This document shows positions 1 through 64,000 of a stretch of DNA of 64,000 nt, piece after piece. Below the pieces are notes generated by a model. That model was given only the letters and a program-made list of their open reading frames with translations, was not told the origin of the DNA and made no database searches. The number at the start of each line of letters is the position of its first letter. Positions within the stretch are counted from its first letter, which is position 1. Source of the DNA: a virus; IMG/VR virus record IMGVR_UViG_3300042560_001826, positions 41,122 to 105,121 of that record. One strand, given 5' to 3'. Position numbers and translations under genes: made by a program.

Positions 1-231
1 ATTAGCAATATTGCTCTCAGAAGTGATTCATATGACAGCAGATTTGGTGCTGGAACTCATTCTGTTGTGATTGCAAGCGACGGTGCTGGTTTTACAAATA
101 GATCATTCTTTGCTGCCGTAAATAGATTCCAAGGATTAAGTTCAGCAAATGCTCCAGCATATAGTGTTCCGGCATCTTCTGGAACTAGAGAGTTGCAATT
201 ATATGTTGAGGATATTGGAGGCGTTGTCTGA
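1..231 (+). CDS. C-terminal end of a probable virion protein (partial)
   Basis: An open frame runs from the first base to a TGA at 229-231 (76 residues, N-terminus outside the window). The fragment is rich in Gly, Ser and Ala with alternating hydrophobic residues, which fits a beta-rich tail or neck protein, but no family is recognisable. Structural identity is inferred from phage context only. Confidence 0.6.
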   Translation: MSNIALRSDSYDSRFGAGTHSVVIASDGAGFTNRSFFAAVNRFQGLSSANAPAYSVPASSGTRELQLYVEDIGGVV

Positions 232-287
232 GAAGATCAACATTAGCATCTCAGAGAGAAGATGTTAAATGGAATGATCGCGCTCCA

Positions 288-653
288 ATGGGTGAAGGTA
301 GTCCAAATTATCGTGGTGGAAAATATATTGATGATAAAGGCTATGTTCGGGTATTAAAACCAGATCACCCAAAAAATATCCGGGGATACACTTATGAGCA
401 TCGGCTTGTAATGGAAAAATATCTTGGAAGATTTTTACAAGCTTGGGAGACTGTACATCACATCAATGAGGTCAAAATAGATAATCGACTGGATAATCTC
501 TTTTTGTGCTCTCATAAAGAACACAGTGCAATACATCGTGAAGGAACTAAATTATCTGACGATCACCGCAATAAGTTGCGCCAGATGGCATATAATAATA
601 AGCCTCATACTAGAAAAAGAAATTTTGCAAAAAATATTCCAAGAAAAAAGTGA
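288..653 (+). CDS. HNH homing-type endonuclease
   Basis: 121 residues. The HNH core is clear: EHRLV around residue 37, VHHIN at 56-60, DNRLDNL at 65-71, then SHKEHSAIH. The N-terminal SPNYRGGKYIDDKGYVRV resembles the strands that precede the HNH in free-standing phage nucleases. Such enzymes cut DNA and spread by homing. The ATG at 288 has no Shine-Dalgarno; the same frame is open upstream to about 210, across the stop of the preceding gene, without another ATG, so the start is uncertain. It sits at the border between structural and replication genes, a common place for such insertions. Confidence 0.85.
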   Translation: MGEGSPNYRGGKYIDDKGYVRVLKPDHPKNIRGYTYEHRLVMEKYLGRFLQAWETVHHINEVKIDNRLDNLFLCSHKEHSAIHREGTKLSDDHRNKLRQMAYNNKPHTRKRNFAKNIPRKK

Positions 654-714
654 AAGTCTGACCGATTTTGCGGAAGTCATATGGTATGATTTCCGTAGGA
701 GTTGATAAATCCTT

Positions 715-1884
715 ATGAAAATATGCGAAGCAGAAGGCTGCAATCAGCAGTTTGAACCAAAAGCCGCCAATCACAAATACGCCGACAAAGACTGTCGGAA
801 GTCAATTGATATTGGTGGTCTATGTAAATTTAGAAGAGAGAAAGGACTATTTGAAGTGCCAGTAAATCCAGTAACAGGTGAAGTCCCAAAGACTGATGCC
901 GAACTAAAAGTTGCTTATTCCAAGCTATTAAGTGAATATAAAAAAGTAAAGGAGAAGAGCGACGATTTTGTAGATGCAATATTCAGAGCAGTAAAGGAAG
1001 ATATTAAATCTTCTAAGAGTGTTAAAATTCCAAAACCAAAAATTGCAAAGGGTAAAGGAACGCCTGAAGTTGCTGTTGCAATCCTTTCGGATTGGCAATT
1101 ATCTAAAATTACACCAGATTACAATTCGCAAGTATGTGAAGAAAGAATCTACAAGTTTGCAGAAAAAGTTGTTCATCTGACCAATATTCAGCGTAAAGAT
1201 CATCCAGTCAATGAATTAAGAATATGGGCGCTTGGAGATATTATTGAGGGAGAGCTTATATTCCCTGGGCAATCCTTCCTTGTTGATGGCGGTCTATATC
1301 GCCAAATCACCGTTGATGGTCCTAGGATCATGAAGAATTTTATCAACATTATGTTGGAAAATTTTGAGAAAGTAACATTTGTCGGTGTTATTGGTAATCA
1401 TGGTTCAATCGGTGGAAGAGCCAGAAGAGACCATGACCCAGAGACTAACGGTGATAGAATGCTATACCGCATTACGCAGTTGATGTTTGAAAAAGAACCA
1501 AGAGTGAAGTTTATCATTCCAGATGGAAGAGGTGAGCGTCACTGGTATGCCGTTGATAAGATTGGCAAATATAGGGCTTTGCTATGTCACGGCGATCAAT
1601 TTGGAAGTCTTTCATCTTTCTATGCCTTCCAAAAGAAAGCTTATGGTTGGAAAATTGGTGCGGTTGATGAAGATTTTGATGATATCTATATCGGTCATTT
1701 TCACACCCCAACCAAGATGACATTCAACACTGTTCAGTTAAGAATTTCTGGAAGTCCAGAGTCTGTTAATACCTATGCTGCAGAAACTCTTGCTGCTGTT
1801 GGAAGACCATCACAAACTTTAGTCTTTGTCCATCCAGAAAAAGGATTGGTAACAGCGGAGTATAACTGCTGGCTTGATCAATGA
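715..1884 (+). CDS. Calcineurin-like metallophosphoesterase
   Basis: 389 residues. Metallophosphoesterase motifs appear in order: ILSDWQ (123-128), GDIIEGE (from 174), GNHG (227-230), HGDQFG (from 292) and GHFHTP (328-333). The first motif has D-W-Q instead of the usual D-x-H. The N-terminus carries cysteines (C4, C9, about C27 and C37) that could form a zinc finger, an unusual addition to this fold. Phage relatives are often annotated as DNA repair exonucleases or phosphoesterases; the substrate cannot be read from sequence. A TAGGAG lies 13 bases before the ATG. The end overlaps the next gene by 4 bases. Confidence 0.85.
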   Translation: MKICEAEGCNQQFEPKAANHKYADKDCRKSIDIGGLCKFRREKGLFEVPVNPVTGEVPKTDAELKVAYSKLLSEYKKVKEKSDDFVDAIFRAVKEDIKSSKSVKIPKPKIAKGKGTPEVAVAILSDWQLSKITPDYNSQVCEERIYKFAEKVVHLTNIQRKDHPVNELRIWALGDIIEGELIFPGQSFLVDGGLYRQITVDGPRIMKNFINIMLENFEKVTFVGVIGNHGSIGGRARRDHDPETNGDRMLYRITQLMFEKEPRVKFIIPDGRGERHWYAVDKIGKYRALLCHGDQFGSLSSFYAFQKKAYGWKIGAVDEDFDDIYIGHFHTPTKMTFNTVQLRISGSPESVNTYAAETLAAVGRPSQTLVFVHPEKGLVTAEYNCWLDQ

Positions 1885-2120
1885 AAAAGATTAATATTCC
1901 GGAGTTAAAAGCGTATTATCTTCAACACGATATTCGTTGCTCGCATTGCAATAATAAAATGTTGGCAGGTGTTCAATATTATGCCCTTAAAACAATGTGG
2001 GTTGAATTCTCATGCGTTGGTTGTGCAAGAGGTGGAGATATTGAATTAAAGAAACTTAACGGTATCCTTAGAGAGTTTAACTTTCTACCTGTTAGGGAAC
2101 GCTATGTTGTTTCAGAATAA
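1881..2120 (+). CDS. Small zinc-ribbon-like protein
   Basis: 79 residues starting in an ATGA overlap with the phosphoesterase, so probably translationally coupled. It has two CxxC pairs (CSHC near residue 20, CVGC near 47), consistent with one zinc site. No named family is recognised. It lies in the replication operon, and a nucleic-acid-binding role is only inference. Confidence 0.75.
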   Translation: MKKINIPELKAYYLQHDIRCSHCNNKMLAGVQYYALKTMWVEFSCVGCARGGDIELKKLNGILREFNFLPVRERYVVSE

Positions 2121-2541
2121 AGTTATCACCAATAAATTTTATATCTATGCCAATCATTTTGTTAAGGTAAAGAGAATCAATAAAAGCACAGCAAAGATTA
2201 CACTTGTCAATCTTCTTGACAACTCAATCATTGATATTCCATCAGAATCTTCAGATTTGTTGCTTAGAAGGATCTATACCGTAGGAGAAGTTGCTAAGAT
2301 AGTTGGCAGACAACCAAATACGCTTCGTAAATACGAGCGAAAAAATCTTATTACCTCACCAAAAAAATTTGGTGAAGCATATAAGGGCTATAAAAACTGG
2401 AGATATTATCAGGAATCTGATGTCTATGATATTGTTGAGTTTTTTAACAATAGAGTGCAAGGCAGACCTGTTAATAAATCGCGTGGCTTTGTAGCAACAA
2501 CTATAAAAACATTAAACCAAAAAGTCAAACTACACAAATAG
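2104..2541 (+). CDS. MerR-like helix-turn-helix protein
   Basis: 145 residues. The middle part (YTVGEVAKIVGRQPNTLRKYE, about 60-80, followed by a wing ending WRYYQESDVYDIVEFFN) matches the MerR/excisionase winged-helix pattern. The first 55 residues look like a small beta-rich module. The ATG overlaps the previous gene by 17 bases; a later start cannot be excluded. Likely a DNA-binding regulator; its target is unknown. Confidence 0.75.
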   Translation: MLFQNKVITNKFYIYANHFVKVKRINKSTAKITLVNLLDNSIIDIPSESSDLLLRRIYTVGEVAKIVGRQPNTLRKYERKNLITSPKKFGEAYKGYKNWRYYQESDVYDIVEFFNNRVQGRPVNKSRGFVATTIKTLNQKVKLHK

Positions 2542-2549
2542 GAGACAAC

Positions 2550-2756
2550 ATGAAAGAAAATAACGGCACAGAAATCTGGGCATCAATTGGCATTACCAAG
2601 AATCTTGGTAACTATGAATCTCTCCGCCTTGATGCCGGTGCAAGAACATCAGCAAAATCTCTTGATGATGCAGAAGCTTGGTCAAAGCTCTGGGAGTCTA
2701 TTGATTCTCAGATTGAAGCTAAACTGCAAGAACTTGATAATGAAAAACAGTCATAA
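2550..2756 (+). CDS. Small hypothetical protein
   Basis: 68 residues, preceded by a good AGGAGA ribosome site. The N-terminus (EIWASIGITKNLGNYESLRLDAG) resembles small phage proteins with a strand-strand-helix layout; the C-terminal half is an acidic helix. Function unknown. The last 17 bases overlap the WhiB-like gene. Confidence 0.75.
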   Translation: MKENNGTEIWASIGITKNLGNYESLRLDAGARTSAKSLDDAEAWSKLWESIDSQIEAKLQELDNEKQS

Positions 2757-3045
2757 TCAAATATGGCAAAGATCTGCTGTTTGTCTCAGAGATAAAAATT
2801 CTTCGTATTGGTTATCATACAACATTGAGCATATAAAATATGCAAAAGAGGGTTGCAAGTCGTGTAGTGTAAAAACGGCATGTCTTGCGAACGCTCTTAG
2901 TCAAGAGTTTTTTATTGGAGTAAACGCTGGCATCTCGGAATGGGATTATTTAAATAAAACATGGAAAGAGGTGAAAAGTGTCAGAAAAACCAACTGGTCA
3001 AGAAGTGATGCAACACTTCGTAAGCTGTTGCAAGAAGCGAAGTAA
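2740..3045 (+). CDS. WhiB-like iron-sulfur regulator (first copy)
   Basis: 101 residues. Four cysteines have exact WhiB spacing: C15, then C39-x2-C42-x5-C48, followed by GVNAGISEWD in place of the usual G[VI]WGG turn. WhiB proteins bind a [4Fe-4S] cluster and the primary sigma factor, and occur only in actinobacteria and their phages. The ATG at 2740 lies inside the end of the previous gene. The degenerate G-V-N-A-G turn suggests a divergent phage form. It may redirect host sigma-factor transcription (inference). Confidence 0.85.
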   Translation: MKNSHNQIWQRSAVCLRDKNSSYWLSYNIEHIKYAKEGCKSCSVKTACLANALSQEFFIGVNAGISEWDYLNKTWKEVKSVRKTNWSRSDATLRKLLQEAK

Positions 3046-3289
3046 GTTATTCGTTCCAGATAGTCCTCGTCAAGAGCAGGTGTGTGATGCACTTGCTGGC
3101 TTCTATAATAGAGAAATATTGTTTGATGCAATTGATGAGTTTACAAAGGTAAATCCGGGACCGTTTATTATCTTTGATTTTGCAGTTCAATCAAAAAAAT
3201 ATATTGACCATGTTACATTAGAAAAGAAATCTAGGAATAACTTCCTTAATATCGTACAAGAAACCAAAAAGAGAATGGAGCAGGAGTGA
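2978..3289 (+). CDS. Hypothetical protein before the DnaB-like helicase
   Basis: 103 residues from a GTG with AGAGGTGAAA upstream; it overlaps the WhiB-like gene by 68 bases and the helicase by 4. Mostly helical and mixed charge. Position directly before the helicase would suit a loader or adaptor, but no loader motif is visible, so this is only a guess. Confidence 0.7.
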   Translation: MSEKPTGQEVMQHFVSCCKKRSKLFVPDSPRQEQVCDALAGFYNREILFDAIDEFTKVNPGPFIIFDFAVQSKKYIDHVTLEKKSRNNFLNIVQETKKRMEQE

Positions 3290-4503
3290 ACTACGAAGTT
3301 AGGTTACTTAATGCAATTGTTGATAGCGGAAACTACATTGAGGCGATAAGTGAAGGCGCTGAAAATGTATTTCTAGAATACAGAGACATTTGGAGCTTTG
3401 TTGTAAAGCATCATGATGAGCATGGTAAAACCCCGTCAAAAGATACTATAAAGCACCACTTCCCAGAATTTGATTTTGTTTCAACTCCGGAGCCTTTAAA
3501 GTACTATCTTGATGAAGCAAAGCGTGAATCTCTTGCATATCAAACAAGAGTAATTGTTTCTAAGTCCAATAACATTTTAAATGAACTTGGTGCAAAAGAT
3601 GCGCTGTCTTTCTTGATGGAGCAAACATCAAAGCTCTATAAGTTCTCTAGCAGTCTTAAAGATAGCGATTTGGCTGGTGAGTGGCAAGATCGTGTAAAAG
3701 ACTTGCGTGAGCGTTCTGAACGCGATCAAAGTGATTTTATTGGCATCCCAAGTGGTATCAGTGTAATTGATAAAACATTTGGAGGTTGGCAACCGGGTGA
3801 CTTTATCGTGTTGCTTGGATGGACAGGGGTTGGTAAATCATTTATTGCAAGATTATTTGCAGTGAATGCATGGAGGGCCGGATATAGACCTTTGATTATC
3901 TCTCTTGAGATGAATAAACAACAAGAAGGTCAACGACTTGATACATTGCTAACTAATGGAGATACCTCATTTAACAATACCGACTTGGTTCGTGCAAATC
4001 CAGCAATTGTTGAAGCCTACGAAGAATGGGCTCAAAAAACATTTGAGGGCAAGCACCCAATTCATCTTGTTACATCAGAGGGGCTTGAGGCAGCAGATCA
4101 AATGATGGTGCAAGCCAAGATTGATCAATATCATCCTGATATTGTTATTCTTGACTATCATGGTTTGTTTGATGATGCATCAGGTGCCAAGACGGAAACT
4201 GAGAAAGCAAAGAATCTTTCTAAGGCATTTAAACGATTGGCTGTAAAAAATGCAGTGCCAATCATTGATGTTGCTGCAGTAACAATGTCTGAAGGTCACT
4301 CAGAAAGACCGCCAGAGCTTGAAGAGGTCGCTTGGAGTAAACAGTTGGCTTATGATGCTGACTTGGTGTTGGCTATCCATAGAGAGCCATCATCTGATTT
4401 ATTTCAAGTGGTATCAAGAAAAGTAAGAAGAGCAACGCATTTTGCATTCTATCTTAGATGGAATCTAGAGACCGGTAAATGGTCAGAGGAGTGGGATTTC
4501 TAA
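3286..4503 (+). CDS. DnaB-like replicative DNA helicase
   Basis: 405 residues, GTG start in a GTGA overlap with the preceding stop. An N-terminal helical domain (about 1-120) is followed by a RecA-like ATPase: GIPSGISVIDKTFGGW, Walker A GWTGVGKS (178-185), LIISLEM, Walker B-like DIVILDYHG, and a C-terminal DADLVLAIHRE segment. This is the family's standard order and slightly shorter than bacterial DnaB. It should unwind DNA at the phage fork together with the primase encoded just downstream. Confidence 0.93.
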   Translation: MNYEVRLLNAIVDSGNYIEAISEGAENVFLEYRDIWSFVVKHHDEHGKTPSKDTIKHHFPEFDFVSTPEPLKYYLDEAKRESLAYQTRVIVSKSNNILNELGAKDALSFLMEQTSKLYKFSSSLKDSDLAGEWQDRVKDLRERSERDQSDFIGIPSGISVIDKTFGGWQPGDFIVLLGWTGVGKSFIARLFAVNAWRAGYRPLIISLEMNKQQEGQRLDTLLTNGDTSFNNTDLVRANPAIVEAYEEWAQKTFEGKHPIHLVTSEGLEAADQMMVQAKIDQYHPDIVILDYHGLFDDASGAKTETEKAKNLSKAFKRLAVKNAVPIIDVAAVTMSEGHSERPPELEEVAWSKQLAYDADLVLAIHREPSSDLFQVVSRKVRRATHFAFYLRWNLETGKWSEEWDF

Positions 4504-4688
4504 TGGATAATATCGTTACAGGAGTAGCAGTTGATATTGAAACAATAGCAAGGTTAAGACCTTGGCTAGAAGATGAAGCAAAAAGAAAAAACGGATTCAA
4601 AGGGCCGACAAAACTATTTACAGATTATGATAAAGACAAGAACCTATTCAAATTTAAAATCGTATTCGCAGATGAATCTAAGGGATGA
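4503..4688 (+). CDS. Small hypothetical protein between helicase and primase
   Basis: 61 residues, starting in a TAATG overlap with the helicase and ending inside the primase start. Hydrophilic, no recognisable domain. Its position suggests a replication accessory (inference). Confidence 0.65.
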   Translation: MDNIVTGVAVDIETIARLRPWLEDEAKRKNGFKGPTKLFTDYDKDKNLFKFKIVFADESKG

Positions 4689-5568
4689 TATTGAGAGCTT
4701 TCTTGAGGAATATCATTTAGATATTCATTCCTCAAGCGGTTCTGAATATGTGATCTTTTGTCCATTCCATAAGAATGTAAATACGCCATCATTCTATATC
4801 AATTCAGGCACAGGATTGTGGCAATGCTTTAATCCATCGTGTGGTAAAAAAGGCAACTTTAGACAGCTGTATCGCCATGTTACAGGTCGCTCTTTTGAAT
4901 CTAAAGTCAAGCTTGATCCAGTAGAATTACAGAGTGTTATTGATGCCGGATTTATTGTTCAAAAGGAAAAAGATATTGATATCTCTGCAATAGGGGTTGA
5001 CTATAATAGTTTAGATGGCATTAAGAAAGTTCAACAGTTTATTGATAGAGGACTTAGCCCTAAGACCCTTCAGTATTTTGAGATTGGCTTTTCTGAAATC
5101 AAAAATAGAATTGTAATTCCTGTAAGAAATCATCAGTATAAGATTGTTGGCCTTATTGGTCGGGCTATATCTAAAGAGCAGGAGCCTCGCTATCTCTATA
5201 ACAAAGGTTTTAAAAGAGCAGATGTATTGTTTAATATTCAAAATGCAAAACATTACACAGATGTAATTGTTGTTGAAGGCAGTGTTGATGCAATGAAGGT
5301 TTATGAGGCTGGATTCCCAAATGTTGTTGCTACACTTGGTGCTCAAGTTTCAAACTATCAAGGCTCTCTGCTACGAAAATATTTTGACAGCATCACTATT
5401 TTTTCTGACGCAGATGACGCTGGCAACGCTATGCGAGATGCTATAATGGGTTTGTGCAGGGGGAAAAAAATCTACTCTGCACAAATATCAGCAGGATGTA
5501 AAGATCCTGGTGATATGAATATAACAGAAATAACAAACAGTATAAACAGCAAAAATAACATCATATAG
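4672..5568 (+). CDS. DnaG-like DNA primase
   Basis: 298 residues. An N-terminal zinc finger (CPFH near 30, CFNPSC near 50-56) is followed by a TOPRIM domain: VVEGSVDAMK (from 201) carries the catalytic Glu and SDADDAG (245-251) the paired acidic residues. The C-terminal helicase-interaction domain of cellular DnaG is missing, as in many phage primases. I chose the ATG at 4672 because the conserved domain begins there. Synthesises RNA primers with the upstream helicase. Confidence 0.9.
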   Translation: MNLRDDIESFLEEYHLDIHSSSGSEYVIFCPFHKNVNTPSFYINSGTGLWQCFNPSCGKKGNFRQLYRHVTGRSFESKVKLDPVELQSVIDAGFIVQKEKDIDISAIGVDYNSLDGIKKVQQFIDRGLSPKTLQYFEIGFSEIKNRIVIPVRNHQYKIVGLIGRAISKEQEPRYLYNKGFKRADVLFNIQNAKHYTDVIVVEGSVDAMKVYEAGFPNVVATLGAQVSNYQGSLLRKYFDSITIFSDADDAGNAMRDAIMGLCRGKKIYSAQISAGCKDPGDMNITEITNSINSKNNII

Positions 5569-5576
5569 GAGAAAAC

Positions 5577-6221
5577 ATGACATTCACATCAGTTAAAACA
5601 CTAAAAGACTTGGAGAAGCAAGTCGCCCCTACACAGGGTAAAAGCGGAGCGAAGAAGTTCTTTTCTCTGCAATCAGGAGATTCCTTCAAGATTAGATTCT
5701 TGCAGGAGCTTACTGAAGATAGCACAAACTACAACGATAAGGCTGGAACTGGAATTACGGTCCCGGTTATTGTTTCGCCAGTAAACTGGAAATGGAAGGT
5801 TGCTTCCACATCCTCTCTGGAGAAGTTCAATTATCGTTGCTGGGGTAGCGAGCAAGCTGTCCATGATAAAGCTTGGAGAGCAAAGCCGCACTTGCTTATC
5901 AATGTTGCCGTTGAGGTTGAGCCAAACAAATGGGAAGCCAGAGTTTTGGATACGACATTCAATCAGCGCCACATTGGTTTGACTCTTTTGGAATACGCAA
6001 AGGAGTTCGGAACAATCACCGACCGTTACTATAAGTATTCCAGAACAGGTTCTGGTGCTTCAGACACTAATTACAGTCTTATTCCGCTGGCAGTTGGTGA
6101 ACCTAACGATCAAATCAAGGAATTGACCTTGCATGATCTTGGCAATGTTTATATGACACTGCCTTACGAAAAGCAACAGGTGTACCTGACAACTGGTGAA
6201 TTGGCTAAGGATAGCTGGTAA
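5577..6221 (+). CDS. Probable single-stranded DNA-binding protein
   Basis: 214 residues, strong AGGAGA site. The beta-rich sequence beginning around FFSLQSGDSFKIRFLQEL, with many aromatic residues (WKWK, FNYRCWG), resembles OB-fold phage SSBs. Position between primase and polymerase supports this. It lacks an obvious long acidic tail. Family assignment is by pattern, not by a decisive motif. Confidence 0.7.
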   Translation: MTFTSVKTLKDLEKQVAPTQGKSGAKKFFSLQSGDSFKIRFLQELTEDSTNYNDKAGTGITVPVIVSPVNWKWKVASTSSLEKFNYRCWGSEQAVHDKAWRAKPHLLINVAVEVEPNKWEARVLDTTFNQRHIGLTLLEYAKEFGTITDRYYKYSRTGSGASDTNYSLIPLAVGEPNDQIKELTLHDLGNVYMTLPYEKQQVYLTTGELAKDSW

Positions 6222-6228
6222 TAGAGCA

Positions 6229-6302
6229 GGGGGCATAGCTCAATTGGCTAGAGCATCTGCTTTGCAAGCAGAAGGTTAAGGGTTCAATTCCCTTTGCCTC
6301 CA
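6229..6302 (+). tRNA. tRNA-Ala (TGC)
   Basis: 74 bases form a full cloverleaf: acceptor GGGGGCA with TGCCTCC (one G-T pair), D-arm TAGCTCAATTGGCTAGAGC, anticodon loop TTTGCAA with anticodon TGC, and T-loop GGTTCAATTCC. Discriminator A; CCA is not encoded. Reads GCA/GCG codons. It lies 8 bases after the SSB-like gene and 14 before the HAD gene, so is likely processed from a polycistronic transcript. Confidence 0.95.
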
Positions 6303-6315
6303 CGAAAGGAATAAA

Positions 6316-6858
6316 ATGCAACTTGTAAATAAGGCGATTGCGCTTGATCTTGATGGCGTGATTGCTGATATCGCTACGACCATGCTATCTGTTATGGATA
6401 GCCGTGGTATGCCAGCAGAGGAAATAGATCTTGAATCTTGGCTCATCTCAGATACAAAAGATGAAGAGATTCTCAAGATATTTAATGAACCACTATTTTG
6501 GAAAAATATGAAGCCGTACCAAGATGCATGGCATCAAGTTAATTATTGGTTTGCACTTGGTTACGATATTCATATTGTTACAGCAAGAAGGCAACCTAAT
6601 GCCGTATTGCAAACAGAGCCTTGGCTAAACGATTGGAATATAAACACGAGAGCACCGATTTTTTCCAAAATGGGTGATAAGATTTCTCATATTAAAAAAA
6701 TAGATCCGCTTTTCGTGGTGGAAGATAACCCCAAGGAAATTAGAATTTTACAAGAAGCGGGGGTGAAATGTTATTTAAGAGCGCAAAGCTATAACCAGAA
6801 ATACTGGAATGAATTTGACACTATTGAATCACTATACGACATTGATTTGGAGAAATAA
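6316..6858 (+). CDS. HAD-family phosphatase / 5'-nucleotidase-like
   Basis: 180 residues. HAD motif I ALDLDGV (D11 nucleophile, D13), motif II IVTARR near 94, and a late acidic motif FVVEDNPKEI. The compact size fits 5'(3')-deoxyribonucleotidase-like phage enzymes that act on nucleoside monophosphates. Substrate not established. ATG preceded by AAAGGA; overlaps the polymerase start (TAATG). Confidence 0.8.
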   Translation: MQLVNKAIALDLDGVIADIATTMLSVMDSRGMPAEEIDLESWLISDTKDEEILKIFNEPLFWKNMKPYQDAWHQVNYWFALGYDIHIVTARRQPNAVLQTEPWLNDWNINTRAPIFSKMGDKISHIKKIDPLFVVEDNPKEIRILQEAGVKCYLRAQSYNQKYWNEFDTIESLYDIDLEK

Positions 6859-9800
6859 TGAGCAACTTTGTTCACCTGCATTGCCATTCTGAATACTCAC
6901 TGCTTGATGGGATGTCAACGCCAGAAGAGATTGCTAAAATTACAAGCATTAATGGTCAATATGCTGCCGCAATTACAGACCATGGTTCAATGGCTGGCGT
7001 ACTTCGTTTTCAAGAGGCATGTGTTTCTAATAATGTAAAACCTCTCTTTGGTGTTGAAGCATATTTTGTTCCTTCAATTAGTCGTGATGATGATGGCAAA
7101 CATGAAAGACATCACCTAATTTTGCTTGCTAAGACAAATACCGGTCTTGAAAAACTTTTTAAGATGTCTAAGATTGGTTGGACAGACAATTTTTATTATA
7201 AGCCAAGAATTGATTTTGCTCTCTTGGAAGATTTGGTTGATGATGACATTATTGCATTATCTGGGTGCATGGCTAGTTCCATATGTAGAGCTATTGAGGC
7301 AGATAACTTCTCTAGGGCAGAAGAATTGTCGGAACGGTTCATAAAGATTTTTAAAGATGACTTCTACTATGAAGTCCAAGCTTGGAACAGTAAGAAGATT
7401 AACGATGGCATCATGCAATTGGCAAGCACCTATAATAAAAAACTGGTTGCAACTGCTGACTGCCACTTCCCCAGCGCACACGATAAAGGTTGTGAAGAAG
7501 TCCTGCTGTGCGTATCCCAATATCCTGGGTTCTCTCCAGCGGTATTAAGACATGCTGAGCAAGAGGCTGCAAAGTTTGATAAAGCCGAAACGGATATCGT
7601 AAAGAAGATTAATAAGATGTACCCAGATCGCCAATTACGATTTGATGAGATTAATCCTTATGTTGCCAAAGCAGAAGAGATTGCAGGATGGTTTAAGGAT
7701 GCCGGGTATGACCGTTCAGATATCTTAGACAATACTCTTGAGGTGGCCGAGAAATGTACTGCAAGCGTACAAAAGCGTCGTAACCTTTTGCCAAAGTATA
7801 TGAAGTCGTTGAACTCTGATGACTATCTCAAGGAGATGGCTGAATTCCGACTCAAGGAGCTGGGTCTGGGGGATGAGTATAAGACTCGACTCTATGAAGA
7901 ACTGGGGATTATCAAACAGCTTGGCTTTGCTGATTACTTCTTGATCGTCTGGGACTTGGTGAAATGGGCAGACAATAACGGTATCGGTAGGGGTACAGGC
8001 AGAGGTTCGGTTGGCGGTAGTGTGCTGGCGTATTTGCTGGAGATTACCAAGGTTGATCCTGTGAAATACAATCTGCTGTTTGCACGATTTATCAATGCAG
8101 AGCGCAACGACTATCCCGATATTGACTTGGACTTTGAAGATAAGAGGCGAACAGAGGTGCGGTCTTATCTTGTTGAGCGCTGGGGTAAAGATAATGTTGC
8201 GGCAATCACCACCTACGGCACATATAAGCCCAAGAGTGCGGTCAAAGATGTCGCTCGCGTTCTACAAGTTCCGTACAAGGAAACCAATAACATCACGCCG
8301 TATTTTGAGACCATTGAAGAATTGCAGACCACGCAAAAGGGCAAATTGTTTTGTTCAAAGTATCCCGATGTGCCAAAGTTTGCCAAACGGCTGGAAGGGC
8401 GTATCCGTAACGCAGGCGTACACGCTGCCGGTATGGTCGTATCGTCAATTCCACTTACACAAGTCTGCCCAATTGAGACACGCAAGGATACCGATGGTGA
8501 GGGCAGGGCGGTTGTCACAGCTTTTGACATGACCGATGCAGAAGCAGTCGGGCTTATTAAAATAGATATCTTGGGTCTTCGCACCGTATCTGTCATTAAA
8601 GACGCTCTAGCGATGATTAGGAAGCGCTATGGCACTGATGTAGAAGCACTTTCGTTGGGGTTAGATGATCCCGAAGTATACCGAAACTTTAATGATGGCA
8701 ATACCGTTGGCGTATTCCAGACCGATGCTGCTGCCTATCGTAATCTTATTGAGCGTATGGGTATTGACAACTTCAACGACCTTGTAGTGTCAAACGCTCT
8801 AGTTAGACCCGGCGCTTTGCTCTCACAGGGTGAGCGCTATATTAACTGCAAGAGGGGAGTCGATCCTGCCTATTATCCAGATGAGTCAGTTAGGGCAATT
8901 CTGGAAGAGACATACGGTACGGTTATTTTCCAAGAGCAGTTGATGCAAATGTGTGTGAAGCTGTCTGGTTTTTCATGGTCGGATGCTGATAAATTGCGTA
9001 AGATTATCGGTAAGAAGCGTGATGCCGCTGAGTTTGAGCAATACAAGGATAAGTTTATTAACAACTCAATCTTGCCTAAATCAGAGGCAAAGCAGATGTG
9101 GTCAGAGTTTGAGCTTTCTGCTTTGTATATGTTCAATAAATCTCACGCTGTTGCTTATTCAATGTTGTCTTATCAAACGATGTGGCTAAAGGTCAACTAT
9201 CCGTCTGAATATCTTTGGGCTTTATTGTTCAATGAAGATGTCGGTGAAAAGATCACTGCCTATCTCATGGAAGCACAGCGTTTGAATATCCCAATTTTGC
9301 CACCGGATGTTAATCTATCTGATGAATTCTTCTCAATTGATTACACAGGAGAAAAGCCAGCCATTCGTTTTGGTCTATCCAATGTGTTGTCATGCGGTCG
9401 GGCAGCAATTGCAGAAATCCTTGCTAAGCGACCATTTAATTGTTATGAGGAGTTTGATGCAAAATGCTCAAAGAGTGCGGTTAAAAAGCCGTTGAGGGAA
9501 AACTTTGACAAGGTTGGGGCTTTCGCTTCCCTTGGATATGTCTCTCAGTTTGACCATAAACGATATTATTTGCCGATACTTGGTTTCTCAATTGAAGACA
9601 CTGAGAAGAATGAGATTGACAATGTTGTTGATAAACTAGTTGACTTCCATGAGACAAACTCGCCACTGATGCTAGTGAAGGCAATTGTTAGATCGACTAA
9701 AAAGACACCGCAATATCTCCGTGTTGAGTTGGAAGATTTGTCCGGCTCGGCAACAATATTTGCTGAACGCAATACTGAGCTCTCAACAAGAGATCATATC

Positions 9801-10280
9801 TATGCATTAATTGGGGATAGAACATTGCATCACTTCTGCGATGCATACAATTATATTGATACACCACTGTATGAATTTATTAAACTTAAAATGCAAGGTA
9901 TTAATCATAAATATGCATGGCTGTATAATCATGGTCTCGGAGATGTAGACAACGATAAAACTTTGCTCTATATCTTTAATCTCAGACTGTTCAAAACAGC
10001 ACGAGGTTTTGACATGGGCAATATTTATTGCTGGGACGGTAAGAGAATGTTCAAGATTGTAGTGTTTGCATCAGTGCTCAAGAAGGTAAAGGGGATTCTT
10101 AAGCAGAACGAATGGTATGCTGCAAAGATTGATAAAATTGATGAGAAAAACCCACTTGTGCAGATAGATTCGTATAAACTATCATCAGGTGATGCATTGA
10201 TCACGGTAAAAGATTTTATTAAAAGAAAAAACTTGCAGGAGCTACAAAATGAAGTTAACTATATACATTCCGACATATAG
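6858..10280 (+). CDS. DNA polymerase III alpha subunit (DnaE-like)
   Basis: 1140 residues, near full length for DnaE. The N-terminal PHP domain is intact (HLHCHSEYSLLDG, ITDHGSMAG, FGVEAYF). The C-family palm follows: GRGTGRGSVGGSVLAY, then the catalytic PDIDLDFED near 420, and LIKIDILGLRTV for the third acidic residue. Finger and OB regions follow in normal order. It replicates phage DNA with the helicase and primase encoded upstream. No separate clamp or clamp loader is visible in the window, so host subunits may be used. Confidence 0.95.
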   Translation: MSNFVHLHCHSEYSLLDGMSTPEEIAKITSINGQYAAAITDHGSMAGVLRFQEACVSNNVKPLFGVEAYFVPSISRDDDGKHERHHLILLAKTNTGLEKLFKMSKIGWTDNFYYKPRIDFALLEDLVDDDIIALSGCMASSICRAIEADNFSRAEELSERFIKIFKDDFYYEVQAWNSKKINDGIMQLASTYNKKLVATADCHFPSAHDKGCEEVLLCVSQYPGFSPAVLRHAEQEAAKFDKAETDIVKKINKMYPDRQLRFDEINPYVAKAEEIAGWFKDAGYDRSDILDNTLEVAEKCTASVQKRRNLLPKYMKSLNSDDYLKEMAEFRLKELGLGDEYKTRLYEELGIIKQLGFADYFLIVWDLVKWADNNGIGRGTGRGSVGGSVLAYLLEITKVDPVKYNLLFARFINAERNDYPDIDLDFEDKRRTEVRSYLVERWGKDNVAAITTYGTYKPKSAVKDVARVLQVPYKETNNITPYFETIEELQTTQKGKLFCSKYPDVPKFAKRLEGRIRNAGVHAAGMVVSSIPLTQVCPIETRKDTDGEGRAVVTAFDMTDAEAVGLIKIDILGLRTVSVIKDALAMIRKRYGTDVEALSLGLDDPEVYRNFNDGNTVGVFQTDAAAYRNLIERMGIDNFNDLVVSNALVRPGALLSQGERYINCKRGVDPAYYPDESVRAILEETYGTVIFQEQLMQMCVKLSGFSWSDADKLRKIIGKKRDAAEFEQYKDKFINNSILPKSEAKQMWSEFELSALYMFNKSHAVAYSMLSYQTMWLKVNYPSEYLWALLFNEDVGEKITAYLMEAQRLNIPILPPDVNLSDEFFSIDYTGEKPAIRFGLSNVLSCGRAAIAEILAKRPFNCYEEFDAKCSKSAVKKPLRENFDKVGAFASLGYVSQFDHKRYYLPILGFSIEDTEKNEIDNVVDKLVDFHETNSPLMLVKAIVRSTKKTPQYLRVELEDLSGSATIFAERNTELSTRDHIYALIGDRTLHHFCDAYNYIDTPLYEFIKLKMQGINHKYAWLYNHGLGDVDNDKTLLYIFNLRLFKTARGFDMGNIYCWDGKRMFKIVVFASVLKKVKGILKQNEWYAAKIDKIDEKNPLVQIDSYKLSSGDALITVKDFIKRKNLQELQNEVNYIHSDI

Positions 10281-10971
10281 AAGAGAATCACTTGATGCTT
10301 GCTTAAACAGCATTACATCACAATATAATGACCATGTTGAGATTATTGTTTCTGACAATGATCAAGACGGATTTGCAAAAAATATAGTTTATAAATATAA
10401 AAAATATATATCTGAATATTCAATTAGAAAGCAAAATATTGGCTGCGATGGGAATTGTTTATATGGAATCACAGCCGGTGATGGAGAATATGTATGGGTT
10501 ATTGGAGATGATGATGTTATCCTACCTGGGGCTTTGGATACTATTTTATCAATGCTTGATGGAACAGATCGTATAATGCAATTTGCACCATATTCTGGTG
10601 AAGTAATACCTGCATTTTCTGGCGCAATGTCTGAGTTAATAACTAAACTTAATGACAAATCATTTTTAATTGCTGCAACATTAGCAAGTATGAATGTGTG
10701 GAGAAGGGATGTTATGGACTTTAGAACAGGAGTAAAACACTTGGATTCTAGGAATGTGTTAGCTTGGGCTGGTCTTAATTGCAAGACAGTTAGTATTCCA
10801 ATTTCCCCAACAGTTTTAGTCAATGACACTAATTTGTTTGAATTTAAGGATTTTGATGGGGTTATGTTTGAATATTCAGATGCATTAGCTGATGCTAACG
10901 GTGTTGAGAGATTTACTTTTTACAACGCTAATAAATGGAATTTTGTTAGCGCCTCGTTGGAGGCAAAATGA
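10249..10971 (+). CDS. GT-A glycosyltransferase (family 2-like)
   Basis: 240 residues, overlapping the polymerase by 32 bases with its own AGGAGC site. IYIPTYRRESLDACLNSI at the N-terminus, VEIIVSDND and GEYVWVIGDDD (metal-binding DxD) are typical of GT2. It transfers a sugar from a nucleotide sugar; acceptor unknown. No membrane segment, so a cytoplasmic acceptor (protein, DNA or lipid precursor) is possible. Confidence 0.85.
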   Translation: MKLTIYIPTYRRESLDACLNSITSQYNDHVEIIVSDNDQDGFAKNIVYKYKKYISEYSIRKQNIGCDGNCLYGITAGDGEYVWVIGDDDVILPGALDTILSMLDGTDRIMQFAPYSGEVIPAFSGAMSELITKLNDKSFLIAATLASMNVWRRDVMDFRTGVKHLDSRNVLAWAGLNCKTVSIPISPTVLVNDTNLFEFKDFDGVMFEYSDALADANGVERFTFYNANKWNFVSASLEAK

Positions 10972-11480
10972 TTGTCTCTACAGGTGGCACATTTGATCTA
11001 TTTCATTCCGGTCATTTCACTGGAGATAAGTTCACTGGAGATAAGATGGTTGTGTATACAGGTGGTACATTTGATTTATTTCATTTTGGTCATTCAAGAT
11101 TGTTGGAGAGATGCAAAAAAGCAGTTGGCGATAATGGCTATTTAGTCGTTTCGGTTAATACAGATGAATTCTGCTCTCAATACAAAGAACCTCCAATTTG
11201 CAGTCTAGCTGAAAGAATGGAAGTTGTTTCTTCTTGTAAATGGGTGGATAAAGTAATTGTAAATTCGGGCGGTGCTGATTCTCGACCTGCTATTATAGAG
11301 GCGAAAGCTAATCTTATAATTGTTGGTTCCGACTGGCAAACTAAAGATTATTACAAACAAATGGGATTCACTCAAGAATGGCTTGACGAGCATAATATTG
11401 GTGTGATGTTTATCCCGTATACAGATGCTATCTCAACAACAATTATTAAATCAAGAATACTAAACAGATCATTACAATAA
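10968..11480 (+). CDS. Cytidylyltransferase-like protein with duplicated N-terminus
   Basis: 170 residues. Member of the HxGH nucleotidyltransferase family (TagD/GCT-like): GTFDLFHFGH, a SLAERME segment, and ISTTII near the end. The family start motif occurs twice: HSGH at 13-16 and HFGH at 39-42. The ATG at 11046 (M27) also has a GGAG site 5 bases upstream and would give a normal-length enzyme; the ATG at 10968 has GGAGG. Likely makes a CDP-activated precursor for the neighbouring glycosyltransferases (inference). Confidence 0.85.
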   Translation: MIVSTGGTFDLFHSGHFTGDKFTGDKMVVYTGGTFDLFHFGHSRLLERCKKAVGDNGYLVVSVNTDEFCSQYKEPPICSLAERMEVVSSCKWVDKVIVNSGGADSRPAIIEAKANLIIVGSDWQTKDYYKQMGFTQEWLDEHNIGVMFIPYTDAISTTIIKSRILNRSLQ

Positions 11481-11489
11481 AGGAGAAAT

Positions 11490-12410
11490 ATGTTAATAGT
11501 AGATAAAAGAAAAGGAGATCTGATGCCGGTGCATCAGATTATTCCAACACCTAGCATTGGATTAAACCGGGCGCTTGGTGGGGGATTAAATACAGGAGCA
11601 ACACATCTATTCTGGGGAACTCCGTCTGTCGGTAAAACGACGATGTGCTTTAGAATTATTGCAGAAGCTCAAAAGATGGGTTATCGGCCGGTAATCGTTG
11701 ATTCTGAATCATCTTATAATGACGAGTATGCAAAGAAGTGCGGTATTGACATTGATGATATCGTAGTCATTCAGTCTACTGTCGTGGAAGATATTTTGAA
11801 GAATATCCATCAATATTTAACTCATGAAGAAGAGAAGCACATCTTCCTCTTTGACAGTATTTCCAACATCATCAAAGAAGAGTTTTATGACAAGCCGGAG
11901 GGTGGCAAGGCAATGGGTTTGCAGTCACGCTCACAGGGCTTCTTCTTGCAAAAACTGGTAAATTATTTGCATAAGGAGAAAAATATTATGCTCTTTATTG
12001 CTCATCAAACAGTCGATCTCAGTGGAATGTTTGCTGTGACGAAGGGCAAGATGGGCAATACTGTCCACCACAATATGCATAATATTGTTAAGCTTTTCTT
12101 GTCTATGTCAAAGAGTGAGATGGAGAGGGATGAGAGCAATCTCATCACCAGTCAGAAAGCGACATGGACTATTGAGAAGTCAAAGCAGACTCCTAGTATC
12201 GGTACAAATGGATACTACTATGTTCTTCCTCAAGAAGGCAAGATTGATATTAACCGGGAACTTATTGACATTGCAGTTGAGATGAATGTGATTGAAAGAA
12301 AAGGTGCATGGTATACTTATGAAGATAGTAAATGGAATGGTCTTGGTTCAATTGACTTGACTGATAAGCAAAGAAAGGGAATTGAGAAGGTGATTCTAAA
12401 TGGAGAATGA
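11490..12410 (+). CDS. RecA-like recombinase
   Basis: 306 residues. Walker A GTPSVGKTT (about 43-51), VDSES, Walker B IFLFDSISNI, and the LFIAHQT sensor strand give a RecA/RadA-like core. It is shorter than bacterial RecA and lacks the long C-terminal domain, like UvsX-type or other phage recombinases. A second start at 11523 has its own GGAG. Should mediate strand exchange and recombination-dependent replication with the nuclease and resolvase downstream. Confidence 0.9.
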   Translation: MLIVDKRKGDLMPVHQIIPTPSIGLNRALGGGLNTGATHLFWGTPSVGKTTMCFRIIAEAQKMGYRPVIVDSESSYNDEYAKKCGIDIDDIVVIQSTVVEDILKNIHQYLTHEEEKHIFLFDSISNIIKEEFYDKPEGGKAMGLQSRSQGFFLQKLVNYLHKEKNIMLFIAHQTVDLSGMFAVTKGKMGNTVHHNMHNIVKLFLSMSKSEMERDESNLITSQKATWTIEKSKQTPSIGTNGYYYVLPQEGKIDINRELIDIAVEMNVIERKGAWYTYEDSKWNGLGSIDLTDKQRKGIEKVILNGE

Positions 12411-12744
12411 AATGGATTTTTCTAATTATCAATTTAGGGCGTGTAAAACTGCAAAGTATCCTCAGAACCCCACCACTGGGGTTATTTATACTGCTCTTGG
12501 ATTGGCTTCAGAAGCTGGAGAAGTTGCTGGCAAAATCAAGAAGATGATCCGTGATGATAATATGGAATTAACATTTGATAGAAAGCAGCAGGTGGTAGAT
12601 GAGATTGGTGATGTCTTATGGTATTGCGCCATGCTCGCTACCGAACTAAACATTTCATTTAATGAAGTTGCAATCAGAAATCTTCAGAAACTTGAAGATC
12701 GCAATAATAGAAATGCAATTCATGGAGATGGCGATAATCGTTAA
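12400..12744 (+). CDS. MazG-like nucleotide pyrophosphohydrolase
   Basis: 114 residues. The MazG metal-binding helices are present: LASEAGEVAGKIKK (about 35-48) and VVDEIGDVLWY (65-75). Hydrolyses (d)NTPs or related alarmones to monophosphates. Common in phages, where it is thought to adjust the nucleotide pool or host stress signalling. Overlaps RecA by 11 bases. Confidence 0.9.
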   Translation: MENEMDFSNYQFRACKTAKYPQNPTTGVIYTALGLASEAGEVAGKIKKMIRDDNMELTFDRKQQVVDEIGDVLWYCAMLATELNISFNEVAIRNLQKLEDRNNRNAIHGDGDNR

Positions 12745-13991
12745 TGCTGTTTTCAATTCATACTGATCAGCACATTATTGATGCCAACGGTATATTTGGG
12801 TATTCATATGGATACCATAAAACGATTGAAAACTTTAATAAGTTTAAGTATCGCAACGAAAAAATGAATGTCGTTAAAAACGACAAGGCTTCTCCAATTC
12901 AAATGTTCTACATGGAGCCTGAGTGGTATAACTTGAAAACGATGACAAGTTTTCGTTCCCCTGAATTCCAAAAGTTCCATGATCACCAGTATAAAATCTA
13001 TGGAACATACCTTGAGACAACCCGCGTTTGGTCTCATTGGATTGAGGCGATGAAGCAAGTTGATGAAATTTGGGTCGGTAATAAATTTTCTGTAGATGCA
13101 ATTAAGAATTCCGGCATTGAAACACCTGTGTATATTTTTGAATTGGGTTTAGATAAGATTTGGCAACCATACAAAAGAAAAGATACAGGCGTTGTCAGAT
13201 TTCTTCATGTTGATTCAGGCAGTCCAAGAAAACGAGCTGACCTTGTAGAAAAAGCTTTTACTACTATTTTTGGAGACAGAAATGATGTTCAATTAACATT
13301 AAAATATCATTCTCATGAAGGCGATTCTGGTTACAGTGTGATGAATCTATTTTCTGGAAAATCTAACGTTGTAAAACTGTATAAAACATTAAGCACTGAG
13401 GAGATGGTAAAACTTTATCAAGATCACGATGTTCTTTTGTACCCAAGTGAGGGCGAAGGATTTGGTCTAATACCACTTCAGGCAATGGCTACAGGTATGC
13501 CTGTAATATCAACAGGAGTTTGGTGTGATTATGAAAGATTTTTTAACTCAAATATTATTGATTCAACCATGGGTAAAACTCAACATACCGGGTATTTTGA
13601 AGGCGAAGTTGTGCTCCCAGACTTTGATTCGCTTGTTTCGCTTATTAAAAAAGTATACGACGATATTGATGCGCAAAAAAAGTTTTTTTATGATCAAGCT
13701 CCTCTTGTCATTGAAGAGTATGATTGGAAAAATAAAACAGATAAGGTTCTTAATGCTCTCATAAAAAGAGTCGGCATAAAAAAATTTAATCCCATCAAGG
13801 AGTATGTTGTTGTAAAAGACTTCATCTACTTTAAAGGCAACAACCGCTACATAGCCCCAGATGGATCTATGTTTGATTCAGAAAATAGAATTAGAGAAGT
13901 TGATAAGAAAGTCGCTGACAGCTTGGTATATAATAAGTCTTTTAGAAAAGCAACAGACGATGAGATAAGGGCGTTTAATGAAAAGAACTGA
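12744..13991 (+). CDS. GT-B glycosyltransferase (family 4-like), copy 1
   Basis: 415 residues, TAATG overlap with MazG. The C-terminal Rossmann domain has the family 4 signature: RFLHVDSGSPRKRADL, a central VLLYPSEGEGFGLIPLQAMA (E-x7-E type) and GMPVISTG. The N-terminal half contains VDEIWVGNKF, a segment shared with the GT-B enzymes at 18797 and 58941, so these are paralogs. The last 70 residues are an extra module. Confidence 0.88.
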   Translation: MLFSIHTDQHIIDANGIFGYSYGYHKTIENFNKFKYRNEKMNVVKNDKASPIQMFYMEPEWYNLKTMTSFRSPEFQKFHDHQYKIYGTYLETTRVWSHWIEAMKQVDEIWVGNKFSVDAIKNSGIETPVYIFELGLDKIWQPYKRKDTGVVRFLHVDSGSPRKRADLVEKAFTTIFGDRNDVQLTLKYHSHEGDSGYSVMNLFSGKSNVVKLYKTLSTEEMVKLYQDHDVLLYPSEGEGFGLIPLQAMATGMPVISTGVWCDYERFFNSNIIDSTMGKTQHTGYFEGEVVLPDFDSLVSLIKKVYDDIDAQKKFFYDQAPLVIEEYDWKNKTDKVLNALIKRVGIKKFNPIKEYVVVKDFIYFKGNNRYIAPDGSMFDSENRIREVDKKVADSLVYNKSFRKATDDEIRAFNEKN

Positions 13992-14277
13992 GAAGGAAGA
14001 GATTAAAAAAGACAAGGCTAAGGGTGTTAAAAATTCTGGGCGTGGCGTGAAGAAGGGAGATGCAACTCTTAATAAATTTCTTGTTGATTACAAGCACAAT
14101 GGCAAGTCATTTACTCTTACGCATGAAAACTGGCTTGAGCACCGGAAAAATTCTTGGAAATCAAATTACCGTTATCCTTGTATTTCTGTCGTATTTGGGG
14201 AAGATTCCGAAACAAAGGTTGCTATAGTGGAGTGGGAAGTGTTCAAAGAACTCATAGAAGGCTCAGAATATGAATAA
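13978..14277 (+). CDS. Hypothetical basic protein
   Basis: 99 residues. Very lysine-rich first 30 residues, then an aromatic beta-like part (FTLTHENWLEHRKNSWKSNYRYP). No family recognised. Overlaps the preceding glycosyltransferase by 14 bases and the methyltransferase by 8, so coexpressed with it. Confidence 0.7.
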   Translation: MKRTEKEEIKKDKAKGVKNSGRGVKKGDATLNKFLVDYKHNGKSFTLTHENWLEHRKNSWKSNYRYPCISVVFGEDSETKVAIVEWEVFKELIEGSEYE

Positions 14278-15640
14278 AAAAACTTTTGGATCGCTATTTG
14301 CAGGTGTTGGCGGGTTTGACATTGGCATGGAAAATGCTGGCTGGGATTGTAGCTGGCAAGTTGAATGGGATAAACATTGTCAGTCAGTACTGCAAAAGCA
14401 TTGGCCTAATGTGCCAAAGTATTGGGATATTCAAGATGTAAATGGTGCAGAATTAACGCCAGTAGATTGCATCGTTTTTGGTTCTCCTTGCCAAGACCTA
14501 TCGGTTGCTGGCAAGGGTGGAGGGCTTGAGGGATCACGCTCAGGCTTATTTTATGAAGCAATTAGAGTTATAAAGGAGATGAGAAATGCAACTGGAAATC
14601 AATTTCCAAAATGGTCAATCTGGGAGAATGTCCCAGGAGCCCTCACAAGCAATAAAGGAAACGACTTCGCAAAGGTCCTTGACGAAATGGCAAACATCGG
14701 GGCATTGGTCCTTGAATGGCACATCTTGGATGCACAATGGTTCGGAGTCGCCCAGCGCAGAAGAAGAGTCTTCTTGCTTGCTTGTTACGATTCTGGAACC
14801 GCTTCAAGATGTTCCGAAAAAATATTACCTGTCCCCCAAGACAGCGAGGGGAATATTAAAAAGGGCAGAAAAGAAAGGAAACATTCTGCCAGAGCCTCTA
14901 AGACAAACGCTGATCAACCTATCCTCTATGGACAGTCAGGATTTGCAAAGTGGACAGAAGGCGGAGTAACGCTGGCAGCAACTGATTACAAACGACCAGA
15001 AAGAAATGTTGTTTGTGAGCCTATATCGTTTCATTTAAAGCAAGATCCAGTGCATTCATATAATGTTTCGCAATGTTTATATGGGCAAAATGGTGTTGGC
15101 GTAGCAATTGAAAGACCTTTTATTCTTGATGGTACAAGAGTTGGTGATGCGAGAATATATGAAGATCAAATTGTTCCAACGCTAAAGCACAGGATGGGAA
15201 CAGGTGGCGGTCAAGTTCCACTTGTTGGCGTAGATGCAGATGTTCTTGCTTATGATGGCTATAATAACGCTGTTAGCGAGAATATTTATCGCACATTAAG
15301 AATTGGAATTGATTCTGCTGACCATATTGCAATCCCAATTCAAGGCACAATTATTGGTCGTTCAGACAAGGCCGGACCGCAAGGGAAAGGCTTTGGTGAC
15401 GAAAATGATCCATCGTATACTCTTGATACAATTTCACAGCATGGAGTTATGACACCTGATCTTCTACTTAGAAGATTGACTCCTCTTGAATGTGAAAGGC
15501 TTATGGGGTTCCCTGATGAACATACGAAATATTATCACGATGGGAAGATTGTTGCAGATACCAACAGGTACAAGATGTGCGGTAATGCTGTGGCAAGTCC
15601 AGTTGCCGAATGGATTGGGAGGAAAATCTATGAAATTTAG
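14270..15640 (+). CDS. DNA (cytosine-5) methyltransferase
   Basis: 456 residues. Motifs in canonical order: I (FAGVGGFDIGME), IV with the catalytic Cys (FGSPCQDLSVAGKGGG, C74), VI (WENVPG near 118), VIII (QRRRRVF near 162), and C-terminal IX-X (RRLTPLECERLMGFPDEH, MCGNAVASPVAEWIG). The long stretch 190-400 holds the target-recognition domain. No cognate endonuclease is visible nearby, so an orphan enzyme that probably protects phage DNA from host restriction. Confidence 0.95.
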   Translation: MNKKTFGSLFAGVGGFDIGMENAGWDCSWQVEWDKHCQSVLQKHWPNVPKYWDIQDVNGAELTPVDCIVFGSPCQDLSVAGKGGGLEGSRSGLFYEAIRVIKEMRNATGNQFPKWSIWENVPGALTSNKGNDFAKVLDEMANIGALVLEWHILDAQWFGVAQRRRRVFLLACYDSGTASRCSEKILPVPQDSEGNIKKGRKERKHSARASKTNADQPILYGQSGFAKWTEGGVTLAATDYKRPERNVVCEPISFHLKQDPVHSYNVSQCLYGQNGVGVAIERPFILDGTRVGDARIYEDQIVPTLKHRMGTGGGQVPLVGVDADVLAYDGYNNAVSENIYRTLRIGIDSADHIAIPIQGTIIGRSDKAGPQGKGFGDENDPSYTLDTISQHGVMTPDLLLRRLTPLECERLMGFPDEHTKYYHDGKIVADTNRYKMCGNAVASPVAEWIGRKIYEI

Positions 15641-15845
15641 ATTTTTTTGTGATAGATTAATGGGCTGGATGGCATTTGGCATCACAATTAACTGGGATGA
15701 TGGTGTATACTTTGGAGTGTACATTGCGAAATGGCTCATCGGGTTACAGTCTTATAAAGAAAAGAAAGCAGTAGTAATGGCGGAAGATCTTATTAAATAT
15801 AACTACGGTAGAAAGGGATCAAATGCCAGACATTCTGATCAATAA
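15630..15845 (+). CDS. Small hypothetical protein after the methyltransferase
   Basis: 71 residues; start chosen at 15630 because GGGAGG lies just before it. Aromatic, Trp-rich N-terminal half (GWMAFGITINWDDGVYFGVYIAKWLIG), possibly membrane-associated. Function unknown. Overlaps the methyltransferase end and the next gene. Confidence 0.65.
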   Translation: MKFRFFCDRLMGWMAFGITINWDDGVYFGVYIAKWLIGLQSYKEKKAVVMAEDLIKYNYGRKGSNARHSDQ

Positions 15846-16146
15846 AGAAATTCTTGCATCCCATATGGGAGACAAGGCAGATGAATTTATTGAGTGCCTT
15901 CGGATAGTAGAGGATATTATTTCTAATCCGGACCATTATGTTGGTCTGCAAGCTATTAAATATGCAAATATTTTGGCGGCTTATCGCACAGTAATGATTG
16001 TTAAATCTCAGATGTTTAAGAGAAAATCAACAATGATGTCTGAACAAGATAAGTTTGTTAACGATATATGGAAAACCATGTATGAAGCCCTGTCTGAAAA
16101 TATTAATGCCCTCAAATTAGCTGCTAAAGGAGGCTATAACCAATGA
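15823..16146 (+). CDS. Hypothetical helical protein
   Basis: 107 residues, all-alpha in appearance, with an AAAGGGA site. No named domain recognised. Overlaps the nuclease gene by 4 bases, suggesting coexpression with the recombination genes. Confidence 0.7.
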   Translation: MPDILINKEILASHMGDKADEFIECLRIVEDIISNPDHYVGLQAIKYANILAAYRTVMIVKSQMFKRKSTMMSEQDKFVNDIWKTMYEALSENINALKLAAKGGYNQ

Positions 16147-16886
16147 AATCATTAAAGAAATTAAAGGAAAAGAAAGAACCATTGGCAAAAGATGTCAAGG
16201 TTGAAATAAGAAAAACTATTACTGAGGGGATTGATGAGTTCCTTTCTAAAAGGAATACCCCTGTTTATAAACAAGTAAGTGGTTTTCACCCAAGTTATAC
16301 AAACCAATGTGCAAGATATTGGTATTATCTGTTTAATGGAGTTGAAGTAACATCATCCTTTAACCCTCAGACATACAGAATTTTTGATAATGGACATGCA
16401 GTTCACAATAGATTGTACAGTTATTTTAGAGATATGGGGATCTTGGTTGAGGAAGAAATTCCAGTAACCCATGATTCTCCGCCAATTGAAGGCACTGCAG
16501 ATGGTATCATTGATTGGTATGGACATAAGCTTATTGAATTAAAATCAATTAGTTCAGAAGGCTTCCATTACAGAAAACTTTATAACAAACCAAAAGACGA
16601 GCACTACAGGCAAGCGCAGATCTATATGCGCTGCTTAAATCTTGATTCTGGATATGTTATTTACGAAAACAAAAACAATCAAGAGATACTACCAATTTAT
16701 ATTGAAAAAGACGATAAATTCATAAACAAACTATTTGACAAGTATACTAAGATTTATAATAATTATCTGAATAATCAGATACCCGAGCGACCTTATAAGA
16801 GAACTTCAGAGCATTGCAGTTCTTGTGATTTGGCTGCTTTATGTTGGTCGGAGAATGTACGAGAAGGAAAAGAAGAAATGTTCTAA
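16143..16886 (+). CDS. Cas4/RecB-like PD-(D/E)XK exonuclease with Fe-S cluster
   Basis: 247 residues. RecB-type nuclease motifs: GHAVHNRL (about 84-91), GTADGIID (D120), IELKS (E132, K134) and HYRQAQIYM (Q157). Four cysteines flank the core as in Cas4/AddB: C56 at the N-terminus and CSSCDLAALC near the C-terminus, predicted to hold a [4Fe-4S] cluster. No Cas1/Cas2 or CRISPR array is seen, so a stand-alone phage recombination nuclease is more likely than an adaptation enzyme. Confidence 0.88.
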   Translation: MKSLKKLKEKKEPLAKDVKVEIRKTITEGIDEFLSKRNTPVYKQVSGFHPSYTNQCARYWYYLFNGVEVTSSFNPQTYRIFDNGHAVHNRLYSYFRDMGILVEEEIPVTHDSPPIEGTADGIIDWYGHKLIELKSISSEGFHYRKLYNKPKDEHYRQAQIYMRCLNLDSGYVIYENKNNQEILPIYIEKDDKFINKLFDKYTKIYNNYLNNQIPERPYKRTSEHCSSCDLAALCWSENVREGKEEMF

Positions 16887-17166
16887 CCCTGAATGTAGTA
16901 AGGTATTTTTAGCTAAAGTCTATAATGCTATCTATTGCTCAGCAGAGTGCAGAAGAATAGTCACAAATAAAAATTTACTTGCGAATTATTACGAGAAAAA
17001 AAGTAATAAAAATAAAAAGAGGATTTGTAAAACTGAGGGGTGCGCAACAGTCTTATCTAAATATAACAAGGAAAAGATTTGTGAAAGTTGTAAACGCGAA
17101 AGATTTGTTAAGCGTCTCATGTCTTGGGGCTGGTCTGAAAAACAAGCCAGAGGAGACATGTGGTGA
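16855..17166 (+). CDS. Double zinc-finger protein
   Basis: 103 residues from the ATG at 16855 (a GTG at 16825 is possible). Two cysteine modules: CSNPEC/YCSAEC and CKTEGC/CESC, each resembling small zinc ribbons, in a Lys-rich sequence. Probably binds nucleic acid. Lies between the Cas4-like nuclease and the resolvase. Confidence 0.7.
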   Translation: MYEKEKKKCSNPECSKVFLAKVYNAIYCSAECRRIVTNKNLLANYYEKKSNKNKKRICKTEGCATVLSKYNKEKICESCKRERFVKRLMSWGWSEKQARGDMW

Positions 17167-17768
17167 CAATATCAAAACTGATATCGTCAGTTAAGAATAC
17201 TAGAGTGATTGCAATAGATCCGGCATCTCATTCTCTTGCTTGGGTCATTTATGATATTGAATCATCAAAAATTAAAATTAGTGCATGCGGTAAAATAAAC
17301 TATAAAGAACACAAAGGGGCATCAGCAAAATTTTCTGTTATTGATATTGAGTTGAAAAAAGTCTACAAAGAATACAACCCAAAACTGGCTATAATTGAAC
17401 AATCAATCTATATTCAAAATTTTGAAACAAGTAGAATAATTTCTTACATTATAGGATATTCTTGGGGCGTACTAAACAACTTCGGTTGCTCCGTTTCAGA
17501 TGTAAATCCTCTTGTTTGGAAATCCGGGATTGGGTATAAAAATCTAAATAAAAAAGAACAACAAATTATTGCAGAAAATGGAGAAAAGGGTTCTCTCGCT
17601 GTTAAGCTAAAGAAAGAGAGGAAGCGCCGCGTTCAAGAAATTGTTGCAAAATACTTCAAGGAGCTACCAGAATATTTAAACGATGATGATATTATAGATG
17701 CAGCGGGTATTGGTTTATGGTATTGTAATCAAATAGTAGAGGGTTCAAATGGCAAACGAAATATATAA
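17160..17768 (+). CDS. RuvC-like Holliday junction resolvase
   Basis: 202 residues from a GTG. RNase H-fold acidic residues sit in RuvC-like context: VIAIDPASHSLAW (D20), LAIIEQSIY (Glu near 79) and a C-terminal DDDIIDAAGIGLWY. Resolves four-way junctions and branched DNA before packaging. It fits with the RecA-like protein and the nuclease in the same operon. Confidence 0.85.
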   Translation: MVTISKLISSVKNTRVIAIDPASHSLAWVIYDIESSKIKISACGKINYKEHKGASAKFSVIDIELKKVYKEYNPKLAIIEQSIYIQNFETSRIISYIIGYSWGVLNNFGCSVSDVNPLVWKSGIGYKNLNKKEQQIIAENGEKGSLAVKLKKERKRRVQEIVAKYFKELPEYLNDDDIIDAAGIGLWYCNQIVEGSNGKRNI

Positions 17769-18048
17769 AGACAAAGCTTTTTTGTACGATATGTATGTTA
17801 AACGCAGGATGAATCTTACTGATATTTGTAAGCATCTTGAGCAGGCTTACAACATTAAAGTCACCCCACAGGCCGTTTATAACTGGGTTAAAAAATACGA
17901 TCTTCTTAAGTTTAGAGGCAAGGGAAGAAGGCTCGCCAACACAAGTATGCGCAGACCAAAATCCCCAGCTCAGGAAGAGGCTAACAGGCGTAAAAGAGAA
18001 TTGCAAAAAAGAACAAAACAAAAAAGAAAGGATATTAGAGGAAGATGA
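17749..18048 (+). CDS. Small helix-turn-helix protein with basic tail
   Basis: 99 residues. Residues 20-55 (NLTDICKHLEQAYNIKVTPQ then AVYNWVKKYDL) fit a homeodomain-like HTH; the last 40 residues are almost all Lys/Arg/Gln. Resembles small DNA-binding domains found in terminase small subunits or regulators. Exact role unknown. Confidence 0.75.
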   Translation: MANEIYKDKAFLYDMYVKRRMNLTDICKHLEQAYNIKVTPQAVYNWVKKYDLLKFRGKGRRLANTSMRRPKSPAQEEANRRKRELQKRTKQKRKDIRGR

Positions 18049-18800
18049 GAAGAAGTGTAAGTGTAAAGGACATATCAAGCTTTGCAAAGCTTAATATGAT
18101 TTACAATCAAGTAAGAGTTATTGAGGCAAAGCAGAATGCTACTCAGTACAAGTGTTTAGGTTCTGGCAACTGCTGCAGAATAGGATTGAATATTCATATG
18201 GCGGAATGTGCAAGTATTGCATTCAATATCCGTCAGCAATATTATCTATATTTAGAAGATAAGGGTTTAGAGTATGCTGACAATTGGGTTGATGGAATTG
18301 TAAAAGATCTAAAAGAAGCAATGTTTGACGAGGATTGGCAAATTGGTGGAGAGACAAAACGGCACTGCGCCTTCTACAAGGGTGGCTGTAGCATCTATGG
18401 TTACAGACCGATGGTGTGTAGAACATTTGGCACAGTGACATATGTTGATGATTATTGTCCAAGAATTAGAAATGCTACCGGCAACATTGACTACTTTAGT
18501 GGTGATGGTGTGAGAAAAGTAATCATGGCATTTCAAGATTTCTTAAAGGAATATACAAGTGATAAAGAAGAGGGCTACGATATGGTTGTGTATATGCCTC
18601 TCGGTGTCCTCAGCTTCTTGCTTACAACTGATGAATTGATTGAGCTTGAAAAGGCAACCGATAAGAAGTTCTGGAAGGCTGTTCAGGGCTGGTTCAATTA
18701 CAGAGTCGGATATACAAAGCTTCACGGCTATGATTACGACAAGTTGAATTCGGAAGCAAAAGCTGTTGGAGTTGAATTGAGATTTCCCAAAGAGCAATGA
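18045..18800 (+). CDS. YkgJ-type cysteine cluster protein
   Basis: 251 residues. CLGSGNCCRIG near 42-52, then CAFYKGGCSIYGYRPMVCR followed by FGTV, matches the zinc/iron-chelating CxxCxxCC (YkgJ) family. The function of this family is not firmly known; a metal-dependent modification role is suspected. Overlaps the flanking genes by 4 bases on both sides. Confidence 0.85.
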   Translation: MRRSVSVKDISSFAKLNMIYNQVRVIEAKQNATQYKCLGSGNCCRIGLNIHMAECASIAFNIRQQYYLYLEDKGLEYADNWVDGIVKDLKEAMFDEDWQIGGETKRHCAFYKGGCSIYGYRPMVCRTFGTVTYVDDYCPRIRNATGNIDYFSGDGVRKVIMAFQDFLKEYTSDKEEGYDMVVYMPLGVLSFLLTTDELIELEKATDKKFWKAVQGWFNYRVGYTKLHGYDYDKLNSEAKAVGVELRFPKEQ

Positions 18801-19855
18801 TTTTTTGGAATGAAAATCCAGTTTCTTCTTACGCAGAAGGCTATAGCTACGCAGCAAAATCAATAGTTAATAGCTTAACCAAGCACGGCGTTGATGTCCA
18901 CAGATCAAAATCTTCTGGTAATGCAGATGTTAATGGTTTAGTCAATCTTGGTATTTCCTACATAGATAAAAGCGATTCTGGCGAGGCAATTAAAATAACT
19001 CATGCTCTGCCAGAACTATACTCAAGAGGCGCAAAGCATTCAATAGGGTTTTCCTACTGGGAGACTAATAAACTTCCGGGATCTTGGATTCCCGAAATGA
19101 ATCAAATGGATGAAATATGGACAGCATCCGAATGGGCTAGAAATGTTTTTATTGAATCAGGAGTCAAGATACCTGTGCACGGTTTCAAGCTTGGCATAGA
19201 TGATTCATTGTATTTCCCGCCGGACAAACCAAGAAAAGTGCAGGGGAATAAATTTAAATTTCTTAGCATAGGCTCCCCATCGACTCGTAAGAACTCTCAG
19301 ATGGCTGTAGATGCATTTTTAAAGCTGTTTAGCAACAATGACGAGCATGTGCTCATATTTAAATCAATGGGGCCTCCAGACGCGAGGATATCCAGAGGCA
19401 CTGGTCATCAGAAATCTCTCTATGATACTAAGAATATTAATGTTATAGATTATGAATTAAGCCATCAAGATTTAGCAAACTTGTACGATAGCGTTGATTG
19501 CGTTTTGTACCCAACAAGCGGAGAAGGGTGGGGGATTTTGCCAATGAAAGGAATTGCAAAAGGGATCCCAACAATCTGCACTAATGCAACAGCTTGTACA
19601 GAGTATGCCGAGTTATCAATACCATTAGACTATCAATGGGGGACAGATAATATGGGTGGCATATATAGTGGTTGCGGGACATGGGCAATACCAAATCTTG
19701 ATGATTTATGTGATAAAATGTTATATGTCGTTAATCACTATGATAAGGCTTCCGAGAAGACTTTTTCAGGTGCTCAATGGGTAAATGAAAATCTTACTTG
19801 GGATAAAGTAACGAAACCAATGGCGGATAGATTATGTCAGATATTGAACCAGTAG
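18797..19855 (+). CDS. GT-B glycosyltransferase (family 4-like), copy 2
   Basis: 352 residues. GFSYWETNKLPGSW, MDEIWTASEWARNVF, LSIGSPSTRKNSQMAVDAFL and VLYPTSGEGWGILPMKGIA are shared, residue for residue in places, with the enzyme at 58941. The N-terminal domain (acceptor side) is compact. Probably uses a nucleotide sugar; acceptor unknown. The gene overlaps the terminase small subunit candidate by 22 bases. Confidence 0.88.
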   Translation: MIFWNENPVSSYAEGYSYAAKSIVNSLTKHGVDVHRSKSSGNADVNGLVNLGISYIDKSDSGEAIKITHALPELYSRGAKHSIGFSYWETNKLPGSWIPEMNQMDEIWTASEWARNVFIESGVKIPVHGFKLGIDDSLYFPPDKPRKVQGNKFKFLSIGSPSTRKNSQMAVDAFLKLFSNNDEHVLIFKSMGPPDARISRGTGHQKSLYDTKNINVIDYELSHQDLANLYDSVDCVLYPTSGEGWGILPMKGIAKGIPTICTNATACTEYAELSIPLDYQWGTDNMGGIYSGCGTWAIPNLDDLCDKMLYVVNHYDKASEKTFSGAQWVNENLTWDKVTKPMADRLCQILNQ

Positions 19856-20406
19856 TAGGAACCGAAATTGAGCCAGCATCCAGAACAATTTTGGATGATC
19901 TAGCAGACATAGAGCAGGCCGGTCTCCTGCATGTAAAGGGGTATTCTAATCACGAAATTAGCTCCTTGATGAGTGTCTCTGCGGATAAAGCAAAAGGCAT
20001 GATTACTGAATACAAGAAGATACTTAATCGTCAAGCTGAATCGGATCCGTATTTCTTAGAGAAAATCCAATTTAATACAATCAAGGCTCTGCAAGAATTT
20101 GATCAATTGAGCAAAGAAGCTTGGGAGACTATTAATATTGCTACAGATCACGGCATGGTCCCGGCAAGAATTCAAGCTATTAAATTAGCGGCAGAAGTTG
20201 CTACTAAGAAAGCGCAATTGCATAAGCTTATGGGTGGCAATCAAACAGACGGGCAATATATTGCTAGAATGCAGAAAGCAGAGAATGTTAATCAAATTCT
20301 TTCTAAAGTTTTAAGGGATGTTATTTCCAAGCATCCTCAGATTGCCGAAGAGGTCAGGAGAGAATTGGAAATTGCATTTGAAATCATGAATGATGGTGTT
20401 GAATAA
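19834..20406 (+). CDS. Terminase small subunit-like protein
   Basis: 190 residues. Residues 20-65 (DLADIEQAGLLHVKGYSNHE and following) form an HTH-like region, followed by long helices suited to oligomerisation. Gene order (next gene is the large terminase) is the main argument. It would recognise phage DNA and load the packaging motor. No sequence motif alone proves this. Confidence 0.65.
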   Translation: MSDIEPVVGTEIEPASRTILDDLADIEQAGLLHVKGYSNHEISSLMSVSADKAKGMITEYKKILNRQAESDPYFLEKIQFNTIKALQEFDQLSKEAWETINIATDHGMVPARIQAIKLAAEVATKKAQLHKLMGGNQTDGQYIARMQKAENVNQILSKVLRDVISKHPQIAEEVRRELEIAFEIMNDGVE

Positions 20407-20609
20407 AGAGACGGAAAAATTATCACATAAAGGTTTATGTAAAGAGACGGAAAAACTCTCACATAAAGGTGTAAACTCACTTGTCTATGAGGTGATCCTG
20501 CTCTAAGCTTACAGCGGTGTAAGAATCCATATGTGTAAGATTACTCATTCGTAATCTTGTCGCCGCGTAAGTTTTCATATTTCATAGTGTATACTATTAA
20601 GGGTGGCAA
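20407..20609 (+). promoter_or_regulatory. Intergenic control region before the large terminase
   Basis: 203 bases without a gene. Two direct copies of a ~30-base element occur at about 20405-20434 and 20440-20470: AAAGAGACGGAAAAA, then TCACATAAAGGT. A palindrome GTAAGATTAC (20535-20544) and a near copy GTAATCTTGT (20551-20560) can form an 8-bp stem. TATACT at 20590-20595, 14 bases before the terminase ATG, is a good -10 box. The same palindrome and CATAAAGG element recur at 44-50 kb. Confidence 0.7.
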
Positions 20610-22340
20610 ATGTCTGACTTTATTGGACTAAATTTAGAATTTAATGACTTTGATCGCTTGCTTAGGCAAGACGATTTGGTTGAAACTCCTGTTCCGATTC
20701 AAGTGTTCGTTCAGGATAAGAAATACTTAGGCTTACCGCCATTGTCTCCAATTCAAGAAGAGATAGTCAAGCACAGTACACAAATTCTTAAAGAACGCAC
20801 TTTGATATCTTTACATGGTGAAGAAGCAGGGCGTGAATATTATAAGAAATATACTGACAATGAGGTTATATGCATGTTGGGCAAAGGATCTGGTAAAGAT
20901 CATTGTTCAAGAATCTCAATCGCTTATACAGCATACTTACTACATTGTTTGAGGGATCCGCTTAGTTATTTCGGTAAAGCTCACGGTGTGTATATTGACT
21001 TGCTTAATCTTGCTGTTAACGCACAACAAGCCCAAAGAGTTTTCTTTGAGCCATTAAAAAACCTATTGTTAAGCTCACCGTACTTTAATGAAGTTGGATT
21101 TGAGCCTAGGGTTTCAGAAATATTTTTCTTTTCAAGACCGGTAAGATGTTTCTCGGGTCACTCTGAAAGTGAAGGTTGGGAAGGTTATGAAGTTTTGACT
21201 GTGGTTTTGGATGAAATTGCAGCTTTTAAAACTGATGCAGAATTGAAAGGCGAAACAAGATCTAAAGGATCGGCATCTGCAATTTATAACATGAGTAAGC
21301 TATCTGTTATGTCGCGCTTCCCAGAAGTTGGTAAAGTTATTCTTCTCTCATTCCCCCGGTATAAGGGAGACTTTATTGAACAAAGATTTTATGGGGCTAA
21401 AGAAAAGAAAGAGCCTAAGACTTGGTTCATAAAAGCTGCTACTTGGGAAGTAAATCCTACGATTAAGAGAGAGCAATTGGAATCTGAATACATTAGAAAT
21501 CCTATTGAGGCAGCTGCAAGATTTGAGTGCAATCCTCCAAATATGGAAGATGCTTATTTTAGAGATCCTGATCTTGTTAGGAAAGCTTTTACATATGGCG
21601 AAGATCCAATCAATGAAGATGGCACATTTAAAAAATGGTTTAATAATACAGATCAGCATGTTCGTTTTATCCATGTTGACTTAGCGCTTAAAAGAGACAG
21701 GGCAGCGTTAAGCTTAGTGCATTCTCCTGGATTAAGAGAAGTGAAAACGCTAAACGGTATTGAAAAGCTTCCGGTAATCAATGTTGATCTTGTTTATTCT
21801 TGGGAGGCCGGTATCAATGAAGAAATTAATTTCTCAAGCATTAGGCAAATGATAATTGATCTATGCAGAAAGTTTGATGTAGCCAAGGTTACATTTGACA
21901 GATGGCAATCAATTGAAATGATTCAAAGCTTAAGATCGTTAACAATTAATGCAGATTTTCACAGCGTAAAGAAAACAGACTATGATACATTAACATCTGC
22001 AATATATGATGGCCGTTTGCGTGGATATTGGAATGAATTATTAGTTGAAGAAGAACTTCTCAAATTACGTTTGTTTTCAAATAATAAAATTGATCACCCA
22101 TCATCTGGATCAAAAGATTTGGCAGATGCTATTGCCGGGGCTGTATTTAACTGTATAGAAAATATTTCAGTAAGCAGTGAGATCGAGATTGAGTTATTGC
22201 AGCCGGATAAATGGCATGAAATAAACGAAGAAATGCCTGATTTTGGTACTGTATCTGTGTATAATGGTGGAAGTGGAAGGTTTGAACAAGGCTTTTCTCA
22301 ACAGAAATCAGAGGCAAATAAATGGTTGGAAACGCTATAA
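20610..22340 (+). CDS. Terminase large subunit
   Basis: 576 residues. ATPase domain: Walker A-like GKGSGKD (about 91-97), Walker B VVLDEIAAF (198-206). Nuclease domain: FIHVDLALKRDRAAL with the metal-binding Asp near 357, DRWQSIEMI, and a C-terminal SKDLADAIAGAVF (Asp near 503-506). This is the headful/cos packaging motor that cuts concatemers and translocates DNA through the portal. It lies about 40 kb from the portal gene, an unusual distance. Confidence 0.93.
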   Translation: MSDFIGLNLEFNDFDRLLRQDDLVETPVPIQVFVQDKKYLGLPPLSPIQEEIVKHSTQILKERTLISLHGEEAGREYYKKYTDNEVICMLGKGSGKDHCSRISIAYTAYLLHCLRDPLSYFGKAHGVYIDLLNLAVNAQQAQRVFFEPLKNLLLSSPYFNEVGFEPRVSEIFFFSRPVRCFSGHSESEGWEGYEVLTVVLDEIAAFKTDAELKGETRSKGSASAIYNMSKLSVMSRFPEVGKVILLSFPRYKGDFIEQRFYGAKEKKEPKTWFIKAATWEVNPTIKREQLESEYIRNPIEAAARFECNPPNMEDAYFRDPDLVRKAFTYGEDPINEDGTFKKWFNNTDQHVRFIHVDLALKRDRAALSLVHSPGLREVKTLNGIEKLPVINVDLVYSWEAGINEEINFSSIRQMIIDLCRKFDVAKVTFDRWQSIEMIQSLRSLTINADFHSVKKTDYDTLTSAIYDGRLRGYWNELLVEEELLKLRLFSNNKIDHPSSGSKDLADAIAGAVFNCIENISVSSEIEIELLQPDKWHEINEEMPDFGTVSVYNGGSGRFEQGFSQQKSEANKWLETL

Positions 22341-22489
22341 ATGATGTCGTAGTTACGAGCGAAGAAATCGCATCGTCATTGTCTTCGGAATTGCAGAGGA
22401 TGATTCTTCAAGTCGTTACGCTAAGAATTGAGAACGCTAAGTTGAGGGAAAAGCTGAACAGCCTTGTAAAGCAATCTAGCGACAATTAG
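22322..22489 (+). CDS. Small coiled-coil protein overlapping the terminase
   Basis: 55 residues, start ATG 22322 inside the last codons of the terminase (19-base overlap, +1 frame). The sequence is helical with a heptad-like stretch (LQRMILQVVTLRIENAKLRE). Too short to classify. Coding is supported by the clean overlap and amphipathic pattern. Confidence 0.6.
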   Translation: MVGNAINDVVVTSEEIASSLSSELQRMILQVVTLRIENAKLREKLNSLVKQSSDN

Positions 22490-22564
22490 ATTAATTTTTA
22501 AATTCTTAGCAAAAAAAAATAGTTTCTCGCACATAGCCTATTTCTCTGTGCTAGTGTTCCTTCT

Positions 22565-22605
22565 GCTGGCGATTCCTTATGTAATTCGCATAGAGAATCG
22601 CCAGC
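22565..22605 (+). repeat. Inverted repeat upstream of family A gene
   Basis: GCTGGCGATTC (22565-22575) and GAATCGCCAGC (22595-22605) form an 11-bp stem, with an inner TATG/CATA pair inside the 19-base loop. No T-run follows, so it looks more like an mRNA leader structure or operator than a terminator. Confidence 0.6.
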
Positions 22606-22641
22606 ACCAAGTAAAAACCTACAAAGAATACGGAGAAAAAT

Positions 22642-22977
22642 ATGACACTCAAAATGAATAAAGTAGATAATTTCCCAGAAATCACTAGGGCTGGCAGACA
22701 GTCTGAAGATTTGCAGGCGATTATTAATGCTCTTCACGAATCGGTTAATACTGGACAAAAGTTTAGCCTTTTTGTTGAGCCTGGTAATCCATATAACTCA
22801 ATGCAACAGCGTATTCGTGCGCAGGCAAAGAAGTTTGGATATAAGATTATCATTCGTTATGACTCAGCCAAGAAGGAACTTTTCTTTAAGGCAAATCGTG
22901 GCGGTAATGCTTCGGTTTCTGCTAACGAAGTCGGCTCGGTTAAGAATAAGGCTACGACTACCGTAAAGTCCAAGTAA
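22642..22977 (+). CDS. Family A small basic protein (A1)
   Basis: 111 residues with a GGAGAAAAAT ribosome site. The layout FPEITRAGRQS, a helix with a downstream Gly, then RIRAQAKKFGYKIIIRYDSA followed by ELFF matches three genes at 44466, 45315 and 46226. Those carry FEIV..DL.F..RGRKS and a C-terminal K-x-x-I-R-W-x(3-4)-G-x-P-x-V. The shared pattern suggests a compact alpha/beta fold; function unknown. It has its own leader hairpin and a strong terminator, and uses mostly CGT for arginine. Confidence 0.8.
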   Translation: MTLKMNKVDNFPEITRAGRQSEDLQAIINALHESVNTGQKFSLFVEPGNPYNSMQQRIRAQAKKFGYKIIIRYDSAKKELFFKANRGGNASVSANEVGSVKNKATTTVKSK

Positions 22978-23009
22978 TAAATCAATAAAAAAATAAAAAA
23001 GTTTTTTTG

Positions 23010-23037
23010 AGTGGGGCGAAAGCCCCACTTTTTTTTT
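23010..23037 (+). terminator. Rho-independent terminator after A1
   Basis: AGTGGGGC-GAAA-GCCCCACT (8 bp, GAAA tetraloop) followed by nine T. Textbook intrinsic terminator. Confidence 0.95.
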
Positions 23038-23039
23038 GC

Positions 23040-23054
23040 TATACTGTAAACATG
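23040..23054 (+). promoter_or_regulatory. Leaderless promoter of the 23052 gene
   Basis: TATACT at 23040-23045 is followed by six bases and then the ATG at 23052, with no Shine-Dalgarno. Transcription would start at or one base from the A of ATG, giving a leaderless mRNA, a frequent arrangement in actinobacteria. Confidence 0.7.
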
Positions 23055-23864
23055 TTAACTACTGAAAAACAAAATATTGAGATATCACCTGAGCAAATTG
23101 CTAAATGGGCTCCAATGATTGCGCTCCCTTGTTATGACCGGCAATTGACTGAACCATTCACTATGTCTCTTGTTCAAGCTTGTATGTATTTTAAACAAAT
23201 CGGATTGCGTTTTGGAATTGGTACAATTAGCGACTCCCTAATTTCCAGGGCTAGGAATAGTATTGTTGCTAAGTTTATGGCGGCCGAACAATTTACACAT
23301 TTGTTATTTATTGATGTTGATTTGAAGTTTAACCATAATGATATTTTAAAGATGCTCTGGCACGATAAAGATGTTATGACGGGATCTTATCCCATTAAAG
23401 ATATCAATTGGGAAAAAGTTCAGAAGCTTGTTCAGGCAGGTGTTGAGCCAAATAAAATAGCGGCAAAAGCTACAAGATTTGTTGTCAATCCAGTTAGCGC
23501 CGGACAAAATAAAATTGAAACAGATAATGGTGCTATTGCTGTTCACGACGCAGGTACCGGATTTATGTTAATTAAAAGAGAAGTCTTTACCAAGATGTTT
23601 GAGGCGTATCCAGAATTGAAATTTCAAGACGATACAGGAAGTCTAAAAGGTGATGAATTGAAACACACCTATGCCCTCTTTAATTCTTATGTAGATGAAA
23701 ATAAACGCTTCCTGAGTGAAGATTACGGATTCTGTCGATATTGGCAAAAGATTGGTGGAAAGATTTGGGTTGATCCCGCCATTGAGCTTAGTCATTTTGG
23801 TCGCTTTGTATATGAGGGTAACATGATAGATTACCTTATGGAAATTTCTAAAACTAATTCCTAA
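23052..23864 (+). CDS. GT-A type glycosyltransferase
   Basis: 270 residues. ALPCYDRQLTEPFTMSL at the N-terminus, LLFIDVDLKFNHNDI (DxD), GSYPIKDINW and GTGFMLIKREVF, and a late DYGFCRYW and HFGRFVYEG are typical of GT-A enzymes found in phages. Substrate and acceptor unknown. I chose the ATG at 23052 because earlier in-frame codons lie inside the upstream terminator. Transcribed alone from a leaderless promoter. Confidence 0.85.
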   Translation: MLTTEKQNIEISPEQIAKWAPMIALPCYDRQLTEPFTMSLVQACMYFKQIGLRFGIGTISDSLISRARNSIVAKFMAAEQFTHLLFIDVDLKFNHNDILKMLWHDKDVMTGSYPIKDINWEKVQKLVQAGVEPNKIAAKATRFVVNPVSAGQNKIETDNGAIAVHDAGTGFMLIKREVFTKMFEAYPELKFQDDTGSLKGDELKHTYALFNSYVDENKRFLSEDYGFCRYWQKIGGKIWVDPAIELSHFGRFVYEGNMIDYLMEISKTNS

Positions 23865-24281
23865 ATTAGGTTTTTTATAAAGCCCCTGTAGTGCTTTATA
23901 AAATATACTAAAATTTGCTAAAAAATTGGCTAAACGCCAGCGGTAACATTACATGGTCGTAATATTACTTGAGACCTTCGTTGTTTTTAGCTAATTCATT
24001 ATATCGACTGGATCGACAAGCCGATCGTCAATTTTTAGCTAATCCTGGCGGTTATGCCTGGATCTTAACTAATAGATAAATTGACCCATTGTTCGCACCT
24101 ATTGCCGGATCCAAAAGAAATCTCAGAAATCTATATTTTGAGGTTTTTTCTTACCGATTCCCCTGATAGTGTGGTGGCACAAATGACGACACATTATCTT
24201 ACCAATAGATTGCCTATTGTGTACGGTATTGTGTCGTTATTTGTGTTGTATAAAAAATCAGATACGGGAAAGGATTAGGCT
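23865..24281 (+). other. Intergenic region with hairpin and palindromes
   Basis: 417 bases without a convincing gene. A 10-bp perfect stem TTTATAAAGC/GCTTTATAAA (23874-23902) follows the glycosyltransferase. Two palindromes lie 16 bases apart: GTAACATTAC (23943-23952) and GTAATATTAC (23959-23968). Words TGGATCGACAA, GATCGTCAA and AATCCTGG are shared with the spacer at 44.25-44.35 kb, so the two spacers are related. A 65-codon frame (24081-24278, TTG start) lacks coding support. Confidence 0.65.
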
Positions 24282-24719
24282 ATGGATTTGTCTATTTTTG
24301 ACGCTCTTATTGGGCTATCTATCAAAGATAATAAAACTGACTATGGCAAAGTAATGAAATTTGTCACGGTTAGCAAAGATGATAAGACAGTAGTTTATGC
24401 TGTTCTTACATCTATTAGTGAAAGTGGTAAAAACAAAGCCATTACGCTCAAGTTTTTATCTGAGTTATTGGCTTCGCAAAAGATTTTCCTTCGTCGCAAA
24501 GATGACGGTAGGTTTTTTGTTGTTGCTTATCCAGAAGGTCACAAATACGCTAAGCGTGTGTTTTCTGGTAGGCGAGCGCATAAGTATTCTATTTGTGGTA
24601 TTGGTAGTATCAACAATAACGCAATGATTGGAGATGAGCGTATTGACATTACAAAACACGTCGCATCTAATGAAAGTACAAAAGTAAGTGTCAAAAATAT
24701 CAAAGAAAGGGCAAACTAA
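24282..24719 (+). CDS. Hypothetical protein, first gene of the accessory operon
   Basis: 145 residues, AAAGGA site. The C-terminal half is basic (KYAKRVFSGRRAHKYSICG). Mixed alpha/beta; residues 20-100 resemble a small winged-helix or strand-rich module, but I do not recognise a family. Starts a long rightward run of overlapping small genes. Confidence 0.75.
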   Translation: MDLSIFDALIGLSIKDNKTDYGKVMKFVTVSKDDKTVVYAVLTSISESGKNKAITLKFLSELLASQKIFLRRKDDGRFFVVAYPEGHKYAKRVFSGRRAHKYSICGIGSINNNAMIGDERIDITKHVASNESTKVSVKNIKERAN

Positions 24720-25060
24720 TGACTAACGACACAAATCAAGTAATTGATTTTGCTGTAAAAGTATTTCGTTTTGATCATACATATTATTATTCAGATGATT
24801 ATGATGTATGGCGAAATGGAGAATCGGTAAAGAAAAGCCTTTGTGAAGAAGCTAAATCTATGAATTTGTCAGTTGGTGACAAAATGCTTATGATTGAAGT
24901 ATTCAAAACACTTTGGAATGACAATAGACATCGTGAAGATAGTGATAAATGGGAATTGATTGATGCTAATCATATTCAATGGCCTTATAAAGCAAGTATG
25001 TATAACATTATTGGAATAACTGAACAAGATTATTTGTTTATTCCGGCCAGTAATCAATAG
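24719..25060 (+). CDS. Hypothetical acidic protein
   Basis: 113 residues, TAATG overlap with the previous gene and GAAAGG upstream. Rich in Asp, Tyr and Trp (HTYYYSDDYDVW). No domain recognised. Confidence 0.72.
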   Translation: MTNDTNQVIDFAVKVFRFDHTYYYSDDYDVWRNGESVKKSLCEEAKSMNLSVGDKMLMIEVFKTLWNDNRHREDSDKWELIDANHIQWPYKASMYNIIGITEQDYLFIPASNQ

Positions 25061-25080
25061 TTACGAGAAAGGTAACAACA

Positions 25081-25485
25081 ATGGAAAATAATGAAATGCG
25101 CGATAGCGTTTTACAAAATGATGTCTCATCAGCAGATGATTTAGATATGATCATTGTTGATGAAAGCGAACTAGATTTCCCACGTCAAAAGAAAAAGAAA
25201 ATCAAACCGTATTTTGATGGTGGTACATTTTTGACAAATCATCCACATCACCGTGATGGTTGGACAAAAGTTGATTGGGATTTTTATGCTGCACTTGTGC
25301 GTATAAAAGTACTTAGAGTAAATAGAAAAGGTCTGGTAGCAGTATTGGATGACATCAAAGAATTTCGTATGCTTCCAACTAAGGAAGCAAATGTTCTTTG
25401 CCAATGGCTATTTGACAATGATTTTATCTTTGTTGTTTATGAAGGTGACGAAATCAGAAAGAAGGAAAATGGACAATCTAACTAA
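25081..25485 (+). CDS. Hypothetical protein
   Basis: 134 residues with GAAAGG upstream. An acidic first 35 residues, a lysine stretch (RQKKKKKIKP), then a helical C-terminal part (FYAALVRIKVLRVNRKGLVA). No recognised family. Confidence 0.72.
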   Translation: MENNEMRDSVLQNDVSSADDLDMIIVDESELDFPRQKKKKIKPYFDGGTFLTNHPHHRDGWTKVDWDFYAALVRIKVLRVNRKGLVAVLDDIKEFRMLPTKEANVLCQWLFDNDFIFVVYEGDEIRKKENGQSN

Positions 25486-25663
25486 AAATCAACTATTGAA
25501 TGAGTTAGAAAATCTAACTCGTCAAATGGATGTGCCAATTCATCGGCAAAAAGATCCAGGTTGGCTAATTAGAAATATTGGGATAAATAATCCCGGTCAC
25601 AAAAATATTGAGAAAATTACAAAAATCTGTAAATTACTTGAGAAGGAAAATAATGATGTTTGA
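25469..25663 (+). CDS. Small hypothetical helical protein
   Basis: 64 residues; start at 25469 preceded by GAAGG and overlapping the previous gene by 17 bases. Predicted helical, Asn/Lys-rich. Function unknown. Confidence 0.68.
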   Translation: MDNLTKNQLLNELENLTRQMDVPIHRQKDPGWLIRNIGINNPGHKNIEKITKICKLLEKENNDV

Positions 25664-25859
25664 CAAAGGTGATTTGGTTAGATGGTATCCAGATTATGAT
25701 AATGATATAGATTATGAACTAGCATACTTTGATAGTTATGCTAGGGAAGATCCAACAAGTTGTTATATTTATACTCTTGATAATTTACTTATTGGAATCT
25801 ATACAGATGTTAGTCGAGTTAGTGAATCTAAAGAAAGTGATGCTCAAAAATCCTATTAG
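25653..25859 (+). CDS. Small acidic hypothetical protein
   Basis: 68 residues, AGAAGG site, two adjacent ATGs (25653, 25656). FDKGDLVRWYPDYDND suggests a small SH3-like beta barrel of the kind seen in short phage proteins; not assignable. Confidence 0.68.
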   Translation: MMFDKGDLVRWYPDYDNDIDYELAYFDSYAREDPTSCYIYTLDNLLIGIYTDVSRVSESKESDAQKSY

Positions 25860-25872
25860 CAAAGGAGTAGTA

Positions 25873-26109
25873 ATGGCTATTTGTGTTTATTGTGAAAAAG
25901 AATACATTGATGAGAGAAAAGAAGCCGGATTTGATTATTGTTTGACTGATGCTTGCTATAAGCAAGGGATTGATAAATCTGAAAGGGAATTTCGTAAGAT
26001 TTATACCCCAGCATTGCTACACAAATCAAATTACTTCTGGGTTAAGAAAACTGAATTAGTTACTCTAAATACACGAAGTGACCTATTAGTCGAAAGAGAG
26101 AATCTGTAA
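25873..26109 (+). CDS. Small zinc-finger-like protein
   Basis: 78 residues with AAAGGAG upstream. Four cysteines (CVYC near residue 4-7; C and C in DYCLTDACYKQG) fit a treble-clef or zinc-ribbon site. Acidic-basic C-terminus. Function unknown. Confidence 0.72.
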   Translation: MAICVYCEKEYIDERKEAGFDYCLTDACYKQGIDKSEREFRKIYTPALLHKSNYFWVKKTELVTLNTRSDLLVERENL

Positions 26110-26348
26110 TGACTAGACCACCACTTATTCCTTGCCTTATTTGTGAAAAAGCAGTTATTTACTTATGGCCGGATTTAGAAAAGCCAACAAATTTAAATTC
26201 AGCTTCTCATATTTATATTGAAGGTGATTACGGAAGTAACTTTGATATGCTCAAATATGAAGCAATTATTTGTGATGAATGTCTTGATAAGGCAATCCAA
26301 TCAAAAAGAGTTCGCTTTACTGGCGAATTACAATGGAAATCAGAATAA
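26109..26348 (+). CDS. Small zinc-ribbon-like protein
   Basis: 79 residues, TAATG overlap. CLICEKAVIYLW and a late AIICDECLDKAI give two CxxC pairs. No named family. Confidence 0.72.
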   Translation: MTRPPLIPCLICEKAVIYLWPDLEKPTNLNSASHIYIEGDYGSNFDMLKYEAIICDECLDKAIQSKRVRFTGELQWKSE

Positions 26349-26374
26349 CAACATCAAAAAAGAGAGGGAAAATA

Positions 26375-26521
26375 ATGGGTAACCACAGAAGAAATTGGCA
26401 ATACGCAATTACAAAAGAAGTATTAGCTATTCATGAAGTAATTGATCCATACGATTGGGAATTAGATATTGATATGAATGAAGATCTTCAAGAATGGGAA
26501 AAGGAGCTAAGCAAAAAATGA
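26375..26521 (+). CDS. Small hypothetical protein
   Basis: 48 residues from the ATG at 26375 (AGAGGGA upstream; an ATG at 26333 overlapping the previous gene is an alternative). Strongly acidic C-terminus. Function unknown. Confidence 0.6.
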   Translation: MGNHRRNWQYAITKEVLAIHEVIDPYDWELDIDMNEDLQEWEKELSKK

Positions 26522-26850
26522 AAGATCATTTTGAAATTGGGCCTTCACCTTATGGTGAAAACTGCGCTCAGGTTGGAAGTGAAGATTTTCGCCAAAGAGC
26601 AACTCAAGAAATGGATGCCTACATTGATCAACTTAACCGTATGTTTGGTGAATTGATTAAAAATGATCGATCCATTTATTTTAGTAAGAAATGGTTTCCT
26701 CATGATTTTGGAACTTATGGGGAAGTTGTAATCAATTTTGATGATGAAAAAGATTATGATGTAATTTATGAAATTGAAAGGAATCTCCCAGAGTATTGGG
26801 ATGATGAAGCAAAAAAACAACTAGATCTATTGCCAAAAGGCATAGAATAA
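26518..26850 (+). CDS. Hypothetical acidic protein
   Basis: 110 residues; AAGGAG lies before ATG 26518, which overlaps the previous stop. Aromatic and acidic, with helix-rich middle. No recognised domain. Confidence 0.7.
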   Translation: MKDHFEIGPSPYGENCAQVGSEDFRQRATQEMDAYIDQLNRMFGELIKNDRSIYFSKKWFPHDFGTYGEVVINFDDEKDYDVIYEIERNLPEYWDDEAKKQLDLLPKGIE

Positions 26851-26863
26851 CAAAGGAAAAAAC

Positions 26864-27343
26864 ATGAAAAAGGAAACAATTGAAGAGTCAAAATTCAAAG
26901 ATATTTCTTTGGAAGTCTTTGATAAAAGCACACCACTACGTGGCAATAATAAGAAAGCACAAATCGTTGGAATTAAAGTCAACGAAAATGGTAATGTCAC
27001 TTGTGAAGTAATTGAAGAATCTCCAGATGTTTATAACCTCTTTGATTATGTAAAAGAAGACAGTGAAATCATGTCAAAAATTGGAGAATACGATATGATT
27101 AGCATTCTGACTGCTGGTTGGGCTGCACCTGTAAATGAAGATGGTAATGATAATTTGGCTCCATCTCAACATCCAGAAAGAAAGCGCGTTTTGATTTCAA
27201 TTATGGGATATACATTGAATCAAATTTCTAGCGTTATGGCATTTGAAGGTGAAGATGTAGATCATCATTATGATTACAATAAGGGCCAAGGCGCACTTCG
27301 TGATGCCTTTGATGAATTGCTTATTCAATTGAATTGGAGATAA
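26864..27343 (+). CDS. Hypothetical protein
   Basis: 159 residues with AAAGGAAAA upstream. The central part (YDMISILTAGWAAPV, PSQHPERKRVLISIMGYTLN) resembles phage proteins of unknown function about this size. No catalytic motif evident. Confidence 0.75.
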   Translation: MKKETIEESKFKDISLEVFDKSTPLRGNNKKAQIVGIKVNENGNVTCEVIEESPDVYNLFDYVKEDSEIMSKIGEYDMISILTAGWAAPVNEDGNDNLAPSQHPERKRVLISIMGYTLNQISSVMAFEGEDVDHHYDYNKGQGALRDAFDELLIQLNWR

Positions 27344-28048
27344 ATGTTTAACTATTCTGAAAACCTCCTAAAATGCGCAAAGGATGGTTTAGAAAAACCA
27401 TCTGACTTTGGGTATTGGGGGCCTAAGGATATGTTTGAGACTTGGGGTTTTTGTGGGATTGATAAAAGTCAGGCTTCTAATCTTATAGAAGAGAGTAACT
27501 TTGAAACAATCTCACAAAAACTCATCTCTGAATTCCCTGATGATTTCAGAATTGAAACATATCGACATTGGGCTGTTGGTCAAGTATCAAGATTAGTTTG
27601 CCGTATCCTTTACCGTAAAGGTGAAATTGAAGATAAAAATATAACTGAGGCTTTCAAAAAGGCTATGGAATGGCAAGACCAATTAGCAAACTATCCTGTT
27701 GCTGATGAAGAAGATTATTCCGATAGATTGTATCAGCAAAATATTGTCGATATTCCTCAATTAGAAGTAGCAAAATTTGCTGATCAAGCAGTTGATGATT
27801 GGGCTACAAAAATTGTCAACAAAATTCACGATAACGGTCATTATTGGGATGAAGATAATTATCCAGATGATGATGCTGTTATGGAAGCAATTTATGATTT
27901 GCAAATATGGAATAAAGAATATCCAACGGAATGGTTTGAATTTGCCGATAAACACGGCTTAGAAAGACCACCATTTGATTTGGAATCAATTTCAAGATGG
28001 AATAAAAATCAATTATCACTATTTGGAGGTGAAAATGACCAGGGTTAG
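27344..28048 (+). CDS. Hypothetical protein
   Basis: 234 residues; TGGAGA before the ATG, which follows the previous stop directly. Helical, acidic, many Trp and Tyr. No family recognised; the 3' end overlaps the KTSC-like gene by 14 bases. Confidence 0.75.
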   Translation: MFNYSENLLKCAKDGLEKPSDFGYWGPKDMFETWGFCGIDKSQASNLIEESNFETISQKLISEFPDDFRIETYRHWAVGQVSRLVCRILYRKGEIEDKNITEAFKKAMEWQDQLANYPVADEEDYSDRLYQQNIVDIPQLEVAKFADQAVDDWATKIVNKIHDNGHYWDEDNYPDDDAVMEAIYDLQIWNKEYPTEWFEFADKHGLERPPFDLESISRWNKNQLSLFGGENDQG

Positions 28049-28403
28049 AATCAATAAAAAAGTAAATGATCCAGTGATTGAAAAAGTGAAATTTGACTAT
28101 AATGACAAAAATGTTATAGGTAGTCTAGAAATTCATTTTAGATCAGGGATTGTTTATAAATATAAAGATGTTGCTAAGAAGGCAGTCGATCATCTTCTTC
28201 AAGATAATGTATTTGTAGCTCATCAGTTTAATAAGTGTATTAATCCTCTATATCAGGTTAGTGAGCGAATTAAGACAGATAAGTATAAAAAGATTATTGA
28301 AGCTGAAAGAAAAAAGCAATATCTGGCAAAGAATAATGCAGCAAGAAGAGCAAGAAAACAAAAGGCAAGAGAAGCAAAGCAAAAGGAGCTAGCAAATGCC
28401 TAA
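28035..28403 (+). CDS. KTSC-like domain protein
   Basis: 122 residues from ATG 28035 behind GGAGGTG. Residues 25-75 (IGSLEIHFRSGIVYKYKDVA ... NKCINPLYQ) follow the KTSC pattern: a strand, a G-x-V-Y-x-Y motif, a helix and a short strand. The C-terminus is a highly basic coiled stretch (RKKQYLAKNNAARRARKQKA). KTSC domains are common in phages and near nucleic-acid enzymes; mechanism unknown. Confidence 0.75.
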   Translation: MTRVRINKKVNDPVIEKVKFDYNDKNVIGSLEIHFRSGIVYKYKDVAKKAVDHLLQDNVFVAHQFNKCINPLYQVSERIKTDKYKKIIEAERKKQYLAKNNAARRARKQKAREAKQKELANA

Positions 28404-29001
28404 TCATTGTGGAAATCAATTCACTGTGCGTGGTAGCAAGAACGATGTAATTAATTTCATTGTATCTTGCGTTAATCCAAAACAAGGTGAAGAACCATTG
28501 AGTGAAAATCAAATTAAGCAAGCAATTATTCAAGGAGCATTCAATGATGATTCAAAGTATGTCTTTGAAAACTTCTGCTTGTTTAGAAAATTAAAGCCAA
28601 TGCCTAAAGCAATGCGTGAAGATGAGCATGCCGGCTCTGAAAAGAATCAAGCATTGATTGATGAATATGGTGCTGATAATTGGTATGACTGGGCCAATGA
28701 TAATTGGGGAACTAAATGGGGTTGCTATGATGTTTCATTTGATCCTATCTATAAAACAGATGATGGTCAATATGAAATGCAAATTAATTACAGTACTGCT
28801 TGGTCTCCGGGTGATGATTTCCTTATGGAATATCTAGCAGTTGAAGATTATAAAAATCTTACATTTCACCTTTACTATCAAGAACCTGGAATGGGTTTTC
28901 ATGGTTTTTTCTTTATCAAAGATGGTTCATTAGCAGGAAAGGGTTGTGAAAATTACCAAGAATTTCCAACATCAATGAGTGACGCATGGGATAGGTATTA
29001 A
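28396..29001 (+). CDS. YubB ferredoxin-like domain protein
   Basis: 201 residues. MPNHCGNQFTVRG at the N-terminus, the W-rich centre (NWYDWANDNWGTKWGCYD) and FHLYYQEPGMGFHG match the DUF1281/YubB-type phage and plasmid proteins. Fold is ferredoxin-like; function unknown. Start has AAGGAG and overlaps the previous gene by 8. Confidence 0.8.
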   Translation: MPNHCGNQFTVRGSKNDVINFIVSCVNPKQGEEPLSENQIKQAIIQGAFNDDSKYVFENFCLFRKLKPMPKAMREDEHAGSEKNQALIDEYGADNWYDWANDNWGTKWGCYDVSFDPIYKTDDGQYEMQINYSTAWSPGDDFLMEYLAVEDYKNLTFHLYYQEPGMGFHGFFFIKDGSLAGKGCENYQEFPTSMSDAWDRY

Positions 29002-29002
29002 T

Positions 29003-29500
29003 ATGGGCTTAGATAACATTCCAAATGTTTATCCTTGTAAAAAGGAAAATACTGCCATTCTGAGTGATGATGGGAGAATTGATTGTGATGCAACAATGGA
29101 AGCCGATAAATGTCCTTGGAAAAGAGAATCTGAGAATTCTCATTTGCTAAAGATATCAGGTGCTACTCCGACTTACGGTATGCTTGGAACTAGCTGTTGG
29201 TATCGCGGAAAATACGGCAATATGCTTTTGTCATTGCTTGAAAATGGCGATATGGATGCCTATGTAAATACAGTTTACTCATTTTATGGAGAAGGGGGTG
29301 ATGACGAAAAAGAAGGCTTATCTGTACAATACTGTAAAGATATGTCTCAGTATATGAAAAATCACACCGAAGAGTTTTCTAATAGAGCTTATGTAAACAA
29401 TCCAAATGAAGCAAAAGATCTAATTAAAGATTGGATTTATGCTACTTGGTGGTTACAGTTTGTAGCAGAAAACTCAGAAGGTTCAGCCGTTTGGTACTAA
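29003..29500 (+). CDS. Hypothetical cysteine-containing protein
   Basis: 165 residues from ATG 29003 (a GTG at 28979 is the alternative). MGLDNIPNVYPC followed by DGRIDCDATMEADKCPWK occurs in other phage proteins I have seen, always uncharacterised. Four spaced cysteines may bind a metal. Confidence 0.72.
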   Translation: MGLDNIPNVYPCKKENTAILSDDGRIDCDATMEADKCPWKRESENSHLLKISGATPTYGMLGTSCWYRGKYGNMLLSLLENGDMDAYVNTVYSFYGEGGDDEKEGLSVQYCKDMSQYMKNHTEEFSNRAYVNNPNEAKDLIKDWIYATWWLQFVAENSEGSAVWY

Positions 29501-29516
29501 CAGGAAAAAGGAAAAA

Positions 29517-29918
29517 ATGTTCAACAAAGATGACTTTGATAATTTAGATGATATTAATGAAGATACAGTACCTGATGGTGTTGTTGATGCTAGTAATTAT
29601 GCATTGATATTGAAACAAACAACTGAGTATCTAAAAGATACTGATTACGAATCTGCTGAAAGCAGAATGGTAGCAATGATGAATATCGTAAATCTAATGC
29701 ATGAAAATGAAGATACTCTAAGTGATGATAGTGTTTATGGCGTTGTTATTGCTCTTATGTATCATATTCAAACTGTACTTTCGGGTATGGTCAATGAGGA
29801 TAGAGAAGAGTATTTCAACCATTTAGAAACAGAAGTATTGCCAATTTTTAGTATGGAAGCGTCAATGCTTCCGTATTACGATAACCCAGAAGAAACGGGA
29901 GATGAAAGCAGTGACTGA
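29517..29918 (+). CDS. Hypothetical acidic helical protein
   Basis: 133 residues, AAAGG upstream. Nearly all-helical and very acidic. No domain recognised. Ends 17 bases inside the WhiB gene. Confidence 0.72.
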   Translation: MFNKDDFDNLDDINEDTVPDGVVDASNYALILKQTTEYLKDTDYESAESRMVAMMNIVNLMHENEDTLSDDSVYGVVIALMYHIQTVLSGMVNEDREEYFNHLETEVLPIFSMEASMLPYYDNPEETGDESSD

Positions 29919-30231
29919 TTATCAACAATTACTAATCAACATGAATGAATCATGGAGAAAAGATACTGTTTGCAGTAAAACAAAAACGATTGATTGGTTT
30001 TCTGATGAAAAAGATCAAATCAAAATGGCAAAAGAGGCTTGTAGAAAATGCCCTGTTGCCGATAAATGTTTAGAGTTTGCTGTGCGGAATAAGGAAAGAT
30101 TTGGTGTCTGGGGCGGGTTTACGCCAAGAGAAAGAAATAAAATTACTAGACATCTTGTTTCATTAACAAAGGAGGAAGCCAAAGATTTGGTGATCAAATA
30201 TGGAAACCAAGTATTGTCTCAGACTAGTTAA
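29902..30231 (+). CDS. WhiB-like iron-sulfur regulator (second copy)
   Basis: 109 residues. C24, then C47-x2-C50-x5-C56, followed by the canonical turn RFGVWGGFTPRER. This is a textbook WhiB sequence, closer to the cellular family than the copy at 2740. The basic C-terminal helix (ERNKITRHL) could contact DNA. It should bind a [4Fe-4S] cluster and sigma-A region 4 and redirect transcription. Its position in the accessory operon suggests a different expression time from the first copy. Confidence 0.93.
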   Translation: MKAVTDYQQLLINMNESWRKDTVCSKTKTIDWFSDEKDQIKMAKEACRKCPVADKCLEFAVRNKERFGVWGGFTPRERNKITRHLVSLTKEEAKDLVIKYGNQVLSQTS

Positions 30232-30370
30232 AGAGACATATATTGATGCTGAAAGTCTTGATGAAGCAAATCAAATTGCTGAAATGATGGCTTTGAGAGA
30301 AAATAATCAAAAAATGTTTGGAAATCTAGTTACTGTTTATACCGAAGTAGAGCAACTATCAAAAGGATAG
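30200..30370 (+). CDS. Small hypothetical protein
   Basis: 56 residues, ATG 30200 inside the end of the WhiB gene. METKYCLRLVKETYIDAESL then DEANQIAEMMA gives a strand-helix pattern like small phage ORFans with a degenerate ferredoxin-like fold. Function unknown. Confidence 0.62.
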   Translation: METKYCLRLVKETYIDAESLDEANQIAEMMALRENNQKMFGNLVTVYTEVEQLSKG

Positions 30371-30373
30371 GAG

Positions 30374-30580
30374 ATGGCAGCAAAAAAAACATTTAGTGTT
30401 CCCTTCACTAGAAGATATTATTTTGCTCGTGGTTATCACGACAGAATAACAAAAGTGGATAATCCACCTTCTAGTGAAGTGAACGACTATTATATGCAAG
30501 AATTAAATATCAATGTAATAGAAGAATATAATAAGGGTAGAGAAATAGCAGAGAGAGATTTAGTAAACGGCTTAGTTTAG
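30374..30580 (+). CDS. Small hypothetical protein
   Basis: 68 residues with AAAGGATAGGAG before ATG 30374. Basic, FARGYHDR and EYNKGREIAERD resemble short phage proteins built on a helix pair. Function unknown. Confidence 0.68.
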   Translation: MAAKKTFSVPFTRRYYFARGYHDRITKVDNPPSSEVNDYYMQELNINVIEEYNKGREIAERDLVNGLV

Positions 30581-30589
30581 GAGAGCAAT

Positions 30590-31054
30590 ATGTCAGAAAA
30601 AACATGTAGAGAGCGTATTAAAGAAGAATACGATAATAGGAATGAATCAGTTGCCAAAATGATTAAATATCATAACGGAACTGCTGAATATGAACTTGAT
30701 GAATTGACCGAACAATTTGTCGAGGAATTCACAAAAACTGAGAATAGAGAACCGACAGAAGATGAAGTTGATAAATTCCGGGAGAATGCTTCTGATAATG
30801 AATACAATGAAGATAGCCTTATGGAGTTCCCCTTGGGATTTAGCATTCATAAGGTTATCAAAATTGAATTGAGTACGGGCGGCCCTGCTGATTATCTTGA
30901 GGTGTTTATTGACACAGATGATAATAATTCTATTATGAGAATTGTATATCATTTTGCTGATTGGTTTGATCATGCACAAATGGATGTATCTAGTAATGAT
31001 TCGCTTTGGGAATTTGCTGAGATTTATTGTCAAGGATTGCTAGATTTGATCTAA
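30590..31054 (+). CDS. Hypothetical acidic protein
   Basis: 154 residues, TAGGAGAG site. The second half (FSIHKVIKIELSTGGPADYLEV) matches a beta-rich module seen in accessory phage proteins. No assigned function. Confidence 0.74.
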   Translation: MSEKTCRERIKEEYDNRNESVAKMIKYHNGTAEYELDELTEQFVEEFTKTENREPTEDEVDKFRENASDNEYNEDSLMEFPLGFSIHKVIKIELSTGGPADYLEVFIDTDDNNSIMRIVYHFADWFDHAQMDVSSNDSLWEFAEIYCQGLLDLI

Positions 31055-31062
31055 GGAGAAAT

Positions 31063-31869
31063 ATGGAATATCTAGAAAGAACAGAAATAGCCGGAAATAC
31101 AATCAATACTAAACAGGAGAATAATATGGAAACACAGCAAGGCAATGAAGTATCAATTAAAATCCCAGTGAATCAGCTTATTGATTCCTTAGCACAAAGC
31201 AATATCATCACTAATCTAATTAGCAATGCTGTCGCTGTAAGCACTGAGAGTAGTGTTGAAGAATACTTCTCAGAAAAAGGCAGTGATTTGCTTGATAGAT
31301 ATGACATTATGACCAGTGATAATCTTGATGAGCATATTGGTTCTTATCTTAGTGACAATATTGATGAATACATTGATCAATCAGACATTGTTGATGATGT
31401 CATCAGTAGGATTGAAGATAGAGATTTGATTAATGAAGCAATTAATGACGGTCTAGATCAATATAGTCCAACAAGTACTTGTGGAACTGCTAAGAAAGCG
31501 TATGAGGCAATTATTGATTCAATTCGCTATGATTTGATGTGTCATGGTATTAAGGAAAGTACTCGTGAATCTCATTATGTTCACGGAGAAGGTCTGACAA
31601 TTTTTAATCAATTGAAGCGTATCATTGAAGAAATTGTTGATGATAGGATTCACAAAAACGAACTAGTCAATACAGCAAATAAAGCTATGAGTGTTGAAAT
31701 TATTGATGATCTAGTTCCAAGTACGGCTTTCCCTTGTACTCATTTTAAAGTTACTACATATAATCCTGAACAGGCTGAGAGATTAAAGAATTTCTTGTTC
31801 TCTGATAAGGATATGCAGCAAGCTAGAATTGGGATTGCCAAGGGAAATAACGATAAGAATCCATTTTAA
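31063..31869 (+). CDS. Hypothetical protein
   Basis: 268 residues from ATG 31063 behind AAGGAG; a second start at 31126, with CAGGAGA, would remove 21 residues, so two forms are possible. Acidic helical repeats (around YLSDNIDEYIDQSDIVDDV) fill the middle. No family recognised. Confidence 0.72.
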   Translation: MEYLERTEIAGNTINTKQENNMETQQGNEVSIKIPVNQLIDSLAQSNIITNLISNAVAVSTESSVEEYFSEKGSDLLDRYDIMTSDNLDEHIGSYLSDNIDEYIDQSDIVDDVISRIEDRDLINEAINDGLDQYSPTSTCGTAKKAYEAIIDSIRYDLMCHGIKESTRESHYVHGEGLTIFNQLKRIIEEIVDDRIHKNELVNTANKAMSVEIIDDLVPSTAFPCTHFKVTTYNPEQAERLKNFLFSDKDMQQARIGIAKGNNDKNPF

Positions 31870-31892
31870 ATAACAACACAAAAGGGGTGATT

Positions 31893-33512
31893 ATGAAATA
31901 CATTAAGATATCCAACACAGCAATAGGTGGAGTCAATAGGCTTCGTTTAGAAAAGCTGGGGCTTTCAACAAAAAGAAATGATCCTGATACGATTGGTCAA
32001 TTTGGTTCTGGTATCAAATATGCTCCAATTTCAGCAATTAGAATGGGTCTTGATTTTGTATTCGTTGGCTCTGATGATAAGGGTGAATATCAGCTTCGCT
32101 ACAAAGTAGTAGATGAAGAAGGTATCAACTCAATTGTTTATGATTATGGTGACTATCAAAAGCCATCTTCATTTACAGTTGATGCTGGCTCTTTGAGTTG
32201 GGATAGTGAATGGCAAATCTACCGGGAAATAGTTTCTAATGCTATGGATGAAGGTGATTGGACAAGAGAAATTGTTGATAATGTTGAAAACGATAAAAAC
32301 TCGTTTGCAATTTATATCTCGGCATCTCCAAAAATGATAGATGTTTATAATGACCATGATAAATACTTCTGTACGAATAGAGAAGTTTTTTATTATTGTG
32401 ATAGAACAGATGTCAAGTTCTTACAAAAGCATGATAGTTCAGAAAGGCTTTATAACAAAGGTGTTCTTTGCCATACAGAAGAGATACAGTTTCCTTCTTT
32501 GTTTGATTATAACTTTCTAAATGGTGATCTAAACGAAGACAGGTCTTTCAAATATGTTTCTACTGAGCGCCTTAAAATTGCTAAAGCAATTGCCTGGACT
32601 AAGAATAAAGAGCTAATTAAGGAAATACTAGAAGAAGCTTTTGAGACAGACATCTGGGAATTTAATTTCATTAGTGATCTACATTGGAATTATGTCACCC
32701 CATCTAGTAGTTGGAAATTACAGTTTCACAAGATGTATGGAGAAAATGCGATAATTGTTTCTCCAGAGCAATCGCTAATTCAAGGCCTCTCATCTTTGAT
32801 TAAAGCAAAAGGTATGAAAGCTAAGTATTGTACTTCTAATGCAATGTTTAGTTTTCTTAAAGAGTGTGAGATTGCCACTTGTGAAGATTTGATTGACGAG
32901 AAATACGAATACATTACTGATGATGATCTAACAAAATACCCAAAGCTTATTGAGGCAATAAAAATCGCCTCTCACTTTGAGCCAGGATTATTGAATATGC
33001 CAAAACCAGTAATTGTATTTGATACACAAGAAGATGAAGTTATGCTTGGTCTTACTGTCAATGTTTCTAAAGAAATTCAACAGAGGCAAATAATGATTGC
33101 TAAACATCACGCAGAAGGTTCTAGTGTGCGTGAATTAGTCGGAACAATAATTCATGAATATGACCATTATTCAAGTGGTCTGGGTGATAGTATGTACCGT
33201 GAATTCCGTTCACTTGCTGATAGTAGAATTTCTAAGCTAATGCTTTCTATGTATAAAGAGACACCTGCTTACATCCATAATGGTATAATTAAAATTAAAT
33301 TAAAAGATTTGCCTATGTTTTCATCTGTGGATTTCATCATTCAGCCAGTTGAAAAAACAAGTTGGCATTTGGCTCGCATTGGAAAGTTGACCTTTAAACT
33401 TAACATTGGAGACGAAAAAATCTCACTAAGTGGTGTAGCAATGCCAGACAAAACTGGTGAGGAATTAGAAATCAATATTGGTCATAACGGCACAATTAGT
33501 AGATTGGATTAA
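31893..33512 (+). CDS. GHKL-like ATPase fused to HExxH metalloprotease-like domain
   Basis: 539 residues from ATG 31893 behind AAGGGGTG. N-terminal part: KISNTAIGGVNRL, QFGSGIKYAPIS (37-48, G-x-G box-like) and REIVSNAMDEGD (about 111-122, the N-box-like helix in reversed order) suggest a GHKL-type ATP-binding fold. C-terminal part: TIIHEYDHYSSG with H421-E422-x2-H425, a zincin active site, followed by a conserved FRSLADSR. I do not know this architecture as a named family. The ATPase assignment is weaker than the HExxH one. Confidence 0.65.
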   Translation: MKYIKISNTAIGGVNRLRLEKLGLSTKRNDPDTIGQFGSGIKYAPISAIRMGLDFVFVGSDDKGEYQLRYKVVDEEGINSIVYDYGDYQKPSSFTVDAGSLSWDSEWQIYREIVSNAMDEGDWTREIVDNVENDKNSFAIYISASPKMIDVYNDHDKYFCTNREVFYYCDRTDVKFLQKHDSSERLYNKGVLCHTEEIQFPSLFDYNFLNGDLNEDRSFKYVSTERLKIAKAIAWTKNKELIKEILEEAFETDIWEFNFISDLHWNYVTPSSSWKLQFHKMYGENAIIVSPEQSLIQGLSSLIKAKGMKAKYCTSNAMFSFLKECEIATCEDLIDEKYEYITDDDLTKYPKLIEAIKIASHFEPGLLNMPKPVIVFDTQEDEVMLGLTVNVSKEIQQRQIMIAKHHAEGSSVRELVGTIIHEYDHYSSGLGDSMYREFRSLADSRISKLMLSMYKETPAYIHNGIIKIKLKDLPMFSSVDFIIQPVEKTSWHLARIGKLTFKLNIGDEKISLSGVAMPDKTGEELEINIGHNGTISRLD

Positions 33513-33513
33513 C

Positions 33514-33651
33514 ATGACAAAATTCGGATTTTTTATGTGGTGTATTTGGGGCTGCGTATTGCTTTCAGTTGGATCAATTATATTAATTCCAATTGCAATG
33601 ATTGTATTGCCATTAGCATTAATAGCTGTTCTAGCCTACATTATTTATTGA
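33514..33651 (+). CDS. Small membrane protein
   Basis: 45 residues, ATG 33514 overlapping the stop of the previous gene region. After a short aromatic N-terminus (MTKFGFFMWCIWG) come two adjacent hydrophobic segments with one Pro. Probably inserts in the host membrane. Function unknown. Confidence 0.6.
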   Translation: MTKFGFFMWCIWGCVLLSVGSIILIPIAMIVLPLALIAVLAYIIY

Positions 33652-33654
33652 GCC

Positions 33655-34008
33655 ATGCCAAAATTTGATCAATACTATATTGTAGAATTTAGATTGCCAG
33701 TTAAAGTTGATTCAGTATCAACTGTACAAGAGGCATTGAGTCGAGCAAAACAAATTTGCGAGAATCAGTTTAACTTTAGACCAGAAAATTGGAATGCTCG
33801 TATATTTGAATATAATACCGGGATTAATGAAGTTGGTCATGTAAAAGAATACTTTTATAATCCAAATTCATCTGCTTTTAGAGAGATACAGAAAAACATT
33901 GCGTATTTCAATGATCTAGTAGAAAAAGGCATGAGTATAGATGATATTGAAAAAGGAATTATTAGAGGTGATATTGGAAATGGAAAACAAGGGATTGGAG
34001 ATATATAG
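33655..34008 (+). CDS. Hypothetical protein
   Basis: 117 residues, starting three bases after the previous stop without a clear SD, so coupled translation is likely. YYIVEFRLPVKVDSV is strand-like, then helices. No family recognised. Confidence 0.7.
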   Translation: MPKFDQYYIVEFRLPVKVDSVSTVQEALSRAKQICENQFNFRPENWNARIFEYNTGINEVGHVKEYFYNPNSSAFREIQKNIAYFNDLVEKGMSIDDIEKGIIRGDIGNGKQGIGDI

Positions 34009-34144
34009 TTACAAAACCGTGAGACAGTATTTAATTGGACTTAACAGATTTGATTTGGTAGAATGGATAGATAACCATCGTTCTGAATATACCAAATCCA
34101 TACTCAACAGGGAACAACATTACATAGGATTTTATTATGACTGA
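33980..34144 (+). CDS. Small hypothetical protein
   Basis: 54 residues from ATG 33980 with GAGGTG upstream; overlaps the flanking genes. LEIYSYKTVRQYLIGLNRFD is helical and basic. Function unknown. Confidence 0.6.
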   Translation: MENKGLEIYSYKTVRQYLIGLNRFDLVEWIDNHRSEYTKSILNREQHYIGFYYD

Positions 34145-34505
34145 AGATATTTTTAGCGACGAAGATTTATCAGAGAACAATACTTTGTATACAGATATGG
34201 TTCTTGAAATTATGTCATCTTGGGTAACAGGCAGTACAAACATTATTGAAACAGTTGTTGAATCAATTGCTTCTGAGGTTGGTGATAACGATACCGTTAT
34301 GACTGGTCTATTGTTTGGTGCTTTGTTGCATATTGGTGTTTTAGTTTCAAAACTAGCAACTACTATGGGTGAGGATATGGATAAGGTATGGTCAGAATAT
34401 TTGTTGGAATATAGTTCCGACATCAGAAAGAATATGACAAGAATTCCAGTACTTCATCCAGAAATAGCTTTGAAGATTGCTAATTCAATGGATAAAGAAA
34501 ACTAA
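34137..34505 (+). CDS. Hypothetical protein with hydrophobic helix
   Basis: 122 residues. Acidic N-terminus; a hydrophobic stretch (VMTGLLFGALLHIGVLVSKL, about 59-78) may be a membrane helix. No recognised domain. Last gene before a terminator-like hairpin. Confidence 0.68.
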   Translation: MTEDIFSDEDLSENNTLYTDMVLEIMSSWVTGSTNIIETVVESIASEVGDNDTVMTGLLFGALLHIGVLVSKLATTMGEDMDKVWSEYLLEYSSDIRKNMTRIPVLHPEIALKIANSMDKEN

Positions 34506-34536
34506 AGGAGTGTGATTTCTATAGCCTTAAACTAAG

Positions 34537-34575
34537 AAAGCAAAAGTGAAGTTGTTGATTTGCTTTTGGTTTTCT
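34537..34575 (+). terminator. Terminator-like hairpin
   Basis: AAAGCAAA (34537-34544) pairs with TTTGCTTT (34559-34566), followed by T-rich TGGTTTTCTT. Weak stem, so a leaky terminator or a leader structure for the lysozyme-like gene. Confidence 0.5.
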
Positions 34576-34630
34576 TCTAAATGCCAATGCTAATGCGTAT
34601 AAACGCAAAACCTAAACTTTTGGAGGAAAT

Positions 34631-35161
34631 ATGAAATTAAAATCATCACCAATACTTGGCACTATTGGTTTATTATATGGAATATTTACAGGTGCAATTA
34701 TTTCTCATACAATTACAAGAGATCACTATGAAGCTAAAGAAACATCAGTGACTATTGTTGAAAAACAAGATATTAAGCCAGAGGTAATAATTGTACCTTT
34801 GGTTCAAGATCCGGTAATTGTTGAAGAAGCAATTCCTCTTAGTGTTGAGAAGAAAATTCCCAACGATTTAACTAAGAGATGTCCTGAATGGGAAAATAAA
34901 TTGAGAGAGCATGGATTGCCTGTCAAGTTATTTTCTTATATTATGTGGAGAGAAAGTCGGTGTATTCCTGACGCTCACAACAAGACATTGAATAGGGATA
35001 AGTCTCAAGATAGAGGTCTGCTTCAGATTAATTCAACTTGGAAGACAGTAACTAAGAATATATGTGGCACAGACCTTGATGGTTTGTTTGACCCTACTTG
35101 TAATCTAAAGGTTGCAAAATATCTTTATGATAATGGTGGGGCCGGTCACTGGTCAATGTAA
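34631..35161 (+). CDS. Membrane-anchored lysozyme-like lytic transglycosylase
   Basis: 176 residues, TTGGAGGAA site. An N-terminal membrane helix (residues 8-28), an extended linker, then a lysozyme-like domain: LFSYIMWRESRC (catalytic Glu 108), RGLLQINSTW, and NLKVAKYLYDNGGAGHWSM. The SLT/lysozyme fold cleaves peptidoglycan. With a signal anchor it would act outside the membrane, either in lysis or in wall entry. No holin is adjacent. Confidence 0.88.
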   Translation: MKLKSSPILGTIGLLYGIFTGAIISHTITRDHYEAKETSVTIVEKQDIKPEVIIVPLVQDPVIVEEAIPLSVEKKIPNDLTKRCPEWENKLREHGLPVKLFSYIMWRESRCIPDAHNKTLNRDKSQDRGLLQINSTWKTVTKNICGTDLDGLFDPTCNLKVAKYLYDNGGAGHWSM

Positions 35162-35190
35162 ATATAAACAACTAGTAGAAAGTAGATAAT

Positions 35191-35679
35191 ATGGGCTACT
35201 ATGTCCAAGTAACTAATGCTGATGTGTTTATGTCAAAAGATAATTTTGATAAAGCATACAAGGCTGCCATTGCTTTGAATCAACAAGATGATTTGAAATC
35301 AGGTGGTGGCTGGACTGACGAATTGAAATCAAGTGATCCAAGACCTGAAGGTTTTGATTATCACCCATCTAGATGGTTTAGTTGGGTTGATGCTGATTAT
35401 CATATTACATGTAAAACACTGGATGATGTATTAAAAGAGTTTCGCTTTGAAACTATGTATGATAATGATGGCAATCTAATTAATCTTCATTTTGATTGCA
35501 AAGTTGGAGATGAAGTATTTTTACTTACTGCTATTGCGCCATATTTTAAAGACGGTTCGTCTTTGGAATGGCGTGGTGAAGAAGGTGAAACTTGGAAATA
35601 CATCTTTGAAAACGGTAAAATCCGGGAACAGCAGGGTGTTATTGTTTGGGAAGATATTAATGAAGTAGCAATCAGATAG
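35191..35679 (+). CDS. Hypothetical protein
   Basis: 162 residues. MGYYVQVTNADVFMSKDNFD followed by KAYKAAIALNQQ, a Trp-rich centre and GEETWKYIFENGK-like strands are found in widespread uncharacterised phage proteins of about this length. Weak ribosome site. Last gene before the hairpin and tRNA-Arg. Confidence 0.75.
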   Translation: MGYYVQVTNADVFMSKDNFDKAYKAAIALNQQDDLKSGGGWTDELKSSDPRPEGFDYHPSRWFSWVDADYHITCKTLDDVLKEFRFETMYDNDGNLINLHFDCKVGDEVFLLTAIAPYFKDGSSLEWRGEEGETWKYIFENGKIREQQGVIVWEDINEVAIR

Positions 35680-35731
35680 TCAAATAATTTAGGGTATAGG
35701 GTAATAATAATTAATCCCCTAATAATCCCCG

Positions 35732-35786
35732 ATACCGTACAGAATAATAAAGTGCTGAGACACTTTGTTCTGTACGGTATTTTATT
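35732..35786 (+). terminator. Long two-part hairpin, probable terminator
   Basis: ATACCGTACAGAA and TTCTGTACGGTAT form 13 bp; an inner AAAGTG/CACTTT pair continues the stem around a short loop; TTTATT follows. It ends three bases before tRNA-Arg, so it could also delimit the tRNA precursor. Confidence 0.7.
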
Positions 35787-35788
35787 AG

Positions 35789-35862
35789 GTTTCCGTAGCT
35801 CAATTGGATAGAGCAAAACACTTCTAATGTTTAGGTTATAGGTTCAAGTCCTATCGGAAACG
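35789..35862 (+). tRNA. tRNA-Arg (TCT)
   Basis: 74 bases. Acceptor GTTTCCG/CGGAAAC, D-arm TAGCTCAATTGGATAGAGC, anticodon stem AAACA/TGTTT with loop CTTCTAA (anticodon TCT), T-loop GGTTCAAGTCC, discriminator G, no encoded CCA. Reads AGA, the main arginine codon of most genes in this window. Confidence 0.94.
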
Positions 35863-35877
35863 CGCAATAAGGTTAAA

Positions 35878-35954
35878 AATTACACAGGCAGAAAAATATC
35901 TAAATGCTGTAAAGAAGTGAGTTCCTAGGGCAAAAACTTCGTTCCTGTGTAATT
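35878..35954 (+). ncRNA. Structured element between tRNA-Arg and the multibranch RNA
   Basis: AATTACACAGG (35878-35888) pairs with CCTGTGTAATT (35944-35954) over 11 bp, enclosing a GAAGT/ACTTC hairpin (35914-35940). No open frame here. It may be the 5' domain of the RNA that follows or a processing signal for the tRNA. Confidence 0.5.
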
Positions 35955-35960
35955 AAAAAT

Positions 35961-36122
35961 GTTAGAGATGAGCTAAGGCATACCTTTCAGCTTAAGAAAG
36001 TTGTGCATAATTTATGTTGTGGTTAGCCCCTTCTACCACAAAACGGGTATGGTCATAAATTATGTTAATCGCAGTCCATTGTTTGCGAAAACGACTTTTG
36101 CTCATCTCTAACTTATTTTTTT
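35961..36122 (+). ncRNA. Candidate multibranch structured RNA
   Basis: A 13-bp closing stem GTTAGAGATGAGC (35961-35973) with GCTCATCTCTAAC (36100-36112) is followed directly by a T-run, as at the end of a terminated transcript. Inside: an 11-bp stem CATAATTTATG/CATAAATTATG (36006-36016 with 36054-36064) stacked on TTGTGGT/ACCACAA (36017-36023 with 36035-36041); loop CCCC (36027-36030) can pair with bulge GGG (36045-36047); and a GNRA hairpin GTTT-GCGA-AAAC (36081-36092). No known RNA class recognised. Position beside a phage tRNA recalls GOLLD and ROOL RNAs, which are much larger. Confidence 0.6.
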
Positions 36123-36141
36123 ATATACGATTGGAGGAATC

Positions 36142-36297
36142 GTGGAATACAATGAATATGAAGAATCACATTGTGAACAATGTTCAGAATTGAATCCGCC
36201 TATGGTGGTATTTGGCAATTTAATTCATTATAATTGCCGAGACTGTGGATGGTGGTGGAAAGAAAAGAAAAAGAAAGAAGGTAGACAAAATGCTTGA
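36142..36297 (+). CDS. Small zinc-ribbon protein
   Basis: 51 residues, GTG start behind TTGGAGGAATC. CEQC and CRDC pairs separated by about 24 residues, then GWWWKEKKKK. A rubredoxin-type knuckle pair; function unknown. Confidence 0.65.
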   Translation: MEYNEYEESHCEQCSELNPPMVVFGNLIHYNCRDCGWWWKEKKKKEGRQNA

Positions 36298-36373
36298 ATC
36301 TTTTCTTGGGTTGACAATACTAGTAATTGTTTCATTGCTAGTATCTACAACAATAAAAAGGAAAATGAAATGA
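36290..36373 (+). CDS. Very small membrane peptide
   Basis: 27 residues overlapping the genes on both sides (ATG 36290). One hydrophobic helix (FLGLTILVIVSLLVSTTI) and a basic end. Coding is plausible from the overlap pattern but not proven. Confidence 0.45.
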   Translation: MLESFLGLTILVIVSLLVSTTIKRKMK

Positions 36374-36534
36374 CTGATAAATACAAAGATGCTATTGAGA
36401 AGATTGTTGATACTATAACAATTCCAGGAGAACAGATTACAGATGGTGAATGTATAGATGCTATTTGGTTTGTATTAGAAACACTTGGATACGATTTATC
36501 AGAAATACAACAACAAAAAGGAGAGAGGAAATAA
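36370..36534 (+). CDS. Small hypothetical protein
   Basis: 54 residues in an ATGA overlap with the preceding peptide. Acidic, helical, with a Gln-rich end. Function unknown. Confidence 0.58.
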   Translation: MTDKYKDAIEKIVDTITIPGEQITDGECIDAIWFVLETLGYDLSEIQQQKGERK

Positions 36535-36535
36535 C

Positions 36536-37015
36536 ATGCCATTGTCATGGAATATTGGTAATATTGAAATGTATAAAGATGATACAGACAAAGCTTATAT
36601 TGAAAGAGAAGAGTTTGGTCAAAAAGTATATGATTTAGTTCCAATGACTAAAGCATTTATTTTTTGGAGTGGTGCTACTGGTTATGGGAGCATTACTAAA
36701 TCAAATGCAGCAGAGTATTATGCCCGGTCTAAAGTTGTAGAAAAGATTTGCAATATCTCTTTTATGCAAGGTTGGGGAAAAGATGAGAATGGCGAGTCCT
36801 ATGTAAAAGATATTTACATTGAAATGCAAAATGTAAAAGATCACATTGGATTGGCAACAAATCACAATACATTTAGCACAACTCAATGGCTTGATATTTT
36901 CATGAGGAATAACAAGTCTGTTGCTCCTGATAGAAAAGTAGTAAAGGCAATGGTAACACTTTATAAGCATGAATATGAGCAATGGGAGAAGCAAAATGAA
37001 CAAGTCCTTGTCTGA
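36536..37015 (+). CDS. Hypothetical protein
   Basis: 159 residues from ATG 36536 with GGAGAGAGG upstream. MPLSWNIGNIEMYKD, a central FIFWSGATGYGSITKSNAAE and a helical tail resemble uncharacterised phage proteins. No catalytic motif. Confidence 0.73.
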   Translation: MPLSWNIGNIEMYKDDTDKAYIEREEFGQKVYDLVPMTKAFIFWSGATGYGSITKSNAAEYYARSKVVEKICNISFMQGWGKDENGESYVKDIYIEMQNVKDHIGLATNHNTFSTTQWLDIFMRNNKSVAPDRKVVKAMVTLYKHEYEQWEKQNEQVLV

Positions 37016-37418
37016 ACTAGAAACTGATTTTGAGGTATATCAATACATCAAAAATTATCTTCTATTTCAAGGTGTAAAATCAGAAATTGCAGCTGGTTTT
37101 GGAGAGGATTGCCAAATAGATCAAGGCTGCGCTTACAGAGGTGATGATAATAAAAAATGCGCAGTTGGTTCTATTATCGCTGATGAATTTTATGATCATT
37201 CATTAGAGGGAAAAGCTTGTCATCACAAAGAAGTATTGGATGCAGTTGAAAAATCTGTACCAAGATGGATTATTAATTCATCTATGTTACAAGAAATGCA
37301 AATTATTCATGATGAAAAAGAGCCCGATGAATGGTATTTGATGTTGGAAGATATGATTAGATATTTTCCAAACAGAACTATGTTTGTACAATATCCAGAA
37401 GAAACGGAGATAGAGTAA
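36996..37418 (+). CDS. Hypothetical protein
   Basis: 140 residues, GGGAGAAG site, overlapping the previous gene by 20 bases. EDCQIDQGCAYRGDDNKKCAVGS has a cysteine pattern and an acidic helical end. The DNKKCAVGSIIADE segment resembles uncharacterised phage proteins with a C-A-V-G box. Confidence 0.72.
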   Translation: MNKSLSELETDFEVYQYIKNYLLFQGVKSEIAAGFGEDCQIDQGCAYRGDDNKKCAVGSIIADEFYDHSLEGKACHHKEVLDAVEKSVPRWIINSSMLQEMQIIHDEKEPDEWYLMLEDMIRYFPNRTMFVQYPEETEIE

Positions 37419-37753
37419 TGGAAACAAAAGAATTGCAATTTCGCAATTTTCAAAATACAGCCTCAAAGGATTCAGGTTGTATTCCGCTACATAGTTGGGA
37501 AAAAGTATATGATTTTCAACAAACAGATATTGGTCTTTCGTATTCTGATACTAAAACGGCAACCATCAATGTTTGGGGATGTCATGGATATTATACTCAA
37601 TCAAATAAAACATATGATGGCATGTATGCATATGCTGAAGTTACATGTGAAAAAACTAAAAAGGTTTGGCACAAATCTTTCTTTGGAGAATCATCTGAAG
37701 ACGATGGTTTGCGTTGGGCTACAGATAAGGCCGGTGAAATAGTTTATGGATGA
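37418..37753 (+). CDS. Hypothetical protein
   Basis: 111 residues, TAATG overlap, GGAG upstream. Beta-rich with many Trp and Tyr (VWGCHGYYTQSNKTYDG). No family recognised. Confidence 0.7.
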   Translation: METKELQFRNFQNTASKDSGCIPLHSWEKVYDFQQTDIGLSYSDTKTATINVWGCHGYYTQSNKTYDGMYAYAEVTCEKTKKVWHKSFFGESSEDDGLRWATDKAGEIVYG

Positions 37754-38309
37754 AGCACTTCTTAGAGAAATGAAACAGAAAGCTCTTTATAGAGCGTGTA
37801 TGTTCTTTGTTTCAGACTTTGATGAAAAGTTTACTGCTGATCAAATTATTGAAGCAATTTGGAATGAATCAAGCTCTGTAACTCTTTGGGAAGCAGTTGA
37901 GCATATGCATTCAGAAGAGATTGTTGAAATGATTGATGGTCTTGCTAATGATTTTGTTCAGTTTGCCTTGGAATATATCAAAAAAATGAGTCCAGGAGAG
38001 GTTGTCCATAAAGTGGAAAATGAAAATAAAAAAATAGAACAGCATTCAGGATCTTCTAAGGGAAATGTTGACGAATCATATCACGCTTCTCGTTACTCAA
38101 AAGCTGTAACAGACTTTACAAGATCTGCTGTGGAATTAGTTAATGTATGGGAGAGCATACCGTCACACTTAGAGCCAAAAATAACTCATAATCAGACTTA
38201 CCCTTTTGGCATGTCATTTGATGAAATGGTTTATGAGATTGTATGCTGGAATTCAGATGTACAAGAAACAATAGAAAAATGGAGGAAAGATAATGGCAGA
38301 GAGACATGA
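37746..38309 (+). CDS. Hypothetical helical protein
   Basis: 187 residues overlapping both neighbours. Acidic helical N-terminal half, a polar linker near 95-120, then another helical part. No domain recognised. Confidence 0.72.
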   Translation: MDEALLREMKQKALYRACMFFVSDFDEKFTADQIIEAIWNESSSVTLWEAVEHMHSEEIVEMIDGLANDFVQFALEYIKKMSPGEVVHKVENENKKIEQHSGSSKGNVDESYHASRYSKAVTDFTRSAVELVNVWESIPSHLEPKITHNQTYPFGMSFDEMVYEIVCWNSDVQETIEKWRKDNGRET

Positions 38310-38592
38310 GTTAATTGATAGAAAAGAATATTATTATGTCATCAAGGCATTTAGAGATAATGATGACCCGAATAAGATTCACTATCTATTTGATCACGAT
38401 ACCTGTTTGGCTAGATTTCCAGAAGGCATTATCTGGAACAATAAGACAGGGATATGGGAAAATATGGATGGGGAAGATACCTTTGATAATGCTGTTTGTG
38501 ATGATGTTTGGGAAAAGTTAAACATGCTAGAAACAGCACAGAAATATATTCATGAAATCCAAGAAGCGATGGAAAAACTGGAGGATAAGTAA
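38293..38592 (+). CDS. Hypothetical protein
   Basis: 99 residues, GGAGGAAA site. ITYFLFDH-like strands followed by an acidic coiled end (EIQEAMEKLEDK). Function unknown. Confidence 0.7.
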   Translation: MAERHELIDRKEYYYVIKAFRDNDDPNKIHYLFDHDTCLARFPEGIIWNNKTGIWENMDGEDTFDNAVCDDVWEKLNMLETAQKYIHEIQEAMEKLEDK

Positions 38593-38927
38593 TGCCATTA
38601 AAGCAACCAAAGAAAGCTGAGCAAAAGAAAGATTCTAAGAGTGAATTTGATTTGATGATTCAGTCAACAATTAACTCTAACTATCCTATCCTAATTCCGG
38701 TCAAAGATGAGAGTGTAATTCTCATCAAAGATCCGATTAGCAAGATGCTCAAGAAATTCAAAGTAGATTCGCAAGAGTTTATTGAATATCTTGGCGGTCT
38801 TATTGATCATGGTTTGTTAGTCAAATTAGATAAGGATTTTGACTGGGTGCAGCAATTCTCAAATAGTTATAAATCTAAATGGGATGAATACAAAAAGCAA
38901 CTAGTAACAACAGATGGAGATAAGTAA
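38592..38927 (+). CDS. Hypothetical basic protein
   Basis: 111 residues, TAATG overlap and GGAGGATAAG upstream. Lys-rich first 20 residues, then strands (PILIPVKDESVILIKDPISK) and a helix. No recognised family. Confidence 0.7.
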   Translation: MPLKQPKKAEQKKDSKSEFDLMIQSTINSNYPILIPVKDESVILIKDPISKMLKKFKVDSQEFIEYLGGLIDHGLLVKLDKDFDWVQQFSNSYKSKWDEYKKQLVTTDGDK

Positions 38928-38928
38928 T

Positions 38929-39684
38929 ATGGAAACACTACAAAAGCCAACAATCAAGCAATTGCTTGATGCAATTAAATTAGTTCAAGACAATCCTGAT
39001 AATTTTAATTATCGTGAAGATCTGCGTGATTTGTTTGACCTAAATACAGCCGCTATTGATTCAAATTGGCAAAATGGCTCTCATGATAAAGAAGCATTTG
39101 AAAAATTAATTCAAGCCATTGAATTCAATGGGGCATTACATTTCAATATGTCAGTGTTTATGGGTTCGTTACCAGATCATTGGTGGGATAGTTATAATTC
39201 AGCACATCAGGTTGTACCCTTTTATAACAACAAAGAATCTGATGACAAAAAATATCTGGATTCTACAACATCAACATTTAATTGTGATACTGTTGGTTGT
39301 GTTGCTGGCTTTGCTACTGCTGTAGCAATGAATTGGACTTCAGAAGATTGGTTGAAGAATTTTTCACATTTTGAAAAGAATGAAACATTTGCAAATATCG
39401 CTTGTAATTTTCTAAATATTCCGCTGCCTCTTGCAGAAAGAATATTCTATGGAGAAAATGGTAGCATTTGGGCATTTGTACGGAGAGGCTCCGAATCCTT
39501 TTCTGATATTGAATTTATAAATGAAGAAGACCAAGATGAATATGACTGGGATGAATTAGAAGTTAATCTCAATTCTATCGGGCATAAACACGCAGTAGAG
39601 GTTCTCCGAATGATTAATATTGGAGAAATTCAATTTGAAACCAAATACGGATATCAACCATATTTTACTAAAGGAGAAAAATAA
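38929..39684 (+). CDS. Accessory protein, paralog of the 42240 gene
   Basis: 251 residues from ATG 38929. LHFNMSVFMGSLPDHWWDS, then TSTFNCDTVGCVAGFATAVA and FLNIPLPLAERIFYGENGSI align with the protein at 42240-43247 (HFRMSVFFAN, TSEFNCNSVACIAGFAIAEA, YLNIPLSVAESIFYANEHTV). The shared C-x3-4-C and helical module define a small family of unknown function. The two genes are about 3 kb apart in the same operon. Confidence 0.75.
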   Translation: METLQKPTIKQLLDAIKLVQDNPDNFNYREDLRDLFDLNTAAIDSNWQNGSHDKEAFEKLIQAIEFNGALHFNMSVFMGSLPDHWWDSYNSAHQVVPFYNNKESDDKKYLDSTTSTFNCDTVGCVAGFATAVAMNWTSEDWLKNFSHFEKNETFANIACNFLNIPLPLAERIFYGENGSIWAFVRRGSESFSDIEFINEEDQDEYDWDELEVNLNSIGHKHAVEVLRMINIGEIQFETKYGYQPYFTKGEK

Positions 39685-39929
39685 TGAATACGACAGCTGA
39701 TTTCATTGGCGCAAAAATCGTCAAAGTCAGGTTAATGACTAAAGCAGAAGCTGAGTTAGAGGGTTGGGATATTGATCATGATACCCCACCAGTAATTGTT
39801 CTAGATACAGGTGCAATTATTTATCCATCTTCTGATCCAGAAGGTAATGGACCGGGAATGCTTTTTGCTAATAATAAGGCCGGCGAACAATTCTATCTAT
39901 ATCCAAGTAAAAACAACAAGGAGAAGTAA
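39684..39929 (+). CDS. Small hypothetical protein
   Basis: 81 residues, AAGGAG site, TAATG overlap. Acidic and beta-rich (PPVIVLDTGAIIYPSSDPEG). The sequence RLMTKAEAELEGW occurs in uncharacterised phage proteins. Function unknown. Confidence 0.7.
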   Translation: MNTTADFIGAKIVKVRLMTKAEAELEGWDIDHDTPPVIVLDTGAIIYPSSDPEGNGPGMLFANNKAGEQFYLYPSKNNKEK

Positions 39930-39930
39930 A

Positions 39931-40689
39931 ATGATTAAGACAGCCATTACGATTGGCACAGAATCAGCCAAGATTACAGATAGAGATGTATTTGAGTATG
40001 TGCGAGAAAAAATGCTTGCGCAAAACCAAAAATCAGTCAATACATATATTGATGATGAAACAGGTGAGACAATTGATGGTGATGACTGTCAATACTTTTC
40101 ATACAATATGGAGAATGAAATTAGTCTTAGATGCGCTCTTGGCTTTGTAATGAATCAAAATATTTTTGAAAAACTTGGTCAAGAAGATACTGATGCCACT
40201 GATGAACAAACAATTAGCGTCATTGCTCTATCAAATAAAAATTGGGAGATTACATCTGAGTCTTGGCAAATGCTTGCGCTTTTGCAAAGAATTCACGACA
40301 TGACAAATCTTTCGCATTGGAGGAGAGTGATGGACAGAATGTCTTATCTATTTGATTCCAATGGTAAATTTAAATATGACAATATTGACACTGAGAAGCA
40401 CCCAATTAGTTTTGATTCAGATAATGAAGTAAGTATTGATTTTGAAGATCTTGGAATTAAACTCAATATTACAGTTCCTAAAATGAGTGCTGCTCGAGAA
40501 ATTGCAAACCTCTTAGAAAGTAATATTGATGAGGAGCAATTTGTAAAAAATCTCAACAAGGATGTTGTCAATATTCTTAATGTTGAGACAAAAGAACAGC
40601 AAGCTATCGGGTCTGGAATTTTCTTGGACTTGGTTGATATTGTCAATAAAGATATCCGCAAATCAAATGATCAGAAAGTGAAGGCATAA
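39931..40689 (+). CDS. Hypothetical protein
   Basis: 252 residues from ATG 39931 behind AAGGAGAAG. Acidic, helical C-terminal half. A first domain (residues 10-110) contains several short strands. No recognised motif. Confidence 0.72.
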   Translation: MIKTAITIGTESAKITDRDVFEYVREKMLAQNQKSVNTYIDDETGETIDGDDCQYFSYNMENEISLRCALGFVMNQNIFEKLGQEDTDATDEQTISVIALSNKNWEITSESWQMLALLQRIHDMTNLSHWRRVMDRMSYLFDSNGKFKYDNIDTEKHPISFDSDNEVSIDFEDLGIKLNITVPKMSAAREIANLLESNIDEEQFVKNLNKDVVNILNVETKEQQAIGSGIFLDLVDIVNKDIRKSNDQKVKA

Positions 40690-40793
40690 TGGCAGTATCA
40701 ATTGCTGAAACCATTAGCAAGAAATACCTTGCTATTTCAGTTGTAATATTCGTATTCTATCTAGCATTGAGGAAGTATGGAAGAAAAGACTAA
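40689..40793 (+). CDS. Small single-pass membrane peptide
   Basis: 34 residues in a TAATG overlap. One helix (YLAISVVIFVFYLALRKYGR) with a basic cytoplasmic end. Similar in design to the peptide at 49715-49816. Function unknown. Confidence 0.55.
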   Translation: MAVSIAETISKKYLAISVVIFVFYLALRKYGRKD

Positions 40794-40932
40794 ATTGACT
40801 TGGATAAATATCGGCGGAGTAAAAGCATTACATAACAAAGAAACTGACGAAATTTATGTCAAGAAATGTGTAGAATGTAGCAAACTATTGACTGCTGATG
40901 AAGCATCATATGGACACGATTGTGAGGTATGA
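40777..40932 (+). CDS. Small zinc-finger-like protein
   Basis: 51 residues, TTGAGGAAGT upstream. KKCVECSKLLTADEASYGHD then C gives a C2HC zinc site. Function unknown. Confidence 0.6.
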   Translation: MEEKTKLTWINIGGVKALHNKETDEIYVKKCVECSKLLTADEASYGHDCEV

Positions 40933-40933
40933 A

Positions 40934-41101
40934 ATGAATAATTTAAATGGTGAGGAGTTCAATCAATTCATCCTATCTAAACTTGAAGAAATGAGAGATT
41001 TAGACAAGGAAAATCACAAGACTACTTTGAGAGCATTTGAGCATCTACTTGATGTTGTTAAAATGCTTGATAAGAGAATTGCAAAACTAGAAGGGAATTA
41101 G
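40934..41101 (+). CDS. Small coiled-coil protein
   Basis: 55 residues from ATG 40934 with GAGGTATG upstream. Heptad-like leucines through the second half (LLDVVKMLDKRIAKLEG). Function unknown. Confidence 0.6.
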   Translation: MNNLNGEEFNQFILSKLEEMRDLDKENHKTTLRAFEHLLDVVKMLDKRIAKLEGN

Positions 41102-41103
41102 CT

Positions 41104-41574
41104 GTGAAAAGAATCAAGATAATGTCGCCAGAACAAGAAGAAATTGTATTCCCAAAAAATGTACCTTCTGGGTATGAATGGGATCATGGTTTGCTTGAAG
41201 CTGGTAAAACAAATCCTGAGTTTTATTGTGAAGGATATGGGCATACAGAAGTAGCAATGATTAAAGACCTGTTGAATGGTAATGAAATTCATTTCTACTG
41301 TGACGGTGAAATGAGGATTAATTATCTTGATACAAATGCTAGGGATTGCAGCAGGTTATCAGATATTGGAATTGAGAATGATTCCGATCTGCAAAGAGTA
41401 CAGCTTAACCAAGATTATGACTTTGTAAATAATCCTTGGTTTGATTGCTATTTGACTAAACCGGGAGATAGTGAATCAGAATGGCTAGATATCGTTCATT
41501 TTGACATCATTAGAGAAGGGATACCGGCAGCAGTATTTGTACTTGAAGAGCTCAGAAATAAAAGCAAGGACTAA
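41104..41574 (+). CDS. Hypothetical protein
   Basis: 156 residues, GTG start behind AAGGGAATTA. Acidic; motifs FYCEGYGHTEVAM and WFDCYLTKPGDSESEWLD are of unknown significance. Confidence 0.68.
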   Translation: MKRIKIMSPEQEEIVFPKNVPSGYEWDHGLLEAGKTNPEFYCEGYGHTEVAMIKDLLNGNEIHFYCDGEMRINYLDTNARDCSRLSDIGIENDSDLQRVQLNQDYDFVNNPWFDCYLTKPGDSESEWLDIVHFDIIREGIPAAVFVLEELRNKSKD

Positions 41575-41575
41575 A

Positions 41576-41758
41576 ATGAATATTCCAAATAAAATAGCAA
41601 AGATTGATGCTGAACTAAAAAAGACAAGAAAGCTAAAAGAACTAGCAGAAGCTGAAGGTAATAGAAATATTCCTTACTGGGTCGGATATGAAGAAGGCTT
41701 AATGTATGCAAGACAAGTGTTTATAACTTTAATAAATAGAAAGGGAATGAAATCGTGA
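41576..41758 (+). CDS. Small hypothetical protein
   Basis: 60 residues, AAGGACT upstream. Basic helical start, then YWVGYEEGLMYARQVF, a pattern common in small phage proteins. Function unknown. Confidence 0.62.
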   Translation: MNIPNKIAKIDAELKKTRKLKELAEAEGNRNIPYWVGYEEGLMYARQVFITLINRKGMKS

Positions 41759-42042
41759 TTACACTTTTATCTGCTGAAGAATGGATTGAAAAATACCGAC
41801 CAGAAATGGCAAATGGTGCAATTAAAATGTACGAAACTTTTGGCGAAGACTTTAATTTCATAAAAACAGTTGAACCGAGAAGAGTATGGACTTTAATTGT
41901 TGAAGAGAATGATGCGTTTATTGAAAGCGGTTATAGGTGGGTAAATAGGCTTTCATATTTTATTACGGAAGTGCCTTGGGAAGAAGGTCGATATTGGGAT
42001 AATGCAATTATTGTAAATTGGGGGTCGTTTGAAGATGACTGA
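41755..42042 (+). CDS. Hypothetical protein
   Basis: 95 residues, GTG start in a GTGA overlap. ITLLSAEEWIEKYRPEMANG and several Trp residues; mixed alpha/beta. No family recognised. Confidence 0.66.
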   Translation: MITLLSAEEWIEKYRPEMANGAIKMYETFGEDFNFIKTVEPRRVWTLIVEENDAFIESGYRWVNRLSYFITEVPWEEGRYWDNAIIVNWGSFEDD

Positions 42043-42247
42043 TTGGAACACACAAGAAAATCAAAACTGGCTAAATTCAATTAGGAATAATATGGATTTA
42101 GAAGAAAAGGGATATCATCTATTGGCTCAACTAGAACAGTTGGAAACAGATGGTGTAGAGCTTCCATTTGGAAGTTACGAAGTAGCAAAACAACATCTCA
42201 AGCAATTAATATCACTAATCACACAGAAAGAAGAACAAAATGACTAA
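42035..42247 (+). CDS. Small hypothetical helical protein
   Basis: 70 residues from ATG 42035; overlaps both neighbours by 8 bases. Glu/Gln-rich helices. Function unknown. Confidence 0.65.
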   Translation: MTDWNTQENQNWLNSIRNNMDLEEKGYHLLAQLEQLETDGVELPFGSYEVAKQHLKQLISLITQKEEQND

Positions 42248-43247
42248 CTATACAAAACCGTCTTTTGACGAACTAGTGTTCGCATTTGATGAAATTGCAA
42301 AATATCGTGATGAGCAAATACTTGCAGATAATAATGATCTTGTGCGTTTGCCAAGCTGTTACATTATCTCTGGCTTTGATGTTAATAATGAATATGTAAT
42401 CAAAGAAAAGAAGCGCAATATTGAGCAAGATCTGCCAGAGGATATCCACGAGCATTTTGCTACGGTAAATAACAATGTTCTTGCTCTCAAAGATGTGAAG
42501 GCAAAAGATTATAATAAGGCTAACTTTGATAGTGTTATTTCATCTCTAGAAAGAGACGGGAAAGAGCATTTCAGAATGTCCGTATTTTTCGCTAACATCA
42601 CTAGAAAAAGTTATGAACATGATTCTTTTGAACTTACTCCTGTAAGTGGAGAAAACGATTTTAGCGCTATATTTAACAATGCAACATCAGAATTCAATTG
42701 CAATTCTGTTGCCTGTATTGCTGGTTTTGCTATTGCTGAAGCATCAGACTGGAGAATTAAAAGTCTGTACAAAAATATTGATCTTGCAGAAAACTATGTG
42801 GTTTTGAATCTTGCTGCAAATTATCTAAATATTCCACTATCTGTTGCTGAAAGCATATTCTATGCTAATGAGCATACAGTTTGGTCTTGGCTTAAAGCTC
42901 AACAATACTATGACTTTAGACATGGGGAATTAACTAAGCAATCAGAACAGGTTGATAGTCGCCTTAATAAGTTTAAAGATATTGAGAGCTATCTTGATAA
43001 GTTTGGAGATGTTGATTTTGATCAAGATTACTTCTACTCTTGTGAAGAATATGGTTATGAACAAGATACTTTCTGGGAAAATTGTGGCATTGATATGGTT
43101 ACGATTACTTGGAAAGAAGCAGTAGCACTTATGACTCTCATTAGAGATGAGATTATTGTGCTAGATAGAAAGTTTCCTGGTAAGCTTTTGGGTTCAGTTC
43201 CATCTTGGAATTCAGAAAAAATTAGCGAATTACAGGCTAGTAAATAA
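42240..43247 (+). CDS. Accessory protein, paralog of the 38929 gene
   Basis: 335 residues. The core (residues ~100-220) is shared with the protein at 38929-39684: HFRMSVFF, EFNCNSVACIAGFAIAEASD, NYLNIPLSVAESIF. An extra N-terminal ~90 residues and a C-terminal acidic helical part make it longer. Last gene of the operon; a palindrome-containing promoter follows. Confidence 0.75.
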   Translation: MTNYTKPSFDELVFAFDEIAKYRDEQILADNNDLVRLPSCYIISGFDVNNEYVIKEKKRNIEQDLPEDIHEHFATVNNNVLALKDVKAKDYNKANFDSVISSLERDGKEHFRMSVFFANITRKSYEHDSFELTPVSGENDFSAIFNNATSEFNCNSVACIAGFAIAEASDWRIKSLYKNIDLAENYVVLNLAANYLNIPLSVAESIFYANEHTVWSWLKAQQYYDFRHGELTKQSEQVDSRLNKFKDIESYLDKFGDVDFDQDYFYSCEEYGYEQDTFWENCGIDMVTITWKEAVALMTLIRDEIIVLDRKFPGKLLGSVPSWNSEKISELQASK

Positions 43248-43248
43248 T

Positions 43249-43270
43249 CCTAATATTAGGGTAGTATAAT
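43249..43270 (+). promoter_or_regulatory. Promoter with 12-bp palindrome
   Basis: CCTAATATTAGG (43249-43260, perfect palindrome) lies directly before TATAAT (43265-43270), so it overlaps the spacer and -35 region of a promoter for the 43315 gene. Suggests repressor or activator control. Confidence 0.6.
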
Positions 43271-43314
43271 CATAGGGAATAATATCAATAAACGAACACA
43301 TGTTTGGAGGAAAA

Positions 43315-43521
43315 ATGATTGACGAAACACACTGGGAAAATGCTCCGGCTAGGGTACAAGATCACTTCATTGAATCAGCTTTCAATGAATTAGTGGAGAG
43401 AGGATTTATCCCACTAATGGATGAACCAATGGAGGAAACGCCGGGTTTTGATAATGCCTACGAAATGGCAATTGAGAAATTCAACGAAAAGTATCCAAAC
43501 GGGTTCTTTGAGAATGAGTAA
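43315..43521 (+). CDS. Small acidic protein with its own promoter
   Basis: 68 residues from ATG 43315 with TTGGAGGAAAA. Acidic (PLMDEPMEETPGFD). The frame continues after its stop for 28 codons, encoding RTRLFKCQCGREL, a zinc-knuckle-like stretch without a start codon, perhaps a remnant. Function unknown. Confidence 0.68.
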   Translation: MIDETHWENAPARVQDHFIESAFNELVERGFIPLMDEPMEETPGFDNAYEMAIEKFNEKYPNGFFENE

Positions 43522-44465
43522 CCAAAGTGGCCAGAAAACGCACTACGGAAGCGTACAAGGCTTTTTAAGTGCCAATGTGGTCGGGAATTGATTAATATCT
43601 ATTTATAAGAACTGGAGAGAGATAAAGAATAAAAGCGGGTCTTAATTATCTTTCAGTATAGAGATAGAGAATCTATAGAGAGACTAGAGAATGAATAAGG
43701 CTGCGTCTACCTGAAATAAGTAGGATATGTCCCTTAGAAAATGTTGTGTTACGTCCCACAGTAAAGAGGCGAAAAGCGCGCAAATATTACGGTATTTTTA
43801 TTAAATACTATGGTGTTTTATAAAATATAGGGCAAAAAGCCCTTAAAATGCATGAAAAAGCTTCACTTTTGCACAAGCTGGTATAAATATGTATGTATCT
43901 ATCTCTCTATAGGTATAAAGAGACATTTAAACCCCGCCATAAAGGTATCCAGGAGATAAAAGAATGGGTAATAGATAAATTCATTATAAATTAGTTCACT
44001 AATGAACTTATAGAACTTATCATTAAACTTCTCATAGAACTGATCATTGAATTCAGGCGGGAATAAGCCTACTGATTACAGCACTGTAATTTGTAAGGAG
44101 CTAGACTAACCTTTGCCCCGGCAAAAAGAGACGGTAATGGATCCGTCATAAAGGTATTACTTTTTGTAAATCATTACATAATAAAAAAGGTGATTTTTTT
44201 TATGTACTCTAAGTAATATTACGATGGTAATGTTACCAACCGTAATATTACACCTGGCAGATCACCTGACTTCGTTAGGGAATGGATCGACAAAAGGCTA
44301 AAACAAATCCTGGGCGATAAGATCGTCAAATATATCTTTTTTATATTTCTTTCAGGTAAGGTTGGTTTTTTTTAGATCAGCCGATAGCGTGAGTGTATCG
44401 GTTGCGAAACTGATGAAATAAATAAAAAAATAAAAAAATCAACAAAAAAGGAAAAAGGTAAAACA
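43522..44465 (+). other. Long intergenic region opening the 44-50 kb section
   Basis: 944 bases without a convincing gene. Contents: a small AGGGC/GCCCT hairpin near 43830; two GAGAC-N13/14-CATAAAGG elements (about 43918-43947 and 44127-44156), like the pair at 20.4 kb; an imperfect 24-base tandem repeat near 44012-44059 (ATAGAACTtATCATT / ATAGAACTgATCATT); palindromes GTAATATTAC (44213), GTAATGTTAC (44227) and GTAATATTAC (44242) at 14-15 base spacing; and a leader hairpin CCGATA/TATCGG shortly before the next gene. Could hold an origin or control region. Confidence 0.6.
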
Positions 44466-44786
44466 ATGGCTACGGAAAAGAATGACGATTTTGAAATCGT
44501 CAATGAAGCGGATTTGGAATTCGCTTCTCGTGGAAGAAAATCAAACATTAGCGATAGCGAAATCGCTAAGGTAAAAGAAACATTGAAGAAAAATCCAAAT
44601 GGTTGGGTTTTGTTCAATGGTAAGGCTATTCCTAATGGAATGACTAACGCTAAGGATATTCGTAACCATAAGGCTGCGAATTCCGCAACGCTTAGGGCAT
44701 TGGCTAAGAAATTGGGAATGAAAGCAGAAATTCGTTGGCATAAGGGAACTGTTCCAGCAGTTCGCTTTTCTAAGGTTTCTGCTTAG
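44466..44786 (+). CDS. Family A small basic protein (A2)
   Basis: 106 residues with GGAAAAAGG upstream. DFEIVNEADLEFASRGRKS (about 8-26) and ALAKKLGMKAEIRWHKGTVP near the C-terminus are the family signature. Basic overall. Monocistronic, with a leader hairpin and an 11-bp terminator. Arginine is mainly CGT. AT-richer than A3 and A4 despite clear protein similarity. Function unknown; nucleic-acid binding is inference from charge. Confidence 0.82.
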   Translation: MATEKNDDFEIVNEADLEFASRGRKSNISDSEIAKVKETLKKNPNGWVLFNGKAIPNGMTNAKDIRNHKAANSATLRALAKKLGMKAEIRWHKGTVPAVRFSKVSA

Positions 44787-44817
44787 TAATTAGACAATAG
44801 TTTTCGCAACTGTTAGG

Positions 44818-44853
44818 GAATGGGTGGGGTAAAACCCACCCATTCTTTTTTTT
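44818..44853 (+). terminator. Rho-independent terminator after A2
   Basis: GAATGGGTGGG/CCCACCCATTC (11 bp, loop GTAAAA) followed by eight T. Confidence 0.95.
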
Positions 44854-45175
44854 ATTTGTGTCGATCCCGGAATAAAGATAAAGAATTACGTTACCGTAAT
44901 CTTACAGATCCGCATTAGTGATTACATAAAGGATCTTCCAGGGATAAAGAAATAGATTAGAAAAATGCTTACTAAATTATTTAGGTACGGTGTAATATTA
45001 CCACGGTCGTAATGTTACAAAATTCTAACATTACACCCGCCCCGTAATATTACTTACTAAGTAAGATTACATAAAGGCTTACATAAAGGTAATATTTTAT
45101 ATAAAAGAAATGCTTACTCAAATGCTAAAAGAAGTCATGTAATGTTACCAGCCGTAATATTACCGAACTCCGGTC
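44854..45175 (+). other. Spacer with dense palindrome cluster
   Basis: No gene. Seven GTAAnnTTAC palindromes start at 44896, 44992, 45009, 45044, 45061, 45139 and 45154, often in pairs 15-17 bases apart, plus a near copy CTAACATTAC at 45025. Three CATAAAGG elements (near 44933, 45069 and 45080), all on the + strand. Confidence 0.75.
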
Positions 45176-45245
45176 GAAAAAAAAACCTGGGCTTACGGCT
45201 GTGTAAGCTTTGACTTGGTGAGAGCCAAACTTACACAGCCGTAAG
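45176..45245 (-). terminator. Terminator for A3 (leftward)
   Basis: A perfect 16-bp inverted repeat: CTTACGGCTGTGTAAG (45192-45207) and CTTACACAGCCGTAAG (45230-45245). On the minus strand it is followed after six bases by nine T (45178-45186). Stem and T-run support termination of the leftward A3 transcript. Confidence 0.75.
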
Positions 45246-45314
45246 ACACCTTCTGTTGCCCCGCCTAGTTAGGGCGGCGATGGTCAATAATCCATCGGGG
45301 ACGATTCACCTAAG

Positions 45315-45617
45315 TTACTTAGACGTAACGAGACGAACGGTAGGAACACCGTCGGTGGTGAAGGCAATGCGCACCTTCACGCCGACAGACTTCGCGCATG
45401 CCCTGAGCATCGCGCTCACGGCAGCCTTGCGAGTCTTCGCGTTCGTACCCTTCGGGTCAACCTTGTACGAAGGCAGAGCCAAAACTTTCCCAGCGGGAAG
45501 TTTAGCGATAGCCTGCGCAAGCTTCGGGTCGGCGTTTGACTTGCGTCCACGCTTAGCGAAACTAAGGTCGCTCTCGTTCACGATCTCGAACTCGGGTGTA
45601 TCGTTGGTCTTAGCCAA
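45315..45617 (-). CDS. Family A small basic protein (A3)
   Basis: 100 residues from a TTG start with AAAGGAG six bases upstream. FEIVNESDLSFAKRGRKS and KSVGVKVRIAFTTDGVPTVR carry the family signature. GC-rich, with CGC/CGT arginine and almost no AGA, very unlike the neighbouring accessory genes. A CAGTAG/CTACTG hairpin lies in the leader. Between 45245 and the stop are two more short hairpins (CGATGG/CCATCG, CCGCC/GGCGG). Confidence 0.82.
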   Translation of the reverse strand: MAKTNDTPEFEIVNESDLSFAKRGRKSNADPKLAQAIAKLPAGKVLALPSYKVDPKGTNAKTRKAAVSAMLRACAKSVGVKVRIAFTTDGVPTVRLVTSK

Positions 45618-46159
45618 ACGTTACTCCTTTGTAAGAAAAGGTTACGGGTATGGATTAGACAGTAGTACCACTACTGCCCGACGCTGTAAGTTTTGATCTA
45701 GTGTGTTCGTTACCTTACACACGGGTAGGATTCGCTGACTGCCTACCTTCCCAAACTTACCGCCGTGTAACGGTAGTGCGACACCTGAACCTAGCCGAAG
45801 TGATCCCGAAGGATCACCGTTGCTCGCCCCGTAATTTTACGGGACCGCCTACTAGGTGACTCAGGTACGGGTCAACGCACCGATAAGGATTCTAACAGAT
45901 GATCGGCAAAAGCGGGCGGATAGTAAAACGGCTCAAATAAAAGACTACTGAATAGGTCGATAATAGGGTAAAGATAAAGTCCGGCGGCCCTGTAATCTTA
46001 CAATTAGACTTTGATAAAGTTCCAGGACCGTAATCTTACATTGGAAAAATGTATTAAACTAATCTTACATAAGTGTAATGTTACTGCGGGCGTAATCTTA
46101 CGGTGAGTAAGGTTAACGCCCGCGTAATCTTACGCTAGTAATATTACATAGAGAAAATA
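45618..46159. other. Spacer with junction element and palindromes
   Basis: No gene. At 45783-45866 a possible three-way junction: outer ACCTGA/TCAGGT and CCTAG/CTAGG, inner GTGATCC-CGAA-GGATCAC and CCCGTAA-TT-TTACGGG, the latter containing a GTAATTTTAC site (45831). Other palindromes start at 45992, 46030, 46075, 46092, 46124 and 46138. GCGGGCG and CGCCCGC flank the pair around 46092-46124. Confidence 0.65.
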
Positions 46160-46206
46160 AAAAAAATAAGTCGATAGCGCCGGGGCTCTTGCGAACCCCG
46201 ACGCTA
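46160..46206 (-). terminator. Rho-independent terminator for A4 (leftward)
   Basis: TAGCGCCGGGG (46175-46185) and CCCCGACGCTA (46196-46206) form an 11-bp stem with one G-T pair; on the minus strand TCGACTTATTTTTTTT follows. Confidence 0.88.
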
Positions 46207-46225
46207 CCTACTTGGCTTGGGGGAG

Positions 46226-46510
46226 TTAGTCTGCCAAGATGACTTGTGGCGTACCGTTGGCACTCCAACGGATCGCAACCTTCTTGCCTGCCTGCTTGCC
46301 TGCCTGACGGATTTGGGCAGATACCTTAGCCTTCTCCGTCTTAGCCTTCGGACTGTTGGGGTTCACGGTCATTCCCGTGAGTTTCAGTCCTTGACCCTTC
46401 TTGAGCTTGGAAATTGCGCCTACGAGGGCAGGGCTCACGGTGGACTTACGCCCACGCTTGGAAAATTCCAAGTCCTGCTCGGAGACAATCTCAAAATTGT
46501 CTGTTGCCAT
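46226..46510 (-). CDS. Family A small basic protein (A4)
   Basis: 94 residues; AGAAGGGAA before the ATG. NFEIVSEQDLEFSKRGRKS and QAGKKVAIRWSANGTPQVIL give the clearest family signature. GC-rich codons. Leader contains a GAGCC/GGCTC stem. Monocistronic with a strong terminator. Function unknown. Confidence 0.83.
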   Translation of the reverse strand: MATDNFEIVSEQDLEFSKRGRKSTVSPALVGAISKLKKGQGLKLTGMTVNPNSPKAKTEKAKVSAQIRQAGKQAGKKVAIRWSANGTPQVILAD

Positions 46511-46923
46511 TGTTGTGGTATTCCCTTCTGAGCCTTACTTAGATTTGGGGCTCCGTTGTTGTTTAGAACACTATCCAATAGGGGAAAACGACGCAAGTAT
46601 GCGAACAGTCAAAAAACGCTGTATTTATTGGGGTTTTTGAGTGTGTGTCGTGAGTCACACGGTAGAAAAATGGAGATTTCCATAAATTACACGACCCTAC
46701 CGAACAAGTGTTTGGTGAGGTATTGTGAGATTAGATCCCATAAACTTTCTTGTGTGTAAAATTACATTTACGAAAGAGTACTAAATTTTTATTACATGTC
46801 AGTAATGTTACAGAGGGTGTAAGTTTTAGTCCCCCCAAAACTTACACCCTTCGTAATATTACCTAGATGAGCTATAAAATTACACGGGCCGGTAAGCCCG
46901 TGTAACTTTACTGCCGTGTAATA
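46511..46923. other. Spacer with hairpins and palindromes
   Basis: No gene. Palindromes at 46756 (GTAAAATTAC), 46802, 46853 and 46902 (GTAACTTTAC). A 14-bp hairpin AGGGTGTAAGTTTT / AAAACTTACACCCT spans 46814-46850 without a T-run, so is probably a structural element. Confidence 0.65.
46876..46905 (-). terminator. Rho-independent terminator of the 46924-47399 operon
   Basis: TTACACGGGC-CGGTAA-GCCCGTGTAA (10 bp) followed on the minus strand by TTTTAT, 19 bases after the stop. Confidence 0.85.
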
Positions 46924-47280
46924 CTAGGCTGTTGCCAAAACGCTAATGGCTTGGCGTATCGGATACCCATTCTGGATAAATTGGTGGCGTATATCAACAG
47001 GCACCTGTGTAAGTTTACGCATCGCCTCATCTTGGGCATTTACGAGGGTAAGCATTTCCGCCAAATATTCCATAGCGGTATGATTAGAAACTAACGGTAA
47101 ACCGTGTTCGGTCATTTCCGCGAGCTTATCTAACGCGCCTGTAATTTTATCGGAGAGGTCATCACCGATTTCCTCGCGCCCGATTTCCAGAATGATACCG
47201 AGGTCGTGGAATATTAGGGATCGTGTTCTCGTAGCTTTACTAGTGAGAATTACGCCTTCCGCAAATCGTTCTTCGTTCAT
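46924..47280 (-). CDS. Hypothetical helical protein
   Basis: 118 residues; GGAGG lies before ATG 47280, so I prefer it to the in-frame ATG at 47295. Entirely helical in appearance, mildly acidic, ending in VDIRHQFIQNGYPIRQAI. No family recognised. The start overlaps the stop of the membrane peptide upstream (TAATG). Confidence 0.72.
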   Translation of the reverse strand: MNEERFAEGVILTSKATRTRSLIFHDLGIILEIGREEIGDDLSDKITGALDKLAEMTEHGLPLVSNHTAMEYLAEMLTLVNAQDEAMRKLTQVPVDIRHQFIQNGYPIRQAISVLATA

Positions 47281-47399
47281 TATTTTTTCCTCCATAGTTC
47301 TTCGTAAAACGCTCGCCTCTTTTGTTGCCAGCGTGTAATTTTTGGGTGGATAATAAATGCTATTATTACTGACAGTAGGAATATCTTGATATTGGTCAT
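47280..47399 (-). CDS. Small membrane peptide
   Basis: 39 residues. One hydrophobic helix (IFLLSVIIAFII) then a very basic tail (RWQQKRRAFYEELWRKK). Coupled by TAATG to the downstream helical protein. Weak ribosome site. Function unknown. Confidence 0.55.
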   Translation of the reverse strand: MTNIKIFLLSVIIAFIIHPKITRWQQKRRAFYEELWRKK

Positions 47400-47652
47400 A
47401 CTTCCATTTTACAAAACTTACACAACCAATACAAGGATCACATTTTCCATAAAGGGTAAGGCCTAGTAATCTTACACACTAAAAGAATGAGGCTTAGTAA
47501 TATTACACCTGCCATACCGGTGCTCCATAAAGATCTAATTATGTAATATTACTGAGCTGTAATAATTGTTGCTAATGGTAAGATTACGCGATCACGCGAA
47601 CAAATGTTTGGTCGGCCGGTGATCGTCGATCGTGCCTATTGTTGCGATCGTG
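47400..47652. other. Spacer with palindromes
   Basis: No gene. Palindromes at 47466, 47497, 47543 and 47578; CATAAAG elements near 47447 and 47525. Ends at the promoter of B1. Confidence 0.7.
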
Positions 47653-47682
47653 TATGCTTACTATGTCGGCAATTCCGCCGAC
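47653..47682 (+). promoter_or_regulatory. B1 promoter and 5'-terminal hairpin
   Basis: TATGCT (47653-47658), six bases, then GTCGGC-AATTCC-GCCGAC (47665-47682), then ACTCACGAAAGG and the ATG. The transcript would begin at the foot of the hairpin. The same arrangement with changed but still paired stem bases precedes 48435 and 49404. Confidence 0.75.
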
Positions 47683-47701
47683 ACTCACGAAAGGCAAGGC
47701 A

Positions 47702-48118
47702 ATGAAGGCAAAGGCAAAAGCGTTCGCAAAGGCGATGAGTGTTCTCATCGGTAATGCGAACAAGGTACGCGCCAAAAAAGGCGTGAAGCGTATCTACGAC
47801 AGCGCGGTACTCAATACCGCTATTGGTACGGCACTACAAAAAGGCGTTTTGCCAAAAGGCGAGAACGCTCGCCTATGGTGCTTCGCAAATGATGCCGTTG
47901 TTGTAGATGTTCGGACTATCGTTCACGAAAACATCGGTGATGAAGCATCGCACGAACGACCCGAAAATACTGTTCGTGCGAGACTCATCACGCTTGCGAA
48001 ACTAAACAAAGACATCACGAAGCTTGCCTATGTTCGTTATCTCACGAACGGTACGCCTAGTGCCGATGATGCGAACAACGACGACGCTTACAAAGTTTTC
48101 ATTTTCCGTAAGCGTTAG
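47702..48118 (+). CDS. Family B basic protein (B1)
   Basis: 138 residues from ATG 47702 (GAAAGG seven bases before). Lys-rich N-terminus, AKKGVKRIYDSAVLNTAIGT, and a C-terminal block ENTVRARLITLAKLN followed by LAYVRYLTNGTPS and YKVFIFRKR shared with the genes at 48886 and 50090. Codons are rich in CG-containing words (TTCGC, GCGAA), unlike the bulk genome. Function unknown; probably nucleic-acid or ribosome binding by charge (inference). Confidence 0.82.
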   Translation: MKAKAKAFAKAMSVLIGNANKVRAKKGVKRIYDSAVLNTAIGTALQKGVLPKGENARLWCFANDAVVVDVRTIVHENIGDEASHERPENTVRARLITLAKLNKDITKLAYVRYLTNGTPSADDANNDDAYKVFIFRKR

Positions 48119-48130
48119 AAACAAAAAGAG

Positions 48131-48163
48131 TGACGGGGCGGAAACGCCCCGTCATTTTTTTTT
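48131..48163 (+). terminator. Rho-independent terminator after B1
   Basis: TGACGGGGCG-GAAA-CGCCCCGTCA followed by nine T. Confidence 0.96.
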
Positions 48164-48385
48164 GTATCCGTTTAGTCGAGTAGCCCGGACTAATTAGATT
48201 TCGTTCCATAAAAGGTACACGCTTGTAAGATTACAAAATCGTACTGAATTTTTATGCATAATGCTGCATGATTATGCGGGTGCGTCTCTACGCAAAGCTG
48301 TGAGCTCCACCCGCGTAATCTTACACCGTAAAGGGTTAGCTTTGTAATGTTACACAGCATGACTTGCATCGACTAATAGATCGTG
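48164..48385 (+). repeat. Spacer with three-way-junction element (copy 1)
   Basis: GCGGGT (48276-48281) pairs with ACCCGC (48309-48314), enclosing GCGT-CTCT-ACGC (48282-48293) and AGCT-GTG-AGCT (48296-48306). Palindromes GTAAGATTAC (48225), GTAATCTTAC (48315, directly after the junction) and GTAATGTTAC (48344). A ~100-base homologous copy lies at 49553-49660. Confidence 0.7.
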
Positions 48386-48415
48386 TAGACTATTGGTATC
48401 GGCAATCCTGCCGAT
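48386..48415 (+). promoter_or_regulatory. 48435 promoter and 5'-terminal hairpin
   Basis: TTGCAT, 16 bases, TAGACT (48386-48391), six bases, then ATCGGC-AATCCT-GCCGAT (48398-48415) and ATCACGAAAGG. Compared with the B1 leader the outer pair changes from G-C to A-T, keeping pairing. Confidence 0.72.
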
Positions 48416-48434
48416 CATCACGAAAGGTTACACA

Positions 48435-48641
48435 ATGTCCACATTTGAAACACACGACGAGATAATCCAGAAGGTTCGTACCTTCTATCGGGAGACCTAC
48501 AACATGTCCGAATCAGCCCTGCCATGCCATAACTGCATGTTTGAGCAAGAGCCAGACACCGAATGTGGCTATGTCTGGATAACCTGCGAAGCCGACAACA
48601 TGAATAATGATTCAGACGGTTGCAATTGGGGTAATGTTTAG
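48435..48641 (+). CDS. Small cysteine-rich protein
   Basis: 68 residues from ATG 48435. CHNCMFEQEPDTECGYVWIT then C and a final DGCNWG give six cysteines, likely a metal site. Acidic. Shares the leader hairpin with family B but not its protein sequence. Function unknown. Confidence 0.75.
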   Translation: MSTFETHDEIIQKVRTFYRETYNMSESALPCHNCMFEQEPDTECGYVWITCEADNMNNDSDGCNWGNV

Positions 48642-48657
48642 TTACAACTAAGTAAGT

Positions 48658-48695
48658 AAAGCCCGGTCCTAACCCCCTGGGGCCGGGCTTTATTT
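48658..48695 (+). terminator. Rho-independent terminator
   Basis: AAAGCCCGG (48658-48666) with CCGGGCTTT (48683-48691), inner CCCC/GGGG pairing, then ATTTATT. Confidence 0.88.
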
Positions 48696-48835
48696 ATTAT
48701 TACCTTATAGTAATCTTACCTATAATGATCTCCATAAAGATAATGAATACTAAACTTACTTATTAGTAATGTTACACGCCAACCGTAACATTACCGGGCT
48801 ATCGGTTGCCCCGGTCGATCAAGGGTAGAAAGAGA
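48696..48835. other. Short spacer with palindromes
   Basis: No gene. GTAATCTTAC (48710), GTAATGTTAC (48766), GTAACATTAC (48785); a CATAAAG element near 48732. Confidence 0.7.
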
Positions 48836-48874
48836 AAGAACCCCACCTACCCTTTCGGGTAAGTGGGGTTCTTG
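48836..48874 (-). terminator. Terminator for B2
   Basis: AAGAACCCCAC and GTGGGGTTCTT form 11 bp with an inner TACCC-TTTC-GGGTA stem; the minus strand continues with T-rich TTCTCTTTC. Confidence 0.82.
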
Positions 48875-48885
48875 TGTTCTGTTCG

Positions 48886-49404
48886 CTACTTCGTGCGAAC
48901 GATAAACACTTTCTCGCACTCATTAGTCACGCCGTTCTCAAGCCATGACTCTTGAGCCATTCGTGCATCAACGGCCCAGATAACGGTGAGATCGCCCAGA
49001 ATGAGCTTACTCTTCTGCCAACTGATGAGCCTTGCACGAACGGCATTGTCGGCACGGTAGTTCGTAGCCTTACTGCACACTTCGCTACGAAGAACGAACG
49101 GCACTTCGTTCTGGAGACAGAACTTCAGAAGTTGTGCTTTGCTCTTCTTGACGGGTTCGCCGTTCGCATCAACAGTCCATGTCTCAAGAACGGGTTTCGT
49201 TGATGCAATAGAAACTGCTCGCATCAGAAGTTCAGCACCGTCATTCGTTGAGAATGGCTTTACTCTCTTCTTCTTATTCTTCTCATTGCAAGAAGAAAGT
49301 TTCTCAACGGACTTCTGAAAGAGTCCCGACGCTTTCGCGCCGAAAGACTGAACTTCTTTCTTTCTACCTTTCGCTACTTTCGTAGCCTTTCTCTTCTTCG
49401 CCAT
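48886..49404 (-). CDS. Family B basic protein (B2)
   Basis: 172 residues, CGAAAGG site. Very basic N-terminus (AKKRKATKVAKGRKKEV), then the family block DNAVRARLISWQKSKLILGD followed by LTVIWAVDA and CEKVFIVRTK. Longer than B1 and B3 because of an extended N-terminal half. Arginine is mostly CGN; many ACTTCGT-like words. Preceded by the shared 5'-terminal hairpin. Confidence 0.82.
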   Translation of the reverse strand: MAKKRKATKVAKGRKKEVQSFGAKASGLFQKSVEKLSSCNEKNKKKRVKPFSTNDGAELLMRAVSIASTKPVLETWTVDANGEPVKKSKAQLLKFCLQNEVPFVLRSEVCSKATNYRADNAVRARLISWQKSKLILGDLTVIWAVDARMAQESWLENGVTNECEKVFIVRTK

Positions 49405-49425
49405 TGTGCTCTTACCTTTCGTGAT

Positions 49426-49457
49426 AGTGGGCCGAATTGCCCACTAGTAGAAGTGTA
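49426..49457 (-). promoter_or_regulatory. B2 promoter and 5'-terminal hairpin
   Basis: On the minus strand TACACT (49457-49452), six bases, then AGTGGGC-AATTCG-GCCCACT (49445-49426) and ATCACGAAAGG. Third example of the same leader with different but fully paired stem bases. Confidence 0.75.
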
Positions 49458-49671
49458 ACAGAACTAGGTGAGATTACAACGATCCAATTTCTGCATTACA
49501 ATTCACACTCATGCATGATCATGCATAAATGATTAGGAAATCACACTAAATTGTAATCTTACATGCATAATTATTCAGCGGGTGCGTCAGAAACGCGAAG
49601 CTGTCTGCTCCACCCGCCGTAACATTACGCCGTAAAGGGTTAGATCTAGTAACATTACACGGAAGTAAGGT
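49458..49671. repeat. Spacer with three-way-junction element (copy 2)
   Basis: GCGGGT (49578-49583) with ACCCGC (49612-49617); inner GCGT-CAGAA-ACGC (49584-49596) and AGC-TGTCT-GCT (49599-49609). Palindromes at 49553, 49619 and 49649. CCGTAAAGGGTTAG after the junction is shared with copy 1. Both copies point the same way though the flanking genes do not. Confidence 0.7.
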
Positions 49672-49710
49672 AATAAAAACCCCGCCCGGTTTTTAATCGA
49701 GCGGGGTTCT
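49672..49710 (-). terminator. Terminator for the 49715 peptide gene
   Basis: AACCCCGC (49678-49685) with GCGGGGTT (49701-49708); minus strand ends TTTTTATTA. Confidence 0.85.
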
Positions 49711-49714
49711 TTTA

Positions 49715-49816
49715 TTACTTGCGATTGCGGAAGTAAGCTAAAACGCTTACGCTGAACACAACAGCAAGAATGAGCGAGTAAGAAACATACTCACTAATGT
49801 TGAGGGTAAGTTGCAT
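49715..49816 (-). CDS. Small single-pass membrane peptide
   Basis: 33 residues with AAGGAGATCACA before the ATG. A hydrophobic helix (YSLILAVVFSVSVLAYF) and a basic end (RNRK). It has its own terminator, so is very likely a real gene. Similar design to the peptide at 40689. Function unknown. Confidence 0.72.
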   Translation of the reverse strand: MQLTLNISEYVSYSLILAVVFSVSVLAYFRNRK

Positions 49817-50045
49817 TGTGATCTCCTTTCTTACTATCCAGCCTACAAACATTACACAGATAATACAAGCACCTATTACCTCATAAAGTGTAAGGTATCG
49901 TAATATTACTCATTAAAAATGAGACACTCATAGACTCTAATAGCGTTGGTGGCGTAATGTTACACACACTAAAAATGAGAGAGGGATCTGTGTAAGGTTA
50001 CTTGGTGTGTGCCCCGGTCGATCGGGCCGGGGGTACATAGCAGAA
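49817..50045. other. Spacer with palindromes
   Basis: No gene. Palindromes GTAATATTAC (49900), GTAATGTTAC (49954) and GTAAGGTTAC (49992); a CATAAAG element near 49881. These are the last palindromes on the right side of the array. Confidence 0.7.
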
Positions 50046-50069
50046 CCCCCACCCCTTGCGGGGTGGGGG
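50046..50069 (-). terminator. Hairpin after B3
   Basis: CCCCCACCCC-TTGC-GGGGTGGGGG, a 10-bp GC stem 20 bases beyond the B3 stop. The T-run is poor, so stem strength must do most of the work. Confidence 0.65.
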
Positions 50070-50089
50070 CTTGCGGGGGATTGGGGGTG

Positions 50090-50539
50090 CTACTTGGTCT
50101 TGCGGTAGAGCAGAACCTCGTAGGCTTGGGGGTTCTTGGGATCAATCGCAGGGTTCCCCTTGCCATTGACTAGCACCCTCAGATAGCCCACCTTGCCGAC
50201 CTGACTATCTACCTTGGTGAGGCTCAGTAGTCGGGCGTTGATGGTGAGGTCAGGTCGCTTGAATAGGTTCGGGGTGAGGTGGCGCACTACCTGACGGACA
50301 TCCACCCTGACGGTATGCGGGCTAGTGCGTACCTCGTGCTTGGTGATAGCGGGCAGGCTCAGGGCTTGGGCTACTGCGGTGAGCAGATAGTTAGCACCCT
50401 TATCCTCGTAGTGACGCTTGACCCCACGCTTGGCGTTGAGGTCACGCTTGGCGGTGCGCTTGGCGGTAAGGGTGCGCATAGTCTGCGTCACCTTAGCCTT
50501 GCTCACCCCCTTGCGGTTGGTCTTGGTCTTGGTTGCCAT
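50090..50539 (-). CDS. Family B basic protein (B3)
   Basis: 149 residues from ATG 50539 (AGAGAGG upstream; a longer frame to 50581 lacks a site). Basic N-terminus, AKRGVKRHYEDKGANYLLTA matching B1, then INARLLSLTKVDSQVG, YLRVLVNGKG and AYEVLLYRKTK. Strongly GC-rich; 11 of 13 arginines are CGN and none AGA. The leader contains a degenerate GGC-ATCCC-GCC at the usual place. Confidence 0.82.
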   Translation of the reverse strand: MATKTKTNRKGVSKAKVTQTMRTLTAKRTAKRDLNAKRGVKRHYEDKGANYLLTAVAQALSLPAITKHEVRTSPHTVRVDVRQVVRHLTPNLFKRPDLTINARLLSLTKVDSQVGKVGYLRVLVNGKGNPAIDPKNPQAYEVLLYRKTK

Positions 50540-51144
50540 TGGTACTGCCTCTCTGTGCTTGGGCTTGGCGGGATGCCTCACCTCGTTGATAACTACCTTA
50601 GCCGATACCTAGCCCTATTCCTACCTCGTAGCCTTACCTCGCAAGATTACCTATCCGACAGAATTACCCTAAAACCCTTATTCTATGCGGGTTCTAGCGT
50701 CGATCCTATGACGAAACTAATCGTTACCTAATCGTAACATAACAGATCACCCTATTGACCCCCCCGAACACAGGTTCGCCCTAGGGGTTAGATATAGCAT
50801 AACCCTGCATAGAAATATACTAAAATTTTTGATACAATGGCGCGGAATGGCTTTCTAATGAAATTGCTTCTAATGAAATTACTTCTAATGAAATTGCCGG
50901 GAATAATTGCCGGGGTTAACTCTTCTCAGACAAAGGCGGGGTTGGATAGACCTATCTCGCTGGTAGTGGTGGGCGAGATAGGCGCTCACAAAACCGGGAT
51001 CTCCGGATCGGGATCACCGGTTGGAGCAACCCCGTAACAAGGAATCCGGGGTTATCGGGCGTAACTATAACGGTCCCAAGGTATTGGGATGCCCGATGGA
51101 AACTATTTCACATAAATAATTTCCGGGATTTATTCTACCAGATA
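50540..51144 (+). other. Structured non-coding region with 23S rRNA-like segment
   Basis: No convincing gene in 605 bases. Three tandem copies of a 15-base unit CTTCTAATGAAATTG lie near 50850-50895. Stems: CCTATCTCG/CGAGATAGG (50951-50982); CGGGGTTG (50937-50944) with CAACCCCG (51027-51034), the latter also able to pair with CGGGGTT (51047-51053); ATCGGGC/GCCCGAT (51054-51097) enclosing TCCCAA-GGTA-TTGGGA. 51061-51083 matches the universally conserved 23S rRNA helix 69 region at 22 of 23 bases. Confidence 0.65.
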
Positions 51145-51915
51145 TTACTCCCAATACCAACTATTTTCTTTTTCATTATCTCTCCATCCACCGTAGGGAG
51201 CCGACTGCTCGGTTTGTGGAGCTTGTGGGGCTTTTAGGTCTTGTGGGTTTTGTGGGGCTTGTGTAGATTGTGTAGTACTTTTTTGGCCCACCACTTCATA
51301 ATCATATCTGTCATCATCTGAGGTAAGCCATTTATCCCCGTCTTCTACATCCCATAATGTTTCATTAATTAACCGGTTTATTAGATTCTGCCCCTTCTTT
51401 GTTGTGTATGAGGGATCCCATAATCTAACCCGGTTGTTTGGTTGGATTGCAAAGTTACCGTCTTTTCTTTCAATTACATGACCGCATTTGTGTTGACCCG
51501 GATTTGTGGAATAGTTCGTATTGATTGTATTAATATCAGGACTATGCCAATCAAGGGTAAACATATATTTTCCATCAATTTTATTCTTATGCCGATCGGT
51601 ATATGTCATTGCCATACCCCGCATGTGCTCAAAGACCGTAACGGTGATGTACGACGAAAAGCTGTTCCACATCACCAAGTCTTTTAGATCCACCTCCGGA
51701 GCGTCTGGATGGGCGCAGAATGCATTTATAGGTGCTCTCCACCAAACCCCGCCATCTTCCATTAGAAAATGAAATACGGGCGCTCTGTCGGGGATTGAAG
51801 CTACACCGAAGATTACGCACGGGAACTTGAGGTTGTGACTGTCTTGTTGGTTTCTTAGAAAATTGCCACGCACATAGCATTCAATAGGCGGAATTGAGGC
51901 GTTCAGTTCAGGCAT
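51145..51915 (-). CDS. Hypothetical protein with Pro/Gln-rich tail
   Basis: 256 residues. A folded N-terminal region of ~190 residues (FPCVIFGVASIPDRAPVFHF, WWRAPINAFC) and a low-complexity Q/P/A linker (TQAPQNPQDLKAPQAPQ) before a short Trp-rich end. No family recognised. First of the long leftward block as read from its 3' end. Confidence 0.75.
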   Translation of the reverse strand: MPELNASIPPIECYVRGNFLRNQQDSHNLKFPCVIFGVASIPDRAPVFHFLMEDGGVWWRAPINAFCAHPDAPEVDLKDLVMWNSFSSYITVTVFEHMRGMAMTYTDRHKNKIDGKYMFTLDWHSPDINTINTNYSTNPGQHKCGHVIERKDGNFAIQPNNRVRLWDPSYTTKKGQNLINRLINETLWDVEDGDKWLTSDDDRYDYEVVGQKSTTQSTQAPQNPQDLKAPQAPQTEQSAPYGGWRDNEKENSWYWE

Positions 51916-51934
51916 GGTGCAATCTTATCATACA

Positions 51935-52513
51935 TTACGGTTTCTGCCCTCTGCCTTGGCGGAAATCAATATTCATAATTAGCCTGAATGGATTATGAAC
52001 TGGGCTGCTGGATGCGTGGAGTTTGGATCCGTCAAAGATAATTGCACGACCAGCTTCTGGCTCAACGCAGTCCTCAACTTCCAGATCATTATTAAAGAAA
52101 TATGTCGGCCCATCTGATTCATTGATGTAATATAAACAAACCATATGTGGAACTTTAGTACCGTCATCATATTTCATATCTGTATGAGGCACATGTGATT
52201 GATAATTGGAATATGGTGGGTGTGGAGTGAGCATATTGACTTTACATCTAAATAATGTTATTAGACCGCAAGTTAATTCAATTGCTTTTAGTATTGGCAT
52301 TGCCATAGGTAAATGTGGTGATGCTTTTTCTTCACCATACATGTACATCTGATGGGAGAATTGAACTGGGGAATAAAACATCTTTTCTAGATCAGCCTGA
52401 TCGCTGGTAAAGATATGGGATGGATATAAGCGATAGGCAAACTTTCTATCCATGACATAATCATGAATTTCCCGCTGCTGTTTTTCCGGAATAAAATTAT
52501 TAATTATTTTCAT
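51935..52513 (-). CDS. 2-oxoglutarate/Fe(II)-dependent oxygenase
   Basis: 192 residues. Jelly-roll metal triad in prolyl-hydroxylase-type context: H110-T-D112 (SHVPHTDMKYDD), H166 (DGSKLHASSS) and R177 for 2-oxoglutarate. Hydroxylates a protein, nucleotide or small molecule; target unknown. The ATG lies three bases from the tRNA-like gene upstream. Confidence 0.85.
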   Translation of the reverse strand: MKIINNFIPEKQQREIHDYVMDRKFAYRLYPSHIFTSDQADLEKMFYSPVQFSHQMYMYGEEKASPHLPMAMPILKAIELTCGLITLFRCKVNMLTPHPPYSNYQSHVPHTDMKYDDGTKVPHMVCLYYINESDGPTYFFNNDLEVEDCVEPEAGRAIIFDGSKLHASSSPVHNPFRLIMNIDFRQGRGQKP

Positions 52514-52515
52514 AG

Positions 52516-52591
52516 TTCGGGCGGTGGGAATTGAACCCACATGTCACCGTTACGGTTTCTACACCTTATAAGAGTGAGCCGATACGCCCGA
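52516..52591 (-). tRNA. tRNA-like gene with shortened D-arm
   Basis: A perfect 7-bp acceptor (TCGGGCG/CGCCCGA), T-arm GTGGG-TTCAATT-CCCAC and discriminator A are present. The rest does not fold canonically: between acceptor and the best anticodon arm (CACT-CTTATAA-GGTG, would-be anticodon TAT) only ~8 bases remain for the D-arm, while a long variable part holds ACCG-TAA-CGGT. Either an unusual tRNA or a decayed one; identity uncertain. Confidence 0.55.
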
Positions 52592-52599
52592 CTGTTTTG

Positions 52600-52672
52600 C
52601 TCCCAGAGTAGGGCTCGAACCTACGACCAACGGATTAACAGTCCGACGCTCTGCCAACTGAGCTATCTGGGA
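52600..52672 (-). tRNA. tRNA-Asn (GTT)
   Basis: 73 bases, acceptor TCCCAGA/TCTGGGA, D-arm TAGCTCAGTTGGCAGAGC, anticodon loop CTGTTAA (GTT), T-loop GGTTCGAGCCC, discriminator G. No CCA encoded. Confidence 0.95.
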
Positions 52673-52680
52673 AAGATTAT

Positions 52681-53436
52681 TTAGGGATTGCTTATTATAT
52701 TAAAATTAATCATGGGCTTGCTTGTATGCTGAGCAATATTATTTTCTCCAACTATAATAATTTTATAACCGAGAGATTCAATATATTGATATAATTCTTT
52801 TCTTCTTGGTTGAAACCATGGCTTATAAGTCCAAGCTTCAAAAATAATTGGTGGATAATTATTTTCTTCTAATGTTTTCAAACTACCTTTAATGACATTC
52901 AATTCAAGTCCTTCAACATCAATCTTGATTAATTTAACATTATTAAACTTATAATCATCTAATACTTCAATTTGCATTTCTTCAACTGCACCAACAGTTG
53001 CGCATTCATAATTATTATTACGGACTTCCATATCTAAACTAAATGCACCGATATTGGTTTCTTTTGCATAATCCGGAACTACTGTTTTAATAGTATCTCT
53101 TTCATCTGATAGACCTTTATTTATTGCATATACATTATCAATGGCATTAATAATAATATTTGAACATAGCTGATAGTAGATAATTCTTTGAGGCTCAAAG
53201 GAATAAAATTTTAGTGCTGGAAATAGTTTTGCAACCGGGATCACATAACTTCCAAGATTTGCACCAATATCTAAAACACATCCATCTTGTGAATCTCCGA
53301 TCAATGCTTTAGAAACTTCTTCTAGATGAGATTCATAACCACCGCCACTTCTTAAGGCGTTTGAAATGATATCTGGTTTATTAAAAATAATAAACTGACA
53401 GTCTTTGTAGTTGATTATTGATGTATCAGGTAACAT
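52681..53436 (-). CDS. FkbM-family methyltransferase
   Basis: 251 residues. SAM-binding motif VLDIGANLGSYVIPVAK, then FYSFEPQRI and LIKIDVEGLELNVIKGS, the FkbM signature, and a final PPIIFEAW. O-methylation of sugars or peptides is typical. AT-rich and squeezed between tRNA-Asn (8 bases away) and tRNA-Thr (10 bases), as if inserted into a tRNA array. Confidence 0.9.
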   Translation of the reverse strand: MLPDTSIINYKDCQFIIFNKPDIISNALRSGGGYESHLEEVSKALIGDSQDGCVLDIGANLGSYVIPVAKLFPALKFYSFEPQRIIYYQLCSNIIINAIDNVYAINKGLSDERDTIKTVVPDYAKETNIGAFSLDMEVRNNNYECATVGAVEEMQIEVLDDYKFNNVKLIKIDVEGLELNVIKGSLKTLEENNYPPIIFEAWTYKPWFQPRRKELYQYIESLGYKIIIVGENNIAQHTSKPMINFNIISNP

Positions 53437-53446
53437 ATTTCCTCCG

Positions 53447-53518
53447 AGCCCGATGCAGGAATTGAACCTGCGACCACCCGCTTACAAGGCGGGAGCTCTA
53501 CCTCTGAGCTAATCGGGC
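53447..53518 (-). tRNA. tRNA-Thr (TGT)
   Basis: 72 bases. Acceptor GCCCGAT/ATCGGGC, D-arm TAGCTCAGAGGTAGAGC, anticodon stem CCCGC/GCGGG with loop CTTGTAA (TGT), T-loop GGTTCAATTCC. Reads ACA. Confidence 0.94.
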
Positions 53519-53522
53519 ATTG

Positions 53523-53604
53523 TGCTCTCACTGGGACTTGAACCCAGAGGTCTAAAGACGAGAGATTTTAAGTCTCCTGCGTTTGCCAGTTTCGCCATGA
53601 GAGC
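53523..53604 (-). tRNA. tRNA-Leu (TAA)
   Basis: 82 bases, class II. Acceptor GCTCTCA/TGAGAGC, anticodon stem GGAGA/TCTCT with loop CTTAAAA (TAA), long variable arm, T-loop GGTTCAAGTCC, discriminator A. Reads TTA. Its 5' half overlaps the 3' end of the SprT-like CDS. Confidence 0.95.
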
Positions 53605-54079
53605 TTGATTTCTTCTTTCTTATCTTTCTACTTACTCTTTTCTTTTTTTCATTTGGTATTTTTGGTAATGGCATTGTTGGTGCAATAATATCAGATAAGC
53701 GATCTATTACTCTTTCTATTTGATACTCAACAGAATTGACTGTGGATTGAATAATCTTTCTTCCGTGAACATCCTCTTCAAATGGCTCAAGAGCCTGCAT
53801 TGCTGCTTCTGTAATTGGTGAGAAGTAGCAGTGTAGCAATTCATGAACAATTGTATTTCTTAGATTTTCCGGTTTTTCTTTTCTATAATCTTTGTGTAGT
53901 GAGATAACAGCGCAGTGCTGACCATAGGTTACATCACACTCGCCAAGCGAATCGTTTGCACAAGGCTTGCGATAGAGAGTAATTTTCCACTCCCCAAGAT
54001 TCATCTTCCTTCTTACAATTTGAACATAGGAATTAATCCAAGGCTCAATGTGAGAAGTGCTTGATTTAGTGCGACTCAT
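53552..54079 (-). CDS. SprT-like zinc metalloprotease
   Basis: 175 residues. NTIVHELLHCYF holds HELLH (H79-E80-x2-H83), with a preceding strand-rich part (WKITLYRKPC, YGQHCAVISLH), typical of SprT-like minimal proteases. The last ~18 codons, a basic stretch, read through the 5' half of tRNA-Leu, and the stop lies inside the tRNA. SprT-like proteins act on DNA-bound proteins in cells; the phage role is unknown. Confidence 0.8.
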   Translation of the reverse strand: MSRTKSSTSHIEPWINSYVQIVRRKMNLGEWKITLYRKPCANDSLGECDVTYGQHCAVISLHKDYRKEKPENLRNTIVHELLHCYFSPITEAAMQALEPFEEDVHGRKIIQSTVNSVEYQIERVIDRLSDIIAPTMPLPKIPNEKKKRVSRKIRKKKSSSHGETGKRRRLKISRL

Positions 54080-54471
54080 TCAAGAACTTTTCTACCGGCA
54101 TCAATAAGTTTGAAGCCGTGCTCTCTATCGTAAAGGAGATATTCGTAAACTGAAAGATCAAAGAAGTTTTTTACTTCTTCAAGTACAAGGGGTGCATTTA
54201 ATTCTGAGCAGGTATAGAGATCAAATTGAACAAGATATGGCTCAGTTTCATCCCAGACATGAAATGCAATATGTGATGTTTCAATCATCACAGTAGCTGT
54301 CATCCCGCGATTTCCCTCAGCATCAACATATGCAGAGAATGGACCGCGAATAATCTTCATTCCAATTTTTTCAACAAAATCCTTTAGCCAATAATAAACG
54401 ACTTCTTGATCTTTTGGCGGATTCTTACAGTGTCCTCTGATAAGAATATGTTTATGTAATGGTGCTTTCAC
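54076..54471 (-). CDS. S-adenosylmethionine decarboxylase-like protein
   Basis: 131 residues. VMIETSHIAFHVWDE and QFDLYTCSE correspond to the prokaryotic AdoMetDC core: cleavage Ser66 (before H67), His71 and Cys88, at nearly the same spacing as Ser63/His68/Cys83 of the Thermotoga enzyme. Self-cleavage would create a pyruvoyl group and yield decarboxylated AdoMet for polyamine synthesis. No spermidine synthase is seen in the window, so another use is possible. Confidence 0.78.
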   Translation of the reverse strand: MKAPLHKHILIRGHCKNPPKDQEVVYYWLKDFVEKIGMKIIRGPFSAYVDAEGNRGMTATVMIETSHIAFHVWDETEPYLVQFDLYTCSELNAPLVLEEVKNFFDLSVYEYLLYDREHGFKLIDAGRKVLE

Positions 54472-55070
54472 GATTCCTCCAGTTTAAGCATAAAAGTATT
54501 ATCTAACCACATTAGTGCAATAATAGAATAACCTATGATATCAAGAAATGTATCATATAGGCTTTCGCCAGGAACAGCATTTTCCATATTTTGTTTTGTT
54601 AAAAGATTTTCTGCTCTGGCAATCTTGTCATGAATTCTAATAACCAATCCTGTAATTCCAAACATAGCAATATTATGATGACCATAATCTTTTTGTTTAC
54701 GAATTACAGTAAGTACAACATCAAGCATTTTAATTTTTGAATCGGGATAGATTTTGTCTATTGCGTTTATTGCGTTTACAGCCATCGCACACCATAAAAA
54801 TCTATGCTCAATTTTTCTAGGGGTGAAGTCTTCTTTATCAATATTATCAACATTAGATTTAATTTTTTGAAGATACAAATCTGTTTTAATATAGTAATCA
54901 ATAATTTCTCTTAGATTCTGAATCTCTTCTATTGAAGAGTCAAGAAATGGTTTAACAGTAAAGTTTTTATAAGTATTGTGCTTTTCCCAAATTTCAGAGG
55001 CTGATTTAAACGCAGCCTGCTCCCAAGTCATATTTGAATTATTAGAATACGAAGTTTTTAATATTGTCAT
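54468..55070 (-). CDS. Nmad1 (DUF1599)-like protein
   Basis: 200 residues. KQKDYGHHNIAMFGITGLVI followed by RIHDKIARAENLL and YDTFLDIIGYSIIALMWLD match the nucleotide-modification-associated domain 1. The fold is MazG-like and phage members are linked to modified-nucleotide pathways. Overlaps the AdoMetDC-like gene by 4 bases. Confidence 0.85.
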   Translation of the reverse strand: MTILKTSYSNNSNMTWEQAAFKSASEIWEKHNTYKNFTVKPFLDSSIEEIQNLREIIDYYIKTDLYLQKIKSNVDNIDKEDFTPRKIEHRFLWCAMAVNAINAIDKIYPDSKIKMLDVVLTVIRKQKDYGHHNIAMFGITGLVIRIHDKIARAENLLTKQNMENAVPGESLYDTFLDIIGYSIIALMWLDNTFMLKLEES

Positions 55071-55098
55071 AACTTAAGAACAGGCTGCGCCGAATCGG

Positions 55099-55587
55099 TT
55101 AAGCCTTTTGTCTCTCCTCTTCTGGGCTAAGAATTTCAAACTTACCTCTTTGTACCTTCTTAAAGAAATGCCTATTGGCATTGTAGAAGTTGTAAAAGGT
55201 TGGAAGTGAAATATTCACATTTTGTGCAACCTCAGCTGGCGTAATTACTTTACCAACATTGGTGCGCAAAAATCCAACAATAATATCTTGCTTTGATCTT
55301 GTTCTAGACACGATTTGTTCACCTCCCTTTTCTGGGAAATTAAATTTCTCCCAGAGAGATTTTGCAACATCTTTCGGTAGAGAGTAATACTTAATTGTCT
55401 TTGCAAGATTCCATCCTTTGTAATATCCAAAGAATACGGAAGATGCAATCCTCTCTACGCCCTGCTCAAGCAAGCCAAGCTTGCTCATTGCCTGATCGTG
55501 TAACTTTTCAACTTCATGAAAAGGAAGCTTCCATTGACTATTTTCTTCTTGATTTTGGTCCTCTTGGACCTCGGGTTTTTCGCTCAT
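55099..55587 (-). CDS. Winged-helix protein from a leaderless promoter
   Basis: 162 residues. Acidic N-terminus; C-terminal half TPAEVAQNVNISLPTFYNFY fits a winged-helix/HTH recognition region. TACGAT (55599-55594) ends six bases before the ATG at 55587 without a ribosome site, as in leaderless genes. Likely DNA-binding. Confidence 0.72.
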   Translation of the reverse strand: MSEKPEVQEDQNQEENSQWKLPFHEVEKLHDQAMSKLGLLEQGVERIASSVFFGYYKGWNLAKTIKYYSLPKDVAKSLWEKFNFPEKGGEQIVSRTRSKQDIIVGFLRTNVGKVITPAEVAQNVNISLPTFYNFYNANRHFFKKVQRGKFEILSPEEERQKA

Positions 55588-55654
55588 GCGACAATCGTAG
55601 CACATATTAGAAAATGAAAATGGGTAATTAGAAAATTATTTTAAAAATAAGTAA

Positions 55655-55718
55655 TGGCGACCAATCCCATACATCCGAAGTAACTTCTCAGAATACTTTG
55701 GACCCAGAACGGTCGCCA
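55655..55718 (-). terminator. Two-step hairpin, probable terminator
   Basis: TGGCGACC/GGTCGCCA (8 bp, 55655-55662 with 55711-55718) encloses TCCGAAGTA/TACTTTGGA (9 bp with one G-T). On the minus strand it is followed by TTACTTATTTTT. Separates two leftward units. Confidence 0.7.
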
Positions 55719-55723
55719 AAAAC

Positions 55724-55972
55724 TTATTTCTTTTTAGATTTTGTTTTAACTTTTGTTGTTGTATGATCTAATGAAAGATGCTCGTCAAGTTTATGCTCAA
55801 CATTATCAACCTTTACTTCAACATGGTGAACATCTCTATGAAGGTCAATTAATTTCTCCATAACTTTTCCATGATCTTCTTTATTCTCTTCTCTGCTTTT
55901 CTGAACTAGAACAGCAAGAATACCACCGATGGCTGTAACGACAGCAACCAAAACTGCTTCCATATTAGTCAC
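55724..55972 (-). CDS. Small membrane protein with coiled coil (holin-like candidate)
   Basis: 82 residues. One N-terminal membrane helix (VLVAVVTAIGGILAVLV), a charged coiled coil (KVMEKLIDLHRDVHHVEVKV) and a Lys-rich tail. This layout is seen in DUF2746-like actinophage proteins proposed as holins. No endolysin is adjacent, so tentative. Confidence 0.6.
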   Translation of the reverse strand: MTNMEAVLVAVVTAIGGILAVLVQKSREENKEDHGKVMEKLIDLHRDVHHVEVKVDNVEHKLDEHLSLDHTTTKVKTKSKKK

Positions 55973-56327
55973 CGATCAAGAAATCAGCAATCAATTCAAC
56001 ATCAACATCAAATTGACCATAGACATCTTGATGCGCCTTTAGTGTTGCAACAAGGTCATTCTTTCTAACCGTCTCCACCGGAGCATCATCTTTTGGATCA
56101 ATCGCTGTTGGTGCCGAAGATGCAGGCTCGCCAGTTGAGCCAGTATCAGAACCGGCAACGCCCTGCGTTGTTTCTGTAAGCATGAAGGTAACATCCTTCA
56201 CCGCCTTAGAAAGAGCATCAACCTGCTCTTGGTGATATGCGGCAGCCTTAAGAGCTTCTTTCAAAAGAAACTTGTGCTGCTCGACCATTTTTTCCGCGTT
56301 ATCAACGGGAATGCTAATGAATTTCAT
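55965..56327 (-). CDS. Hypothetical protein
   Basis: 120 residues. Helical N-terminal half (EKMVEQHKFLLKEALKAAAY), a Gly/Ser/Thr/Pro linker near 55-80 and a short folded end. Could be a scaffolding-like or virion-associated protein; not recognised. Confidence 0.7.
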   Translation of the reverse strand: MKFISIPVDNAEKMVEQHKFLLKEALKAAAYHQEQVDALSKAVKDVTFMLTETTQGVAGSDTGSTGEPASSAPTAIDPKDDAPVETVRKNDLVATLKAHQDVYGQFDVDVELIADFLIGD

Positions 56328-57652
56328 TATTCCTCCTTTTTAAGTAGTGATTCTTCTATAATCCAAAGTTTGCAAATCGCTTCTGGCTCAATTATACCAG
56401 AAACAATTTCGCAACCCTGTCCACCCTCATAAAAAACACAGTTGGCACAAATCATGCCCTGTTCTTTAAATGGGTTTGCAGAAGCCGGGGCATAGTGTGC
56501 TCCATCTGCACCAGCAGTTTGGTTCCACTTGCCGAATTCTTCTGCAACATCTTCCAGCGCTTCATAATGAGCTTGCTGTCTATCATTGAGCCTAGTATCT
56601 GGCTCATCTTCCATTTCTTCTTCTGAACCGTTTTCCATCTCGTCTTCATCTTCCGATTCATCTTCCGATTCATCTTCCATTTCATCATCTGATTCCTGTA
56701 CGACTCCATCAGGGATCATTGCAAATCTGCACTTACCATCATCTTCAACCTGCTGCTGGAGAACTTTACATTTACCATTACCAGCATACAAGACACAATT
56801 AGCACACTTTACGCCAATTTCTTTTTCTTCATTTTCTTCACCAGATTCGTAGTCAACCCAGATACCAGTATCTTCTGCATCAAATGGGCCGTATAGCTGT
56901 GCAATTGCTTCAATTGCTTGAGCAAGCATTGCTTCTTCAAACTGAATATCTTCTGCAATTTTATTCATTGCTGAGGATGATGAAACAGTTCTATACTTTC
57001 CACCTCTACGCTTGTATTCACGAACAAGCCAAGCATTAGCATATGCAGATGGATAAACATCAAATTTTGCTTTTGCTTCTGCTTTAACCCTTGCATACAA
57101 TTCTGGGTTAGTTGGTACATTACGAGATGCTTTTTCAACAGTAGAAACATTTATTGGTTTCTTATCTTCTCTTCTTTCTGTTGATTCAGCCCTTCTTTTT
57201 CTTCTAATAGCTGAAGCAATTTGTTCTGGTGTCATTTGAGCAGCTCTTGATGCTGGAACACATTTTGGATATTTACCTTTGTCTGCATCTGGTCTTCCAC
57301 ATGGCTCAAATCCACCGCCAGCTTTTGGCCTAGACAGATCAACCCACTCTTCTTCAAACCATTCTTCTAAACTTTTGACAACATAATCAATTATTTTTTT
57401 ATTTCCCTTTTTCTTTTTTGGTTGCTTGTATCCCTGCTGTGGATTCTTAATTCCAGAGCCCATTGAAGATGTTGTAACTTCATTTTCTTTCTCCATATAT
57501 CCAGCCATTCGCGCTGCAATACCTTGGGCTTGAGCTTTCTTACGTGCTTCTTTCATTGAAGCTTCATTTCCGGGTGTGTAGATATAGCATTTTCCGCTAT
57601 CTCCCCATTTAAAACCCGGATTTTCACCGCTTGAACAATTTTGGATAGGCAT
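56327..57652 (-). CDS. Large acidic protein with DUF5872-like and cysteine modules
   Basis: 441 residues. Region ~105-235 includes FEPCGRPDADKGKYPKCVPA and KFDVYPSAYANAWLVREYKR, the latter the DUF5872-type motif. Two cysteine modules follow: CANCVLYAGNGKCKV and CANCVFYEGGQGCEI, separated by an Asp/Glu-rich low-complexity stretch (EDESEDESEDEDEMENGSEE). The repeated cysteine module resembles high-potential iron-sulfur proteins. In other phages such proteins lie near portal/capsid genes. Possibly virion-associated; function unknown. Confidence 0.72.
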   Translation of the reverse strand: MPIQNCSSGENPGFKWGDSGKCYIYTPGNEASMKEARKKAQAQGIAARMAGYMEKENEVTTSSMGSGIKNPQQGYKQPKKKKGNKKIIDYVVKSLEEWFEEEWVDLSRPKAGGGFEPCGRPDADKGKYPKCVPASRAAQMTPEQIASAIRRKRRAESTERREDKKPINVSTVEKASRNVPTNPELYARVKAEAKAKFDVYPSAYANAWLVREYKRRGGKYRTVSSSSAMNKIAEDIQFEEAMLAQAIEAIAQLYGPFDAEDTGIWVDYESGEENEEKEIGVKCANCVLYAGNGKCKVLQQQVEDDGKCRFAMIPDGVVQESDDEMEDESEDESEDEDEMENGSEEEMEDEPDTRLNDRQQAHYEALEDVAEEFGKWNQTAGADGAHYAPASANPFKEQGMICANCVFYEGGQGCEIVSGIIEPEAICKLWIIEESLLKKEE

Positions 57653-57673
57653 ATCTTACAAGTGTAGCATCAA

Positions 57674-57964
57674 TTATTGATAATAGCTAACAAGATTTTC
57701 CTTTTCCCAGCGCTGAACCGGTATTTCTACCCTATGAAAAGCATGAAAAGCGTCTTCAGATGAGTAAACTATCCTTGCATAAGCCTTTCTAGCCCCTTCG
57801 TTATAAACTGGACATGCTCCATTGGGGCAAAAGTAGAGGGCTTTGTATTGAAATTTGTCCTCATACCAATGAATTGCATTTACAACTGAAAGAATTTTAT
57901 TACAATATGGGCAAGTTCTTTCTGGATAAGGAAAGTCTTTAATCTTTCCACCTAAAATACTCAT
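57674..57964 (-). CDS. Zinc-ribbon-like protein
   Basis: 96 residues. TCPYCNKILSV and YFCPNGACPVY form a C2-C2 zinc site. Function unknown; overlaps the next gene upstream by 4 bases. Confidence 0.74.
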   Translation of the reverse strand: MSILGGKIKDFPYPERTCPYCNKILSVVNAIHWYEDKFQYKALYFCPNGACPVYNEGARKAYARIVYSSEDAFHAFHRVEIPVQRWEKENLVSYYQ

Positions 57965-58305
57965 TCATTTTCCTCATCATCAATTTCTATTTCATCTAAA
58001 TCTTCAATAACTTGAAACTGCTCGTTAAATTCTTCATTTGTATAATCAAATCTATCTTTGCCATTACTATCAAAGATTTTTGTTTTGAGAATATGTGTTA
58101 TTATTTCATCAACTTTGTTCTTAGCAATCTCAATTCCATCCATTAAAGCATTCAGTTCATCTATTGAAATACCGTACTCCTCTGTAGGAGACATAATTAC
58201 AAATGATGGGATATAACCATCCTCAAAAGGAACTGCTTTAATTACAAGCTGGAGAGAAGGTATTTCTTCAAACTCCATTTCATTGTCAAAGTTAACTATT
58301 CTCAT
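57961..58305 (-). CDS. Hypothetical acidic protein
   Basis: 114 residues. First half beta-like (LQLVIKAVPFEDGYIPSFVI), then helix and a very acidic end. No family recognised. Confidence 0.72.
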   Translation of the reverse strand: MRIVNFDNEMEFEEIPSLQLVIKAVPFEDGYIPSFVIMSPTEEYGISIDELNALMDGIEIAKNKVDEIITHILKTKIFDSNGKDRFDYTNEEFNEQFQVIEDLDEIEIDDEENE

Positions 58306-58478
58306 TAGCTTTTACTCTTAGTGTCTCTTTTAAAAAATCCAACAAACCAAATAGTTGTTAAAACTAAGAATGCTGAACTAAGAAAATCAATTGAGTAATC
58401 AAAAGCTAGATAAAGCGAATACTTTACCAATAAAGCTGATACTGCAATCCAAATTAGAGCGATAATAAATTTTTGCAT
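58305..58478 (-). CDS. Small membrane protein
   Basis: 57 residues from ATG 58478 with GGAGGTCACC. Two hydrophobic helices separated by a short polar turn (YLAFDYSIDF), basic tail. First gene of the leftward operon. Function unknown. Confidence 0.68.
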   Translation of the reverse strand: MQKFIIALIWIAVSALLVKYSLYLAFDYSIDFLSSAFLVLTTIWFVGFFKRDTKSKS

Positions 58479-58688
58479 GGTGACCTCCAGCTGTGAGCAT
58501 AGCAGAAATTTTTCAAATTTCGCACACGGAAGCAAAAAATCTGGTATGCTTCGCATGCCCGCATGCGAGCAAGCTATTACTCTAATATACTCTAGTATAA
58601 CTAGTATACCTACATATACTTAGCATGCTTAGTATGCTAGAGAAATTTTTTAAGTTTTCTACCAAAATAAAAAAAATGGTGGTAATGT
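58479..58688. promoter_or_regulatory. Divergent promoter region
   Basis: Lies between leftward and rightward blocks. TCGCATGC-CC-GCATGCGA (near 58552-58569) is a perfect palindrome; short repeats of TAGTAT, TATACT and GCATGCT fill 58580-58640. Minus strand has TGCTATGCT shortly before the GGAGGT of the first leftward gene; plus strand has TATACT and TATGCT boxes. A regulated bidirectional promoter is likely. Confidence 0.6.
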
Positions 58689-58937
58689 ATGTGTATGCAG
58701 ATTGTAGCCGTTGTGGAATCCGACGATTATGGCCCCGCTGTAATCATGGATCCGGAGCATATTAGCATTATGCGGTTTGATGACTTCTTCATCGCGGCTG
58801 CCAGATGTGTTTTTACAAACCAACCAATCAGTTGCGAAATTTCTGTCGGCACAGCGAGTGCCTTAATGCGCAAGGGAGTTAGATGTTTTCAGGTTTCATC
58901 AATTGATGAAGATTACACCACAAAGAAAGAAAAATAA
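58689..58937 (+). CDS. Small hypothetical protein
   Basis: 82 residues; GGTGG upstream; an internal ATG at 58695 is also possible. Mixed alpha/beta (MQIVAVVESDDYGPAVIMDP). No family recognised. Coupled to the glycosyltransferase that starts 3 bases later. Confidence 0.68.
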   Translation: MCMQIVAVVESDDYGPAVIMDPEHISIMRFDDFFIAAARCVFTNQPISCEISVGTASALMRKGVRCFQVSSIDEDYTTKKEK

Positions 58938-58940
58938 CTC

Positions 58941-59954
58941 ATGAAAAAAATTAGTTGGTTTAGTTTGAATCGTGAAGACGCTTCGGGTGAAACTTGGTTT
59001 AGTCCTGGTTATATAAACGCTGCTGTCTCAACAATTAGGGCTCTACAAAACAAGAAGTGTGGTGTGTTTTACAATCGCCCAGATATTGATTATCATGTAA
59101 ACTTCTGCCCAGCAACATACTATCAGTATAACTCTAAATATAATGTTGGTTATACACCGTGGGAGTCAACTAAAATTCCAGATCACTGGATTGATAATAT
59201 GCGTCGTTGTGATGAGATTTGGACAACATCAAACTTTGTTAAAAAAGTTTATGAGTCTCATAATGTAAATGCAAATATTCATGTTATTCCACATGGGATA
59301 TCTGAGGATTTTTCAATAGTCGAAAGAGAGTTAACATCAACATTTAATTTTATTCATGTTGGCGGTGATTCAAGAAGAAAAAATGCTCAAATGGCAGTTG
59401 ATGCCTTCTTGGAACTTTATGAAGGCAATAATGACTTTAGATTAATTCTAAAATATGATAAATTCTGTATGGCAGAAGTTTATGTTAACGGAAGACTGCT
59501 TCCAGCATCAATGCATCCACAAATTGTTGCAATCCCAGAATCACTTAGTGTTGATGATTTGGTATCTTTATATCACAAAGCTCATTGTATGATTTATCCA
59601 ACGATGGGTGAAGGGTTTGGTATGATTCCATTTGAAGCGATTTCAACTGGTCTTCCAACAATTGTGACAAATCTTACTGGGTGTGCAGATTTTGCTCAGT
59701 ATGGAATTCCACTTGATGCTGAATATTCAAAAGCAACATGGAATGATTATTATTTTTCAACAGACACTGGTGAATGGGCAAGTCCAGACTTTGATCAACT
59801 TGTTGACTTGATGGAAGATGTCGTAAATGAATACGATGAAGTTAAAAAATCTTTTGTCAAGTCTGCAAAAATTCTTCACTCTGAGTGGTCTTGGGATGCT
59901 ACGGCTGCTAAGATTCTTGAGCGTTTGGATTTCTACGAAAAATCTTTTGCGTAG
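58941..59954 (+). CDS. GT-B glycosyltransferase (family 4-like), copy 3
   Basis: 337 residues. VGYTPWESTKIPDHWIDNM, CDEIWTTSNFVKKVYES, IHVGGDSRRKNAQMAVDAFL and MIYPTMGEGFGMIPFEAIS align with the copy at 18797 and more distantly with that at 12744. The shared WES/TKIP and DEIW segments indicate phage-internal duplication. Acceptor unknown. Confidence 0.88.
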   Translation: MKKISWFSLNREDASGETWFSPGYINAAVSTIRALQNKKCGVFYNRPDIDYHVNFCPATYYQYNSKYNVGYTPWESTKIPDHWIDNMRRCDEIWTTSNFVKKVYESHNVNANIHVIPHGISEDFSIVERELTSTFNFIHVGGDSRRKNAQMAVDAFLELYEGNNDFRLILKYDKFCMAEVYVNGRLLPASMHPQIVAIPESLSVDDLVSLYHKAHCMIYPTMGEGFGMIPFEAISTGLPTIVTNLTGCADFAQYGIPLDAEYSKATWNDYYFSTDTGEWASPDFDQLVDLMEDVVNEYDEVKKSFVKSAKILHSEWSWDATAAKILERLDFYEKSFA

Positions 59955-59970
59955 TCCTTAGTAATCTTTT

Positions 59971-59999
59971 TTGACTCTGGGCGTTTCATCCAATACAAT
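59971..59999 (+). promoter_or_regulatory. Strong sigma-A type promoter for the reductase
   Basis: TTGACT (59971-59976), 17 bases, TACAAT (59994-59999). Near consensus spacing and sequence; followed by a 30-base leader with AAGGAGGT. Confidence 0.85.
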
Positions 60000-60029
60000 T
60001 GGTTTCCCTATTTTTTTCAAGGAGGTAGT

Positions 60030-61958
60030 ATGTCACTTTTGACAAATGATTTTATTAATGGTTATAACACGAAGACCCCACCATGGGGCTTCGGAGGTCT
60101 TGGCGAAATTGTTTATTTAAGAACATATAGTAGAAAAATTGAATCCCTTAATCGTAATGAGACTTGGGTTGAAACTGTTAAAAGAATTGTTGATGGCGCT
60201 GTTGAAATCGGCGTTCCATTTAGCCAAGAAGAAGCAGAAAAACTTTTTGATCACATGTACAATCTTCGTTGTACTGTTGCAGGCCGTGCATTATGGCAGC
60301 TTGGAACACCACTTGTTTCTAAATTTTCGGGAACTTCTTTAAATAACTGCTTCTTTACGAATATTGAAAAGATTGAAGATTTTGAGCTTCTTTTTGATTA
60401 CCTCATGCTTGGTGGTGGAGTTGGTTTTTCTGTTGAGAGATCAAAGATTCATGACTTGCCAAAGGTAAAAGAAGTTAAGTTTGTTAAAGCAGAAAGAAGT
60501 AGCGATGCTGACTTCATCGTTCCAGACTCTAGACAGGGCTGGAGAGAGCTTCTTCACAAAGTTCTTGAATCTTATTTTGTTACTGGTAAGAGTTTTACAT
60601 ATTCAACTGTTTTAATCCGAGAGTTTGGTGCTCCGCTTAAGACATTTGGTGGAACCGCATCTGGTCCTGGCGCGCTCGTTGATGGTATTGCAGATATTTG
60701 CAAAGTTTTGGATAATAGAGTTGGTAAGAAATTGCGTTCTGTTGATGTGTTAGATATTTGTAACATTATTGGAAGAATTGTTGTTTCTGGGTCGTCTCGT
60801 CGCTCAGCACAAATTGCAATTGGAGATCCAGATGATGTTCTTTTCTTGAGAGCGAAGAACTGGTCATCTGGCTCAATTCCTGCTTGGAGGGCAAATAGTA
60901 ATAATTCCATCTATGCAGATTCATATGATCAAATTGTTGCAGAGTTGTGGAAAGGTTATGATGGCTCTGGTGAGCCGTATGGTCTTGTAAATAGAAAGCT
61001 TGCAAGAACTGTAGGTAGACTTGGTGAGCATGCACAGGATAATTCAGTTGAAGGATTTAATCCATGTGCAGAAATTGCCCTTGCTGATGGTGAATCTTGC
61101 AATCTTTCAACGATCTTCTTGCCAAATATTGAATCGCTTGAGCAGTTCAAAGAAATTTCAATTCTGCTATATAAGATTCAAAAACAAGTTACTAGACTTT
61201 CATACCCTTATGAAAAGACAAGTAAGATTGTTCAAAAAAATGCAAGATTGGGTCAGTCTATTACTGGCATCCTACAGTGCAAAGAAGAAAAGATTAATTG
61301 GCTATCTGATGTTTATGAAAACCTTAAGAAATTTGATAAGCAATACAGTAAAGAGCATGGATGGAATCCATCGGTTAGACTTACAACGGTTCAGCCTTCC
61401 GGAACATTGTCGCTATTGCCGGGTGTAACACCTGGAATACATCCAGCATTTGCAAAATACTATATCCGCCGTGTTCGTTTCGGTTCAGCAGATCCATTGG
61501 TTGAGGCATGCCGTAAGAGAGGTTATAAGGTTGTCTGGGATGTTGGTCTTGATGGCAGAGAAGATCATACAAGGTATGTCATTGAGTTCCCATGCAAGTC
61601 CCCAGAGGGATCTGTGCTTGCTAGTGAGATGACAGCAATTCAGCAGCTTGAATGGGTTAAGAAAATGCAAACTGTTTGGGCAGATAATGCTGTTTCAGTA
61701 ACTGTTTATTATCGGAAAGAAGAGTTGGTGGAAATTAAAAAGTGGCTGCAGGAGAATTATGATGATTCAGTGAAGTCTGTATCGTTCCTTCTTCATGTTG
61801 ATCACAACTTCCCGCTTCCTCCATATGAAGAAATTAGCGAAGAGGAATATAATAAGATTCTTTCTACGGTTGACTTCTCTATTCCCCTGCAAGATGGCGT
61901 TAATCAAGGAGAAATTGAGCTTGATAACTGCGCAACAGGCGCTTGTCCTATCAAATAG
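60030..61958 (+). CDS. Class II (B12-dependent) ribonucleoside-triphosphate reductase
   Basis: 642 residues. LNNCFFTNIEKIED (Cys near 106), FNPCAEIALADGESCNLS (catalytic Cys and Glu near 346-348, second Cys near 357) and a C-terminal redox pair DNCATGACPIK fit the monomeric adenosylcobalamin-dependent RTPR family. Reduces NTPs to dNTPs without oxygen dependence. Has the strongest promoter and ribosome site seen in the window, so probably highly expressed during replication. Cofactor must come from the host. Confidence 0.93.
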   Translation: MSLLTNDFINGYNTKTPPWGFGGLGEIVYLRTYSRKIESLNRNETWVETVKRIVDGAVEIGVPFSQEEAEKLFDHMYNLRCTVAGRALWQLGTPLVSKFSGTSLNNCFFTNIEKIEDFELLFDYLMLGGGVGFSVERSKIHDLPKVKEVKFVKAERSSDADFIVPDSRQGWRELLHKVLESYFVTGKSFTYSTVLIREFGAPLKTFGGTASGPGALVDGIADICKVLDNRVGKKLRSVDVLDICNIIGRIVVSGSSRRSAQIAIGDPDDVLFLRAKNWSSGSIPAWRANSNNSIYADSYDQIVAELWKGYDGSGEPYGLVNRKLARTVGRLGEHAQDNSVEGFNPCAEIALADGESCNLSTIFLPNIESLEQFKEISILLYKIQKQVTRLSYPYEKTSKIVQKNARLGQSITGILQCKEEKINWLSDVYENLKKFDKQYSKEHGWNPSVRLTTVQPSGTLSLLPGVTPGIHPAFAKYYIRRVRFGSADPLVEACRKRGYKVVWDVGLDGREDHTRYVIEFPCKSPEGSVLASEMTAIQQLEWVKKMQTVWADNAVSVTVYYRKEELVEIKKWLQENYDDSVKSVSFLLHVDHNFPLPPYEEISEEEYNKILSTVDFSIPLQDGVNQGEIELDNCATGACPIK

Positions 61959-62044
61959 CATTTCAATATGTTCAGTTTTAATATAAATTGGGAAAAGCTG
62001 TACTTGCATTCATCATTTTTGTTCTTTTTATAACAAAAATGGTG

Positions 62045-62060
62045 TACAATATGTTAGATG
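62045..62060 (+). promoter_or_regulatory. Leaderless promoter before the portal operon
   Basis: TGTACAAT with -10 box at 62045-62050, then seven bases and the ATG at 62058; no ribosome site. The AT-rich stretch upstream has TTGTTC at poor spacing. Confidence 0.6.
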
Positions 62061-62378
62061 ACAAGCGATATCGTCAAAAATAAGAAACTTTGGGTTCCCC
62101 CGAGGACATATGGTGTATGTATCTGGATTATGCCAGATGGAAAACCATTATCTGATGGCGACGGTGTGCTGTCAGCTGAAGGTTTTGTTGATGATAAAAA
62201 TATTGAAAAGCGAGTTGCTGAGGCTGCCAAGTATTGGACTGGTAGTAGTGAAGGTCGAATCGCTTGGGTTCATGGTGCAAGAAAAATTTCAGCTAGTGAA
62301 AGGGATGATCAAGTAGAGAGACTTCATAACGGCTTAGTTGCTGATCCGTATGAAGATTTTTTTGACAATCTGAGGTAA
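62058..62378 (+). CDS. Hypothetical protein preceding the portal
   Basis: 106 residues from a leaderless start. WVPPRTYGVCIWIMPDGKPL and SDGDGVLSAEG are typical of an uncharacterised protein that precedes portal genes in other actinophages. Function unknown. Confidence 0.75.
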   Translation: MTSDIVKNKKLWVPPRTYGVCIWIMPDGKPLSDGDGVLSAEGFVDDKNIEKRVAEAAKYWTGSSEGRIAWVHGARKISASERDDQVERLHNGLVADPYEDFFDNLR

Positions 62379-62379
62379 T

Positions 62380-63984
62380 ATGAACAAGAAAATGACTCAT
62401 GTAGAAGACGATATTGCTTCTCAAGAAATTGATGATATTGAATATCTTGCTTTAGAATCTAAAACAGTTATTGATGATCCTTTTGCAAAAATTGCATACT
62501 CTACTCTTTCTCCAAAGATGAAAAGAAGAGCCGCAAAACTTTCAAAGAAGTTTGAAGGGGTAGACGGAACATCTACAAAATATATTGATCCGGAAACTCT
62601 TGATGGATATTCTTTATACGATATCGTCAATCCGCCATATGATCTAGATACATTGGCCGGTCTATTTGACTCTAGCTCTATTCACAATGCATCTGTCATG
62701 GCAAGAGTAATGAACACGGTTGGTGTTGGTTTTGAATTTGAAGAGACTACAAAAGCAAAAAGAAAAATTGAAAAATCAATGGGTGACCCAGAAAAGGTCT
62801 CTCGTGTTAGAAAATCCCTTCAAGATGAAAAAGCTAGACTTGACGAAATTTTTGAAAATGTCAATGTTGAGGAAACATTTATTGAAACAATGATTAAGGT
62901 TTGGCAAGATGTTTTAACTGTTGGAAATGGCTATCTTGAGATTGGAAGAAATAATTCTGGTCAAATTGGATATATTGGTCATATTCCCGGAACCTTAGTT
63001 CGTGTAAGGAGAAAGAGAGATGGCTTTGTCCAAATCGCAAGAAGCAATAAAATTTCAGCAGTCTTCTTTAGAAACTATGGAGATCAAGAAACAGAGGATC
63101 CAATTAATAACGATCCAAGACCTAATGAGGTTATTCATTTTAAAATCTACTCTCCTAAGAATACATATTATGGTATTCCTTCTTCAGTTTCAGCTGCTGC
63201 TGCAATTGTTGGTGATAAATTTGCAAAAGAATATAACATTGATTATTTTGAGAATAAAGCAATTCCTCGCTATGCTGTAATTGTTAAAGGTGCAAAACTT
63301 AGTAATCAGTCAAAGCAAGAATTAATTAATTATTTTAGAAAAGAAGTTAAAGGAAGAAATCATGGAACTCTTGTTATTCCTATCCCTGCCTCTATTGGAG
63401 CAGATAGTGATATTAGATTTGAAAAGCTTGAAGCCGGTGTTCAGGATGCATCATTTGATAAGTATCGTAAAGCAAACAGGGATGAAATCCTTGTAGCCAA
63501 TAGAGTGCCAGCACCAAAAGTTGGTGTCTATGACAATGCAAACCTTGCAGTGTCTAGGGATTCTGATAAGACATTTAAAATGCAGGTCGTTGGTCCAGAT
63601 CAATCAGTGATTGAAAAGAGAATTAATCGTGTTCTTGCTGAGTTTACAGATTTATTTATTATGAGATTTAAGAAGATTGACTTGATTGATGAAGATATTC
63701 AGTCTAGAATTAATGATAGATATTTGAGGACAGAAGTTATTGCCCCGAATGAAGTTCGGTCATCACTTGGCTTGCCTGAGAGGGCTGATGGTGATGAAGT
63801 TCTTCCGTTCCCAACAAAGATTAAAAAAGAATCTGGTGCGGGAGCCCCAGTTGGTAATTCAAACAATCAGGCCTCCCAGCCAAGAAATGCAAGGTCGGAT
63901 ACGCCAGAAGGCGCATCTGATCCAAGAGTATCTGGCGATCAAGCAGAGCGCGGAGAGAACCAAGATAATTCAGGAGGACAATAA
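62380..63984 (+). CDS. Portal protein
   Basis: 534 residues. NPPYDLDTLAGLFDSSSIHN, VWQDVLTVGNGYLEIGRNNS, HIPGTLVRVRRKRDGFVQ, EVIHFKIYSPKNTYYGIPSS and QELINYFRKEVKGRNHGTLV follow the phage portal (PBSX/HK97-like) pattern. The last 60 residues are polar and disordered. Forms the dodecameric DNA entry ring that docks the terminase; begins the structural module continuing beyond the window. Confidence 0.93.
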   Translation: MNKKMTHVEDDIASQEIDDIEYLALESKTVIDDPFAKIAYSTLSPKMKRRAAKLSKKFEGVDGTSTKYIDPETLDGYSLYDIVNPPYDLDTLAGLFDSSSIHNASVMARVMNTVGVGFEFEETTKAKRKIEKSMGDPEKVSRVRKSLQDEKARLDEIFENVNVEETFIETMIKVWQDVLTVGNGYLEIGRNNSGQIGYIGHIPGTLVRVRRKRDGFVQIARSNKISAVFFRNYGDQETEDPINNDPRPNEVIHFKIYSPKNTYYGIPSSVSAAAAIVGDKFAKEYNIDYFENKAIPRYAVIVKGAKLSNQSKQELINYFRKEVKGRNHGTLVIPIPASIGADSDIRFEKLEAGVQDASFDKYRKANRDEILVANRVPAPKVGVYDNANLAVSRDSDKTFKMQVVGPDQSVIEKRINRVLAEFTDLFIMRFKKIDLIDEDIQSRINDRYLRTEVIAPNEVRSSLGLPERADGDEVLPFPTKIKKESGAGAPVGNSNNQASQPRNARSDTPEGASDPRVSGDQAERGENQDNSGGQ

Positions 63985-64000
63985 TGGGTTACGAAATGGG
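63984..64000 (+). CDS. Start of the next gene (partial)
   Basis: ATG at 63984 overlaps the portal stop (TAATG) with GGAGGACAAT upstream. Only MGYEM and part of the next codon are visible. By gene order it should belong to the capsid module. Confidence 0.6.

Follow-up and report, generated by a model that had tools for sequence, protein, structure and literature searches.

Stoperators of the Cluster A mycobacteriophages (L5 and Bxb1) are tens of short conserved intergenic sites read by one DNA-binding protein; their specificity differs between related phages, and they can act away from promoters. They are asymmetric, oriented with transcription, distributed genome-wide, and tied to the prophage repressor. 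Boxes of the MerR-type regulators TnrA and GlnR have the form TGTNA-N7-TNACA. In phage phi29, the early proteins p4 and p6 coat or bend early DNA and switch transcription from early to late (PMC3100819). Within the Stanwilliamsviridae, the Streptomyces phage Bmoc has a documented terminal repeat whose small genes run from 1 to ~10.9 kb and again from 122.8 to 132.7 kb, with a GGGCCGCCCCGGCCC palindrome present once in most gaps, between a terminator and a promoter. Here, we compare these systems with a palindrome array in a viral genome. We found no description of such arrays in the literature searched, which left most subscription journals outside its coverage.

The window is the whole stretch of DNA analyzed, 64,000 nucleotides of a 105,121-bp IMG/VR virus record. 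An exact scan found 41 copies of GTAANNTTAC in it, compared with an expectation of 0.9 from dinucleotide shuffles (n = 100; maximum, 3), which excludes chance or base composition as the source of the array. Thirty-eight of the 41 copies lie within positions 44213 to 50001, and the other three lie at 20535, 23943, and 23959; the whole record has 43, the two beyond the window being apparently in coding sequence. The clustering reported in the first-pass annotation is real, and its three outliers are the same by exact scan; its count of about 37 copies becomes 38, and the chance rate of about two per window that it assumed is too high. The array section is also richer in GC than its surroundings (45% versus 37%), which makes the clustering even less likely by chance. 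Among gapped palindromes with 4-base arms in the section, the runner-up to GTAANNTTAC (38 copies) is TTAC-N6-GTAA (15 copies). Mobile repeat copies were excluded, as the flanks are unrelated and conservation is limited to the arms, and an RNA hairpin was set aside because a 2-base loop is impossible.

With 44% of the section coding, 37 of its 38 palindromes are intergenic (probability of at most one copy in genes, ~8e-9 [binomial]). Equal density in coding DNA had been named by the first-pass annotation as a result that would speak against it, and on this point its claim stands. The sole exact copy in a gene, GTAAGTTTAC at 47009 to 47018, lies inside the open reading frame 46924-47295 (minus strand) and corrects the earlier statement that no copy does; it is probably due to chance. 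Each of the nine gaps between 43522 and 50089 holds three to seven palindromes, in keeping with the claim of at least two per spacer, which does not extend to the adjoining gap (50540 to 51144, with none).

Two small paralogous protein families, A (A1 to A3) and B (B1 to B3), are encoded inside the array. Three GTAANNTTAC sites, at 44213, 44227, and 44242 (ending at 44251), lie between the gene at 43300-43521 and A1 (44466-44786, plus strand; 106 amino acids [aa], with an RGRKS motif). Seven sites (44896-45163) occupy the convergent gap between A1 and A2 (45315-45617, minus strand; 100 aa), flanked by the terminators of both genes, and another seven (45831-46147) fill the tandem gap between A2 and A3 (46226-46510, minus strand; 94 aa). 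Four sites are found in the gap upstream of A3 (46756-46911) and four upstream of B1 (47466-47587), which is encoded at 47702-48118 (plus strand; 138 aa). The remaining gaps have three sites each: 48225-48353, between B1 and a small plus-strand gene (48435-48641); 48710-48794, in a second convergent gap, between that gene and B2 (48886-49404, minus strand; 172 aa); 49553-49658, upstream of B2; and 49900-50001, at the right end of the array, beyond which B3 is encoded (50090-50539, minus strand; 149 aa). The empty gap at 50540-51144 is the one upstream of B3. Two more intergenic sites, 16 bp apart, span 23943 to 23968.

Several genes are followed at their 3' ends by strong terminator-like hairpins. 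The palindromes lie beyond these terminators, and the nearest sites are 48 to 246 bp from start codons, so most of them fall in presumably untranscribed DNA. Their density, ~10 to 13 per kb, is similar whether the gap is convergent, tandem, or divergent; the long first gap is sparser. Because convergent gaps are as dense as the others, a role as promoter operators can be only part of the answer; the dense A1-A2 gap is not predicted by a pure operator role but is predicted by insulation, spreading silencing, or architecture. Sigma-70 promoter-like matches in the section showed no excess over chance.

In the array, the half-site (TGTAA or TTACA) is the elementary unit. Two that converge at a spacing of 2 bp form the GTAANNTTAC palindrome, and pairs that diverge with 6 bp between them (TTAC-N6-GTAA) show strong enrichment in the related arrays L127, L129, L130, L132, L057, and L084. 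These two spacings are the only enriched ones, and together they give a 16-bp repeat. Close palindrome copies prefer a step of 16 to 17 bp, the window's own clade having a looser step of 14 to 19 bp; in the most distant array, L150, the word is TGTAATATTACA. Between 43622 and 49888, the section also carries ATAAAG elements, 16 on the plus strand versus 1 on the minus strand regardless of gene direction, and several stand 17 to 19 bp upstream of a palindrome. With locus orientation allowed for, ATAAAG is likewise one-sided in L125, L122, L127, L129, L132, L057, and L150. The array has the stoperator trait of many intergenic copies of one short site but not that of asymmetric, transcription-oriented sites: its 10-bp site is palindromic and packed in one ~6-kb section, and ATAAAG ignores gene direction. 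Like the TnrA and GlnR boxes, it uses TGTAA as its half-site word, and among the phage genes is one for a conserved MerR-type protein. However, the spacing is 2 bp here (or 6 bp for divergent half-sites) instead of 7 bp, N7 was not enriched among half-site spacings, and the phage MerR protein is also present in relatives without the array.

The sites are conserved in related viruses. In a comparison of 16 sites with their counterparts in the close relative L126, every one of the 128 arm bases is identical, versus 25 of 32 central bases (78%) and 82% of other spacer DNA. All 16 sites are intact in L126, against 514 of 1,247 background windows, and 19 of 37 are intact in L125, against 106 of 2,951. 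The four sites upstream of B1 are all retained in L126, and the three at 48225-48353 have altered centers and intact arms there. The triplet at the left end is retained in L125 (9758, 9772, and 9787) and in L122 (4941, 4954, and 4969), and the convergent A1-A2 gap holds four to nine sites in L125, L122, L127, L132, L146, and L148. At least 17 related viral records have 12 to 66 copies of GTAANNTTAC each (66, 38, 16, 29, 20, 24, 36, 12, 18, 41, 14, 46, 31, 33, 22, 16, and 44), compared with 0 to 2 for a reversed-motif control; several of these records are near-identical strains, and the independent lineages number fewer than 17. A broad pattern scan is unspecific on its own, most matches being one chance pair. 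The relatives retrieved from viral contigs by searches with families A and B all have the array, and L122, L057, and L084, located by DNA pattern alone, also encode A and/or B, as does every array located. Since the word is kept in related viruses while the surrounding DNA changes, the palindrome very likely serves as a binding site for a regulatory or DNA-organizing protein. An absence of site conservation among related phages, the other outcome that would have weighed against the first-pass annotation, was not seen. Its proposal of a dimeric-protein site is well supported by the invariant arms, free center, two half-site geometries in a 16-bp register, and conservation across a virus group; the convergent-gap density and the one-sided ATAAAG weigh against a simple promoter regulon.

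The position of the array in the genome resembles that of the Bmoc terminal repeat. The virus is distantly related to the Stanwilliamsviridae, with identities of 38%, 48%, and 49% in the DnaE-like polymerase, portal, and capsid proteins, respectively. In Bmoc, the terminal repeat is followed by minus-strand genes and then by plus-strand genes for glycosyltransferase, RNR, and portal; in the window, minus-strand genes come after the array, and then the plus-strand glycosyltransferase (58941), RNR (60030), and portal (62380) genes. The array position matches the Stanwilliamsviridae terminal-repeat slot, between the right-end plus-strand genes and the minus-strand genes that precede glycosyltransferase, RNR, and portal. 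GC rises in both slots (here as given above; 56% versus 48% in Bmoc), and both contain many small genes with their own terminators. The contig ends overlap in the portal gene (815 bp, 799 identical); the map is thereby closed, and any terminal repeat would be collapsed at the array. We infer from synteny and the GC rise that the section is probably an early-gene, long terminal-repeat region of the kind documented for Bmoc. The locus differs from Bmoc in its word, in its three to seven copies per gap rather than mostly one, and in families A and B, which were not found in Bmoc. The presence of WhiB in these phages indicates an actinobacterial host, and the evidence suggests that the hosts are water-dwelling actinobacteria. 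This terminal-repeat-like early placement had been missed in the first-pass annotation and is the most informative new fact.

The slot is constant, and the word repeated in it is swapped between lineages. Two relatives with the full core, G016 and G022, have no GTAANNTTAC array, and their DnaE is 68 to 69% identical to that of the window, a similarity on a par with that of several array phages. The equivalent section of G022 instead carries 12 copies of AATGTGTATT (at most one mismatch) on one strand, several pairs being 98 to 99 bp apart, among A-like proteins such as those encoded at 61517-61828 and 62149-62454. It is possible, and we propose it tentatively, that each actinophage lineage has its own word with a matching protein: GTAANNTTAC with family A, AATGTGTATT with the diverged A-like proteins in G022, and GGGCCGCCCCGGCCC in Bmoc. 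If so, this would be an undescribed regulatory or DNA-organizing system of the genome end region, with specificity that diversifies over a similar core genome, and the pairing of protein and word might govern superinfection compatibility, a role that operator specificity plays in other phages. The array marks the probable terminal-repeat region of these widespread, little-studied aquatic actinophages as a defined regulatory or structural module, and related phages exchange the site word yet keep the slot.

In the window's clade, related sites also stand beside the probable terminase promoter. Five imperfect 16-bp units, CTAAGCTTAC, GTAAGAATCC, GTAAGATTAC, GTAATCTTGT, and GTAAGTTTTC (20503-20576, plus strand), lie immediately upstream of the terminase gene (20610), and the best copy among them is the outlier at 20535. 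TATACT follows at ~20590 behind TG, with no clear -35 box, and ATAAAG elements lie farther upstream. G001 has the same layout, with five units and then TG-TATAAT; the units are absent from G006, G011, G017, and G020. They are not a group-wide feature, being confined to the window and G001 among the phages examined. Given the 16-bp units beside the terminase promoter, the site protein probably acts on that promoter in this one clade, plausibly as an activator.

Most likely, a phage protein uses the array for coordinated silencing or for insulation; the main rival is a role at the genome end. A phage-encoded sequence-specific protein would read TGTAA half-sites, a facing pair 2 bp apart constituting GTAANNTTAC, and the 16- to 17-bp register would let molecules bound at neighboring sites touch. 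The sites would fill untranscribed gaps, bounded by two terminators or by a terminator on one side and the following promoter on the other. Occupancy there would build nucleoprotein blocks that insulate monocistronic early units and bring about their joint silencing or timing, and the clade to which the window belongs would have recruited the same protein to the terminase promoter. The specific picture of a multi-copy site whose phage-encoded binder coats an early terminal-repeat module and switches or insulates it holds about half of our confidence. It resembles phi29 p4 and p6 in role, as phage-encoded coating and switching of the early region; p6 is not known to bind a short palindrome. Convergent-gap density, the site-less gap upstream of B3, and the one-sided ATAAAG count against this explanation, as do the weak fold matches of family A and its lack of a match to any known DNA-binding family.

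The same even density in all gap types, together with the dense A1-A2 gap in all relatives checked, the site step near 16 bp, and the confinement of ATAAAG to one strand, irrespective of gene direction, in all arrays checked, is what would be expected of a centromere-, origin-, or packaging-like array in which sites and polarized ATAAAG organize, replicate, protect, or package the terminal repeat and do not act primarily in transcription. We consider this unlikely but worth keeping in view: in the window's clade, 16-bp GTAA units also immediately precede the terminase promoter, some sites are close to promoter-like sequence, and no ParA/ParB-like pair or initiator was found among the subset of open reading frames scanned. 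Classical operators, with a repressor or activator at the closest upstream sites controlling the individual early promoters, are rather improbable. Many sites are upstream of genes, the one at 48344 is ~10 bp upstream of a -35-like TTGCAT, and the terminase TG-TATA(A/C)T without a clear -35 box resembles an activator-dependent promoter; however, none of the sites overlaps an obvious promoter, the nearest ones keep the distance from start codons given above, and the equally dense convergent gaps, the empty B3 gap, and promoter-like matches at chance level also count against it. It is very doubtful that a host transcription factor or nucleoid protein binds sites that the phage exploits. The half-site word is constant across phages with differing family A proteins, and WhiB indicates the kind of host, but the word is missing or replaced in close relatives whose core genes are just as similar, and this loss or swap fits a phage-specific factor better, unless the hosts differ.

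The array supplies a testable target sequence together with a few candidate binding proteins. By sequence, families A and B gave no credible match in Pfam, PHROGs, or PDB, and profile comparison did not support A and B as one family. Family A has an invariant RGR-x-S and was not found in cellular genomes. The A3 model (pLDDT 82) is helix-strand-helix-strand-strand; fold searches with family A gave weak matches only, several of them winged-helix, and one uncharacterized viral homologue. The B1 model (pLDDT 92) had no PDB match in a fold search. Family A is strongly diverged in the palindrome-less G016 and G022 (E values of 1e-6 to 2e-3), but it shares a replaceable module with the sites, so its covariation with the palindrome is confounded. 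An alternative candidate is P0001, a MerR-type helix-turn-helix (HTH) protein (2104-2541, plus strand) that is 54 to 79% identical in five array relatives. The array-less G016, G018, and G022 retain nearly the same HTH, which weakens the case for P0001 as a clear binder and ranks it lower. The resident family A would be the first candidate binder, followed by P0001 and then by a host factor. The protein encoded at 55099-55605 is conserved in array phages and also occurs in array-less phages.

Short words are repeated in the equivalent regions of relatives of the window virus. In the terminal repeat of the Streptomyces phage Bmoc (L136:1-10900), most intergenic gaps hold one GGGCCGCCCCGGCCC palindrome, placed immediately 3' of the terminator; its CCGCCCCGG core occurs 16 times in the first 11 kb versus 0 times in the next 29 kb. 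At the place equivalent to the array in the related phage G022 (G022:58051-62054, loci L251-L252), AATGTGTATT is found 12 times on a single strand (allowing ≤1 mismatch), with several pairs spaced 98 to 99 bp apart. Within the array itself, ATAAAG (43622-49888) favors the + strand 16:1, irrespective of gene direction, and this bias is kept in relatives.

In the gap upstream of the terminase gene (20407-20609), an ATAAAG/GAGACGGAAAA unit recurs and a 16-bp GTAA unit is present five times, ahead of a -10 element with no clear -35. Different tandem repeats, CTCATATTTTGAGATCTTTT... and ATAATTAGAGACCTTTTTTTG..., lie 5' of the terminase gene in G022 (G022:87071-87300) and G016 (G016:26850-27017), both relatives lacking the array.

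Two array genes have TCGGCAATtccGCCGA-like hairpins in their 5' untranslated stretches (47660-47700 and 48395-48430), immediately upstream of the ribosome-binding sites, as if they were stabilizers of strong early transcripts. The family B protein encoded at 47702-48118 has a confidently predicted fold (pLDDT 92), for which no PDB match was found.

A MerR-type HTH gene adjoining a WhiB-type gene (2104-3045), together with a second WhiB-type gene (29902-30231), points to an actinobacterial host. The ends of the virus's contig (62380-64000 versus G000:C1:1-815) share an 815-bp overlap within the portal gene (799 positions identical), and the assembly is therefore self-closing.
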